Part shown: one piece after another, positions 1 to 64,000 of the stretch
How the letters are laid out: each line of letters begins with the position of its first letter
How positions within the stretch are numbered: position 1 is the stretch's first letter
DNA from: Metridium senile
Lineage: Eukaryota > Cnidaria > Anthozoa > Actiniaria > Metridiidae
Length of the DNA: 64,000 nt
Assembly: GCA_949775045.1 (NCBI GenBank)
Contig: OX459108.1
Span: 3,857,961-3,921,960, forward strand
Reading direction: 5' to 3'
Made by a program: the position numbers and the translations under genes
Notes under the pieces: model-generated
What the model was told of the DNA's origin: nothing
Database searches by the model: none
The model's input: the letters and a program-made list of their open reading frames with translations, nothing else

Positions 1-48
1 GATATAAATAGAAATATTTCTTTAAAAAGCGCGTAATACATCATACAT

Positions 49-452
49 TCAGTTCATATAACCGACATCCTTTGTAGGCTTTATAGTGTGGACTGTAGCT
101 TCGGCTGCGACAACGATTTTTGAAATAGGTGTATTTGCAGTCAAAACTCACCAAGTGCTGCCTTGTTTGTACTAGCCAGACTTTTATTCGGGTTAGGGTC
201 AATTCGCTGGTTTGCTTTCTCAAGGAATTCAATGATTTCGTCCGGGCTGTCGTCGATGACAGTGAACGGTTCTTCTTTTCCATACACAAGGGCTGGAAGT
301 CTTCTGGACGAAATGATATTGAGGAATTCTTTGTTCATCTTATTAGGATTGATTGGAATGACCACTGGTTGGATGTCCAGTAGTTCTGTGACCATGAGGA
401 TTTCATGTGTGGAACTCAATGGTGCTGGGATATCTGCGTTACAATCCGCTGC
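49..452 (-). CDS. CLIC / GST-N-like protein, 3-prime exons (partial gene)
   Basis: The exon runs from 452 down to 152, after a TTTTCTTAG acceptor. It encodes about 100 residues with the thioredoxin-like beta-alpha-beta order of the GST N-domain. The stretch LPALVYGKEE followed by DDSPDEIIEFLEKANQ matches the region where CLIC proteins place their cis-proline strand and the IEEFLE helix. The position expected for the CLIC redox cysteine (CPFS-type) reads APLS, so that cysteine appears to be lost; the only nearby cysteine lies about 7 residues earlier. The exon ends in CTTG then GTGAGT (phase 1). A possible last exon (104-49) after a 47-nt intron keeps frame and stops at TGA; reading through instead stops at 141. 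Upstream exons were not found. CLIC proteins are glutaredoxin-like and can insert in membranes. The assignment rests on motif memory, and GDAP1 or another GST-like family remains possible. Confidence 0.5.
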
Positions 453-512
453 CTAAGAAAACATGGATCACTTTTACTGTTGGTTTACATGTCTACAAAT
501 ATGTAATAATAT

Positions 513-641
513 AATTATCTCGCTTAGATGTGAGGTGACCCCCTTATTTTTCAGTCTTAGATAGTCCATGGGGTGTTTGAAATAACTGGTATAGTTTCAA
601 TGAAATAAAAATGGGTTGCAATTACTAGGCACCAGCCTTAA
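513..641. mobile_element. Remnant end of the TTAA/GGCACCAGCC element
   Basis: This 129-bp stretch is nearly identical to 24222-24353, the right end of the 22.95-24.35 kb element, including ACTAGGCACCAGCCTTAA at its terminus. No matching left end is nearby, so it is a broken copy. Confidence 0.7.
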
Positions 642-733
642 GTTCAACCTCGTTCCCAGGGCCCTCTCCCTTCGCTTTTGGTTGGAAACAAAAGCGCAGA
701 GAGAGGGCCCTGGGAACGAAGTTGCCTTAAGTT
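636..733. mobile_element. 80-bp hAT-like hairpin MITE with 9-bp target duplication
   Basis: The body 645-724 folds into an almost complete hairpin: arm CGTTCCCAGGGCCCTCTC and its complement around a short loop. It is flanked by the direct repeat CCTTAAGTT at 636-644 and 725-733. An 8-9 bp duplication with CAAC..GTTG ends suggests a hAT-type non-autonomous element. It sits exactly at the end of the older TTAA-type element. Confidence 0.75.
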
Positions 734-736
734 AAC

Positions 737-1140
737 AAGTTTTACGATGTTTCATTCTATTAACTATCGTTTACATCAAACACCGACGCAGCCTATACTA
801 GTTTACTCGCTAGTTTCTATTTCTATTTTTTACAGTGTTACACATTTCATTATATTAACTATCGTTTACATCAAACACCGACGTAGCCTATACTAGTTTA
901 CTCGCTAGTTTCTATTTCTATTATTTACGGTGTTACAAATTTCATTATATTACCTATCGTTTATATCAAACACCGACGCAACCTATACTAGTTTACTCGC
1001 TAGTTTCTATTTCTATTATTTACGGTGTTACAAATTTCATTATATTACCTATCGTTTATATCAAACACCGACGTAGCCTATACTAGTTTACGCGCTAGTT
1101 TCTATTTCTATTATTTACGGTGTTACAAATTTCATTATAA
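737..1140. repeat. 95-bp satellite array, first part
   Basis: Four monomers with exact 95-bp spacing (CACCGACG at 781, 876, 971 and 1066). Each carries CTATACTAGTTTACTCGCTA and TACGGTGTTACAAATTTC. The array resumes at 3313 after an inserted element. Confidence 0.9.
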
Positions 1141-3311
1141 TATACAAATTAGGTAATACCTAATAGCGGAGCTCCCAGTTTTTAAAAAAATTAAAAATTA
1201 ATTTAAATTAATTTAATAATTGTTCTAACAACATCAATATGTGCATGTAAATAGTTTTTGTGCATGGGCCATGCCCAATCTAAACTGTAATTATTTTAGT
1301 TATGTAACCGCAAAAGAAAACTACAAAATCATAGATATAGGTGGAACGGACTTTTAATTTTATTTACTTTTTGAGCAAATAATAATCTACGATATATATA
1401 TTTTCGATAAAAATTCAAAAATCTTATTTATCACGCATACAACGTACTATATTTTTCAATAATTTTATGCTCAAATTATGAAAAAGGTATTTTGTGTGCA
1501 TAATGAATTATTGACTAAAAATCCAACCCAAACCATTTATATTTTTAAAATATGAACCTAGAAAAAAAGTTCGATATCACTATAACGTTTCAAGAGAAAC
1601 AAAATTAGGGGTATTCACGCGTTTTTGAAAGATATGAATTGTTAGATTTTACTTTTTGAGGTCAAATCGCACACAAATTCGTGACAGCGTGACTTTGTGT
1701 CACGACACGGCGTACATGGTAAGTTTGCGAACGGCAAGGTACCCTCAAGTTCGCTTCAAACACAAGACAAAACGCTGAGAAAAATCAAGATTTTGAGCTT
1801 CATATTGACAAAAACGTTACTTGAACAAGTACTTAATAGGATGGTAACTATGTATTAAAAGGGAAAAAGTGAATTCTAGAACATTTCTTTATAAAAAAAA
1901 CCTTTTCATCGTATTAGAAAAGTATTCATTGCAAATCTTCAAAATTCAAACAAAACACAAACGACCTGAAAGTTCTTTTGAAGTGGAATTAAAGACCTCA
2001 AGTATCAACCAACACAGGATCGATTTGAAAAGACAAGGATGTTAAAACAAGGTATTTTATTATGAAATAGTTTGTGTAAAACATAATTTTGTTCTGTAAA
2101 AAAAGCAGGCTCGTTTAGTAACCATACAATTGTCCATATTGCCAAATAAACAAAAGTTACTCAACTAATTTTGAAATATGTTTGTATTTTAATTCATCTT
2201 TAATGTTTTCCGTTTATGAGTTTGTAAAAAGTACGTTATGAATAAATCCCTTTTTGAATTGACATGCAAATGCCACGAAAAGTACAATCACAAATATCGT
2301 GTTAGTGTACGGTTTTTATCTCGAAAAGTAAATCAAAAGCTAGGAGATAAACCTTTCTCTTTTCTTTCTATAATAAAACGTTAACAGAGAAAGGATTTTT
2401 CCTTTTTTGAAGCTTAATTAGTTCAAGTTTTTAGGTGTTTTTTTCACGCTCGTTATCAAACAATTTTTCTCTCAAAAAACTGACTTGAAAAAATAATTCG
2501 TTGAACTTACTTTATCGGTGATTATTGGTGATTATTTTCATGAGGTTTTCTTCTTCTCAAAGACATCGATAATATTTTGACGAATACATGTATGTACTTG
2601 AATCAGTTTTGATGAATTAAACATGGGTCATAGTTAAACTGCCAAGCTTGAAAATCCATAAATAAACTGTGCTGAAGGAAGCATTTTGAAGATAGTTTTC
2701 ATAACGAATAAAGTCGCTTCTTTTTCAAATCTTTTACGTTGCTGTATTCTTATTCTTCTACGAAGTTGTATCCACAGACACGTGTTCTTGGCTTTTCATT
2801 ATTTTCCTTTTCTTTAGTTAAATTTCCTCATTTTTGTCTCCTTCAAGTTTATTTTCTTCTTTGGTACTAAGTCTTTATTCATCCAAGAAGCTACAGACAC
2901 GTTTTCTTGGCCTTTCAGTCGTTTTCTTTTCTACTGTTAAATTTCTTCATTTTTGTATCCGGCCCAAGTTTATTTTCTTCTTCGGCCAAAACTATCTTTG
3001 TTTTCTTCGATGTTCATCTTTCTCATCTTTCTCAATTGATATTTTAAATGTTGTATTTTGTTGTTGTTTGTTTGACTTTTTTTGTCGATAAAAGAACAAC
3101 CTGCTTTCGATCGGGCTCTGCTATTCGCATCACTTTCCCGCCGAAATGTAACAGCCAATCAGTATCGCGATGGGCACGGACGCCGTTGTACGGACGTGCG
3201 CGCCCGCGATCCTATGTGGTGTCCATGAAAAATCAACTCGATGGGTTACCATTTTTTCTTAATTATGGTGCTCCGCTTGCGCGGGCCTTCGGCCCGCGCG
3301 GAGCTCCGCTA
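1141..3311. mobile_element. Hairpin-ended element A, inserted in the satellite
   Basis: The left end TATACAAATTAGGTAATACC continues into AATAGCGGAGCTCC. The right end is a strong GC hairpin (GCGCGGGCC TTC GGCCCGCGC, 3279-3299) followed by GGAGCTCCGCTAT, which is the inverse of the left inner motif. The same two ends bound the copy at 39293-45361. Short inverted subterminal motifs plus a 3-prime stem-loop resemble Helentron-associated elements (HINE/DINE), but the class is an inference. No credible ORF is present. The core is shared with the 22.95-24.35 kb element in opposite orientation. Confidence 0.7.
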
Positions 3312-3312
3312 T

Positions 3313-3945
3313 TACCTATCGTTTATATCAAACACCGACGCAACCTATACTAGTTTACTCGCTAGTTTCTATTTCTATTATTTACGGTGTTACAAATTTC
3401 ATTATATTACCTATCGTTTATATCAAACACCGACGCAGCCTATACTAGTTTACTCGCTAGTTTCTATTTCTATTATTTACGGTGTTACAAATTTCATTAT
3501 ATTACCTATCGTTTATATCAAACACCGACGCAGCCTATACTAGTTTACTCGCTAGTTTCTATTTCTATTATTTACGGCGTTACAAATTTCATTATATTAC
3601 GTACCTATCGTTTATATCAAACACCGACGCAGCCTATACTAGTTTACTCGCTAGTTTCTATTTCTATTGTTTACGGTGTTACAAATTTCATTATATTACC
3701 TATCGTTTATATCAAACACCGACGCAACCTATACTAGTTTACTCGCTAGTTTCTATTTCTATTATTTACGGTGTTACAAATTTCATTATATTACCTATCG
3801 TTTATATCAAACACCGACGCAGCCTATACTAGTTTACTCGCTAGTTTCTATTTCTATTATTTACGGTGTTACAAATTTCATTATATTACGTACCTATCGT
3901 TTATATCAAACACCGACGCACCCTTTATAAGTTTCCATTTTAGTT
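3313..3945. repeat. 95-bp satellite array, second part
   Basis: Seven CACCGACG boxes at 3333, 3428, 3523, 3622, 3717, 3812 and 3911. Spacing is 95 bp, or 99 bp where an extra GTAC occurs. The last monomer is truncated and runs into AAGTTTCCATT, the 3-prime end also seen in the dispersed copies. ORFs across it are repeat artefacts. Confidence 0.9.
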
Positions 3946-4004
3946 TTGTTTTACAAAATAACGACTATTAATGAGCACTAGGAACCTCGATCTGCGCAGG
4001 AAGA

Positions 4005-4325
4005 CAACCAGCCATTCAAACAACCAACCAACCAACTAACGACCACCCAACCGACCAAGCAACTAAACAACTAACCAACCGACAAAGCAACTAAACAACC
4101 AACCAATTAATCATACAAACAACCGACCAACAAATAAACCCACAAACCAACCAACCAACGGCCAACCAACCGATAAAGCAACTAACCAATTAACCAACCA
4201 ACCGCCAAACAACCGACCAAGCAATTAACCATAGTACTTCCAACCGACCAACCAATACGCCAACCCATAGACCAACCAACCGACCAACCATCTCAACAAC
4301 CAAGCAATTAACCAACCAACTAACA
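4005..4325. repeat. Decayed ACCA-type microsatellite
   Basis: The stretch is made of AACCAACC-like words with many substitutions (CCGACC, AAACAACC, AATTAACC). It looks like an aged version of the pure AACC tract at 26.8 kb. Confidence 0.75.
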
Positions 4326-4855
4326 GGCAGGATAGCGTGACACACTAAAGTGATCTGACATCGCAAAAATGATTAATTACCATCGTTAATCCAGCGTGAC
4401 ACATAACTTAATTCACCAATGAAAAAAATATAATTGAATTTCTGAACAATGCAAAGACAACAAATGAGCATGAATCAAATTAACAGCATTTTTATGAAAG
4501 TATTCCGGTGCTTTCAATTGTTTAAAAAATTAAAGAAGTGTTTTGTTTTATATTTAAACTCAGTACGTTTAATATAATGCTGATTTATCCACGCTCTCGT
4601 TCAGTCTAGAAAGTAAATGTAGACATAATGATGACGAATAGCAGCTTAAAAGCAAATGTGCGATTCCTGAAAGACCATTTAAATGTTTTTTTTTTAGGAA
4701 AGAAATGATCTTTTTGCTTGGAATTTAAAACTGACCGTATGATTTAATTACATATTCATTAATATTTAAATCACTTTCAATTATCTACATCAAAGCCACC
4801 GAACCAAAAAGATATGCAAGTTATTCATTTTTGCAGCACCGAAATACGCTCTTGA
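4326..4855. other. No gene seen
   Basis: A+T-rich DNA with no ORF, splice-bounded coding stretch or clear repeat that I can support. Confidence 0.5.
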
Positions 4856-4859
4856 AAAT

Positions 4860-5229
4860 AGAGTGATTTTCCGTCGTCCGTGAAAAAATAGTATACGCTT
4901 AATACATGGTAACTGACCTGTTGATAGTTAGTACTACTAACTACACTACTATACTAGATGAGAGTGGCCTTCATTAATCCGTGACTTTACAAAAATTTAC
5001 AATTTTCAAAGCAAATGCAAAAAGAATTGAGAAAAACAGGTTATAACAGGTTATAGAAGTCACTGCAGTTGATTGTTATAATCGACTTAATTTATGTATG
5101 ACATACTGACATATTAAATCGTGACTAGACTCTTCTAGTCTCTTTGTATCTATTACCAACTATTACACACCATCACAAACGTTAACTAGTTAGTCATTTT
5201 TCTTTCACGGACGACGGAACTTCACTCTT
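4860..5229. mobile_element. 370-bp MITE with TTCCGTCGTCCGTG ends
   Basis: GAGTGATTTTCCGTCGTCCG on the left is the inverse of CGGACGACGGAACTTCACTC on the right. The terminal repeats are about 25 bp with one or two mismatches. There is no ORF inside, and the target duplication is unclear. Confidence 0.65.
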
Positions 5230-5980
5230 ATGCTATATTACTATAGCTAGCTCATGCAAACACGCAATTGTATTTTAATAAATAAACACACATCCGCCCT
5301 GAACTATAGAGCCAAACACTCAATACTCAGACTTACGACTCTTAAATTTACACTCAGATTCAGCAGTTAAGCTACACTATTTAAGATTGTCAGTGACATT
5401 AATATGATTAATTATATCAATTAGCGAATAAACTAATATGTGCTGCTAAGTAAAGTTATATTAAGTACCACTTTTTACGGCGTTAAACATTTCATATAAT
5501 TATATATTGTATATCAGCCTAACCCTAAACGGAATTTGTGCAGCACTATGTAAATAGATTCGTGTGACTCTTTGAGCTTCGTAAACAAATGAAAGTGTTT
5601 GTTAAACCATAATAATTACAAACATATGAATCGAATTTCTTGTCGATAAAAACAATATTGTTTTATTTGATTAAGTGGTGGCGGTGTTTAAGTTGTTAAT
5701 GAAGGACTTAACTCAAAATATAAACTGATTTTTTTTCAACAAACATGAAAGAAAATCATATCATAAATTACAAAATAATATTACCAGGTTTGTACAAATG
5801 TATTTATTTTTATTATATGAATAACAGTGGTTTGGTGTACAAGGATTTCTGCCACTGATAACTACTGATCGGATTTGAACATATTATATTTTATTATACA
5901 TTTTCAAATATTGTAATTTTACATGTAAAAATACTATTTTTTCGCTCACTCGTGATATCGATGTCGAATTCAATCACTTG
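5230..5980. other. No gene seen
   Basis: A+T-rich intergenic DNA without ORFs or recognisable repeats. Confidence 0.45.
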
Positions 5981-5984
5981 TAGA

Positions 5985-6142
5985 TAAATAGAGGATATTA
6001 CATGGGCGCGCGGAGATATGAATTTTATCTTCGAGTGTTGATAAGATATCCCACGAGTGAGCGCAGCGAATGAGTGGGATATCTTTTCAACACGAGAAGA
6101 TAAAATGCATATCTCCAAGCGCACATGTAATGTTCTGTTTAT
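5985..6142. mobile_element. Foldback element (GATATCCCAC arms)
   Basis: The arms ATTACATGGGCGCGCGGAGA..GATATCCCACGAGTGAGCGC and GCGAATGAGTGGGATATC..TCTCCAAGCGCACATGTAAT are inverted copies of about 75 bp that meet almost head to head. A further GATATC-rich inverted pair follows at 6190-6275. Confidence 0.7.
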
Positions 6143-6469
6143 TATATAACAGATTGAAGAAAAAAAAATATTTTGAAAGTTAATTGGTTGAGAGTGATAT
6201 CACACATGTGCGATATCAATGATATCTTCATGACTAGGATAGGCTTTTTATCTAGTTGATATCACTCGGTATACCACTATATGTTATATAATAAAAATCG
6301 ATATCTCCGCTCGCCGTAATACTATTCTCTATACCAGTATAATCAATTGAATCAAACAGAACATTAAACCATGAGAGTTGTTATTAATGCTTGTCTAAGC
6401 ATGTCAATATGAAAGTAAATTATGTATTTCTAAATATATTAATGCCTTTTAACAAATATTTAAACAACG

Positions 6470-6720
6470 TTAAATTTACAAATAAACTCCGACGAAGGGC
6501 TAAACTCGAAACGTCAGTAAAGTTAAGTCAACATTTTTTACGGTGTTACAAATTTCATTATATTACCTATCGTTAATATCAAACACAAATTAACGCAGCC
6601 TATACTAGTTTACTCACTAGTTTCTATTTCTATACGGTGTTACACATTTCATTCTATTACCTATCGTTAATATCAAACACCGACGCAGCCTATACTAGTT
6701 TACTCGCTAGTTTCCATTTA
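6470..6720 (+). repeat. Dispersed copy: CTCGAAACGTCAG box plus two satellite monomers
   Basis: GGGCTAAACTCGAAACGTCA (6497-6516) precedes two degenerate 95-bp-type monomers that end in CTAGTTTCCATT. The same order occurs at 11785-11930. This suggests the satellite grew from the tail of a dispersed element. Confidence 0.65.
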
Positions 6721-6859
6721 CAAATATAACATTTATGTTTATAGTTCAAACTTCAGTACAGATGTACGTTTATTCAAAAGTTATTTATATTGCATTTATC
6801 GTAAAACATTGAACACTGTTTATTTGAATGAATTTAATATATCAGTGTTTTCAAACTCA

Positions 6860-7575
6860 TAATACTCAATAAAAGTCTTAAATGAACAACAAGCTTTTAT
6901 ATAAAGAATCCAATTCAAAATATATCATTGTTTACGAGCTCATTATCGATTCTAAACTACAAATATCAAAGATATCATGCCCATCAACTAACAAAATGTT
7001 TGTGATATTTTTGTGGAAATATTAGTTCTTAAATTCAACAATTATTTACATTAAAAGCAATGCTTTTATAGAAAGAATCCAATTCAAAATATCTTTGTTT
7101 ACGAGCTCATTATCGATTCTAAACTACAAATATCAAAGGTATCATGCCAACCAGCTAACGTAAAGTTTATGATATTTTTGTTGAAATGTTAGTCCTAAAA
7201 TTTCACGGATTATTTCAATAAAAGTCTACCGACAATGAAAAACAAGCTTTTATATAAGAAACAAATTCAAATATATCATTGTTTACGAATTGAACTCAGT
7301 CATTATCGTATAAACTACATGTATTAAAGATATCATGCCCATCAGCCAACGTAAATTTTATGATATTTCTTGTGGAAATGTTGGTCCTAAAATTTCACGG
7401 ATTATTTCAATAAAAGTCTAAATTGAAAAACAAGCTTTAATATAAAGAATCCAATTCAAATATATCATTGTTTACGAATTGAACTCAGTCATTATCGTTT
7501 ATAAACTACAAGTATTAAAGATCAGTCATGCTCACCAGCTAACGTAAAATTTATGATATTTTTTTGGAAATGTTA
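6860..7575. repeat. Four tandem repeats of about 178 bp
   Basis: Four head-to-tail copies each contain AAGAATCCAATTCAAA or a variant, ATATCATTGTTTACGA, CATTATCG and TGATATTTTTGTGGAAATG. Copies differ by roughly 10-15 percent by eye. No ORF is conserved between them. Confidence 0.8.
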
Positions 7576-8617
7576 AATGAACATCAGTAAACTTACCCGA
7601 ACGCATAGATTGAGGACGGATTGAGAGCCAACATTTGCCATTTTAGGGTAGATTGTCTATAAATGCTTGGCTTTGGGGATGCGAAGTTAACGTGATGTTA
7701 GCAGACAACCAAGTGATTTTGAAATGCAAATTTTTTTTACGAGCGTGTTTCATAAATTTCATGCTTGAAACAATGTAGATGATGTCATGAATTTGCCAGA
7801 ACTTACGATATGGCGTATTTGCATTGATCTTTAAGAGGCAGAGTACTTACAATAAAATGATAGAAATGTAAGAACAATGGGTTTTGAAACTACTTTTATG
7901 TACTTTTATGTACTAAATATATTTATTGAATTATATATACTCATTTATTTTGTTTTTAAATGGAAACTAGAGAGTAAGTAGTATAGGTTGCGTCGGTGTT
8001 TCATACTGAAACAATATTGGTAATATAATGAAATTTAATTTGTAACAACGTAAAAAATGTAAAAAATGACCTTCGTGGGAGTAAAATATATAAATATATT
8101 AATTGAATAGCTCATTAATTTTATTTTTACTCTGTGGTCTGCGGTCTGCGGCCTGTTGAGTCTAGTTGCTCCTGCTTATAAAATATAAATAAATAAAACT
8201 GGCTGATTTCTAGCGGCAATATTTTCAAGGACTCGTCACACCGATATACGTTCAAAATATAGCCAAATAGTCTAAAATGTATTAATTTATAGATATAATA
8301 GATATTATTTGTAGATCGAAGGCACTATATATCCATGAAATATAATCAAATTGCTATTGTATAATAGTTCTCATTTACTACTGTTATCGTTGTTTCTTTT
8401 TATATTCGATGTTTCTGGTTGAGTGCTATTCACGCGGCGCGCCGTCTAAATAGTCTCTAAATACAAATTAAACTATTAGATAGTATTTACTATTCTGTGT
8501 TAATTTCATGGTTGAACTTTCTTAATTCAAAATCTATTTACAATATTATCCCATGGTAATTGGTTCTAGCCGTTGTCACTCGACCTGAAATACGAAATGA
8601 TTTAATGGATTATTAAG
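7576..8617. other. No gene; one inverted satellite monomer
   Basis: A single 95-bp-type monomer lies in reverse orientation at about 7962-8045 (GGAAACTAG...GCGTCGGTGTTT). The remainder shows no ORF or exon. Confidence 0.5.
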
Positions 8618-9065
8618 CCTGGTTCACACTAGCGACATTAGCATAAGCATACGCAATATACAAAGGCTCGCCTAATACAGAAATGATTCACTGAGTCTGC
8701 GTATTGTAGCTCATGTTTATTCTTATCCCGCTAGTGTGAAACAAAATGTTGGAGTTATTGAGCCTGGTTCACACTAGCGACATTAGCATAAGCATAAGCA
8801 ATATACGCAGGCTCGCCTGTTAGAGAAATGCTTCACCGAGTCTACGTATTGTAGCTCATATACTTATGCTTATACTGGCTCAAGTTTGAACCAAAATGAT
8901 TGACTATTGAGCTCGGTTCACACTAGGGACATAAGCATACAACAGCATAAATAACATACGCAGGCTCGCCTAGTCCAGAAATGCTTCACTAATAATTGTA
9001 TTGTATTGTATTGTATTGTAGCTCATGTTTATGCTTATGTTTATCTCGCTAGTGTGAACCAGGGT
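8618..9065. mobile_element. Three tandem foldback elements (TTCACACTAGCG ends)
   Basis: Three copies of about 142 bp start at about 8620, 8762 and 8913. Each opens with GGTTCACACTAGCGACATTA or a variant and closes with GCTCATGTTTATGCTTAT..CGCTAGTGTGAA, so each copy is itself an inverted repeat. The last copy contains a short TTGTA run. Confidence 0.75.
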
Positions 9066-9424
9066 TTATTTAGTGTTTACTCCACCGTGGCAGTACGTGG
9101 CTGTATGAAAAAATATTGGCCTGAGCTGAACATACCAGGCATACCTACTCTACGTTATGGTCGATTTGTACGAGAGCAGATGACGTATGACTATGAAAAC
9201 CTCACGGCGCGAACGCAGTCAAGTGAATCATAGTCTGCGTCACATCCGGACTTTTTCTTAGGGTAATCAAAATTATTGAAAACATCCACACTTAAAACGA
9301 GCCGAAATTATTTTTTATTCATTAAAAGTTTTATTCATTACTCAAGGAACACAGCGGTTAAACGACTGCGCATGTGCGGAAAACAATTAAATTGATCCAG
9401 CAGACCCAGGCGAGCACATAAATC

Positions 9425-10412
9425 CACAGGCAGCCCAAGCAAATCACTTGTATTCAGTGGATTTTTTTTCATTTTTTTTTTTTCAATAAAATGTTACTAA
9501 ACTTTGTCTGTAGTTGTTGTGATGTACTTAAATACTTTTTGGATAATTTTTAGCTAGTTTTAAGCCATATTTATAATTTCTTCCCCACTAGTAATATATT
9601 TACACAAGGCTGGCGACTCGGGTGGACATTACCTTCACTTTCATCGGCAGTTAATCCCCGAAAAATCCCTCCATAATCCCCAAAACCAAGTCTGAGTCAA
9701 AGGCCAATGATCCTTCTATCCATAACTTTTACTAGAATTCAGAAATACAAATCTAAACCTAACGATTTGCTCCGTTTTCTTGCTTTTTGAAGTCGTTGTT
9801 TCACTCCGGAATATCCGTTAGCCGTCCAATTCGGACATGAAGCTTTGTGCCCTGGCCTGATTTTATGAAAAATCACTCCCCTCTAGGGGCACCCACGAAC
9901 CAATCACGTCAAAACAAACGCTCGTTTTAGTTTTGTAACTGCTCTCCCTACCACTGAGGGGAGTGATTTTTCATAAAATCAGGCCAGGGCACAAAGCTTC
10001 ATGTCCGAATTGGACGGCTAACGGATATTCCGGAGTGAAACAACGACTTCAAAAAGCAAGAAAACGGAGCAAATCGTTAGGTTTAGATTTGTATTTCTGA
10101 ATTCTAGTAAAAGTTATGGATAGAAGGATCATTGGCCTTTGACTCAGACTTGGTTTTGGGGATTATGGAGGGATTTTTCGGGGATTAACTGCCGATGAAA
10201 GTGAAGGTAATGTCCACCCGAGTCGCCAGCCTTGTGTAAATATATTACTAGCGGGGAAGAAATTATAAATATGGCTTAAAACTAGCTAAAAATTATCCAA
10301 AAAGTATTTAAATACATCACAACAACTACAGACAAAGTTTAGTAACATTTTATTGAAAAAAAAAATGAAAAAAAATCCACTGAATACAAGTGATTTGCTT
10401 GGGCTGCCTGTG
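9425..10412. repeat. Near-perfect 1-kb palindrome
   Basis: The left arm 9425-9893 and right arm 9956-10412 are reverse complements over about 460 bp with very few differences, mainly in the poly-T/poly-A run. The spacer is only 62 bp. Landmarks mirrored on both sides are CATGTCCGAATTGGACGGCT, GGATATTCCGGAGTGAAAC and TCCACCCGAGTCGCCAGCC. No ORF of note is present. Confidence 0.9.
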
Positions 10413-10419
10413 ATAAATC

Positions 10420-10535
10420 TAGACTGCGAGCAGTCCCTACTTTTCCCTCCGAATTCAGAAAATTTTAACTTTAATAAAACGAGCGAGCGGGGATTGGGGG
10501 CGAGTTGGGGAGGGGAGGAGGGGAGAGGAAAAGTA
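10420..10535. mobile_element. MITE with GCAGTCCCTACTTTTCC ends
   Basis: GCAGTCCCTACTTTTCCCTC at the left is mirrored by GAGGAAAAGTAGGGACTGC at the right of a body of about 110 bp. A second copy in inverted orientation lies at 11250-11390. Confidence 0.7.
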
Positions 10536-10565
10536 GGGACTGCAGACAACACTGTAAAGGTTGAA

Positions 10566-11245
10566 TTACCGCCCATTTTTCGCAGCTTGTCAAAACTACC
10601 ATCGGCTCGTCATTATCGACTGCATGAAATCAGATCCAATTAAAACTATCCAATTAGAAATCAGTAAAAAAGTATAATTAAAGCATGTTTTCTGGGTCAC
10701 TGGCAAGGCAACTCTCTACATAAACTTCTAGTATAAAACTTCGCGAATAAGAATGATGCATGGAGACGCCTAAGCCAAAAATTCCCTAACAAGAGAGGTC
10801 GGAAGGCCAGTCTTTCAACTGTAAACGATTTCTGTAGGGTTTGCAGTTATTCATTTAAGAACTTCTACGGTGATTTTGCCAAGAGTACAACGATTTCAAC
10901 AGAGAATATATTTAACGTTCCAGGAAGATCTGGTGTAGGCAATCTCCCTCTTATATTCCTGTTTATTTGGCTATTCTATCGAACAGAACACTCCTGGCTT
11001 TTCAGGAGACTTTCAACCGTAGTTCTCTGCTCCGTCTCTAAATATATCTCACGTTTAGAAAATTCACTAAACTATTAAACTTCAATGGACCTTCGGCTAT
11101 GTTTTCATACTGTGACCAGTCCCGATAAGCCAACCGAAGTGTTTGTCCCTTGATAGTTCTGATTGACAGGACGATGAGTGATCGTTAATTCTGACCAATG
11201 GGAATTTTCCGTTGTGTAGCCAACGGTGAATTCAACCTTTACAGT
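10566..11245. other. No gene seen
   Basis: Unique-looking DNA between two inverted copies of one MITE. There is no convincing ORF or splice-bounded exon. Confidence 0.45.
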
Positions 11246-11249
11246 GTTG

Positions 11250-11390
11250 TCTGCAGTCCCTACTTTTCCTCTCCCATCGCTCCTCCCCCTTTTCGCCCCC
11301 AATCCCCGCTCGTCCGTGTTTTATTTAAATGCTCATTTTTCTCTCGTTTTCCTCGGAATCTGGAGGGAAAAGAAGGGACTGTCCGCAGTC
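11250..11390. mobile_element. Second copy of the GCAGTCCCTACTTTTCC MITE
   Basis: It is inverted relative to 10420-10535, and its outer flank (CAACCTTTACAGTGTTGTCT) is shared with the first copy. The two may therefore have moved or been duplicated as part of a larger unit of about 970 bp. Confidence 0.65.
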
Positions 11391-11784
11391 TAACATAAAT
11401 CTGATATTCGCACGGACTATAAAAAACAATGGAGTGTACGACTTTCATCGCTTTTTTCTTAAAATAAAAATAAAAATGATATAAATAAAAGTATAGACTC
11501 GTGGTAGCTTTAAAATATAACAAAGGTTATGTACACGAAACTTCAATCTTGTATATTCAGGGGGGAATTTCTTATAAATCGTCTTCAAACACTGTAGACT
11601 GCAATTCCTAATGTTTAAAATGGCAAATTTACCACAAATTTTGCCACGCATGCGTAGTCGTTTGACCGCTGTGTTTACTCGCGGTATATGAGCTGATTGT
11701 CTAGTAGTAGAGGAACCAATCAGAGCGCACGATTGCTCATATCCAGTCAAGTGCATGGATGTGGATATTGTAAAGGCAATATAA

Positions 11785-11930
11785 AACGTTGGGTCTATAG
11801 AAGGGTAAAGCTCGAAACGTCAGTAAAGGCAACAGTTTTACGGTGTTACAAATTCCATGATATTACCTATCGTTTACTGATATCAAACACCGACGCAGCC
11901 TTTATTAGTTTACTTGCTAGTTTCCATTGA
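11785..11930 (+). repeat. Dispersed copy: CTCGAAACGTCAG box plus one monomer
   Basis: GGGTAAAGCTCGAAACGTCA is followed by a single 95-bp-type monomer ending in CTAGTTTCCATT. This is the simplest form of the unit amplified at 737-3945. Confidence 0.7.
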
Positions 11931-11989
11931 ACATGTGAGACTAGGCCGAGTTCAGCGTTTTTGGTTGCAGTAATGATACAAAACTAAAG

Positions 11990-12410
11990 GATTATTAACC
12001 GAGCGTTAGGTCTGTACGGGAAAATATCAGCCCGAGGCCAGGTCTTGACAGTAAAAAGACCGAGGTCTGATATTTTTCCGGTCAGACCAAACAAGCGAGG
12101 TTAAAAAATCGTTTATTATATGGCTTTTTTTTTTAGCGATATACGAAATCGCATGCGCAAATATTTTATCGTAGAATCTCTCATTATTGAATGAATAAAA
12201 ATACATTAAACACACTTTAAACTGGCTAAAAATTAAACACTTTGCAGGTATGAAAAGGCAAAATAAAATATTTATTGCAATACTTTAGTTGTTTTTAATT
12301 TCCCGGTCTGAAAAACATAAATAAATAGAAAAATTGAAAATTGGACCTCCGTTGTCATGGTCTGATATGGTAAAATATTAGACCGAAATCAGCCAATCAG
12401 AGCATGCCTA
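11990..12410. mobile_element. Foldback element (GTCTGATATTTT arms)
   Basis: GGTCTGTACGGGAAAATATC and CTGATATTTTTCCGGTCAGACC are inverted copies around 12010-12090. A third, weaker copy (GGTCTGATATGGTAAAATAT) stands near 12358. There is no ORF. Confidence 0.55.
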
Positions 12411-12587
12411 CTGTCGTAGCCATTTTTGCTTCAGGGTTATTTTTTATTAAATTAAATTAATCAAATTAATTCAACTGATGATTGCAAAAATGCTCTTTTA
12501 TTAAGAAAACGAAAAAATATTCTTTATATCCTGCAACGGGAAGTATTATATACACATTCCTCAAAAAATAAAAAACGTCCCCTTCAC

Positions 12588-12785
12588 GGTTTAATTTCCT
12601 GTGCCATCTTAAAAGGTAGCCGGGCCTTTGCATCGAAGTGAGACAAACGTTGAGCATGCAATGATAGAGACCTTTTAACATCTTGCGGGACAATTATTCA
12701 CGTGTCTCTATCATTGCAAGCTCAACGTTCGTCTCGCTTCGATGCAAAGGCCCGGCTACCTTTCAAGGTGGCGCAGAGAACTGCC
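12588..12785. mobile_element. Foldback element, copy 1 (GGCCCGGCTACCTTT arms)
   Basis: AAAGGTAGCCGGGCCTTTGC..CGTTGAGC is mirrored by CGTTCGTCTCGCTTCGATGC..GGCCCGGCTACCTTTCAA. A related element lies at 59287-59502. Confidence 0.7.
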
Positions 12786-12865
12786 AAAGCAAATATTGCA
12801 TGTTTTAATGTTTGAGTTCACGTAATTTGAGCAAATTGCATTTAATATGACAAGAAAATAATGTT

Positions 12866-13495
12866 TTAAGCTAGCATTAGCCGTGCCAGCTCTTCACAGA
12901 GTGGATGTATGTTAGTATAAGGCTTCATGATATCCCTTGCCAGACATTCAAGCTCCATTGATTGCTTTCTCAAATCTTGTTGGCTATTGCTTAGTAAAAC
13001 CCTCTCTTCAACCTCCATCTTTAACTCTTCATTCCTTAGATGCAGAATACCTTCCAAAGATTCCTTGAGCTGCTTGAGTTGTACAATATCCAACGAAGTC
13101 AGTTCACTAGGGTTGAACTTCCATACCACATTGCTTGACAGACTCCCGGCCGACGTGAAATGCTTTTTCAAAATATTTAACGGATGCCTTGATTTGGTGA
13201 ACTCAATTTTATAGTGATGTAGCTTCAATTCGAGGTGCCACCGTGCAAAGATGTTAGCAAATAGCTTGCTCTTCTTTAAAATGCCTTTCTTCTGGCAGTT
13301 AGGACAACCAGGAAAGCTTTTACTTCGATGTGGTTCAACGATGGTGATTACTGTTGATTCAACTGGCTGTAGTACGGGTTGACACTTAGGTTTTGCCTCA
13401 AGGCTGTTACTTGTTACTTTGTTTTTAGTCAAATGTCTACTGAAATCTCCACTTGTCTGCAAGATTGGACTTGGAGTTGAGGCACTCATTTCCAC
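12866..13495 (-). CDS. Hypothetical protein, 209 aa, CxxC motif and coiled coil
   Basis: This uninterrupted ORF has its ATG at 13495 and TAA at 12866. The composition looks like real protein and is not repeat-derived. Residues 1-50 are Ser/Thr/Pro-rich and probably disordered. A CPNCQKKG motif near residue 64 could bind metal if it pairs. Residues about 125-190 are Glu/Leu/Arg-rich with heptad-like spacing (QLKQLKESLEGILHLRNEEL), suggesting a coiled coil. The C-terminus is CEELARLMLA. ATTAAA on the minus strand at 12841-12846 is a possible poly(A) signal. Upstream lies a CG-alternating stretch (13600-13670), consistent with a promoter. Having one exon in an intron-rich genome may mean a retrogene. 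I do not recognise the family; a kinetochore or centrosome coiled-coil protein is only a guess. Confidence 0.65.
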   Translation of the reverse strand: MEMSASTPSPILQTSGDFSRHLTKNKVTSNSLEAKPKCQPVLQPVESTVITIVEPHRSKSFPGCPNCQKKGILKKSKLFANIFARWHLELKLHHYKIEFTKSRHPLNILKKHFTSAGSLSSNVVWKFNPSELTSLDIVQLKQLKESLEGILHLRNEELKMEVEERVLLSNSQQDLRKQSMELECLARDIMKPYTNIHPLCEELARLMLA

Positions 13496-13539
13496 TCAAA
13501 GAAAATCTTCAGTGTTGAAAGCAATTTGTCAAAAACTGA

Positions 13540-13675
13540 TAACCACGCGCGCGTGCATTTTCAAAAACTACACGTCAAATGGTTCAAATTTAGCAGAATC
13601 AGTACGCACGCGCGCGCGCGCGCGCAAACTACAGCCAGCGCGCAACTTTCACCGCCCTTCGCACGCGCCTTTTTT
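13540..13675 (-). promoter_or_regulatory. CG-rich putative promoter of the 209-aa gene
   Basis: An alternating CG run (about 13606-13626) with other CG-dense words lies just upstream of the ATG at 13495. It stands out from surrounding A+T-rich DNA. No TATA box is evident. Confidence 0.35.
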
Positions 13676-13959
13676 TTTTTTACAAATTAATAATAATAAT
13701 ACTAATTACAATAATAATTTATTTCTTAAGCGCATTCCATACTTACTCAATTCTCTTGATAAATTATGATCACTGAGCAAAAACATATATCATTTACAGA
13801 AAAATATAGTTGTTCATTGACATTGTTCATACACGTACATTGTTCAAATATTATCATTTATTTATTTATTTGAGCAATGTTTATGAACAATCGCTTAAAA
13901 CCTTATTTTTTCTTCTGTAATTCATATTTATGCAATAGGATTCAGATATTATGGAATGC

Positions 13960-14130
13960 GCTGAAGAAATATAATATAACTGCTTTTCGTATATATCTAG
14001 TGTGACTTTATTCCATAATCTTGGTGCACATATACTAAAAGCTCTCCCAACGTAGCTGTTGGTTTTGTATAACAGCCTATCAGCTCCGGAACAAAGTGTT
14101 TTTCTTGATTTGTGAGGTTATAGACTTATT
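13960..14130 (-). pseudogene. Non-LTR retrotransposon RT C-terminal relic
   Basis: Minus-strand translation gives GRAFSICAPRLWNKV, the decayed form of the GDRAFxxAAPKLWNxLP motif that ends CR1/L2-like ORF2 proteins. It is followed by A+T-rich 3-prime sequence with an AAATAAATAAAT run near 13860. The frame is short and broken. Confidence 0.6.
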
Positions 14131-14681
14131 AAACTGTTTTAAGCGCGTTTTCGATCATCAGCGTTTGTCTGCATTTGATAGTATTGTCCATAGGGACCAT
14201 CGCGATATTATGTAGCATTGAAAACAAGTACAATCAATCAATCAATTAACTTAATTTAACGACGGTAGACGACTCAATATAACTGTTTTTCATGCGTGCC
14301 TTACGAGTTAGTTACAATAATACTCTAAAAATAAAAATATATCTAATACTATAGTTATGTCTATACGATCGATCGAGTGGTTCAGCGCTAATTCAACATT
14401 ACGAATTTGGCTTGAAGTGGATATGTCGTGTTTATCCACTTGTTGAATATATTCAGCTCGGTTAAACATGGTCTTTTGTAGCTGTTCAGTTTCAATACTT
14501 GTAATTGTGTCCACGTTGTTGGACCTCGTTTTCGATTTGTAGGCTCCGAGTATAGCAGCTGCTTTTGATAAGCAGTGTTATTCATGCGGGTGACGTGGGC
14601 GATGTACTATAGATTTGTCCTCTAGGTGGATAATGGAACCAGAGCTGCAGATGCGCCGAATGTCGAGGTTCAAGAACTTGT
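14131..14681. other. No gene seen
   Basis: Short minus-strand ORFs at 14308-14585 show no family signature or splice signals that I trust. Confidence 0.4.
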
Positions 14682-15594
14682 CATTACCAGAAATCGAAGA
14701 CATGTGACGTCACCGCATGCTAAAGTTAGATTTGTGGCATTTAAAAATGGCCGCTCAGAATTACTGATAAATGTATGGGCTCAGAAAGAAAATGTCTAAT
14801 ATATTTGCTAAATATCATTGTACTATCGGTGCCGCCTCCTAACTTTTAACTCGAGTATAAGTTCTATTCATTTATGCAAGTTACGTTTGATTTAGTTTTC
14901 TCAATATGCAGCACGAAGGAATAACATTATCGAGAAATAATTGCTTTACTTTATTAGTCTGTATTTCAGCGAAAAATGTGTAATTTACCTTGTGTTCAGC
15001 ATCGCCTGCCATCGATAGTTTACATGAATCCATCCTTGCCGCCATCTTAAAATGAGATTACGGACTTTTTAATGCTGTTTTAGAAGTCTTTCCAAGTAAT
15101 ACACCAATGACGCAGATTAACGGTAAAAAATGATGATTTTTTAGTTTTAAAAATTTCCATTTTACACCAAAATATCATAAAAAAATGACCTATAAATCCT
15201 GCAAAGAAGCTTGTTTCGATCGTCGAGTCGATTGCAATGTTTACAGCTTAGTAGCCTGGTGATTTTACGTGTTATACCGCTGTTTAAAGAATCCGAAGGC
15301 TTCTTAAGCGGGAAATTCAAAATTCAAAGTTCATAGAATGGGCTTCCTGTGTCCTTTTGAAATTTTCTAAGTGACCTAATTCGTTCGAATTATTCTATGC
15401 TGAGCGTAAGCGGGCGCTTCAATTTTAAATATATCAACTGCACCAGAAGCGCTTGGTACTTCTAAACAAACTTATAGTAGTTTGGTTTTGATAAATTGAT
15501 TTATTTCGATAGAAATTCGAGGATAATTCTGGACTGCCAGTAGACCGCTGGTCATAATATCGCGGACGTAAAATGTCCTAGATTTCTGGTAATG
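14682..15594. mobile_element. 0.9-kb element with CATTACCAGAAATC ends
   Basis: CATTACCAGAAATCGAAGAC (left) is mirrored by ATGTCCTAGATTTCTGGTAATG (right), a terminal inverted repeat of about 22-25 bp. It encodes nothing recognisable. Confidence 0.7.
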
Positions 15595-15989
15595 TAGGAC
15601 CAGTCCCATTTTTCGTTTTCTTCTGGATTGAGTTTTTCACGTTACAGACGTTCATGTTTTTAGTTTTTGACCTCTTTCAGTGGTGCATGTTTTTTTGTAT
15701 ACACTAAGTAAATAAATAAAATATGTACACATATGCACACATATATATTTCGGTGCTAAAATAATTATTTTGCGTGCTATTGCTTTCCCTCCTGTAGAGC
15801 TATAGTTTAAACGATTTCAAAGTATTAAGCTCCCTTACACTATCGGGCAGAAAATTTTATCATTTTTTTTTTGGAAAGGCATTCTTGACAATGCGTCGCT
15901 CAAAATACCATGGGAAGGATTGGGCAATTATTCGGTGCAGGATAATAGTTTTGCCCTCGGGGCTGTCCTTTATATGTTATTCAGCTTTG

Positions 15990-16135
15990 CACGATATTTG
16001 TTTGTTTGTTTGTTTGTTTGTTTGTTTGTTTGTTTGTTTGTTTGTTTGCTTGTTTGCTTGTTTGCTTGTTTGCTTGTTTGCTTGTTTGCTTGTTTGCTTG
16101 TTGTTGTTGTTGTTTTTTGGGGGGGGGGGGGGGGA
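15990..16135. repeat. TTTG/GCTT microsatellite followed by poly-G
   Basis: About 40 bp of TTTG units pass into TTGCTTG units, then TTG units and a run of 17 or more G. ORFs rich in Val-Cys-Leu-Phe here are repeat translations. Confidence 0.9.
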
Positions 16136-16482
16136 GTTGTTGTGCGCGATATTTTTTTTCAAGATTGAATTGTTTATCAAACGCCCCTATATTACCCGTA
16201 TTCACACTACACGACTGAGAAACCGTCTTGACGAACAATTCGCCTTGGTGTGTGAAAATACATATAGCGGGACGAAGACAGTTTGAGACGAAAAACACGT
16301 CGAATATTGTTGAATTCACTTTAGACGAACAAATTATAGACGATCAAGGCGATCCGTTTGTCCTTTAGTGTGCATGGGATCATTTTTCTTTAAATATATT
16401 GCTATTAGTGATATTAAATATATATATTGATAAATTAGAATAAAGAAAAAAATATAAATAAAAGAAATAATTAGAATATCTT

Positions 16483-16760
16483 CTAGTTTGTCACCTGTTT
16501 TGCTGCAATTTTTAAATGTTTCATATAATATTCCATGGCTTCGCTGACTTTTCCTGTTTCACTAAGAGCATATCCGATAGATCCGTATGCTTTGCCTTCT
16601 GTTTTCAAATCAGCGATTTCTTTAGCAATTTCGACACTTTTCTCAGCATAACCTAATGCATTGTCATAATCATGAATCTTCTCATAGTAGGCAGACAAAC
16701 CAAAAAATGTGCGACTTCCTTCCTACTTCCAACTTCTTTGGTGTATTCAAGATTGTAAAC
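16483..16760 (-). pseudogene. TPR-repeat protein fragment, frameshifted
   Basis: Residues read YYEKIHDYDNALGYAEKSVE, then KAYGSIGYALSETGKVSEAM, and end in HLKIAAKQVTN and a stop. These are TPR_12-type repeats like the multi-TPR proteins expanded in cnidarians. The preceding stretch NLEYTKEVGSRKE continues the same repeat but in another frame, so one indel lies near 16715-16730. No clear acceptor is found upstream. It is likely a decayed 3-prime piece of a larger TPR gene. Confidence 0.6.
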
Positions 16761-17253
16761 TATTTGTAAATTGTTTTATTAGTATTATTTTTGTAATTGT
16801 ATTAGTTAGTGTGACAAAGAAATAAGCTAAATTAACAAAAATAGTGAGCTTGGGCTTCCGGTGTTTTGATCAGACATTCTTTCCACGATAGCAACAGCAA
16901 TATCCTTGCTGTCAAACGTCCTTGCTCAAACTTAGGGCAGGAGTACTTGACAAGGTAATATCATAATCAAAGAAATTTAACACCTTATATGATTATGGTG
17001 AGAAAAACAACGCAAAAAGTAAATAAGATTTACAATAATGAACCCGATGAATAATTTGAACAATTAGTACAACAATTAAACAGATAAGAGATAAATCATT
17101 TTACTTTCGGGAAATCACATCGAACTAAATCCTGTTTAAATACATCCCTCATAGCTATCGGGTTACCTTTGATTGCTTGGTAATAAGAAACTATTATTTG
17201 TTGTAAGTGGTTTTTAAAACTACTTAGTTACACATATTATCATTTTTCTTTAG

Positions 17254-25661
<8,408 letters not shown>

Positions 25662-25847
25662 CAGACAAGTTCCTTGTTCCTTGTTATCGCATATATTATT
25701 GCGGGGGATATATTCTTAGATATTAAGTAAAGACTTAAAACCAAGGGCAAAAAAAAAAAAACCCGCTACAATTTATGTTCCAAATTAATGGGTACTTTTA
25801 AGTTGATAGTAAATTAAAGTCCTAATTATCTGAAAAGTCTTAATCTT

Positions 25848-26382
25848 AAGGAGGCTCGAAATGGTTTTTTGACCGAGCGCGCGCGCAATATCGCCAATTT
25901 TACAAGACCCCTCTGACGCGTACAAAATGTATTTCTATTAATAACAACACAATTAAATGGTAGATTTTTTTTATTTTTTGGCATTTTGTTCCAATTAATG
26001 TTTAGATTTAGTAGGTCTTTTTTAAGAAAAATCTGTAATGAAAAACCATTTATATCTAGAAAAAAAATCATTTTTTAAATATTTTAAAGGTTTCGCATTA
26101 CAGATTTTTTTTATTTTTCCTCAGTTGCAAGAAAAAAAACTTTCACCAAAAGGATTTGGAAATATCAGCTTTAATAAAAGAATTTAAGGTCTTTTTTTAC
26201 AGCAACCTGCTGTTGTCATGACAACGTCAAACGCAATAATTTAAAACAAATTGATATCTTAGATCCATCAGCTTTAAAATGATATATCGGTTAACTGTAT
26301 AGTTTCACAATAATGCTGCATAATATGCAATATAAAGTAAGTATATAGATATATACAGAAACCATTTCGAGCCTCCTTAAGT
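25848..26382. mobile_element. 535-bp TTAA-flanked element with GGAGGCTCGAAATGG ends
   Basis: CTTAAGGAGGCTCGAAATGG is mirrored by CCATTTCGAGCCTCCTTAAG, and TTAA occurs on each border. There is no ORF. Its ends differ from those of the 22.95-kb element, so it is a second TTAA-targeting family. Confidence 0.8.
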
Positions 26383-26796
26383 CCTAATAGTCGATATTTA
26401 GCTGTTTTTAGCATCAGTTTGACCTCTTGTTTACTCGGTTGAACGATCTCTTCAAAGATCGATATCTTACTCTGCCAATATGTACCGCTGTACAGTAAAA
26501 TAAACATATCGAGTATCGTACATTGCTAGAGATATCTTTTCTACTGTTAAGCGATCACATTGTTTCATGGCTTGCATGGAATTTGTTAATATTTTTACAA
26601 CAAATCGAGGCTTAGCCTGTGTAAATTTATGTCAAAAATACAGCAGTGCTAGAAAACATGAGACTGAAGTATTGTTGAATCTTACTAATTTAATCAGGAA
26701 AAAATATTCTATTCTGGTGAGGTGAAACTTAAAATTAAAAACTATTTTGAGTGTATGTTGAGCACTGGTGAAAATAAAATATTGAAAACAAAAAGC

Positions 26797-27288
26797 AACC
26801 AACCAACCAAGCAACCTATCAACCAACCAACCAACCAAGCAACCTATCAACCAACCAACCAACCAAGCAACCTATCAACCAACCAACCAACCAACCAACC
26901 AACCAACCAACCAACCAACCAACCAACCAACCAACCAACCAACCAACCAACCAACCAACCAACCAACCAACCAACCAACCAACCAACCAACCAACCAACC
27001 AACCAACCAACCAACCAACCAACCAACCAACCAACCAACCAACCAACCAACCAACCAACCAACCAACCAACCAACCAACCAACCAACCAACCAACCAACC
27101 AACCAACCAACCAACCAACCAACCAACCAACCAACCAACCAACCAACCAACCAACCAACCAACCAACCAACCAACCAACCAACCAACCAACCAACCAACC
27201 AACCAACCAACCAACCAACCAACCAACCAACCAACCAACCAACCAACCAACCAACCAACCAACCAAACAACCAACCAAACAACGAACA
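26797..27288. repeat. AACC tetranucleotide microsatellite, about 490 bp
   Basis: About 100 pure AACC units follow a few AACCTATC variants. It gives overlapping open frames (Gln-Pro-Thr-Asn on one strand, Gly-Trp-Leu-Val on the other) that are not genes. Confidence 0.97.
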
Positions 27289-27845
27289 AAGATCGGTAAA
27301 CGTTTTATTTAGTTTTTATTCGGTTTATTAAGGAACACATTATTTACACTTCTACTTTCCAATTCCATGATAATTTGATGTTACTTTTTGCAGTAATTTC
27401 AGAAAATATAAGTCAGTTGACTGTACTTCCATGCAATATTATGAATTCAACGGGGAAATGAGTCATTCACTACCAGTTTTACAAACATTTAACAATTATT
27501 CGCTGAAGGCGAAGTGGTTATCGGGCGAATATTTTTTACCGAGCCACCAGTCTTCGTTTTAGTATATACACAATTCACAACCGAAAAAAAAATAAAAAAA
27601 TGAAAATTCTTGTTTAAAATCAAAATTAATTGCGTAATATTACAAAGCGTGATAAGACGCACGAGCTTCAGCGGTAGAAATGGTCTTATATCACGAGATA
27701 TATAGCGAACCAATGAGAAGGCGCGTTCTTATGCAAGAGATTGTTAATTGTGTATATACTGAATTATGTTGTTTAGACTCACTACAAAACACTTACATGC
27801 AAAGCAATATGAATAGTCCTATTCACAGTCCTGCCCAGTCATCAC
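27289..27845. other. No gene; repeat fragment with CGAAGGCGAAGTGG
   Basis: A fragment at 27489-27545 (AACAATTATTCGCTGAAGGC) belongs to the family of the foldback element at 63441-63565. Nothing else is supported. Confidence 0.45.
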
Positions 27846-27849
27846 GAAT

Positions 27850-28075
27850 GATAGCTAGTTCCAAGTCAAAGTTTTAGTTACTACGCATGATGAATTAATT
27901 TTTTTCATGTGCAGCAACTCGAACTTCGATCTGGAATTATTATTCGTGGTCACTGAACGGAACTGTTTAAAGGACAATTGTCAAAGCACAGTACATTTTG
28001 GGTATAACTAATTATGCGGGATTTATTATTTATAAATAGAAATTGCTAATCGAATATTGTCTAATTGTTATTAAA
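27850..28075. repeat. Dispersed 220-bp repeat, copy 1
   Basis: It shares GCAGCAACTCGAAC, CGTGGTCACT, AACGGAACTGT and GGCATTTATTATTTATAAA (or close variants) with 60475-60680. It ends close to the stop codon of the next gene. Confidence 0.65.
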
Positions 28076-28090
28076 TTAAAAAACGTTTTT

Positions 28091-29629
28091 TTAAATGATG
28101 TCATACATTTCTTTTACATTTTCGTCCCCAAGTCGTTTTATCAGAGCACGTGTCTGGGTTCTTTCCCTTATAAACTGATCTAGACTATCACAAACCTCAT
28201 TACGTCTCAAAATGCTCCTTTGTAGAGCCACGGCGTTTTGGTCGGTCAAGGCTCCTCTTCCATAAGGACGTTGGGACGTCTGGGGTTGCTCTTGGGTCTG
28301 TGTTAATCGGCTATAGATCCTTTTAAAGATACTGTCATTTCTGCGTCCTATGACGTTCGTGGGTATATTGGATTGGTCTGGAGCTTGGCGGCTATTTTTA
28401 TCATGTTTTTTGCTCGAAGACCTCAATTCCTCGATCCAGTCTTCATGTTCATTTGTATTTATCTCTTGCTGACTGTTTGTTACTGTTACTGTCATTCTTC
28501 TCGGTTGTTGCTGTATTCCACAATCATGTTGCAGCTGTCTGTACCGGGGTTTTTCTGTTGCGTTCCGGTTGTGATTCTTTCCTTTCTGCTTGGTTTGAAG
28601 CGACATCACGGTGAGTTCGTCGTTCTTGAAACATGCTGCATGTTCATCATGCGGTAGGGAATAGTTCGGAACAGGGCTGATAAGCTGAATGTCTGTGAAT
28701 GAGGGTTCATTCACGGGCGACTTTGGCTGTCGGGAGTACAACTTGCGTCTCTCTTCGCAGTGATTGTGCTTGTTTTCTTGGTTTAACTTGAGATCGTTTT
28801 GTCTTACGCGTCTTTGAGTACCACCAGAATATTCCTTTTTAGCCTGGTATTGTAGATGTGCCTCTGAGTGAGATTTGGGACCATTAGGTGATTTTGGGGC
28901 TGTAGGCGATACTGTACGGAATACTTTGGCCTTTGGTGACAACACTGGTTGATAGTCTTGGATTGGAGACAAATATGCCATCGCCGTATTTTCTCTTTGT
29001 TGCTCTTCTTCTATTCCGTAATAATTTATTGATGACCTTAACTCTTTCATCCACTCAGGCTCTTTAGGTATTTTTCGTTTTTGTTTGGTCTTTGCATCTG
29101 TGTCTGGCATTCTGCTGGATTGGTGCTGTATTCCAAAATCTTGTGATATCTTTCTATATCTTGACATTTCTGTGGCGTTCGGGCATTGACTTTTCTCATT
29201 CTGCTTGTTTTCATGCGACATCATCGTGAGATCTTCTTTCTGGAAAAATGATGCCATTTCATTATGCTCTAGGGACGGTTTCGGAACAGGGTTTATCAGC
29301 TGAATTTCTATGAATGAGGGACCATTTTCTGGAGTTTTGGGATGTCGGGAGTAGAACGTACATGTCTCTTGGTGAGGGCTTCTATTCGTATTGGATGGAC
29401 ACTCATTCTTACGGTCGACTACAGATCTGTGTTTGTTCAGGCTTTGCTGCGATGGTGTCTTGTCTTCGCAGTACGTATCGACAATTCCTTGGTTGAACTT
29501 GGGATCGTATTGGAAAATATTTCTGACGCGTCTCTCGGTACCATGTGAGGACTCTTTTTGAAGCTGGTATTGGGGATTTATTTTTGCAGAGTCGGCTTGG
29601 TAAGCCTTCGGCGATACACTGGACAGCAT
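28091..29629 (-). CDS. Internally duplicated hypothetical protein, 3-prime part of a split gene
   Basis: An open frame of 512 codons, Gln/Asn/Lys/Arg/Ser-rich and probably mostly disordered. It contains two tandem homologous segments of about 150-200 residues. Each carries a GTERRVRN or GTQRRVRQ box, a SFIEIQLINPVPKPSL or SFTDIQLISPVPNYSL box, an ATEMSRYR or ATEKPRYR box, and EWMKELRSS or DWIEELRSS. The C-terminus (RRNEVCDSLDQFIRERTQTR) may be helical. The ATG at 29629 is probably not the true start: the reading frame continues upstream to the border of the inserted element at 29642, and the N-terminal part lies at 33541-33836. No known family is recognised. The internal duplication and absence of stops argue for a real gene that was intact until recently. 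Confidence 0.7.
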   Translation of the reverse strand: MLSSVSPKAYQADSAKINPQYQLQKESSHGTERRVRNIFQYDPKFNQGIVDTYCEDKTPSQQSLNKHRSVVDRKNECPSNTNRSPHQETCTFYSRHPKTPENGPSFIEIQLINPVPKPSLEHNEMASFFQKEDLTMMSHENKQNEKSQCPNATEMSRYRKISQDFGIQHQSSRMPDTDAKTKQKRKIPKEPEWMKELRSSINYYGIEEEQQRENTAMAYLSPIQDYQPVLSPKAKVFRTVSPTAPKSPNGPKSHSEAHLQYQAKKEYSGGTQRRVRQNDLKLNQENKHNHCEERRKLYSRQPKSPVNEPSFTDIQLISPVPNYSLPHDEHAACFKNDELTVMSLQTKQKGKNHNRNATEKPRYRQLQHDCGIQQQPRRMTVTVTNSQQEINTNEHEDWIEELRSSSKKHDKNSRQAPDQSNIPTNVIGRRNDSIFKRIYSRLTQTQEQPQTSQRPYGRGALTDQNAVALQRSILRRNEVCDSLDQFIRERTQTRALIKRLGDENVKEMYDII

Positions 29630-29641
29630 TGACTGGTGATG

Positions 29642-29846
29642 AGTAGTATGCGAGTACCAATCCTACGCCACCCGCACCGGCGGTGCGCCGGTGCAACCCA
29701 GAAACAAAGGAAATTCCTCATATTTCAAATTCCTTAGCATGCGTCGAACAAAAGAAGACGCGGCGTCCTTTTGCAGAACAAAGGAGATTCTCGGCTCTAG
29801 GATTAAATGTGGCGTCCTATTTCGCTAAACAAAAGAAATTCTTCAT
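29642..29846. repeat. Left terminal inverted repeat of the 3.9-kb element
   Basis: It is the reverse complement of 33323-33527. It includes the small hairpin CACCGGCGGTGCGCCGGTG about 30 bp from the end. Confidence 0.9.
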
Positions 29847-29849
29847 CTG

Positions 29850-30640
29850 AGGATTAGATATAGCATCATTTTTTAAATTCCTTTAATAATAGTGTTTTTT
29901 TTTTCCCCCAACTAATGTATTTTTACAGTCTTGGCGCGTGCCGCGTCACCACCTGCAAATCTATTGTTTAGTTCATAGACAAAAGAATTTCTTGTTTTTG
30001 AAGTAAAATTGCAATGCTTGCCTATAAATCGAGAAATAAAGAAACAAAATTATGGCGTTAGATATTCCTTACTGATATAACAAAAATAGACTACGCAGTT
30101 CTTTCTTTTTAAACAATAATAAGTGTGCCGAATTAAACAATAACACATCGTAACTAGGTAAAGTCAATTAAAGGTTGAACGAGTACATTTGTAAACATTG
30201 AGTAATTCAACGGGTTTTATTAGCTTTTCTTAATTAAACTTTAACTAACCTTAAAGTTAAAACTTTTAAAACAGTTTTTGCGATTAGTTTTTGGAGCAAT
30301 TACTAATCTTACTGATATAACAAGAGAACGAAGAACTTCTTACTTTTCAAACACTAATATTATAATAATGAGTTTGTACAATTAGTCTGGGCGCGTGCCT
30401 ATTGTTTAACTTATCCTTGTACATGTTTTGTTTGTTTATCAAATTTAAATCATTAAATGAGTTTGAGTAGTTTGTATTCTATATATAATGCTCTATAACT
30501 TTTAACATATCCGATAATTGAAAGTATCCATTATATTTCTTCGACTGGCTTTTCTCCCGACTGCGTTAAGTCTGTCAGCCTCGTAGAGGCATATCTTGTA
30601 ATGATGAAAATATTATATATTCTGCAAACCAAAGTGGGTT
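29850..30640. other. Non-coding part of the 3.9-kb element
   Basis: A+T-rich DNA between the left terminal repeat and the zinc-finger ORF. Two related stretches with TACTGATATAACA (about 30069 and 30310) suggest an internal duplication. There is no ORF. Confidence 0.5.
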
Positions 30641-30646
30641 CATAGC

Positions 30647-30958
30647 TCAGAGAGCTTTCTTTGATTTTCTCTTTACGTTTCGAGGTCTACTGATCTTTTT
30701 CCGTCTTTGGACTTGTTGTGGCTTTCTTGGTAAAGATGGTTCATAAACAATGCTATCTTCATACTTTGATTTATTCTTCTCTTTAGAGTCGAGATAGACA
30801 ATCACTTTTACTTTCGTCTGAAGTTTTGCTTCTTGTAGGCATTTCCTTCGTTCAATGTGATCTAATTGATGTACATCAGTTAGATGATTTGATAGTTTCA
30901 CCAAGTATTTCGCTCCACAATCAGGGATAGGACAATCACGACAGACTCGATTGACCAT
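30647..30958 (-). CDS. C2H2-like zinc-finger protein of the 3.9-kb element (103 aa)
   Basis: The start ATG at 30958 gives MVNRVCRDCPIPDCGAK. The finger is built from C-x(2 or 7)-C pairs followed by LSNHLTDVH (H-x4-H), then ERRKCLQEAKL and a strongly basic C-terminus (KISRPRNVKRKSKKAL). The role is probably DNA or RNA binding within the element. The first dozen codons and the upstream region lie inside the inner inverted repeat, so a truncated second copy of the start exists at 32297 on the plus strand. I associate similar CPxxxC..LSxHL..H proteins with cnidarian genomes, from memory only. Confidence 0.6.
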   Translation of the reverse strand: MVNRVCRDCPIPDCGAKYLVKLSNHLTDVHQLDHIERRKCLQEAKLQTKVKVIVYLDSKEKNKSKYEDSIVYEPSLPRKPQQVQRRKKISRPRNVKRKSKKAL

Positions 30959-31282
30959 GTTGATACTTTGACGTTCTCTTGCAAATGACGACGTTTACCC
31001 CAAATGTTCACATTTATCGAGGTTTAAGGCAAGGATGAAAAGGACAAAACCCAGGATGAGCAGGACAAAACCCAGGATGATGAGGACAAACCCAGAATGA
31101 TGAGGACAAACCCAGGATGACAAGGACAAACGGGATAAAATTCAACTTGTTGTGTATTCCCCCAGCCTATTGTGCTGACATTGCAGTTTTCTCTTTGAGT
31201 TTGTCAACATCCCCAGGCTTACCCCGCGATTCCACCAATACAAATACCGAGTTATTCATACATATGGCATACTTTTTAAAAA
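30923..31282. repeat. Inner inverted repeat of the 3.9-kb element, left arm
   Basis: It is the reverse complement of 31969-32332. It contains about five units like AGGATGATGAGGACAAACCC in tandem, plus the start region of the zinc-finger ORF. The two arms flank the 199-codon ORF. Confidence 0.88.
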
Positions 31283-31362
31283 TCAAACAAGACTAGACTT
31301 TGCCGTTTATGAATATATATTTTTATTAAAGATACACATTATGCTTGTACACGATTACATAA

Positions 31363-31962
31363 TCATCTGTGAAATTTGCAATCATGTGGGTTAAAAGTGT
31401 CAAAATTCACCGCACTTTGTATAGGAACTTCTTGTTTCGAAAACAGTTTGTTGAGCAAAAACTTTCTTTGGTTTATGGCTGATTCAGTTGCTTCTTCCCA
31501 GCTATAGTCTTCCATATCAATTAGGTTTTTCTTGGTAGTCATAACTTTTTTATAAAGAGGATCCTTTTTCAAATAGTGCATCCATTTTAGGTGCTCAAAT
31601 AGAACCTCTCTGAGTTCTTTTCTGAAAGTAGGAACCACGGCATTACTCGCTTTAACTTTTGCTACTTCATCACTATCCCCATTTTGCTTATATTTCTGTA
31701 CCAAATCTTCCCATTCGTCTTCATGCCTTTTGACCGCTTCGCTTTGAAGTCTTTCCCAGACGTTCACTTCGACCCCATCATCCAGCTCACCCTCTTCATG
31801 ACTGTCTTCAGCAGAGTCATCGCTTTCCTGGATACTTTCCTCATCACTATGCAAACTTTCATCTTCATAGCCGGAGTCGGAATGAGACATGGTTCTCTTA
31901 TAGCGTTCCCTTTTCAAATGACTATATAAGCTGTCGTCTCCTTTATTATATCTTATCCTCAA
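31363..31962 (-). CDS. Acidic protein of the 3.9-kb element (199 aa)
   Basis: The frame starts at 31962, with an alternative ATG (MSHSDSGYEDESL) about 24 codons in. The first third is Asp/Glu/Ser-rich (HSDEESIQESDDSAEDSHEE). Then comes a helical region with VWERLQSEAVKRHEDEWEDL, FRKELREVLFEHLKWMHYLK and DYSWEEATESAINQRKFLLN. This layout, an acidic leader and an all-helical domain, gives no enzymatic motif. It lies alone between the two arms of the inner inverted repeat, which could act as its promoter side and terminator side or allow inversion. The function is unknown; it could be a structural or DNA-associated protein of the element. Confidence 0.65.
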   Translation of the reverse strand: MRIRYNKGDDSLYSHLKRERYKRTMSHSDSGYEDESLHSDEESIQESDDSAEDSHEEGELDDGVEVNVWERLQSEAVKRHEDEWEDLVQKYKQNGDSDEVAKVKASNAVVPTFRKELREVLFEHLKWMHYLKKDPLYKKVMTTKKNLIDMEDYSWEEATESAINQRKFLLNKLFSKQEVPIQSAVNFDTFNPHDCKFHR

Positions 31963-31968
31963 TAAATG

Positions 31969-32332
31969 TTTTTAAAAAGTATGCCATATGTATGAATAAC
32001 TCGGTATTTGTATTGGTGGAATCGCGGGGTAAGCCTGGGGATGTTGACAAACTCAAAGAGAAAACTGCAATGTCAGCACAATAGGCTGGGGGAATACACA
32101 ACAAGTTGAATTTTATCCCGTTTGTCCTTGTCATCCTGGGTTTGTCCTCATCATCCTGGGTTTGTCCTCATCATCCTGCATGGGTTTTGTCCTGCTCATC
32201 CTGGGTTTTGTCCTTTTCATCCTTGCCTTAAACCTCGATAAATGTGAACATTTGGGGTAAACGTCGTCATTTGCAAGAGAACGTCAAAGTATCAACATGG
32301 TCAATCGAGTCTGTCGTGATTGTCCTATCCCT
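31969..32332. repeat. Inner inverted repeat of the 3.9-kb element, right arm
   Basis: It is the mirror of 30923-31282. It ends within a duplicated start of the zinc-finger frame (ATG at 32297, plus strand) that soon leaves homology and terminates. Confidence 0.88.
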
Positions 32333-32562
32333 CAGCATGGTATAAGGCATCTAAACTTGCTAGGCTTCCTCCTTCTTTGATTGTGTAATACAGTTTTTCC
32401 AGCAGTTTCTCCATCAATTTGAGAATTTTGAATAACCACTTTTCCCCCGCAACATGCAAGAACACAGCGAATTTTACGGAAGATATCTTGAAGTTTGATA
32501 TTAGGAATTGACCTTAAACATCCCATGTCTACACTTGAGAAAGGGTAATACACAAATGACAC
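32332..32562 (-). CDS. Small ORF of the 3.9-kb element (76 aa), uncertain
   Basis: MSFVYYPFSSVDMGCLRS.. with a CVLACCGGK segment. It stops at the edge of the inner inverted repeat, as if the original 3-prime end was cut off by the duplication. It may be a truncated gene. No family is recognised. Confidence 0.35.
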   Translation of the reverse strand: MSFVYYPFSSVDMGCLRSIPNIKLQDIFRKIRCVLACCGGKVVIQNSQIDGETAGKTVLHNQRRRKPSKFRCLIPC

Positions 32563-32621
32563 AAGTCGTAAATGTTCAACCTTTTTATTATCTTGTGTTA
32601 CACAACATATAAACGTTCTAC

Positions 32622-33140
32622 TTAAAACTGTAAGTATTCAATGAACCAAGAGAAAAGTTCTGTTGACAGAGAGGTTGTGTAACCTTCATGTCTATCACAT
32701 AAGTCTACAATAAAATCGTGTATGGGTTCTTCTTCTTCATACACCATCTTTCTCCATAGCGAGCACACTGTATGGGAAGATTTATTTGATAAGTTGTTGA
32801 TAAAGGAAACGCTTACTTGAGGTACAGGTAGATCAGCTAGCTTGAAAAACATTGTACATAGCTCTTGTAGCATATCCAAGCGTACTTCATTCTTGATACC
32901 CGTGTACAGCTCATAAAATACTTGGTATTCAGTTTTGCTATGGTCCTTTTCAGTGCACCATTTGCTTTCACAGACTTCACATTGAAAATCTCTGTAAACC
33001 TTTCTTCGACACAGTTCTGCATAGAAATAGGCCAGTAAACCGTGTATCTTGGCACGTGTGACGTGTTCAACTTCATCAGTCACCATCATGACAACTGTTC
33101 TGTCTCGACACAAGACCCTTTCCACCATATTCATCTTCAA
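32622..33140 (-). CDS. Hypothetical protein of the 3.9-kb element (172 aa)
   Basis: The open frame starts at MKMNMVERVLCRDRTVVMMV. A possible metal site is FQCEVCESKWCTEKDH (Cys-x2-Cys-x4-Cys-x4-His) near residue 55. The rest is predicted helical, with KTEYQVFYELYTGIKNEVRL and FIVDLCDRHEGY. It is the first gene after the right terminal repeat and reads inward on the minus strand, like the other two ORFs. No polymerase, integrase or protease motif is present. The function is unknown. Confidence 0.6.
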   Translation of the reverse strand: MKMNMVERVLCRDRTVVMMVTDEVEHVTRAKIHGLLAYFYAELCRRKVYRDFQCEVCESKWCTEKDHSKTEYQVFYELYTGIKNEVRLDMLQELCTMFFKLADLPVPQVSVSFINNLSNKSSHTVCSLWRKMVYEEEEPIHDFIVDLCDRHEGYTTSLSTELFSWFIEYLQF

Positions 33141-33322
33141 ATCTAATTCGTTCTTTAATGTACCACAGTGGTGAGTAGTAATGTTTTATCCAGCAGTATA
33201 CGAGTGGTATGACGCTAAGAAGCATTTTGATTATCAAAGTCCGACAACAACTTAAAGTATCTAAATATTTTTGTTTAAAGGAGACTCAGGAATTTTAAAA
33301 ATGACGCTTAGGAGTTTTAGAT

Positions 33323-33527
33323 ATGAAGAATTTCTTTTGTTTAGCAAAATAGGACGCCACATTTAATCCTAGAGCCGAGAATTTCCTTTGTTCTGCAAAA
33401 GGACGCCGCGTCTTCTTTTGTTCGACGCATGCTAAGGAATTTGAAATATGAGGAATTTCCTTTGTTTCTGGGTTGCACCGGCGCACCGCCGGTGCGGGTG
33501 GCGTAGGATTGGTACTCGCATACTACT
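33323..33527. repeat. Right terminal inverted repeat of the 3.9-kb element
   Basis: Reverse complement of 29642-29846. It supplies a short out-of-context tail and a stop codon to the interrupted gene reading in from 33836. Confidence 0.9.
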
Positions 33528-33540
33528 GTGATGGTCTTGG

Positions 33541-33836
33541 TTTATATACAAACTGTCCATGATCTTATGTTCTGTTCGTTCTTCAACTATATCTTGGCAT
33601 TGAAGTAATGTGGCTTGCGTCATTCTTGGGCGACGCTTCAGCAACCGTTCTTGGGCTATGGGAATAATGCTTTTTCTGCGGCTTTCATTGGAAGCAATTT
33701 CCTTATAATCAAAAGTTGGTCTTGAAAGGCAACTTTTGCTAGCACATGTGCTTTTGGGTCTTGAATTTCGAAAGCTACTAGCACCAGCATCTGAATTGGA
33801 TTCAAACATATCTTCATCTTGAGTTTTGCGGGACAT
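33541..33836 (-). CDS. N-terminal part of the split hypothetical gene
   Basis: From the ATG at 33836 the frame reads MSRKTQDEDMFESNSDAGAS, is Ser/Arg-rich, and reaches YINQDHH just before the element border. Removing the element and one copy of GTGATG brings this frame into register with the frame that continues to 28091. The two parts were therefore one gene of roughly 610 codons. As it stands, translation would enter the terminal repeat and stop near 33432. No domain is recognised. Confidence 0.68.
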
Positions 33837-35995
33837 AGCTCAACAATCTAAGCACAATGTTGTCTTTATGCTTGCAAAAAAAAATATGTGTGGTCTCTTG
33901 CAATATTTCACGGGTTATATAGTTAAATCAACTTCATCAATGACGCATGCTGTCTTGATGCTTGAAAAAATATTACGTCATTACTTACGCATGTTTTTTC
34001 CCCGAAAATATCCTTTTAAGGTCATGTCCTTATAGTGACGTCCTTGAATGTAGGCCTAATTTATACTACAGTCATGCTCAAAAATGTTGGGAGACGTTTT
34101 TAAAAGTTATCTTTGGGTTTTACAACAAATATAGAATATCATGAAATCTCAATTTGATTTGTAAAACCCTTTTAATTGAGAACCGTATGCTCTTCCCGTT
34201 TTTTAAAATCAATTAAAATTGATTATTTATTATAATGATTTGATTAACTCTGATATCTGTAAATTGAACGGTACGATACCGTACTATATTTAGTTTTTCG
34301 CTCAGAAAAGTACCATTAATACTTATATTTTTCTTTTATTACTTCTATACTGTTTTTTTATTGCTAAGAAAAATATTAGATCATTTGCAATATTCTATAT
34401 TATACAGTTCAATTAATGTCATTACTGACGCATGTTTCGTACCAATATTAGAATCATGCAGCGAGGTTTCATTCTATTTGTGTTTAAATTGCGTCATGGC
34501 TCATGCGTTTGCTTCTGATCAGCGCTTCTCGAGTTTTCTTAAAATTCCCAAGCGCTCTATATTTCGATAGAGCACTGCTGCTGAGTTTTCTATTTCTTTT
34601 ATAAAATATTCAGTTAAAATCAAATAAATCGACATTCCGCGCACTGTTCACTTATAGAGGACGCTTCTCAGCCAATCAGATCGCACGATTTATATCAATT
34701 ATTTTATAAAACTCGAAAGAGCACTGACTGCTGCAGAGTTTGCTATTTCTTTTATAACATATTCAGCTAAAATGTTCAGCTAAAATCAAACGAATAGACG
34801 TTCAATTTCGTGCTCTATTTTAAACAATAGAGTAGTTGAATCGAGGGCATTATGCTGTGATAGTTGCCCGCGTAAAACTAGATGTTCAGAAAAACAAACA
34901 GTCAATGAAGTTTTGAGGAACATCCAGTTTCCAAGAGCAACTATCACAGCAGTATGCCCGAGATTTTAACTGCTCTGTTGTTTTTATAATTCAACAACAA
35001 AATTTTCCGAAGCGGGCGAAAAGGTCAGCGGGCACTATGCGCTGAAAAGTTGTTGTTGAATTATAATGAGGTATAGAGAAGGTTTTCCAGCCAATCAGAA
35101 CGCGCGATTTATATCAAATATTTTATAATGTATTTCATAATATGAGGTTTTAAATATTATAAAATAATTTTTTCTCACGGCCCAACTGAAGCATATTTCA
35201 GGGTAGTTGTTTTTCTTCGATGGTTTAAAATACTTTTCGGCTTTTAGGCACAAAGGGAGACCTAATTACAAATAATTAGAGCGGCTTTGATTGTATTTAA
35301 AAATAAAAAATAAATAAAAAAAAACAAACAAACAGGACTAATGTCATCAGCGCACGTGCACACCTCCAGTCAAAGTAAGCAGTCTAATAGGTTGCCTAAT
35401 ATCGCAAAATAATGGATCGCCACGTGACTAAAATACGGAAATGTGATTGGACGATTATTTAAAAAAAAAAGAGCTAGAGTGATGATTATATTTTTTTAAG
35501 TACTTTTTACCCATTTATCAGTACAAGCTAGTGCGAAGACACTTAAACCATGAAATAAAAACAAAATACTTCTTATTACTCAATCAGAAACATCAAGTAC
35601 AAAAGGAAACAATACCTCATTTTAAAATAGTTTACTTGTCGACTTTGATAGTGACTAATAATTACTAAATAAGAAATATTACACAGCAGCAATTTTATTC
35701 TATTTTATGGATATAATATTTTCGCTTTATCTGCAATAATTTTTTTTTTTGATGTGTTAATTGTTCTCGACCATGCCACGAGCTTTATTTGAGTAATGTG
35801 ATTTTTCATACCTAAAAACCAGAATAGAATACATAAATTAAAATAAAATTGATACTATGTAATTATAGAGCAAATACACTAAAACCATGAAATAGAATAA
35901 AAAAATAAAAATAAAATAAAATAAAATAAAATATTCAAGGTGTAATTGTCAAATAGATACAAAAGAAGAATGCAAAAAAGAATTAGAGACTGCTA
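33837..35995. other. No gene; scattered foldback and CCAATCAGA-type repeats
   Basis: Around 34510-35130 several repeat blocks recur: AGAGCACTG, CAGCCAATCAGA..CGCGATTTATATCA (34670 and 35090) and an inverted pair GCATTATGCTGTGATAGTTG / CAACTATCACAGCAGTATGC. I see no ORF of substance. Confidence 0.5.
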
Positions 35996-36534
35996 AGGCT
36001 ACGTTTACACGGGACCGGACGAATTTTTGACCGGTCAAAAAAACATCGTTTTTCTTCCAGCTAAATTTCTTCCTTTCTTTTCCTAACTAGTATCTAACTA
36101 GTATATCAATTACACTTTCTAATTTATAACGTATATATCTATTGTATTATTAGTACATATTTATTGTAACATTATCCTAATTTTCTTTTTTTTTTCTTCG
36201 CCTTGCTTCTCCGTTTTGTATCTACGTAAATTTGTAATTAGTATGTAAGCCCCTAGATGGGCTCTGCTCTTGGGCAAACATATTGTAAAAAAATACGTTT
36301 AAATAAAAATTAAAAATTAAAAATTAAAAAAAAAAAAAAAACATCCGCTTACGGGTTCCGTTCACACGGGACCGCGCTAAACGTGCAATAATTTGGACGC
36401 CTAACCGGTCAAATATTCGACCTGCAAATTCGATCGAGGACGATTTTTTGATCGGTCCGGTTAAAAAACTGACCGGTACCGTGTAAACACAATTAGACCG
36501 GTCAAATATTCGTCCGGTACCGTGTAAGCGTTGC
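35996..36534. mobile_element. MITE with ACGTTTACACGG ends, interrupted by a retroposed tail
   Basis: CTACGTTTACACGGGACCGG..TTTTTGACCGGTC is mirrored by GACCGGTCAAATATTCGTCC..CCGTGTAAGCG. A relative lies at 56405-56780. The 36049-36340 block is foreign to it. Confidence 0.65.
36049..36340 (+). mobile_element. Retroposed LINE-type 3-prime end with AATTAAA/poly(A) tail
   Basis: The block ends in AATAAAAATTAAAAATT and a long A run, and is flanked by AAACATCG / AACATCCG, an approximate target duplication. GTAAGCCCCTAGATGGGCTC resembles LINE 3-prime UTR hairpins. There is no coding sequence. Confidence 0.6.
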
Positions 36535-36713
36535 CATAAACAGCCCAGTACGCATGGGCAAATGTTAAAACCACTTTAAAAAGCCGGACAAATACAAATA
36601 TAGGCTTTTGGAAGGATGTTGTTAAAATAACGACTGTTGTACAAAAAAAATAGGCTTGCTCGATATTTTTTTGTCTGTTTGATATTGCTCGTTATTTATT
36701 TTAGGATTTTCCC

Positions 36714-36748
36714 TCCCCCCCCCCCCCCCTCCCTCCCCCCTTCCCCAT
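36714..36748. repeat. Poly-C tract
   Basis: A run of C interrupted by a few T, in otherwise A+T-rich DNA. Confidence 0.9.
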
Positions 36749-36749
36749 C

Positions 36750-37634
36750 AAACATAAAATGGTCCGTCCCTAACTTCAGTTTTACTAGTGATTTTGAGAA
36801 CATTTATGTGTCTGAAAATAATATAAATATATAACAACGTAAATAAGAACGTTTCATACAAGTTGCTCATCATGACACCAAGTTATCCTAAAAAAGAAAA
36901 GAAATTCGACGGACTGTATATAAGACATTACCCCATTCTAGTCTACCCATCGCCTGGTCATGATTTAGAGTAGTAGCAGTCTAAACGTTGCGGCCTATAC
37001 CTTCGACATTCGTGACTGAGACAAACGATGAATATGTTTATGCTTGTGGTCATCAAATATGGTGTAGTTTGATTGTGATATTTTATTTATTTCGATTGAA
37101 TATAAAAATTTGTCGACTCTAAACAAAAAGGAAATGACATATAAATACGACAGAATTTTTCATGATATTGTGTCGATATTTTCGAGATATCAGTCGCATC
37201 GAAAGTTAATTACTTGATTGATGTCATTGGATTTGTGTTGATATTTCCTTGTGTGAAAATTTCACACCTACGAATAAATGGTTGAGAATTAGTCCAAAGT
37301 AACTGGTATTCCTGATGTTCAAATAAATATTATTGCAGTAAAAGTGCGCATTTAAACAATAATCTTCAGATAGTCATGTTTCGGTTTACTGTTTGGATTT
37401 GAAATTTGACATCTCTTCAGCACCAAACGTCAAAAAAACGGTACGTGGATATTAAGTTATTAAAATGTTCAAAACCAAATGCCAACTTTTTTATCATTGA
37501 TATTTATTTAAATTCATGTACATGGACCGAACTTCTTAGGTGTACGTAATTTTAATTTTCTTATCTTCGTTACTTGGATATTAGTTCTAAAATGTAATGT
37601 TTGTTTTTGTGTTAATTACCGCTACACGTTATAT
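36750..37634. other. No gene seen
   Basis: A+T-rich intergenic sequence without supported features. Confidence 0.45.
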
Positions 37635-37663
37635 AATAGTTGCAGTTACACTAGGCCGTTTTA

Positions 37664-38459
37664 GGGGTGGACCATTAGAAGTTGGGGGTGGGGGGGTGGC
37701 AATTCCCAAAATAAAAAACGTGCAAGGCCAATGCGCCCAAAAAAAAAATCCTGCACAGAGCCAAGCTAAAAAAAAAAAATCGTGCAGAACCTTGAGGGGT
37801 AAAGAATAAATTTTAAAATCCGAGCCTGAGATTCTAGAAATATATCAGCTCATGCATTTATTGTATTTAAAAATTCTAGACTCCGAGACTTAAAAGCACG
37901 AAAATCCGAGACTCCCGGGGAGACTTTAAGACATCAAAAGCACGAAAATCCGAGACTTTGAGGCATCAAAAACACGAAAATCTGAGACTTTGAGGCATCA
38001 AAAACACGGAAATCCGAGACTTTGAGGCATCAAAAACACGAAAATCCGAGACTTTGAGACATCAAAAACACGAAAATCCGAGACTTTGAGACATCAAAAA
38101 TACAAAAATCCGAGACTTACGCTCTTTGTATCAGTATACAAAATATACCAAAACAAAATCGACCTTGGTGTGTTTTCCCGACAAAAAGTGAACAAATCGC
38201 CCGAAAGTAAAGAAAAAATCGCTGCGAAGTATCTGCGCGTTGTACCGGACAAATAAATAAAACGGAAAAACGGAGTTTGACCAAAACACAAACAGTTGTT
38301 TTCGCTTTGAATTTCAGAGAACAAAATTCTGTGAAAAAAAAAAACGTGCAAGACCTCTCTGGTCGAAAAAAAAATCTTGCACAACCCGTGTGGCGAAAAA
38401 AAATAACCTACACAAAAATATTGCCACCCCCCCTCCCCCAACTTCTAATGGTCCACCCC
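37664..38459. mobile_element. PIF/Harbinger-like MITE with TTA duplication
   Basis: GGGGTGGACCATTAGAAGTT is mirrored by AACTTCTAATGGTCCACCCC, with TTA on both sides. A 3-bp TTA duplication fits PIF/Harbinger. It carries internal tandem repeats (37900-38125). Confidence 0.75.
37900..38125. repeat. 32-bp tandem repeats
   Basis: About seven copies of a unit with GAAAATCCGAGACTTTGAG and CATCAAAAACAC. They lie inside the Harbinger-like MITE. Confidence 0.85.
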
Positions 38460-39213
38460 TTACCCGTGGGTAAATCGCTCTAAACCACGGGGAACGGATA
38501 TGTTGTGTGTAACCGCTAATCCCGAGGTGAAATTACCCATTGGGTATCTCCATGGATACATCAAAAAGAACAAAAGAATAACCCATGACAGTTTCTGAAT
38601 CAAGTAGTAGGGTCTATCAGAAACCCAGAGCGTTCCTACCAATCAAAAGACAGATAGTTTCCAAACACAAGAAACCGCATGCTGTGATATGGCCTTTATC
38701 GTTCTTGATCGTTCTCCACGTTTCGCTAAACGAACTAAACCGGGACTTACACCACTCACAACATAACACTTCTACGTAAGCACTTAAGAATTACATATAT
38801 ATTTCTCTAAATAAATTATTCTAAATTCAATACTTTGATATACGATACTCGATGCTTACCCACGGGTTATTATCAGCGTGTGAACGCAAGCCCGCGGTCA
38901 TGCAATCAAAACCCTGGTCGAAACCCAACTCAAGTCATTTCCCAGTGGGGACCCGTGGGTCAGGATCTAGTGTAACCGCAACTAATAAGTTGTTTCATTA
39001 TATATAATTTGTTTTCGTAATAATAATGCTTCATTAAACCGAAACATCAATGGTTATAACAATTACGATTTCCTTCCAAAACAAAGCAACCACCTCAGCA
39101 CCAATAAAAGGCAACGTTATGCCTCTTCATAATCAAATCACCTTTGCAGAAGACGGATGTATCGATGTTTGCATTTCAGATGAAAGAGCGTTCTACAAAA
39201 AAGATTTAGCGAA

Positions 39214-39274
39214 ATGAATTGTGAAAACTTCCTTAATCTTTTCATTACACTTTTGGCTTTGTTAGCTCTTACTG
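39214..39274 (+). CDS. Signal-peptide exon of the SRCR receptor
   Basis: ATG at 39214, then a polar start (MNCENF) and a 14-residue hydrophobic stretch, ending ACT G before GTGAGT (phase 1). This phase fits the first SRCR exon 7 kb away. No other ORF or exon intervenes, only transposon DNA. The assignment to this gene is inferred from strand, phase and the need for a signal peptide. Confidence 0.6.
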
Positions 39275-42200
39275 GTGAGTATAAAACTTTAATATACAAA
39301 TTAGGTAATACCTAATAGCGGAGCTCCCCTTTTTTCTTACAACATCAATATGCGCATTTAAATAGTTTTTGTACATGGGTCATAAAAACTGTACATGATG
39401 ACGTAGACGTATTTGTTCGTTATTGAAAGAAAGACTATTTCTTACTGTTCAAGGTTACTTAGGAAAAAAAACATTAATATATATATATATTTTCGAATGT
39501 AAGTCAACTACATTTTTCAAGAAATATTAATATATATATTTTCGAATGTAAGTCAACTCATTTTTCAAGCTTTTTGCTAAAGATTATGAAAACGATACTT
39601 TTTGTGCATAACAAATTGTTGACTAAATACCCAACCCAACCCAACCCAAACAATTTTTATTTAAAAAAAATAAACTTAAAAAAAAAAATCGATATCACTA
39701 TAGTGTTTCTATCGAAAATAAGGTATCGACGCGTTTTTGAAAGATTAATTTTTAGATTTCACATTTTTTTATGTCAATTCGCACGAAAGTTCGTGACAAA
39801 CGCGCGTGACTTTGTGTCACGACACGCTAACGTGTCGCTAGCTAGCAATGCCAAGGCCATTTTTGCTTCAAATTTGCTTCAAACACAAGACAAAACACTG
39901 AGAAAAATCAAAACTTTGAGCTTCAAATTGACAAAAACATTATTTGAACTAGATCTTAATAGCATGGTAACTATGTATTAAAAGGAAAAAAGGAAATTTT
40001 AAAACATTTCTTTGTAAAAAAAAAAAACATTTTTATCGCATTCGATTTACTAAAAAGTAGTCATGGCAAATCTTCAAAACAAAAAGTTCTTTTGAAGTGG
40101 AATTAAAAGCCTCAAGAATAAGTTCTACCAACACCAGATCGATTTGAAAAGACAAGGATTTTAAAACAAGGTATTTTATTATGAAACATATTAAAAGTTA
40201 TTCAACCAATTTTAAATTATGTTTATATTTCAATTCATCTTTGATGTTTTCCGTTGATGAGGTTTAAAAAGTACATAAATAAAAACCTTTTTCAATTGAC
40301 CAAAGGCCACGAGAAGTACAATTCACACATGCACAAACATCGTTTCATGTACGGTTTTTATCTCAAAAAGTAAAAAAAAATGAAGATAAACCTTTTCTCT
40401 TTTCTTTCAATAGTAAAACAGAGAACGGATTTTTCCTTTTTGAGGCTTAATTCACTGGACGAAAAGTCGGATTCACCATATGTGTGAATATGGTGTGAAT
40501 TTGGTGAACCATATTCGCATTATATTCACACCCCCAGTGAACATGATATTTACACCATGTGTGAATATAGTGTGAAACTGATGCGAATATACATATTCAC
40601 ATCACATTCACAAAGTGTGAATACAGAAGAGAATATGGAATTCTCTACTAGTGTGAATCTAAAGTGAATCAATTGTGAATGTGGTGTTGCCCAAATCGCA
40701 AATTATATTTATACCATGTGTGAATATAGTGCGAAACTGATGCAAATATACATATTCACATCACATTCACGAAGTGTGAATAAAGAAGAGAATATGGAAT
40801 TCTCTACTAGTGTGAATCTAAAGTGAATCAATCGTGAATGTTTTGTTGCCCAAATCGCAAATTATATTTACACCATGTATGAATATAATGCAAAACTGAT
40901 GCAAATATACATATTCACATCACATTCACGAAGTGTGAATAAAGATGAGAATATGGAATTCTCCACTAGTGTGAATCTGAAGTGAATCAATTGTGAATGT
41001 TTTATTCCCCACATCGCAAAATACACTCGTTAGATTTTCAGTACAATACGTTTCGCCGAAAATAAGTAACAATATAGTAACGTTGGTATTAGAGTGCAAA
41101 CAATATAACCGTGAAACACAAAAACTAATTAGTCGAAATTTAGTAGAAATTAGTGAAAAATAGTCGAAGCGTGAATAGACTAAATTTAGTGTGCACGTGC
41201 AATCAGCCAAGTGTCCTAGCGCACAATATGCAAAAAAAAAAAATGTTTTTAAGTCTATTTGTTTGCGCTGCAGCAAAATCAAGACACAACTAAAGCTAAA
41301 ATAATCAAGACACATGACACATCTAGAGCTAAAATAACCACAATACACAAGTGAAATTGTTTTCAAGACTATTCCTTTGACGGCGCTACAGCAAAATCAA
41401 GACACATGACACATCTAGAGCTAAAAAATTAACCACAATACACAAGTGAAATTGTTTTCAAGTCTATTCCTTTGACGGCGCTACAGCAAAATCAAGACAC
41501 AGGAAACATCTAGAGCTAAAATAACCACAATACACAAGTGAAATTGTTTTCAAGTCTATTCCTTTGACGGCGCTACAGCAAAATCAAGACACAGGACACA
41601 TCTAGAGCTAAAATAACCACAATACACAAGTGAAATTGTTTTCAAGACTATTCCTTTGACGGCGCTACAGCAAAATCAAGACACATGACACATCTAGAGC
41701 TAAAAAATTAACCACAATACACAAGTGAAATTGTTTTCAAGTCTATTCCTTTGACGGCGCTACAGCAAAATCAAGACACAAGAAACATCTAGAGCTAAAA
41801 TAACCACAATACACAAGTGAAATTGTTTTCAAGTCTATTCCTTTGACGGCGCTACAGCAAAATCAAGACACATGACACATCTAGAGCTAAAATATTAACC
41901 ACAATACACAAGTGAAATTGTTTTCAAGTCTATTCCTTTGACGGCGCTACAGCAAAATCAAGACACATGACACATCTAGAGCTAAAATATCCACAATACA
42001 CAAGTGAAATTGTTTTCAAGACTATTCCTTTGACGGCGCTACAGCAAAATCAAGACACATGACACATCTAGAGCTAAAAAATTAACCACAATACACAAGT
42101 GAAATTGTTTTCAAGTCTATTCCTTTGACGGCGCTACAGCAAAATCAAGACACAAGAAACATCTAGAGCTAAAATAACCACAATACACAAGTGAAATTGT

Positions 42201-45200
42201 TTTCAAGTCTATTCCTTTGACGGCGCTACAGCAAAATCAAGACACAGGACACATCTAGAGCTAAAATAACCACAATACACAAGTGAAATTGTTTTCAAGT
42301 CTATTCCTTTGACGGCGCTACAGCAAAATCAAGACACATGACACATCTAGAGCTAAAATATTAACCACAATACACAAGTGAAATTGTTTTCAAGTCTATT
42401 CCTTTGACGGCGCTACAGCAAAATCAAGACACATGACACATCTAGAGCTAAAATAACCACAATACACAAGTGAAATTGTTTTCAAGTCTATTCCTTTGAC
42501 GGCGCTACAGCAAAATCAAGACACATGACACATCTAGAGCTAAAATAACAACAATACACAAGTGAAATTGTTTTCAAGTCTATTCCTTCGCCGGCGCTAC
42601 TGCAAAATCAAGACACATGGCACATCTAGAGCTAAAATAACCACAATACACAAGTGAAATTGTTTTCGAGTCTCCGTTCCTTCGCGCTGCTGCAAAATCA
42701 AAACACAAGGCACATCTAAAGCTAAACTAATCACAATACACAAAGTAAAATCGTTTTCGAGTCTTCATTCCTTTGCGCTATTGCAAAATCAAGGCACACT
42801 AAAGAATAAGTGTTTTACTCACTCTATTGCATGTAGTTCACATTATAAATACGTACTCTGGCTGGCTTTAAACGTCAATAAACGTAACAATGACCTCCAT
42901 TCGCTTCTGTAATGGATCTTGAAACTATTTCCACGATATTTAGACTAGGTCAAACTGCTGCATTCTAAATATTCATGCTTTAATTAGCTCCAAACAAAAT
43001 CCCATGCTCGTGTGCTCGCGTTATGGACGTGCGCAATTTGGCGCTAAATTTAATCGCGGTTCATTGATTGCACGTGCACACTATATTTACTAATTACTAA
43101 TTTGTACAAAATAGCACAATAGACTAATTTAGTGAAATTTAGCAAAATTTAGCAAAATTAGTTTTTGTTAATGTTTCACGGTTATATTGTTTGCACTCTA
43201 TGATATAAACTTACATTTTCCTTATTTACAGATATCCTATTTTTGTCGTTTGAGCTAACCGTTAAATAAGTATTAATTATCATTCGCCGGGATCATTCTC
43301 GTTACAGTGTATTATTATTTTTATCCACCCGCCAGATAACAGCAATTTAATTGTTGAAGAGTTCTAAAATTGATACAAAATCGTTAAAATTCTAGTTACC
43401 AAATAGCATAAAGAACTAAAATAGTCGAGATTATAACAACAAATAGAACATATATTTAATTTTGCTTCTACATCAACCTACCAATCAAATATCCGTATTT
43501 TAATATTGACCAATCAGGCGCAACCAATTTTGAATATGAGGCTTAGTCACGCGTCAGTTCAGCGACGTCGGTTAGAAACACTTCAACAGATCTACAGCTG
43601 TACGGCTCGTAAAATAACTTTTATCTTTTGATAAGCGGAGCGAATTCTCTAAATATCCGTAGGACATAAACAGCAGTTGCTTAGAGTGAGAAGAGTCGGC
43701 AGAGATGAAGTAAATCTAGGACTAAACTGCTGTTATTGAGGGATGCTGAAGGCAACGATGCTGAAGGCAACAACAAGAAGTCAACACGTTTCGAATTAAG
43801 ACAAAGTTAAACTCACCGTAATTCGACGTTTTAGTGAACAAGATGACACACTAAGCAGGGACAAAGATTTACTAGAAGGTTAATATTACTTGTTTGAACT
43901 GTTTAGGGTTAAGTAGTATTAATTTTGATGTAGATTTGTTCGACAATGTTTCTACCGTTGAACGGCGTTGTATGGCGCCAGCCAAATGTCTGTTAGGCTA
44001 AACTGCTGTTAGACATGTATATTTCTGTTAGACCCGCGGCCTATACTAGTTTACTCTCTAGTTTCCATTCATGTGTCTTAATTTAAAGTTGTAACTGATT
44101 ATGGTTTTATGAAATAAAGTATTATCCGCTATATCCGACCTGATTGATTAATTCATTCACATCATATTCACGTGAGAAAGAATACGAGTAAAAATGATAT
44201 TTGCATCAAATTATTCCGAAGTGAATATAAAGTGTAAACGGTGTTTGCAATAAGTTCACCTATGGGGTGAATATGATGCTAATTCAACATTCACATCATA
44301 TTCACGAGAGAAAGAGTACGAGTAAAAATGATATATGCATCAAATTATACTGAAGTGAATATGAAGTGAAAACAGTGTTTGCAATAAGTTCACCTATGGG
44401 GTGAATATGATGCTAATTCAATATTCACATCATCTTCACTAATATGTGAATGTAATGTGAAAAAGGTATTCAACGTCTTCACTTAATGGTGTGAATACGT
44501 AGTGAAGATCATATTCGCGTTGGTGTGAATATGATGGAATGTGGTTGAATATGATATTCACAGCACATTCACTGCACATTCACACTGCTGTGAATCCAAT
44601 TTTTCGTCCAGTGATTATTGCAGGTTTTTAGGTGTTTTTTGTTTTTCATGCTCGTTATATCAAACAGTTTTTCAGTATTAAAAAACTGTCTCTAAAAAAC
44701 TTGAAACAAATAATCTTGAACTTACTTTATCGGTGATTATTTTCCTGAGGTTTCTTCTCTTTAATGACATTGATAAAATTTTGACGAATAAATGTATGTA
44801 CTTGAATTTTGATTGATTAAACATTGTTCATGGTTCAACTGCCAACCTTGAAAATCCTTCAATAAACTGTGCCGAGGGAAGCGATTTGAAGACAGTTTTC
44901 ATAACAAACAAAGTCGCTTCTTTATCATTTTTTTTTTAAATTGATGTAGTCTTTTAATATTCTTCCATGAAGGTATCTACAAACAAGTTTTCTTGATCTT
45001 TTGGAATCAGTGTTTTGCTTTTCTTTAGTATAATTTCTTTGTTTTTGTGTTCTTCAAGTTGATGTTCTTCTTCGGTCAAGACTCTCTTTATGTACGAAGT
45101 TCATCTTTCTCCGTTGATATTTTGTATTAAAGAAAGCTCTGCTATTATCAAGTAGTATTTTGTTGTTGTTTGTTTGACTTTTGTTGTCGATAAAAGAACA

Positions 45201-48200
45201 ACTTTGCTTTGTTGATCTAGTGCTATTTGGCGCGTGCGTCACTTTCGTTCCCGCCACTTTCGTTCCCTACACTTGGGATTCCTGTGTGCACGTACACTTG
45301 GGATTCTTAAGTATGGTGCTTCGCTCGCGCAGGCCTTCGGCCCGCGCGGGAGCTCCGCTATAAATTTTAATCAGTGGAACAGCTAGTAATATAAACAAGA
45401 TAAATTTTTAAAATATGCAGTATGCATATATATATATATATTCTAGAACTAGATATACACGTATTAAAATATTGTAAAGACATTCGTATCGGAAACATCC
45501 CGAGAATTATATTTTATAAACTTTACAAATTATCTATTCAAGCATTCTTTTGGTATAGAACAGTTTAATAACAGTGCTGATAAAAAGACTCTATGTATGT
45601 ATGTATAGAGTATATCATTAAAGATGATGGATTGTGGGTAAACAGTAGTTCACTATGTTTGTCTTCCTTCGTTACTTTTGTGTAATACCATGCAAACAAA
45701 ATATTAGTTGTGATGTAGCCAGATCTAATATTTTAAAACAAATACAATATTATTCACTTTTGATTAAAAGTAATATAATATGTCTATTTAACAATTAGAC
45801 CTCTCGCCCTCATGGTCTACGAGTCAATAGCCCATGAGGCCGAAGGTTCGAAGGCCGAAAAGTTCAAGAACAGTTTTTCCTAAGCTTAAAATTTAAAAAT
45901 CTGTCTTTCTCAATCAAACTGAAGAATCGTGTGATGGCGTCAGTAGCGCGCGCTCTTAAAGTTAAAATTCATTCTCAAATTATGTGCTTTTTTGTCATTT
46001 TCTTCCTCGTATTTATAACTAACGATTCAAATAAAAGCATTATACTTAGTACTAAGCTATTAGAAGAATTAAAAGAATCATGAAACGTTTTCAAAGTTTA
46101 CAAAACCGGCACTTTTCTTCAAGAAAACTAATCAAGCTTAACATATTCATTGTAGTTCATAACATGAACATATTCTGAACAAGTTGCTAACAACAAATTA
46201 TGACAATATCAATTGGTTAACATTCATACCAAAACTTCAACCGAATAAATAACATAGAGTAAAACGTTTAATTTGTCAATCTTAATTTGTCAATCACAAA
46301 TGCTCTAATCTTCTTACTTCAATCTTTTGCTTATTGTTCTTTAAGATACCCACGATATACAATTTGAACCTGGTACAGTAGCTTCAGGTGCTGCTGGTAT
46401 TTTAGAAGTTCTCTACAATGGTACATGGGGAACAGTGTGCGACGATAGCTTCGACATGAACGACGCCAAGGTTGCATGTCGACAACTTGGTTTTACGATA
46501 GTTGAACGATATTGGCATGAAGGACGAGGCACGGGTAAAATCTGGTTGGATGACCTGGCTTGTAGTGGATCTGAGTCTTCACTACACAGCTGTGCTCATT
46601 ATGGATGGGGAAAACATGACTGTGACATTGCTACAGAAAGTCTTTTTATCATGTGTTCTGGTTACAAAGGTACAACTTATTATGTGTGTGTTTCTCAAAT
46701 AAGTGTTTTTAATTTTTTCAAAACTTACCAAAAAAATGTTGCAGCAGCTGTACATAAGCGTACATTGTTTTGCAGGTCCACCTCCAGAAGACATTCAATT
46801 TCAACCTGGTACATGGGGTTCAGCTACTGCTGGTATTGTACGAGTCTTCCACAATAACCAATGGGGAACGGTGTGTCATGATAACTTCGATATGAACGCC
46901 GCCAATGTTACATGTCGACAACTTGGTTTTGTCAAAGCTTTAGGTTATTGGAGCTTTGGACAAGGATCGGGTAAAGTCTGGTTGGACGGCATCAAATGTT
47001 CAGGCTCGGAAACATCACTGCAGAACTGTTCTGATTCTGGCTGGGGAAATTTTCACTCTCATTGCAATACTCACGAAAACGATGTTGTTGTCGTGTGTTC
47101 TGGTTACCAAGGTGAGTAGACTAACAAGGAATATATTTTGGAATATTTGATCATTTAAATCCACGTACAAAACTAGCATTATATCAAGTTTACATACACC
47201 TGAGTGTAAAAAAAAAACATCATAAAAATGGTTCATTTGATGCAGAAAAATTTGTTTTCTATATAATCATCCTTTCTTAAAACATTAATTTATAAGCCTA
47301 ACTGAGTACACGATCGAGGGTCAATATGCAAATCCTATTGAAATTCGTGTTGAGCCTAATCGATGTACTCAGGTGTATCTAGGCTTAACCTTCTCCATCA
47401 TCTCCAAAAATGTTGCGATGAATTTTGTGAGGGCTGTGACATCAGCATCGAGGAATGTCGTCTATCACGTCATACCTTTTCTCGTGAAATACAATTGATA
47501 GCTTTATCTTTATATTTTTGCAGTGAGACTGGTTGGTGGTATAGATCCTAACGAAGGTCGCGTTGAGGTATCTTCGGGAGAAGTTTGGGGTACGGTGTGT
47601 AATGAACGCTGGGGTTTAAAAGAGTCACATGTCATCTGTAGAATGCTAGGTCATGACAAAGCTGTTAAACAACAGTCATTTGGAAAAGGAAGAAATGACC
47701 AACTCGTTTGGCTGCGTGGTATTTCGTGTAGTGGATGTGAAGACTCAATCTTAGAATGTCAAGGTGTGAAAATTGGAAACCAAACTTACGACCACAAAGA
47801 TGACGTAGGAATTGTCTGTCTTCCAAAGCTAAAAGGTACAAAAAAATATTTTTAAAAAACCACGCCAATAAAAAGATACATCTCATATATTGTTTTTATT
47901 TATATTTTTCATAAACGTTTTAGGCAAGAAGGAGGTATCAGTTAGACGAAAGTCGGATGGACTTGTAGAAATCCAGTACAACAATATTTGGAGACCAATT
48001 TGTGCTGACAACTGGGACATTAGAGATGCACAAGTCATATGTAGAATGATCTCAAATTTTTCAAAAGCTGCGATTGCGATAAAAGTTAAGGTAGCAGTCG
48101 GCAAGGAAAACAGAGTATGGCTATCTAACGTAAGCTGTATTGGAAATGAAAGCAATATTCAAAACTGTAAAGATCCAATTTGGAATTGGGAAAATAAGAC

Positions 48201-51200
48201 TTGTACAACAGGAAACCATCGTGCTGCAGTTATCTGTCAAGAAGGTAATGATGCCAACGCTGATGATGATGATAATGATGATGATGAGGATGATGAGGAT
48301 GATGAGGATGAGGATGAGGATGAGGATGAGGATGAGGATGAGGATGAGGATGAGGATGAGGATGAGGATGAGGATATGATGTTGGACGTAGTGGTGATGA
48401 TACTCTTTGATTGAAGTTTACGATGGTGGAAATGAAGGGTGGCTGTTGTAGTTATGGTAATTAACAATAACTATATCCTTTGAGACATAGATTAGTCACC
48501 ATCAATTTATTTTTCATTCCATCTATTTGGGTTGACGTTTGCTGTTTCTTTTGTTAAGGAAATCCGAAATTAAAGTTTTACATCGAAAACAAGACCATGG
48601 CTGCCGGGCGACTGGAAATGGATTACTATGGCGTACGTGGAAATGTTTGTGCAACAGACCTGGATACCAATTCCGCGAACGTATTGTGTCGTAAACTAAG
48701 ATACCAAAGTTCTTTGGCTTATTCCCCTTGGACTAAAGAATCCAACACAAGTTTTTCTATTTCAATGAAATGCAGTGGTTTAGAAACATCCCCCGATCAG
48801 TGTGGTCAATTATCAATTAACCAAGTAGTAAAGTGCCAACATGGTAGTATTGTTGGCTTAGTTTGTAAAAAGAAAACAGGTGAGTATTAACAATTCCTGA
48901 TCAGTTGTATCAATTGGCAGGCTTTTATTTAAACAGTCCAACCCTCAAGCTGACCATGTTATTTCTATGTGCAAATGATTTGTATCATTTCTTTTGTTGG
49001 ATAAAAACTTCGAGGTCCCATTCAATAACTGTCAATAACTGTTGCGCCATTTCCTATATCATGCAACGGGAACACTAAGGTAAAATAACCTCTAAAGAAT
49101 GAGAAAATCCTGGAGGCGATTTATAAATAATATAATAATACACACGAAATTCACCCTCTCCAAATGGGTTACTAAATAGCTCACTAATCTATTCAACTGA
49201 CGCACCATAGAATTCAGTCATATCAGTCAATCTAACAAAAAAATCTAAAACATTGGCAGGAAATCCTATTTCAACAAATGAAATAAAGTTTGTCCACGGC
49301 CAAAACGAGAGAGAAGGACGCGTTGAAATAGAACGACATGGATTGTATGGCACTATTTGCAGCAATGGATGGGACATGCGGGATGCTAATGTTATTTGTA
49401 AAATGAAGGGATTTCCTGGCGCTATCACGGCGTACAAAGCGTTTGGAGAAGGTTCTGGACCAATGTGGTTTACTAGACTGCGCTGCAAAGGGACTGAGGT
49501 AAACATAGATCGTTGTCCAAGTATTCAAGGAAACATTTTGAAGTGCAATCACAGTCAAGATGCTGGAGTTGTCTGCTTTGCAAAAGGAGGTATAAAATCT
49601 ATACATACTTCAATTAAAAATATTTACATACTTCAATAATACCCTTTTCTTTTAGAAATAATAGATCGTTTGGAAATTGAACTGGAAAAGAATGATTCTG
49701 ATCATTACGGCCGAGTGAAGATTGAATATAACAACATCACCCGAACCGTATGTGGCGATGAGGACTGGGACATCAATGACGCACATGTGGTTTGTCGCAT
49801 GTCTGGTTTTAAAGGAGCTCTCGCTGCCATAAGGCAGTTCTCAAAGCGTTCCAGTAGTGCTCTCTCATTGTCAAAAGTGCGTTGTAGTGGAAATGAGGAC
49901 ACATTAGAGCATTGTGACCATGGTGGTTGGGATCAAACAGATTGCAGAAAAGGATTTGATGCTGGAGTTATTTGCGAAAGAAACGATGGTATGTATTTTC
50001 ATTTTATATCCACTAGTAGGTACACAAATTTATTTATCCCTTACAATTTTCAGTCAAAGGCAAGAAAATGAATGTGGATTTAGTCAATACAACGTCCAAT
50101 GGAATTTCCATGGTAGAGATTAATTATGAAGGTGTCAAAGGAATACTTTGTGCGAAGAACTGGAAATCTTCAGATGCTTATGTAATGTGTCGATCAATAC
50201 CTGGTACAGATGGTAATAAAAAAGCATCACCTGAAATCTTTAGCACTAATGAGAACAGACCAGTTCTCTTGGGCGCATTGAATTGTATAGGAAGTGAGGC
50301 TGACATGAACGATTGCAATCATCTGGCAATTGGAAGTACTGACTGCAATCCTACACAAGCAGCAGGAATAACGTGTTTATCTTTTACAAAGGGTAAGGAT
50401 GCGCTCCAAACCTTTTGTAGAAATTACGCATATACATCTATCCATTTTACATTTTAAAGCTAAATTATAATATTCTATATTTGACATTCTATATATAGAA
50501 GACCTCAAAGTTTCTGCGAAGATTACTAAAGGGGTTTCACCAAATTTTGGCCAGGTGCACATCGTGGATAATACATCAACAAAGCCTATTTGTGATGAAA
50601 ATTGGGATAAGAAAGACGCAGATGTGATTTGTCGGATGAATAAATATGACAAAGCTTTAGCAGCAATTAAAAGATTTAAGAAGTACAATGCAGACAAGTG
50701 GGTTTCTCAATTAGAATGTCGTGGTAATGAAAATTCCATCGCAGAGTGTTATCAAAAAGTAAAAGATGCTCAGTGTCCAGGAAACTATGTTGCTGGTGTA
50801 TTGTGCAAAGATCCTAAACACAAAGGTAATGTTTTAAATTCAAATTAGTAATCTATAGATCCAACACATATGAACAAATACTTAAAACAATGCCAGATAC
50901 ATATCATTTATAGTCATTTCCAAACAACTGGAATGTCAGAGTACATTTTAGTTTCCGTCATACTTTATGAAGATGCTTTTTGACTAAAGTATAAAGATCC
51001 ATCACATATGAAAAAATATTTAAAAAATGCCAGATACATAGCATTCGTAATCATTTACAAACATCTGGAATACTAGAGTACATTTTAGTTTCCATCATAC
51101 TTTCTGAAGATGCTTTTTGACTACGTAGAACTTTGTACTTTTATTTTAAGAACATCCGCTGAAGGTTCGGTTGTCAGGTGGAAATTCAATAACGCCAGGA

Positions 51201-54200
51201 CGACTAGAAGTTCTTTATGGAAATATTTGGGGATCAGTGTGTGATAGAAAACTCGACTTGAATGTTGCACATGTGGCCTGTCGCATGCTTGGATATGTTG
51301 AGGCGAACCAAATTGTACACATGACAAAGCCTGACACCACTGAAATTACATGGCTTACTAATATCAGCTGCAATGGAAATGAGAAATCACTTGATCGATG
51401 TAGTCACCCCGAGTGGGGTCAGTCCACATATGACCTTGACGATGCTGTTTATATTGGGGCAACATGTAAGGCAGGTATGTAAAAAAATAACATTTAAAAG
51501 AAACCTTATGTTACCCTCTGGTGATTTGCACTGATTTGGATTAAATTTAAAAGCAACTAATCGGTAATCATTGATTAAAAAAGCCCTGTTTAATTTAAGG
51601 ATACACCGGACAGAACAGAGACGTGTTTTTAAAAAGCTAATAGCGCGCTCAATTTATACGCAAGCCCCGACAAATTAAAGTATACATTTTTTTAAAGCTA
51701 AAAGGACAAACTGTATAGATATGAAGCATAATTTTGACAAAACCGATTTAATTTAATGTAATCCGACATTAAACAGGAACATGGTGTCCTAGCGTGGAAG
51801 GTTAACCCGCAGTAGTTTTAACCTAAAGAGAATTTTTTTCGGCATCCTACTTCAGACACATTGTAGTTTCAAAGTTTGTTGGCATTTGGTTTTTTAACGC
51901 GTGGTTATTCTTTTATTTCATTTCAAAGTCAGACCTATGCTTTTTTAGCGCATCCTCATCCGCATGTGAATAAATACAAATGCCAACACACTTTGAAACT
52001 TGAATAGTGTCGGAGAAAATTTTCGGCAAAAAAAATGACGGCAAAGCAGTATGAACTTTTTTCTTATACTTTTTTAAACAACTCGCATTGAAGGCGGTTA
52101 ATTTTGAGGGTTTTCGAAGAGCATATCTTACAGAAAAAAACACAAAACATACACAGTCTTATTCTCTGTTATATAAGCTTTAAAATGATATATAATATGT
52201 CTATTATTATTGTAAAATGACGCGGTAAACAAACTTTTAACTGAGAGCATGTGAAAGCACACCGCGAACGTGGACCGTAACCTTAAAATGTAGTTATTCT
52301 AAGAATAGAGTTATAGCTAGTGTATAAAAGTTTATAATTACAAGTAGAGTCGTTTCGATACACAATAGTTATGTGTGTCAAACTTTAGCCGAGTGAACGA
52401 CGGAGTGAATGTTTACCGTGTATATTATAATAAACCAGTTTGCATTTTGAAAGTAAACATTTTGTACTTAAATGTAGTTATTCTAGTTAGAATATAGTTG
52501 TGCTTTATAGGTTTATTGAAAAAAAAAAAAAAATCAAGCAATAAAGGCGATAATTACAAGTAAAGTCGTTTCGATACAATTCACAATTTACAGACTTTAG
52601 AATCACAGCCGTAATTTATAATGAAAACGTAGCAGTTTTTTAACATATTATCACAAAACTTCGTAATTTTCCAGTAAATCATCATCACTTGTCTTTATAA
52701 CTTGGTATTTTACGTTGCTTAGTTAGTCCTTCTAATCTCAGAGGGTCCACAATCGTTAGCTGATCATTCTTTATCAGTGAGGTTGTGACCACCATCATTG
52801 ATCATAGCATGTTGTGGTGGTTGTCTCTTGCTATGCATGGCACTAGAACTTACGGTTGATAGTTCCCCGTGCTGCTCCTCAAATAGTTATTATTGTTCTA
52901 CTTTATCAATTTTTATGTGTAAAATAGACAGAATGTGACTGTTATATGACGAATGTGTCACGCATCAAACTCAACGGTTTCACTTCATGCTTCGGCAAAT
53001 ATATAGAACAATCGCAAAAAATGATCAGTTTTAATTGAGAAGAAAAGTAATAAGCCTTTTTCTGTAAGGAAATACTGTTTATCGTTTCTCTTCTGTAAGC
53101 TATAAAAGTAAAACAACTACGGCGAATAGGCGACTTCAGTTGCGCCCTTGCAAAACTTCGCAAAACAGAATTCAAAATTAAATAAGTCAACAAGCACAAA
53201 CCCTTGATATAGTTAAAGCTAGTACATAACTTAGGTTTTCAAAAGAGTGCTAAAAGAATGGCATTTTTTATCAAAACTACGTTTTTGAGTATGTTTTTGT
53301 TGGACAGAAATCAACTTGACTATTGACGGAAATTTGACAAAAAGACTCAAAAACTGCATCAAATCAAACAGACGAAAACTCAATGAGGACATAGTGACAT
53401 TTATCATAATTGTTTTACTTACAGAAAAGTGTTTTCCATTCAGGGTTTATCCAGAAATGAGCTTTTATCACAGTTTTAAGACGAAAAAAACATCGTGTTG
53501 ATGACAAACGTTCCCTCAACTTTGCACAATGTTGCGTGACGTTGTGTCGTCAGCACACGTGGTGTCTATCCTCCAATCAGCGCCAAGATTTCACACAATT
53601 GTTTTTTCAAATTTGAAAAAGCTTACGAAAGCGTCAAATGGCGTCATTTTCATGGGTCTGTCCTCTTATCGAACATGGTTTTCAACCAATCAGCGTGCGA
53701 TAAATTTTACAAAGATTTTACAAACTGAATGATTTGCGCGCGCTACAATCTATAACACACAACTGAAAACAACTGACGAAAATAACAAACAAATTTAAAA
53801 CTACGAAACATCTAACGGAGACCGTATAGAGGGTGCGTATGAGAAATGCATGCGCAAATAAACCTATAAGTATTGTGTTTCATAGATTGAACTAAAACAA
53901 ATCACCAAATTTGACTGGATAAATTGCATGTTACAAAACTCAACTCATAGAAACATCATGAAACCGAAAATTGATTAAAGTATATCAATCTAAATATAAC
54001 TATAATACTATATATAATTATTTGTAATTGATCCTATTTATAGAATTATATTATAGGATTATAGGATTGCGATGAACACGAGGAGCGTGAAGAGGACTTG
54101 TATGATTTGTATGATCTAACTGACTCCGCTTTCGTGTTTATTCTTTCTTGTTCGCGAAGTCGTTCGCAGATTCTCGTCCTGCATTCCAGATGTTCTATAT

Positions 54201-57200
54201 CTCTCGTGTCGAAGTGGTGATAGACAGCTTCTTTATCCTCTTCGAGACTCAGGCTCACTACTGTTGCATGTAGCTCGTTAAATTCCTCCTTTAATGAGTC
54301 GAGGGTGTTTCTTTCGATTTCAAGCGAATGTTCATTAATCCCATCGTGTAGAAAGGAATAAATCCTTTTCACTTGTTTAGATAGCTTTAAATGGGCCGCG
54401 TTATTTATTCGTCCCTATAACGGGACAGCTATCTTACTGTAGCAGCAGGCCGCTGAGCTAACTCAGATACTGATTTCAGACCCTAAAAGGTACGACCACA
54501 TTAAAACAATTTTCAATATGTATAATCTTCAGTTCGAAAACTGACCCTAAAAGGTACGGTGCCAACTCGAGACCCTAAATGGTACGTGAGGGTCTTATTT
54601 TCGACCCTATAAAAGGTCCGTCCAGCACCCCTATCCATTTTCTAAGGGAGTCCCCCACCCAGGTACTGGCGTAAACTGAAATACAATTGATTATGATTTA
54701 CTATCTAAGCTAAATAGTTGACACGGTTTTGTAACAATTAAGTTCATTCTATTGTACTATTCTATTCAATGTATACATACATATATATATACATATACTT
54801 TATTGAAATCTCCCCGTAGGGCTTTTCGGAATCAACTTACAATTTGAAAAAATAGAAATATATAAATTTAAAATAGGTGTTAAGATACTATTTACGATCT
54901 ATCTACAAGTTTGGATTTATAATGTACTTTAAATTGTTTTAAGTTTAATTCTTTCAATTCTTTATCGATTGTGTTCATTATTTTGGTGGCCCTAAATTTG
55001 AATGCCCTTTGTTGTATACAACAACATGTACTTGTGCAATGTGTTAATCACAATGCGACGAATTACGTATTGTTAAGTAGAAATCGTACTGTAATAATAT
55101 AAATACTTAAATATCTTGACTGTAATTAGTACTATAAATCAAAGTTTACTGGGAGTGAATTCAATTCATCAATCAAGTTTATAAATTTATTTGCCCTTAA
55201 ATATATCGACAAAGTATATAAATCTTCTGATCCTTTGTTTATTTTGTTAAGCTGATGTCCCCTATTTCCGTGTTAACAAAATGGACGATATAGAAGACAC
55301 TACTGCAAAGATTGTGTTTGAACAATTTAAAATAAGTCAGCATCTGAACAGGTAGGAGTAGGCTTTGATAGTTTATTGTAACTGTAATTATAACTGTGAC
55401 CGAAGGCAGCATAATCTCGACTTATGAAATGTCTAACAACGTTTCACGTATGTTATAGTATTTTTTCAGATAGGAGTGGAACAAATTACATTTGAGAGAC
55501 GCTTAAGTTCCCAAGATTTCAAAGAAGACAATTTCCAGTTTCTACAAGTGAATGCAACCACATCAAAAGCGATAGGAAATGATTCCTATATGGCAGCAGA
55601 GATTGTCAATCCCAAGAACTTTACTATCGGTGATGGTAGATACTACAATGGTTACTACAATGCCCCACTAAAACCAATGACGGCTTACAGATTTCATGTT
55701 AGAGTTATGACAATGAGAAATGATAATAAAGTGAGTTTAAATATACTGACTAAAAAATGAGTGGTTAGTCTTGACGAAAAGTGACAATATTTTTGTTAGT
55801 TTGTTTTCAGAGTTACCAAAATGTGTACTTAAAGGCCAAATATCGAACGAGATGCTTTGCGTGCCTCGACCTAATTTCGTGTATCACGAAATTATCAAAG
55901 TTCATATTGCCTTCTCAATCCAAATAGTCCTAAGTAATCCTGCTAATATCTCAAAACATTTCACTGTATTCAAGTTATCTATGTATTTTTCAACATCTGT
56001 GCCGCAATATTTTGTATATTTTCCGTAAATAGACGTAAATAACAAGCTTTGATGTTTGAGTAGATTACAATCAACTCGGCCGCTTCGCATGCAGGCATCT
56101 CATGCCGATCCACGGGCCATAGAGCTGCTCAGACGAGACGATAATATAATATGGACATTTAAAATACTTATTAACTTTATATTTGGAGCTCAACTTAAAC
56201 ATATTTTTACTACAACGATTGCTTAATAATAACAAAGCGGACAAATCGAGTTGATGAGGGTCGTACAGGGGGGGGAGGGGGGGGGGGGGGTTCTCTGGCA
56301 CGGTTCACGGCCGAAAAAAATAGCGAATCACGGATCACGGATGTCAAAATTTCATTTTCACGAATCACGAAAATATGGAAGTAACGCACTCTTCTACCTT
56401 ACTCTTAGGTTACGTTTACACAGCACTGGACGAATTTTTGACCGGTCACAAGATTGATCTGGACGACAATGTTGAACTTAGGTGGGCAAACGGTCTCAAC
56501 ATTTACTTCAACATCTGTTTGATTTTGTTGAATGGCAATGTTGAACCGTTTGCCACCCCCTTTCAACATTGTTGAAGCGTGTTACGTATTTGAAAGACCA
56601 CTAAATGCGCATTCAACAAAATCGAACGAATGTTGAAGCAAATGTTGAAGCTGTTTGCCCGGGCCTTTAGGCGTCCAAATTATTGCACGTCTAGCGAAGT
56701 CCCGTGTGAGGAGAGCCCCTAAACGTACGTTTTTTTGACAGGTCGAAAACTCGACCGGTACCGTTTACAGGGTGTAAAGGAATCATTCTTGATAGACGAC
56801 TCGAACCATTTTTCCACTACGTGTAGTGACGGCTCGAAGAAACGTCAAGTTATCCAATCAAAAAAATGCATGATTGACTTTTGCATTCCGCTTGTGTGTA
56901 TATAGATGTCAACATTGACTGAATTATGTGGAATACACAATACCGCTCTGGTAGAGGGAAAAGTTTTCAATGAAAAGTTGAAAAGCAAACTTGACATTAA
57001 AATTGGTGTAATCGCTTCAACATTTGCTTCAACATCCGTTCGATTTCGTTGAATGGCAATGTTGAAGCCGTTTTGCACCCCATTTCAACATGGTCATTGA
57101 AACCGTTTATCCCCCTACGTTCAACATCGTTCAATTGCAACAATCATTCTAGCCTCCTCCGCAGGCAACTTCTCGCCTTTTAACGCTTGTTTGCTTTTTG

Positions 57201-59925
57201 GGGATTCCCGTGGCCGAGAAAAGCCTTGGGACGAATTGAATTTTTTCCTCCAGCTGCTTTTCGTCCCTAGTCCTAAACTTCTTTTTTCTCGACAAAGGAA
57301 GCCCAATATAGAAAGGAAGTCCGAATTCCGGTTGGGTTGCCTGCGGAGGAGGCTACAACCATTCTACCGCGTTTAACAAAATCGAATCAATGTTGAAGGA
57401 CTTGAACCAAATGTTGAAGCCGTTTACCCGGGACTTTACGAAGAGTAATGTCATTAACCGAAAAACGCCGAGGAGTGCTCTTGGGAGCTTTCAGTTAATT
57501 GGCAGTTTCCGATGGTCTCCGATGACTTACGGGAATTGATTATTATTTATTGTTTATATATATACCGACAGAAGGTTTTGCAACTCAAAATCACGTCGAA
57601 TAAGTGGCGAAATCACGAATATCGGTTAATGATTCATGTTCTTCACGGGTCACGCAAACATTTGGGTCACGGATCACGGAGAATGATTTACTAAATTCAT
57701 GTTTCACGGAAAATTAAAACAGCTAATCACGCATCACGAGAATACCCCTGTACGACCCTCGTTCATCAATATCGTTACTTTGATAATACAACAGAAATAC
57801 ACATAGCATACCATGCCCAATCATTTATTATATTCACCGCATACTATTACACGATAGTTTTCTTCTCAGGGATGCATTTAAGGATATTCAGAAACACTCA
57901 AAAGCTCAACGGTTCGTCGAAAGAGTTCGCTACTTTCATGTATGTTGATAGGTGTTATTTTTCGTCTCTCCGTACGGCCATGGACTTTGAACTCACGCGT
58001 TTTTTGGCCAATTAGAGAGCGCCATTTAAGAATAACGCTATTTCAAAACAAAACAAACGGCCGCAAAGCATCCCGGTCGATACTGGGCCTTTAATAAAGT
58101 GTGATAACTAGGTAGCAAAAAGTTGTGCTTTTCTATAAAAAAAAAAATAAGGAAATTAAACGTCCTTTACGATATTTACAGGTTTATGGCAAGTCATCAT
58201 ACGTTGCCTTCACAACAAAAGTTTCCAAGTTTCAAAAAGGTACGTTTGCAAAGCAAAATTTGTCGCTGATGTCTTTATTCACTACCAGCCAATGTCTTGT
58301 CGAAAATTCCTTAAAGTATACTGCTTAGATCAATACAAAAATACTTTGACTCTTACTAATTATTATTTATCGTTGCATTTAGTTATTCATTATTGAAGTA
58401 TAATTAATTTTCTTTTCTTTTCTTTGTTAGCTTCTCCCTTGGTGGAAGAAACTGATGTCAGCGGCACCATTGTTGGTTTGTCCATGATAATCGTTATTCT
58501 CATTGGAGTGATGGTCGGAGTGTATGTTTGGTACGTATTAAAACAAAGAAAAGAAGAGAAATTAGCCGTGGCTAAAATGAAAGGTAATTTATCCATTTGA
58601 ATATCTGTTAGTTTAACGTTTCCAACTCCTGTGTTAATGTGATATTTACGAATACAGTCGAAGCTCCATTAAGCGGACACCCTTGGGAAACGAAAAAAGT
58701 GTCCGTAAGTAGAGCTGTCCGCCTAATAGGAAGGGTTATTAAAACGGGTAAATAACGTAAAATAGTCTCGTTTTGCTCTTACAAAAGCATTTCTAAAGAT
58801 CAATAATAGCAATTAAAGACAAATAATAATCTGGCTCAATGATTAAGCGAGTTATTCAACATAATCAATATTTTAACAACTGTTCTATTAGATAATTATG
58901 GTCTGGTGTAACACAAGTCTAACACGAGATAAGAAATCATACTCAATGGAAACCATAACGTCTTTTTGCATCAATAAGAAAATTCATATCGTTTTCAGCT
59001 TTAGAACGACTATGTGAGGCATTAAGTGAAAACTTAAAAATATTTCGTTGCTGAATTAACTTTATTCTATATTTCTATTTCGAGTGTCCGCTTAAGGGAG
59101 CTTGAAAACAATAGAAAAGGTCAATTGGGATTCGCTTAAGGTGTCCGCGTCCGCTTAAGAGAATGTCCGCTAAATGGAAAGTGTGAATACAGTGTTTGTA
59201 TGGAAGAAAAAACGGGGTTTTGGAAAGCTGTCCGTAGCTAGAACTGTCCGCTTAGTGGAGCGTCCGCTAATGGAGCTTCGACTGTAGTCCCCTTCACAGT
59301 TCCCTGAGCCATCTTGAAAAGTAACCGGACCTTTGCATCGAAGCGAGAATAACGTTGAGCCTGCAACGATAGAGACATACATTAAGTAATTGTTCCGAGA
59401 GGTGTTAAAAGGTCTTTATCATTGCAATCTCAACGTTCATCTCGCTTCAATGTAAAGGCCAGGCTGCCTTTCAAGATGATGCAGGGAACTGTGAAGGGGA
59501 CTATCGTGACATTGTTCCACAGTGCTATTATTAAAGGACTTTCCATTGGAAGTCTGATTAAAGGAAATCATCATACTTTTACCACACGTATGCTATCACA
59601 AAAAGTATATAACAATGTATTCAGATACGAAATCCCAATTCTCTCCAGCCTTAGAAATGAGGGATCAAGGAGATAATGCACATGGCTTCTGTGAGGTCCA
59701 AAACGCGCTTCCCGAAGAAGAAAACGAATACGTTGCAACTACCGAGGACGAGCGTAGATCTCTTCAGGCATATGGTGTTCAAAAGAAGGTACGTGAAGCA
59801 CTCTGAATCGCCGTATTTGGAAATAGAAAACTCATTGAATATGTTTATGCTTGTTATTTTTGTAGACTGGAGGTCAAAATAGGCAAGACCATGAAATACC
59901 GATTTATGTGAATGTGAGACGGTGA
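39214..59925 (+). CDS. Transmembrane receptor: signal peptide, 10 SRCR, FN3, TM, tyrosine tail
   Basis: The seventeen exons are 39214-39274; 46346-46669; 46776-47111; 47524-47835; 47924-48244; 48559-48879; 49260-49589; 49656-49988; 50054-50392; 50499-50825; 51151-51474; 55252-55351; 55470-55730; 58182-58239; 58431-58583; 59625-59788; 59866-59925. Exon 1 is a signal peptide (LFITLLALLALTG). Exons 2-11 each encode one SRCR domain, all phase 1-1. They have six cysteines (group-A set) and motifs such as WGTVCDDSFD, CRQLGF and CSGSES. SRCR3 has a shifted cysteine and SRCR10 lacks one. Exons 12-14 form an FN3 domain, exon 15 the membrane helix, and exons 16-17 the tail. The product is about 1,374 aa. 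The exon 12/13 junction is one base out of phase. AATAAA at 60111 is a likely poly(A) signal. SRCR receptors bind microbial or self ligands at the cell surface; the tail suggests signalling. The ligand is unknown. Confidence 0.82.
41092..43198. mobile_element. TA-flanked element with GAGTGCAAACAATATAACCG ends
   Basis: GAGTGCAAACAATATAACCG plus GTGAAACA on the left is exactly mirrored on the right, and TA is present on both sides (41090-41091, 43199-43200). Weaker inverted similarity continues for over 100 bp, for example GTGTGCACGTGCAATCA. It holds a satellite array and no ORF. It sits inside the CACTA-like element. Confidence 0.8.
41235..42800. repeat. 92/95-bp satellite, about 16 copies
   Basis: Units share CCTTTGACGGCGCTACAGCA, AAATCAAGACACATGACACA, CTAGAGCTAAAATAACCACA and GTGAAATTGTTTTCAAG. 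Spacing alternates between 92 and 95 bp by an extra TTA. The central copies are nearly identical and the edge copies degenerate, as expected of unequal exchange. It lies inside the TA-flanked element. Confidence 0.93.
43205..44150. other. Non-coding interior of the CACTA-like element
   Basis: No ORF. A short fragment of the 95-bp satellite family (CCTATACTAGTTTACTCTCT..TTTCCATT) lies at 44040-44070. Confidence 0.5.
45362..46345. other. Rest of receptor intron 1, no gene
   Basis: A+T-rich sequence with short TATATA and TATG runs. GAGTCAATAGCCCATGAGGC near 45825 looks like a repeat relic. Confidence 0.45.
46346..51474 (+). CDS. SRCR exon cluster (ten domains)
   Basis: Ten exons of 312-339 nt are separated by introns of 65-412 nt, each with a clean acceptor and a GTANNN or GTGAGT donor. 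Domains 1 and 2 are the most alike (DIQFEPGT / DIQFQPGT starts; GRGTGKIWLDD / GQGSGKVWLDG), suggesting a recent tandem duplication. Symmetrical phase-1 exons allow domains to be duplicated, lost or skipped without breaking frame. Domains 4-9 are more divergent and Lys/Asn-rich, for example NWDIRDAQVICRM in domain 4. Confidence 0.88.
48255..48376. repeat. GATGAT/GATGAG microsatellite in an intron
   Basis: It begins just after the GTAATG donor of the fourth SRCR exon. In the SRCR frame it reads as an Asp/Glu run and ends at a TGA at about 48412, so a retained intron would add an acidic tail. Confidence 0.85.
50865..51123. repeat. Tandem duplication of about 130 bp in an intron
   Basis: Two adjacent copies share CACATATGAA, AAATGCCAGATACATA, TACATTTTAGTTTCC and GAAGATGCTTTTTGACTA, just before the exon of SRCR domain 10. 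Confidence 0.85.
51475..54045. other. Receptor intron, no gene; degenerate direct repeats
   Basis: A direct repeat joins 52292-52375 and 52470-52590 (AATGTAGTTATTCTA, ATAATTACAAGTA, GTCGTTTCGATACA). CCAATCAGCG words occur at 53573 and 53687. No coding exon seen. Confidence 0.45.
54046..54400 (-). pseudogene. Retroelement Gag-like fragment, uncertain
   Basis: The minus-strand frame gives LKLSKQVKRIYSFLHDGINE, EEFNELHATV and ERLREQERINTK, then a Ser/Tyr/Lys-rich end. The helical start resembles the N-terminal region of gag-like proteins of BEL or Gypsy elements in invertebrates, from memory. It has no zinc knuckle, protease or RT. It is antisense in the receptor intron. Confidence 0.4.
54770..55030 (-). 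pseudogene. LINE 3-prime end relic
   Basis: On the minus strand, QQRAFKFRATKIMNTIDKEL is a decayed RAFxxxAxKLWN motif of a non-LTR RT. It is followed by AAAAGCCCTACGGGGAGATT, TTCAATAAAGTA and a TATG-type tail, a typical LINE end. Confidence 0.6.
55252..58239 (+). CDS. FN3 domain exons of the receptor
   Basis: Exon 55252-55351 starts ADVPYFRVNKMDD and holds the first strands. Exon 55470-55730 has VEQITFERRL and AYRFHVRVMTM, the latter matching the F-strand tyrosine pattern of FN3. Exon 58182-58239 ends the domain (GKSSYVAFTTK). Large introns here hold mobile elements. Confidence 0.7.
56256..57760. mobile_element. 1.5-kb element with GAGGGTCGTACAGGGG ends and nested MITEs
   Basis: GAGGGTCGTACAGGGG and CCCCTGTACGACCCTC mirror each other. 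Subterminal CACGGATCACGG and related words occur on both sides. The interior holds relatives of the ACGTTTACAC MITE (56405-56780), GTTGAA-type repeats, and the MITE at 57151. It lies in a receptor intron. Confidence 0.7.
57151..57354. mobile_element. MITE with AGCCTCCTCCGCAGGC ends, copy 2
   Basis: AGCCTCCTCCGCAGGC and GCCTGCGGAGGAGGCT bound about 204 bp. It shares its ends with 22712-22887. It is nested within the 1.5-kb element. Confidence 0.8.
58431..59925 (+). CDS. Transmembrane helix and cytoplasmic tail exons
   Basis: Exon 58431-58583 encodes GTIVGLSMIIVILIGVMVGV and VYVWYVL, then KQRKEEK as a stop-transfer sequence. Exon 59625-59788 is Glu-rich with NEYVATTED and LQAYGVQKK. The last exon 59866-59925 ends IPIYVNVRR and TGA. 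YVNV fits the pYxN consensus for the GRB2 SH2 domain. NEYV and AYGV are two further tyrosines near acidic residues. No kinase or phosphatase domain follows. Confidence 0.75.
58655..59284. mobile_element. pogo/Tigger-like MITE, TA flanks
   Basis: CAGTCGAAGCTCCATTAAGC and GCTAATGGAGCTTCGACTG are the ends, with TA on both borders. Internal GTCCGCTTA words repeat. Such CAGT..CTCC..TAAGCGGACA ends are typical of pogo/Tigger members of Tc1/mariner. No transposase. Confidence 0.75.
59287..59502. mobile_element. Foldback element, copy 2, TA flanks
   Basis: GTCCCCTTCACAGTTCCCTG is mirrored by CAGGGAACTGTGAAGGGGAC. It is flanked by TA (59285-59286 and just after 59501) and abuts the preceding element. 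It is related to 12588-12785. Confidence 0.75.
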
Positions 59926-60202
59926 ATGTGCAGATGCTAAAGAAACCACGCACCAGTCAAAATATTTTTTTCTCACTAATATTGAAATCTTTTGAAAATA
60001 GCTAGTTTAGGTTTCAAACGATGATAGATCTTGTAAAAAAAAGTCTCGGAAGCAATGTGATAATATAAACAAATTGATGGTTTGATTTAAGCCATATAAA
60101 TAATAAGATGAATAAAATGTTTTTTATGCTGATAATATATCTAATCAAAGAAAACGTACACTATGCTTTGTAATTTTTTTTTTGTGTGTGTGTATGATTA
60201 TG

Positions 60203-60473
60203 ATCGTCGCGGAGAAATAAGCAATTTATATAATTGCAATTATAGAAGCCCGAAAACAATTCGGGACTTAAACGGGATTTGAACCCATGACCTTTGCAGT
60301 ACCGGTGCAATGCTCTACCAACTGAGCTATGAAGCCACATATGTTGGTAGGAGGTCATTTTGTTGAGTTCATTCGCCCTCAGAGTGAAATGTAGGTATAT
60401 ATGTGGGTCCCGAATTTTTTTCGGGATTCTATAATTGCAATTATATAAATTGCTTATTTCTCCGCGGCGATCA
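60203..60473. mobile_element. Foldback element carrying a tRNA-like gene
   Basis: ATGATCGTCGCGGAGAAATA..TTGCAATTATAGAA is mirrored by TTCTATAATTGCAATTATAT..TTTCTCCGCGGCGATCAT, a terminal inverted repeat of about 50 bp. The interior is a tRNA-like sequence plus about 60 bp. Confidence 0.8.
60264..60336 (-). tRNA. tRNA-Thr(GGT)-like sequence, probably tRNA-derived
   Basis: On the minus strand, 73 nt fold as a cloverleaf. The acceptor GGCTTCA pairs with TTAAGTC with one mismatch. The A box is TAGCTCAGTTGGTAGAGC. The anticodon stem is TTGCA/TGCAA around CCGGTAC, giving anticodon GGT. The B box is GGGTTCAAATCCC. Position 33 is C instead of U and no intron is seen. Lying inside a foldback element suggests a captured or SINE-like copy and not a working tRNA gene. 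Confidence 0.6.
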
Positions 60474-60474
60474 T

Positions 60475-60680
60475 AATAGTTCCAAGTCGAGGTTCGAGTT
60501 GCTGAGCATGACCAATTAAAGTTTATCATCAGCAGCAACTCGAACCTCGATCTAATCGTGGTCACTAAACGGAACTGTAAAAAGGACAACTGCCATAGAG
60601 CAATACTTTTTGGATATAAAAAATGCGGCATTTATTATTTATAAAAATAAATTATTAATCGTATTTTTTTTGTCTAATTT
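60475..60680. repeat. Dispersed 220-bp repeat, copy 2
   Basis: Matches 27850-28075 (TAGTTCCAAGTC, GCAGCAACTCGAACCTCGAT, GTGGTCACTAAACGGAACTG). A partial inverted copy of its start lies at 60480-60505. Confidence 0.65.
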
Positions 60681-60691
60681 CATTTTAAAAA

Positions 60692-60881
60692 TGAACGAAC
60701 GAACGAACGAACGAACGAACGAACGAACGAACCAACCAACCAACCAACCAACCAACCAACCAACCAACCAACCAACCAACCAACCAACCAACCAACCAAC
60801 CAACCAACCAACCAACCAACCAACCAACCAACCAACCAACCAACCAACCAACCAACCAACCAACCAACCAACCAACCAACA
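60692..60881. repeat. GAAC then CAAC-type tetranucleotide microsatellite
   Basis: About ten GAAC units change abruptly to about 37 CCAA units. Open frames here are repeat translations. Confidence 0.95.
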
Positions 60882-60884
60882 GCC

Positions 60885-61285
60885 CAAATCGCCTCAAATA
60901 TAACACCAATTGCTTCAGTGATTTTCTATCTTGCTTGTTGTTGCGTTTATTTTGCAAGAACAACTTAATAACATTGAGTTCTTAGACACTTTTTGAACTC
61001 GCTAACGAACTGAAGATCGAACCAGATAAAAGTCAGACTAGCGGATCACGGACTAACGGAACGACGGACCTAAGGGAAAAGGAGCGGCGACCAAACAAAA
61101 ATAGCAATAAAACAGCAACATTGAATACTTATTTCTTTGTTTCAAATAGTCTTAAGCTAATCCGAGAAAATAATTATATAATCGTAATGAATCCCGAGCT
61201 CGCGCAGATATGCGTCTAGTTAGTATACAATCTGGCAAATGTTTGATTTGAATTGCTCGGATAATTATTAATTGTTTGGAAATGA
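60885..61285. other. No gene seen
   Basis: No ORF or repeat that I can support. Confidence 0.4.
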
Positions 61286-61286
61286 A

Positions 61287-61865
61287 CATTCCATTATTCA
61301 AAATGATTATTCGATTATTCAAAATGATTATTCGATTATTCAAAATGAATATTCCATTATTTAAAATGAATATTCGATTATTCAAAATGATTATTCGATT
61401 AATTATTCAAAATGATTATTCGATTATTCAAAACGATTATTCGAGTATTCAAAATGAATATTCCATTATTCAAAATGATTATTCGATTATTCAAAATAAG
61501 TATTCGATTATTCAAAATGAATATTTATTCGATTATTCAAAATGATTATTCGATTATTCAAAATGAATATTCCATTATTGAAAATGAATATTAATTCGAT
61601 TATTCAAAATGATTATTCGATTATTCAAAATGATTATTCGATTATTCAAAATGAATATTTATTCGATTATTCAAAATGATTATTCGATTATTCAAAATGA
61701 ATATTAATTCGATTATTCAAAATGATTATTCGATTATTCAAAATGATTATTCGATTATTCAAAATGAATATTCGATTATTTAAAATGATTATTCGATTGT
61801 TGAAAATGAATATTCGATTATTGAAAACGAATATTCGATTATTCAAAAGGAATATTCCAATATTC
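61287..61865. repeat. ATTATTCGATTATTCAAAATG minisatellite
   Basis: Around 25-30 units of about 18-21 bp in variants such as AATGATTATTCGATTATTCA and AATATTCCATTATTCAAA. A few units in the opposite orientation occur at 61940-62015. The frames translate as Ile/Gln/Asn/Tyr repeats on both strands and are not genes. Confidence 0.93.
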
Positions 61866-62019
61866 AAACAGGCAAACGAGATATGACATACATTCCTCTT
61901 CTGGATCATATATATTTTCAGCTTTTAAAAAAAGATTCGACTTTTCATTTTGAATAATAGATTATTCAATTTCAATAATCGAATATTTATTTTGAATAAT
62001 CGAATATTGTATTCAAAAG

Positions 62020-62610
62020 TTTAAGTTTACTGTTCATTCGTGAGATGGGTTGACCGTAATAAGTTCTACTTTTCTGTATTTTGCTAAAACAGCTGGCTTT
62101 ATTTTTAAGCAATAGATCAGATACGGTTCAGAACTATAATGGATAAATCAAATAAAACGTTACACATGGATTAGAAAACAATCAAGAATAACGATAGAAT
62201 AACTTACATTTTATCCCTTCTAAGCTACATGATGCGTTGTGATTAACTGATCCTTTGACGACATGAAATATGATTATGCAATCACTGAGTACTGGGGGGT
62301 CGCCCCAGTCCGTTAAGCGGAAACGGCTGCTTCATGCTGTATTCAGAAGCACACTACGTTCAAACAAACAGACTGAGCAAGTTTTCAGTTGTACTGGATG
62401 GTGGAAAACAGGATAACCCGGAGAAAAACCCTGGTTGTATGAAAGATTACAACACATAAAAAATGTTAGGTGGTGTTTACATGGGACTAGAATAATCCTA
62501 CCACTACGACCTACCTAGAAAGCGAGAGACAGGAAGATCATAGTGCTAGGAAGATCCTATCACCCGAATAGAAACTACCGATATCCATGTAAATGGAATA
62601 CATTAGAGTG
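62020..62610. other. No gene; GGAAGATCCTA-type inverted words
   Basis: CTAGGAAGATCCTA near 62547 recurs near 63066-63100 (CTAGGAAGATCCTAGCTAGT and CAGGATCTTCCTAG). These probably mark the outer arms of the foldback element that follows. Confidence 0.4.
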
Positions 62611-62611
62611 C

Positions 62612-63026
62612 CTATAAACCCTGGCTGTTTGCTATTTCTATTAAAAGTACTGGTCCTAAAGAAGAATAAAATACTGCGATAAAAACTGTGCATTTTATAG
62701 CGGTTCGGAATATGCCCAAAAAGTGTTGTTTGGGCTTCCTGTGTAAAAAAAACGGAGTTTATTGATATGAGCTGGTGACAATACCGATGACGTAGTGTCC
62801 GGGATAGAAACTATTGAAACTTGCAAGAAGCTATCCCGGACACTACATCATCGATATTGTCACCAGCTCATATCAATAAACTCCGATTTTGTTACACAGG
62901 AAGCCCAAATAACACATATTCAAACCGCTTTAAAATGCACAGTTTTTAACGCAGTATGTTATATTTCTGGAAAATTGTTAATTAGGACCAGTACTTTTAA
63001 TAGAAATAGCAAACAGGGTTTATAGA
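62612..63026. repeat. Palindrome, 196-bp arms
   Basis: The arms 62612-62807 and 62831-63026 are reverse complements around a 23-bp spacer, for example CTATAAACCCTGGCTGTTTG, GGGCTTCCTGTGT and TATGAGCTGGTGACAAT on one side. Differences of about 10 percent make it older than the 9.4-kb palindrome. Confidence 0.8.
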
Positions 63027-63124
63027 CACTTTATAATAAATGTATAGCAGCTAGGCTAAAACGCATCTAGGAAGATCCTAGCTAGTTCCAGGATCTTCCT
63101 AGTCGCTTATGAACACTTAATTTG

Positions 63125-63199
63125 TCGCCGCTGGAGCAGAGAATAGAACTCATGTCACAGTAGAGAAACGCCAGCGCTCTCACCGCTAAGCCACGTCGC
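63125..63199 (-). repeat. tRNA-derived repeat (Leu/Ser-type A box), degenerate
   Basis: The minus strand has GTGGCTTAGCGGTGAGAGCG, a good pol III A box, and a decayed B box GAGTTCTATTC at 63141-63151. The acceptor arms do not pair, so a SINE head is more likely than a tRNA gene. Confidence 0.4.
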
Positions 63200-63440
63200 A
63201 TAACACACATATCAACATTCATTTGGAAAAGTGGTACACAAAACAAAAAGTTTAATGTAGAAATAGTGGGAGTGAATACAAGAGAATGAAGGTCCACCAT
63301 ACTACATACATTTAAATTACATTTATTTATGGTTATTATAGGTAGCATATACCTATATTCATGTAAACATTTTTTTGACATTTAAATTAACAAATGTATA
63401 TGCAAGGTACTAAATAAACAGATATTGTATTGTATTGTAT

Positions 63441-63565
63441 TATTTAACAATTGTTCACCGCAGGCGAAGTGAATGTCGGTGATCATGAATAGTAACCGAA
63501 ACGGATTCTAGGTTATTATTTACCGATATCCACTGAGCCTGAGGTGGATAATTGTTTTAGTATAA
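63441..63565. mobile_element. Foldback element (AACAATTGTTCACCGC arms)
   Basis: TAACAATTGTTCACCGCAGG..GAATGTCGG is mirrored by CCGATATCCACTGAGCCTGA..GATAATTGTTTTA. A fragment of the same family lies at 27489. Confidence 0.6.
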
Positions 63566-63768
63566 ATACAAAAGTGATCATTTCAAAAAGTAAAATAACA
63601 CAGGCCTTTTTTTGAAGAAAAACTGTTCATTTCTCATTTCCAAAATCGAAAAATAGTGTGAATTTCGAGCAATTTTCCATAATCACCCGCCTACTTATAC
63701 TAAACTTAATTTTTTTTTAAAAAAAAAAGCCCTGATTACTAATTAAATAATCGAGAGGAATAAAATTG

Positions 63769-63990
63769 CTTTACCACCGATTTCATTACTACGCGCCCAA
63801 CAGAGTTTGTGAAGGGAGTTGGCGGTTATCTTCCGTCAATTAAACACAATTTGTCTAGACATTTTACAAACAAGTCATCAACCACAGTAATTCAATTCAA
63901 TTCGTTGATTGACGGAAGAGTATCGCCATCTTCGCTTCACAAATTTTTTGTCTGACGGCGCGTGGAAATGAAATCAGTGGTAATGCTAGT
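63769..63990. mobile_element. 220-bp element with 80-bp inverted ends
   Basis: TTTACCACCGATTTCATTAC..CGCGCC and GGCGCG..GAAATGAAATCAGTGGTAA are inverted. Further in, TCTTCCGTCAATTAA and TTGATTGACGGAAGA also match. Confidence 0.7.
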
Positions 63991-64000
63991 GCATAAATGT

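Follow-up and report, generated by a model that had tools for sequence, protein, structure and literature searches.

A 3.9-kb hybrid of a palindromic satellite and a larger Maverick element in the genome of Metridium senile

The analysed window, a 64,000-nt stretch of Metridium senile contig OX459108.1 (positions 3,857,961 to 3,921,960), contains a short Maverick-ended element of 3886 bp (29642–33527) with the ends AGTAGT...ACTACT. Its terminal inverted repeats (TIRs), target site duplications (TSDs) and flanks are arranged as follows:

28091–29641, minus strand: 3′ part of an interrupted 618-codon open frame, a probable host exon
29636–29641: left copy of the TSD, GTGATG
29642–29846, plus strand: left TIR, starting AGTAGTATGCGAG
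33323–33527, minus strand: right TIR, 203/205 identical to the left TIR and terminating in ACTACT
33528–33533: right copy of the TSD, GTGATG
33534–33839, minus strand: 5′ part of the same 618-codon frame

A preliminary description of this DNA had reported the 6-bp target duplication, 205-bp TIRs with about two differing bases and AG..CT termini, all of which are confirmed here; the two TIR mismatches fall at positions 29786 and 29823, and the repeat extends to 241 bp at 93.8% identity. A 22-nt end pattern (≤3 mismatches) occurs twice within the window against 0.00 matches expected, and an exact 6-bp TSD, different at every locus, was found at 22 of the 23 genomic loci for which both ends were available (the window copy counted; the exception is locus L059), which together exclude a chance origin of the ends. 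Fusing the flanks without the element yields the 618-codon open frame, overlooked in the preliminary description, and its restoration indicates a precise insertion, with the element probably interrupting a host exon.

The interior of the element comprises three open reading frames (ORFs), an inner inverted repeat, tandem repeats and an integrase remnant:

30647–30958, minus strand: ORF103, with one C2H2-like finger (by eye, CPIPDC...H...H) plus a basic tail
30923–31282, plus strand: inner inverted repeat, left copy, the part of a satellite arm with the ORF103 start and its upstream region
31032–31130, plus strand: five tandem units of ~20 bp, located between ORF103 and ORF199
31363–31890, minus strand: ORF199 family gene (175 a.a. 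from ATG), at the centre of the satellite
31969–32332, minus strand: inner inverted repeat, right copy, a second satellite arm ending after 12 ORF103 codons
32120–32223, minus strand: mirrored set of the ~20-bp tandem repeats, within the second, truncated arm
32333–32513, minus strand: Maverick rve integrase remnant, residues 1–60 of a 388-residue open frame at 100% identity
32622–33140, minus strand: ORF172, the right-end gene of long Mavericks

The three same-strand ORFs described earlier (172, 199 and 103 codons) all lie on the minus strand and are real genes, given their protein relatives at E ≤ 0.001 (348 for ORF103, 27 for ORF199 and 3 for ORF172), with the qualification that the length of 199 codons counts from a TTG start and becomes 175 from ATG. 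The designation of all three as ORFs of unknown family does not hold, as ORF172 is the right-end gene of the long Mavericks in the same genome (100% identical in L044, 99.4% in L046 and L048, and 97.7% in L053), and the ORF103 and ORF199 families both have Maverick members. The ORF103 profile matches, at 99.6%, protein p133 of L043, the product of the gene after PolB in a long Maverick. The ORF199 model consists of an acidic, low-confidence N-terminus followed by four helices, and the model of ORF172 was too poor for use (mean pLDDT 38). None of the window ORFs matched a Pfam family at the curated cut-off, and the best PHROGs match had an E-value of 0.041. Sequence searches of the PDB returned nothing for ORF103, a match of an acidic stretch to a designed barrel (1.5e-04) and otherwise only matches above 0.03, the ORF199 fold had no match with E ≤ 0.001 in the BFVD or PDB, and the ORF199 profile gave none above 1.3% against 11 proteins of the long copies. 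Nothing was confirmed among viral contigs searched with the ORF199, ORF172 and ORF103 profiles and the 22-nt end pattern, or among contigs of other genomes searched with the ORF103 and ORF199 profiles. Between families, ORF199 has a dN/dS of 0.22–0.40, which shows purifying selection at this level; within the close family, the ratio is near 1 or undefined because there are too few changes.

The absence of PolB, integrase, protease and capsid genes had also been claimed. The element has no match to the PolB-like protein of L043, so the claim stands for PolB, but a 60-residue integrase fragment is present, in which the first methionine is residue 34 and the frame is cut by the junction described below. 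An integrase search of the genome matched C14:3890279-3890473, which corresponds to 32319–32513 in the window. The ATPase, p438, p173, p314, p167 and p255 of the long copies likewise had no match to the element, with the capsid and protease roles among the long-copy proteins being putative. The ~360-bp inner inverted repeat had been overlooked in the preliminary description. It was considered as an independent inner transposon and rejected, with no TSD seen by eye at its outer limits; it is instead the remnant of satellite arms.

A search of the 389-Mb genome with the terminal repeat, as had been proposed earlier, recovered many copies with 6-bp duplications (40 places scored of 104 candidates), in which the same ends flank both short (2.1–4.6 kb) and long (13.7–14.3 kb) copies. 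The long copies encode a PolB-like protein, an rve integrase with a chromodomain and an A32-like ATPase, in line with the earlier expectation that longer copies sharing these ends would carry a polymerase-like gene and an integrase. The whole integrase of L044 matches rve (1.8e-14) and chromo (2.3e-09) domains, and L048 has a Pox_A32 match (1.1e-05). The PolB-like protein p1027 contains the motif FTDTDS; the polymerase ORF of L043 gave no match to DNA_pol_B_2 even at E ≤ 10, and a match (3.3e-07) was obtained in L049, which shares 95.8% identity with L043 over its left 4.7 kb. L049/L050 constitutes a 12.3-kb palindrome with a TSD and no integrase match, a palindromic form of a long copy.

Fourteen short copies of the window end type are near-perfect palindromes centred on ORF199, which is encoded in each of them (partially in one), with one or two copies of ORF103 present in 12. 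Neither a PolB-like protein, nor an rve integrase, nor an A32-like ATPase was found in these 14 copies, and none of the proteins of the long copies matched them except p133, the ORF103 relative. In seven of eight tested satellites, the arms match the left end of the long copies (hereafter helpers) far past the TIR and the right end within the TIR only; in L037, for example, the helper left end covers 921 bp of the arm and the right end 240 bp, with none beyond. The eighth, L056, is a palindromic element with different ends that matches neither helper end and has no helper among the fetched copies. Recent movement of satellites is indicated by L032 and L035, which are identical over 3897 bp and have different TSDs (CGAGAC and CACGTT, respectively). 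ORF199 was also considered as a satellite-only gene, which is refuted by a 40% relative in a divergent Maverick-like locus.

Comparison with both classes of copies divides the window element into two parts:

29642–32332: satellite-derived part (blast matches to L031–L042, L051, L052, L058 and L059)
32332/32333: satellite/Maverick recombination junction, with no shared bases, within the integrase gene
32333–33527: Maverick-derived part, matching the right end of a 13.7-kb copy (L044:5697–6891) at 1195/1195 positions

In terms of a palindromic short element, the satellite-derived part corresponds to one full arm, the centre and the inner portion of the other arm. When the junction was tested against the genome (40 scored places of 74 candidates), the window was the only locus to match on both sides, with 26 places matching the satellite half only (one being the window's own left arm) and 13 the Maverick half only. 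The window copy is thus a satellite/helper hybrid found at the window locus only among the 40 scored places, and the unit described earlier stands as a short Maverick-ended unit but not as a canonical element. Copying of its TIR from a helper end was considered and rejected, with the left TIR having the C of other copies and the right TIR the T of L044. Given one TSD is common to both ends of the hybrid, recombination came before insertion, and the satellite and helper DNA therefore probably met as free molecules.

We consider it very likely that the window copy is a non-autonomous Maverick/Polinton satellite which recombined with its helper before inserting at the window locus. The earlier suggestion that the element is a parasite moved by a Polinton integrase has the best support, based on the shared ends, the TSDs and the integrase-bearing long copies, from which such mobilisation may be presumed. 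The helper polymerase would replicate the satellites as linear molecules through protein priming, and the helper integrase would insert them in trans. The palindromes could have originated through a template switch by a growing strand, which then copied back along the left end, giving a double-left-end genome. The zinc-finger-like protein of ORF103, a relative of which adjoins the helper polymerase gene, may bind the element ends or the upstream repeats, and ORF199 may help propagation.

A simple internal deletion of a local Maverick, without any separate lineage of satellites, would account for both ends, ORF172 and the integrase fragment being common to the window and the long copies. However, the four fetched long copies lack the left 2691 bp with ORF199, apart from left-end similarity, and this stretch matches a separate multicopy palindromic family, while the junction occurs at the window alone among the scored places, making this explanation highly unlikely. 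Just as improbable is a separate virus-like element, small and independently mobile, that converged on Maverick ends; the conservation of ORF103 and ORF199 and the selection on ORF199 between families would fit such an element, whereas the Pfam and PHROGs results, the near-identity of its ends to the ends of copies with an integrase elsewhere in the genome and the match of the arms to the Maverick left end argue against it. Palindromes are difficult to assemble, and fold-back reads or a chimeric contig might have produced both the palindromes and the hybrid. We give such an artefact hardly any credence, as the window is internal to a contig of 16.1 Mb, the TSDs of its element match and the open frame is restored, palindromes of varied lengths and families have their own TSDs, and most copies have a few differences between their arms.

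Beyond this locus, we tentatively propose that palindromic Maverick satellites form a lasting class in animal genomes, with a double left end and an ORF199-type helical protein and ORF103-type zinc finger under selection, which helpers would copy and insert, which possibly interfere with the helpers in the manner of defective-interfering genomes, and which would exchange ends and genes with them through recombination of free molecules, the window copy being a recent product. Satellites could instead be short-lived defective Mavericks that repeatedly arise and are lost, with ORF199 selected in Mavericks rather than in satellites, as suggested by the ORF199-like gene in the divergent Maverick-like locus, by L061, a palindromic derivative of that ORF199-bearing stretch, and by the palindromic form of a long copy in L049/L050. 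This appears rather unlikely, given that among the matches listed only 5 of 150 scored ORF199 matches (the window being one of the five) have any of 110 integrase matches within 25 kb, and that the 20 fetched ORF199-bearing loci (14 picked via their TIRs and 6 as samples of ORF199 groups) are palindromic, at 40–100% identity, the two exceptions being the window remnant and the L064/L065 Maverick.

Among protein-primed systems, such as adenovirus and yeast linear plasmids, defective double-ended genomes have one end duplicated in inverted orientation. The satellites are likewise symmetric with one end duplicated in this way, but they are inserted in chromosomes with TSDs, carry conserved genes and form several families. 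Miniature inverted-repeat transposable elements (MITEs) have no coding capacity; movement in trans through end recognition is presumed here as well, whereas the window element has three ORFs with conserved relatives. Adintoviruses possess adenovirus-class virion proteins with PolB and an integrase, and the helper combines an integrase and a PolB-like ORF with a putative protease that looks adenain-like by eye but has no database match. Transpovirons have terminal repeats. Like transpovirons (PMC7031253, in part) and virophages, the satellites are small DNAs reliant on a larger virus-like partner; here, however, that helper is a Maverick, which would supply the integrase, and no giant-virus helper is known. 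Long inverted arms flanking a short centre recall Foldback/Galileo elements, with Galileo placed in the P-element superfamily via its transposase (per the available portion of PMC3573991), but the ends, TSD length and relatives of the satellites are those of Mavericks. The ends (AGTAGT) and target (GTGATG) of the window copy differ from the TGTNR termini and AT-rich RTATAY target given for Ginger2/Tdd in the portion of PMC2836005 at hand. In the available text of PMC8097293, vertebrate Mavericks have the end motif (AGT)2//(ACT)2, a 6-bp TSD and TIRs of 46–1447 bp, with intact copies spanning 12.7–24.6 kb. The window copy shares this motif and TSD length, has TIRs within that range and coexists with helper copies bearing polymerase-like, integrase and ATPase genes, but it is 3.9 kb long, lacks the core genes save the integrase remnant and is mostly palindromic satellite DNA. 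With ends as in integrase-bearing copies and multiple TSD-flanked insertions, this end type represents a non-autonomous Maverick derivative. We found no palindromic Maverick satellites in animals in the literature searched, which included the accessible portions of PMC2836005, PMC11071296, PMC6431247 and PMC8097293 and did not extend to Repbase entries.

The 3.9-kb window element is a one-off hybrid between a mirror-image hitch-hiker and a larger Maverick which shares its ends and on whose enzymes it probably relied. Animal Mavericks may replicate as free virus-like DNA, and satellites with shared ends, conserved genes, 100% identical copies at different sites and pre-insertion recombination are genomic footprints of such replication. 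With two ends and no enzyme genes, the satellites offer a tractable minimal substrate, and their double-left-end palindrome, which fits protein-primed copying, would make the replication mechanism testable.

The small Polinton-like unit proposed in the preliminary description was confirmed as a 3886-bp element (29642-33527) flanked on both sides by the duplication GTGATG, and its 205-bp terminal inverted repeats (TIRs) with two differing bases were likewise borne out, similarity fading out to 241 bp at 93.8%. Its termini (AGTAGT...ACTACT) and 6-bp target site duplication (TSD) are the same as the (AGT)2//(ACT)2 ends and 6-bp TSDs given as the commonest end type of vertebrate Mavericks in PMC8097293. 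Given that joining the flanks yields a single stop-free frame of 618 codons on the minus strand that crosses the insertion site, the unit is an insertion, probably into a host exon; neither part of the interrupted frame had a Pfam match at E ≤ 0.01. Elsewhere in the window we noted a fold-back repeat (9464-10375; 420-bp arms, 99% complementary, 72-nt spacer, more inverted sequence flanking), a dispersed repeat in inverted orientation (1463-2109, 23378-24045 and 39849-40185; 80-92% alike), SRCR scavenger-receptor domain exons (46345-46857 and 47872-48414), and a tRNA gene (60197-60477; Rfam, 59.6 bits) bordering a 71-bp inverted repeat (96%).

Both multiple copies of the TIR and 6-bp duplications at other copies had been named as evidence that would support the proposal, and both were found in the 389,276,800-bp assembly (window, C14:3857961-3921960), with the left TIR at no fewer than 40 scored places (104 candidates). 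We compared 12 short copies retrieved with paired ends, four long copies each retrieved as two pieces, and five stretches retrieved from one end, of which L051 and L052 turned out to be complete; L056-L065 were added afterwards. Both ends were available at 23 loci (window included), and 22 of these showed perfect TSDs, all differing in sequence, the sole exception being L059 (GAAGGG/ACCAAT); the left end of the long copy L047/L048 is AATAGT, and its TSD was read to match. Outside this count stand L053-L055 (one end) and three loci whose ends were not recognised (L057, L061, and L064/L065). A second end family, with AGTAGATATGG termini, occurs in some copies. In L051 and L052 a AGTAGTATGCG end is paired with a AGTAGATATGG end, in each case with a perfect TSD, indicating that ends of different kinds can enter a site together.

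The short copies are palindromes, with arms as follows.

Palindrome arms of five short copies (locus, arm length, identity)
L032, 1148 bp, 100%
L036, 1151 bp, 100%
L037, 1827 bp, 99.6%
L038, 1814 bp, 99.8%
L040, 1817 bp, 99.8%

Of the three minus-strand genes of the window unit (ORF103, ORF199, and ORF172), ORF199 is central and ORF103 present in each arm in L037-L040 (4.2-4.3 kb), while L031-L036 (3.9 kb) retain ORF103 in one arm. Across the 14 short copies (L031-L042, L051, L052), ORF103 is full-length and open in 12 and ORF199 in 13. In the complete palindrome L056 (4748 bp, 99.1%; TSD AGTGAA) each arm holds the two genes, and L060 is palindromic over 8.5 kb (TSD CGGGTA). L032 and L035 show no difference across 3897 bp yet have different TSDs, so movement is very recent.

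Longer copies with the same ends and a polymerase or integrase were also found, as 13.7- to 14.3-kb Mavericks with a PolB-like ORF and an rve integrase. The two of 13.7 kb (L043/L044 and L045/L046; 99.8% agreement) encode, from the left, p130, a 1027-aa ORF containing the PolB motif DTDS, p133, and p314, followed by the leftward genes p173 (adenain-like, by eye only), p438 (a candidate capsid protein), p167, p255, the integrase (rve, 1.8e-14; chromodomain, 2.3e-09), and p187, which is ORF172. An A32-like ATPase (1.1e-05) lies between p133 and p314 in L048, a stretch divided between pieces in the other two. The PolB-like ORF of L043 did not match DNA_pol_B_2 even at E ≤ 10; its relative in L049 did (3.3e-07), and in L047/L048, which has a 200-N gap, PolB occupies two separate frames. 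The L043 ORF (3157-6237) also gave an Endonuclease VII-like match of 21.5 bits (Pfam cut-off, 23.6), and in the 14.3-kb Maverick L047/L048 (L047, 201-438 and 628-938) a second terminal-repeat copy lies ~0.4 kb inside the left end. Genome-wide, the integrase query gave at least 110 matches (from 106 of 472 candidates).

In seven satellites (L032, L036-L040, L058) the match of the arms to the Maverick left end extends for 743-921 bp (93.8% identity in the first 471 bp of L037) and that to the right end for 240-248 bp only, so satellites of this end type are double-left-end forms; L056, with different ends, matched neither. With tblastn, p133 was the sole one of eleven helper proteins, ORF172 included, to match the short copies (12 of 14; none in L041 and L042).

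The window copy itself is a hybrid of a satellite and a Maverick right end. Its bases 33-2691 are 98.1% identical to satellite L058, in which the proteins of ORF199 and of one ORF103 copy show 100% identity to those of the window copy, and its right-hand 1195 bp agree at 100% with the right end of L044. The junction (32332|32333) has zero shared bases and truncates the 388-residue integrase frame at residue 60. A 180-bp probe over it matched at full length only in the window among 40 scored places (74 candidates); of the other 39, 26 match exactly over the first 90 bp, the left arm of the window copy among them, and the remaining 13 exactly over the last 90. Because one TSD flanks both ends, the hybrid would have formed before insertion.

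ORF103, a single C2H2-like finger with a basic tail (read by eye), has 348 protein relatives at E ≤ 0.001, Oculina patagonica being the only organism named among the 120 matches listed, and is akin to p133 (58% over 59 aa; profile probability 99.6%). ORF172 has three relatives and ORF199 (175 aa from its ATG) 27, two of them named as Exaiptasia diaphana. These names make a cnidarian host probable. ORF199 is predicted to have an acidic, low-confidence N-terminus and then four helices (mean pLDDT 71.8, pTM 0.42), and a fold search gave no match at E ≤ 0.001. Its dN/dS is 0.22-0.40 between families (L056 and L057 versus others) and up to about 1 within the close family, where changes are too few; for ORF103, synonymous sites are saturated between families.

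ORF199 gave at least 150 scored matches genome-wide (290 candidates). Adjacent pairs within 6 kb (n = 30) were divergent (-/+) in 26 cases, convergent in three, and same-strand in one, divergent pairs being expected from palindromes with two copies. Setting aside the window remnant and L064/L065 (see below), all 20 of the loci with ORF199 that were compared are palindromic (14 picked by TIRs, six as samples of ORF199 groups). Five of the 150 scored matches lay within 25 kb of one of the 110 integrase matches listed (chance expectation ~2, a rough estimate rather than a computed one), namely the window's own remnant and four at 12.7-19 kb. The one of these four that we examined, C10:15735000-15753000 (L064/L065), is a divergent Maverick-like stretch with relatives of the integrase, the ATPase, p173, and p438, together with a 40% ORF199 relative. 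ORF199 is thus a Maverick-associated family of which satellites are not the exclusive carriers. L061 (G000:C8:438500-446500) is a palindrome built from the ORF199-bearing stretch of L064/L065.

Taken together, the window unit is very probably best explained by a palindromic Maverick satellite that carries genes, is presumably mobilised in trans, and recombined with its helper before inserting. The helper would also replicate the satellite, with ORF103 possibly binding its ends or the repeats upstream and ORF199 possibly aiding propagation; the palindrome probably arose from template switching during protein-primed replication. L049/L050 (G000:C11, about 13021978-13034302), a 12.3-kb second-family Maverick, is itself palindromic (arms 4777 bp, 99.7%; TSD GACAGC), with one PolB-type ORF in each arm (624 and 1034 aa, one truncated) and no match in the integrase search; it is a helper genome made defective by having two left ends, which suggests that template switching may have acted on the helper too.
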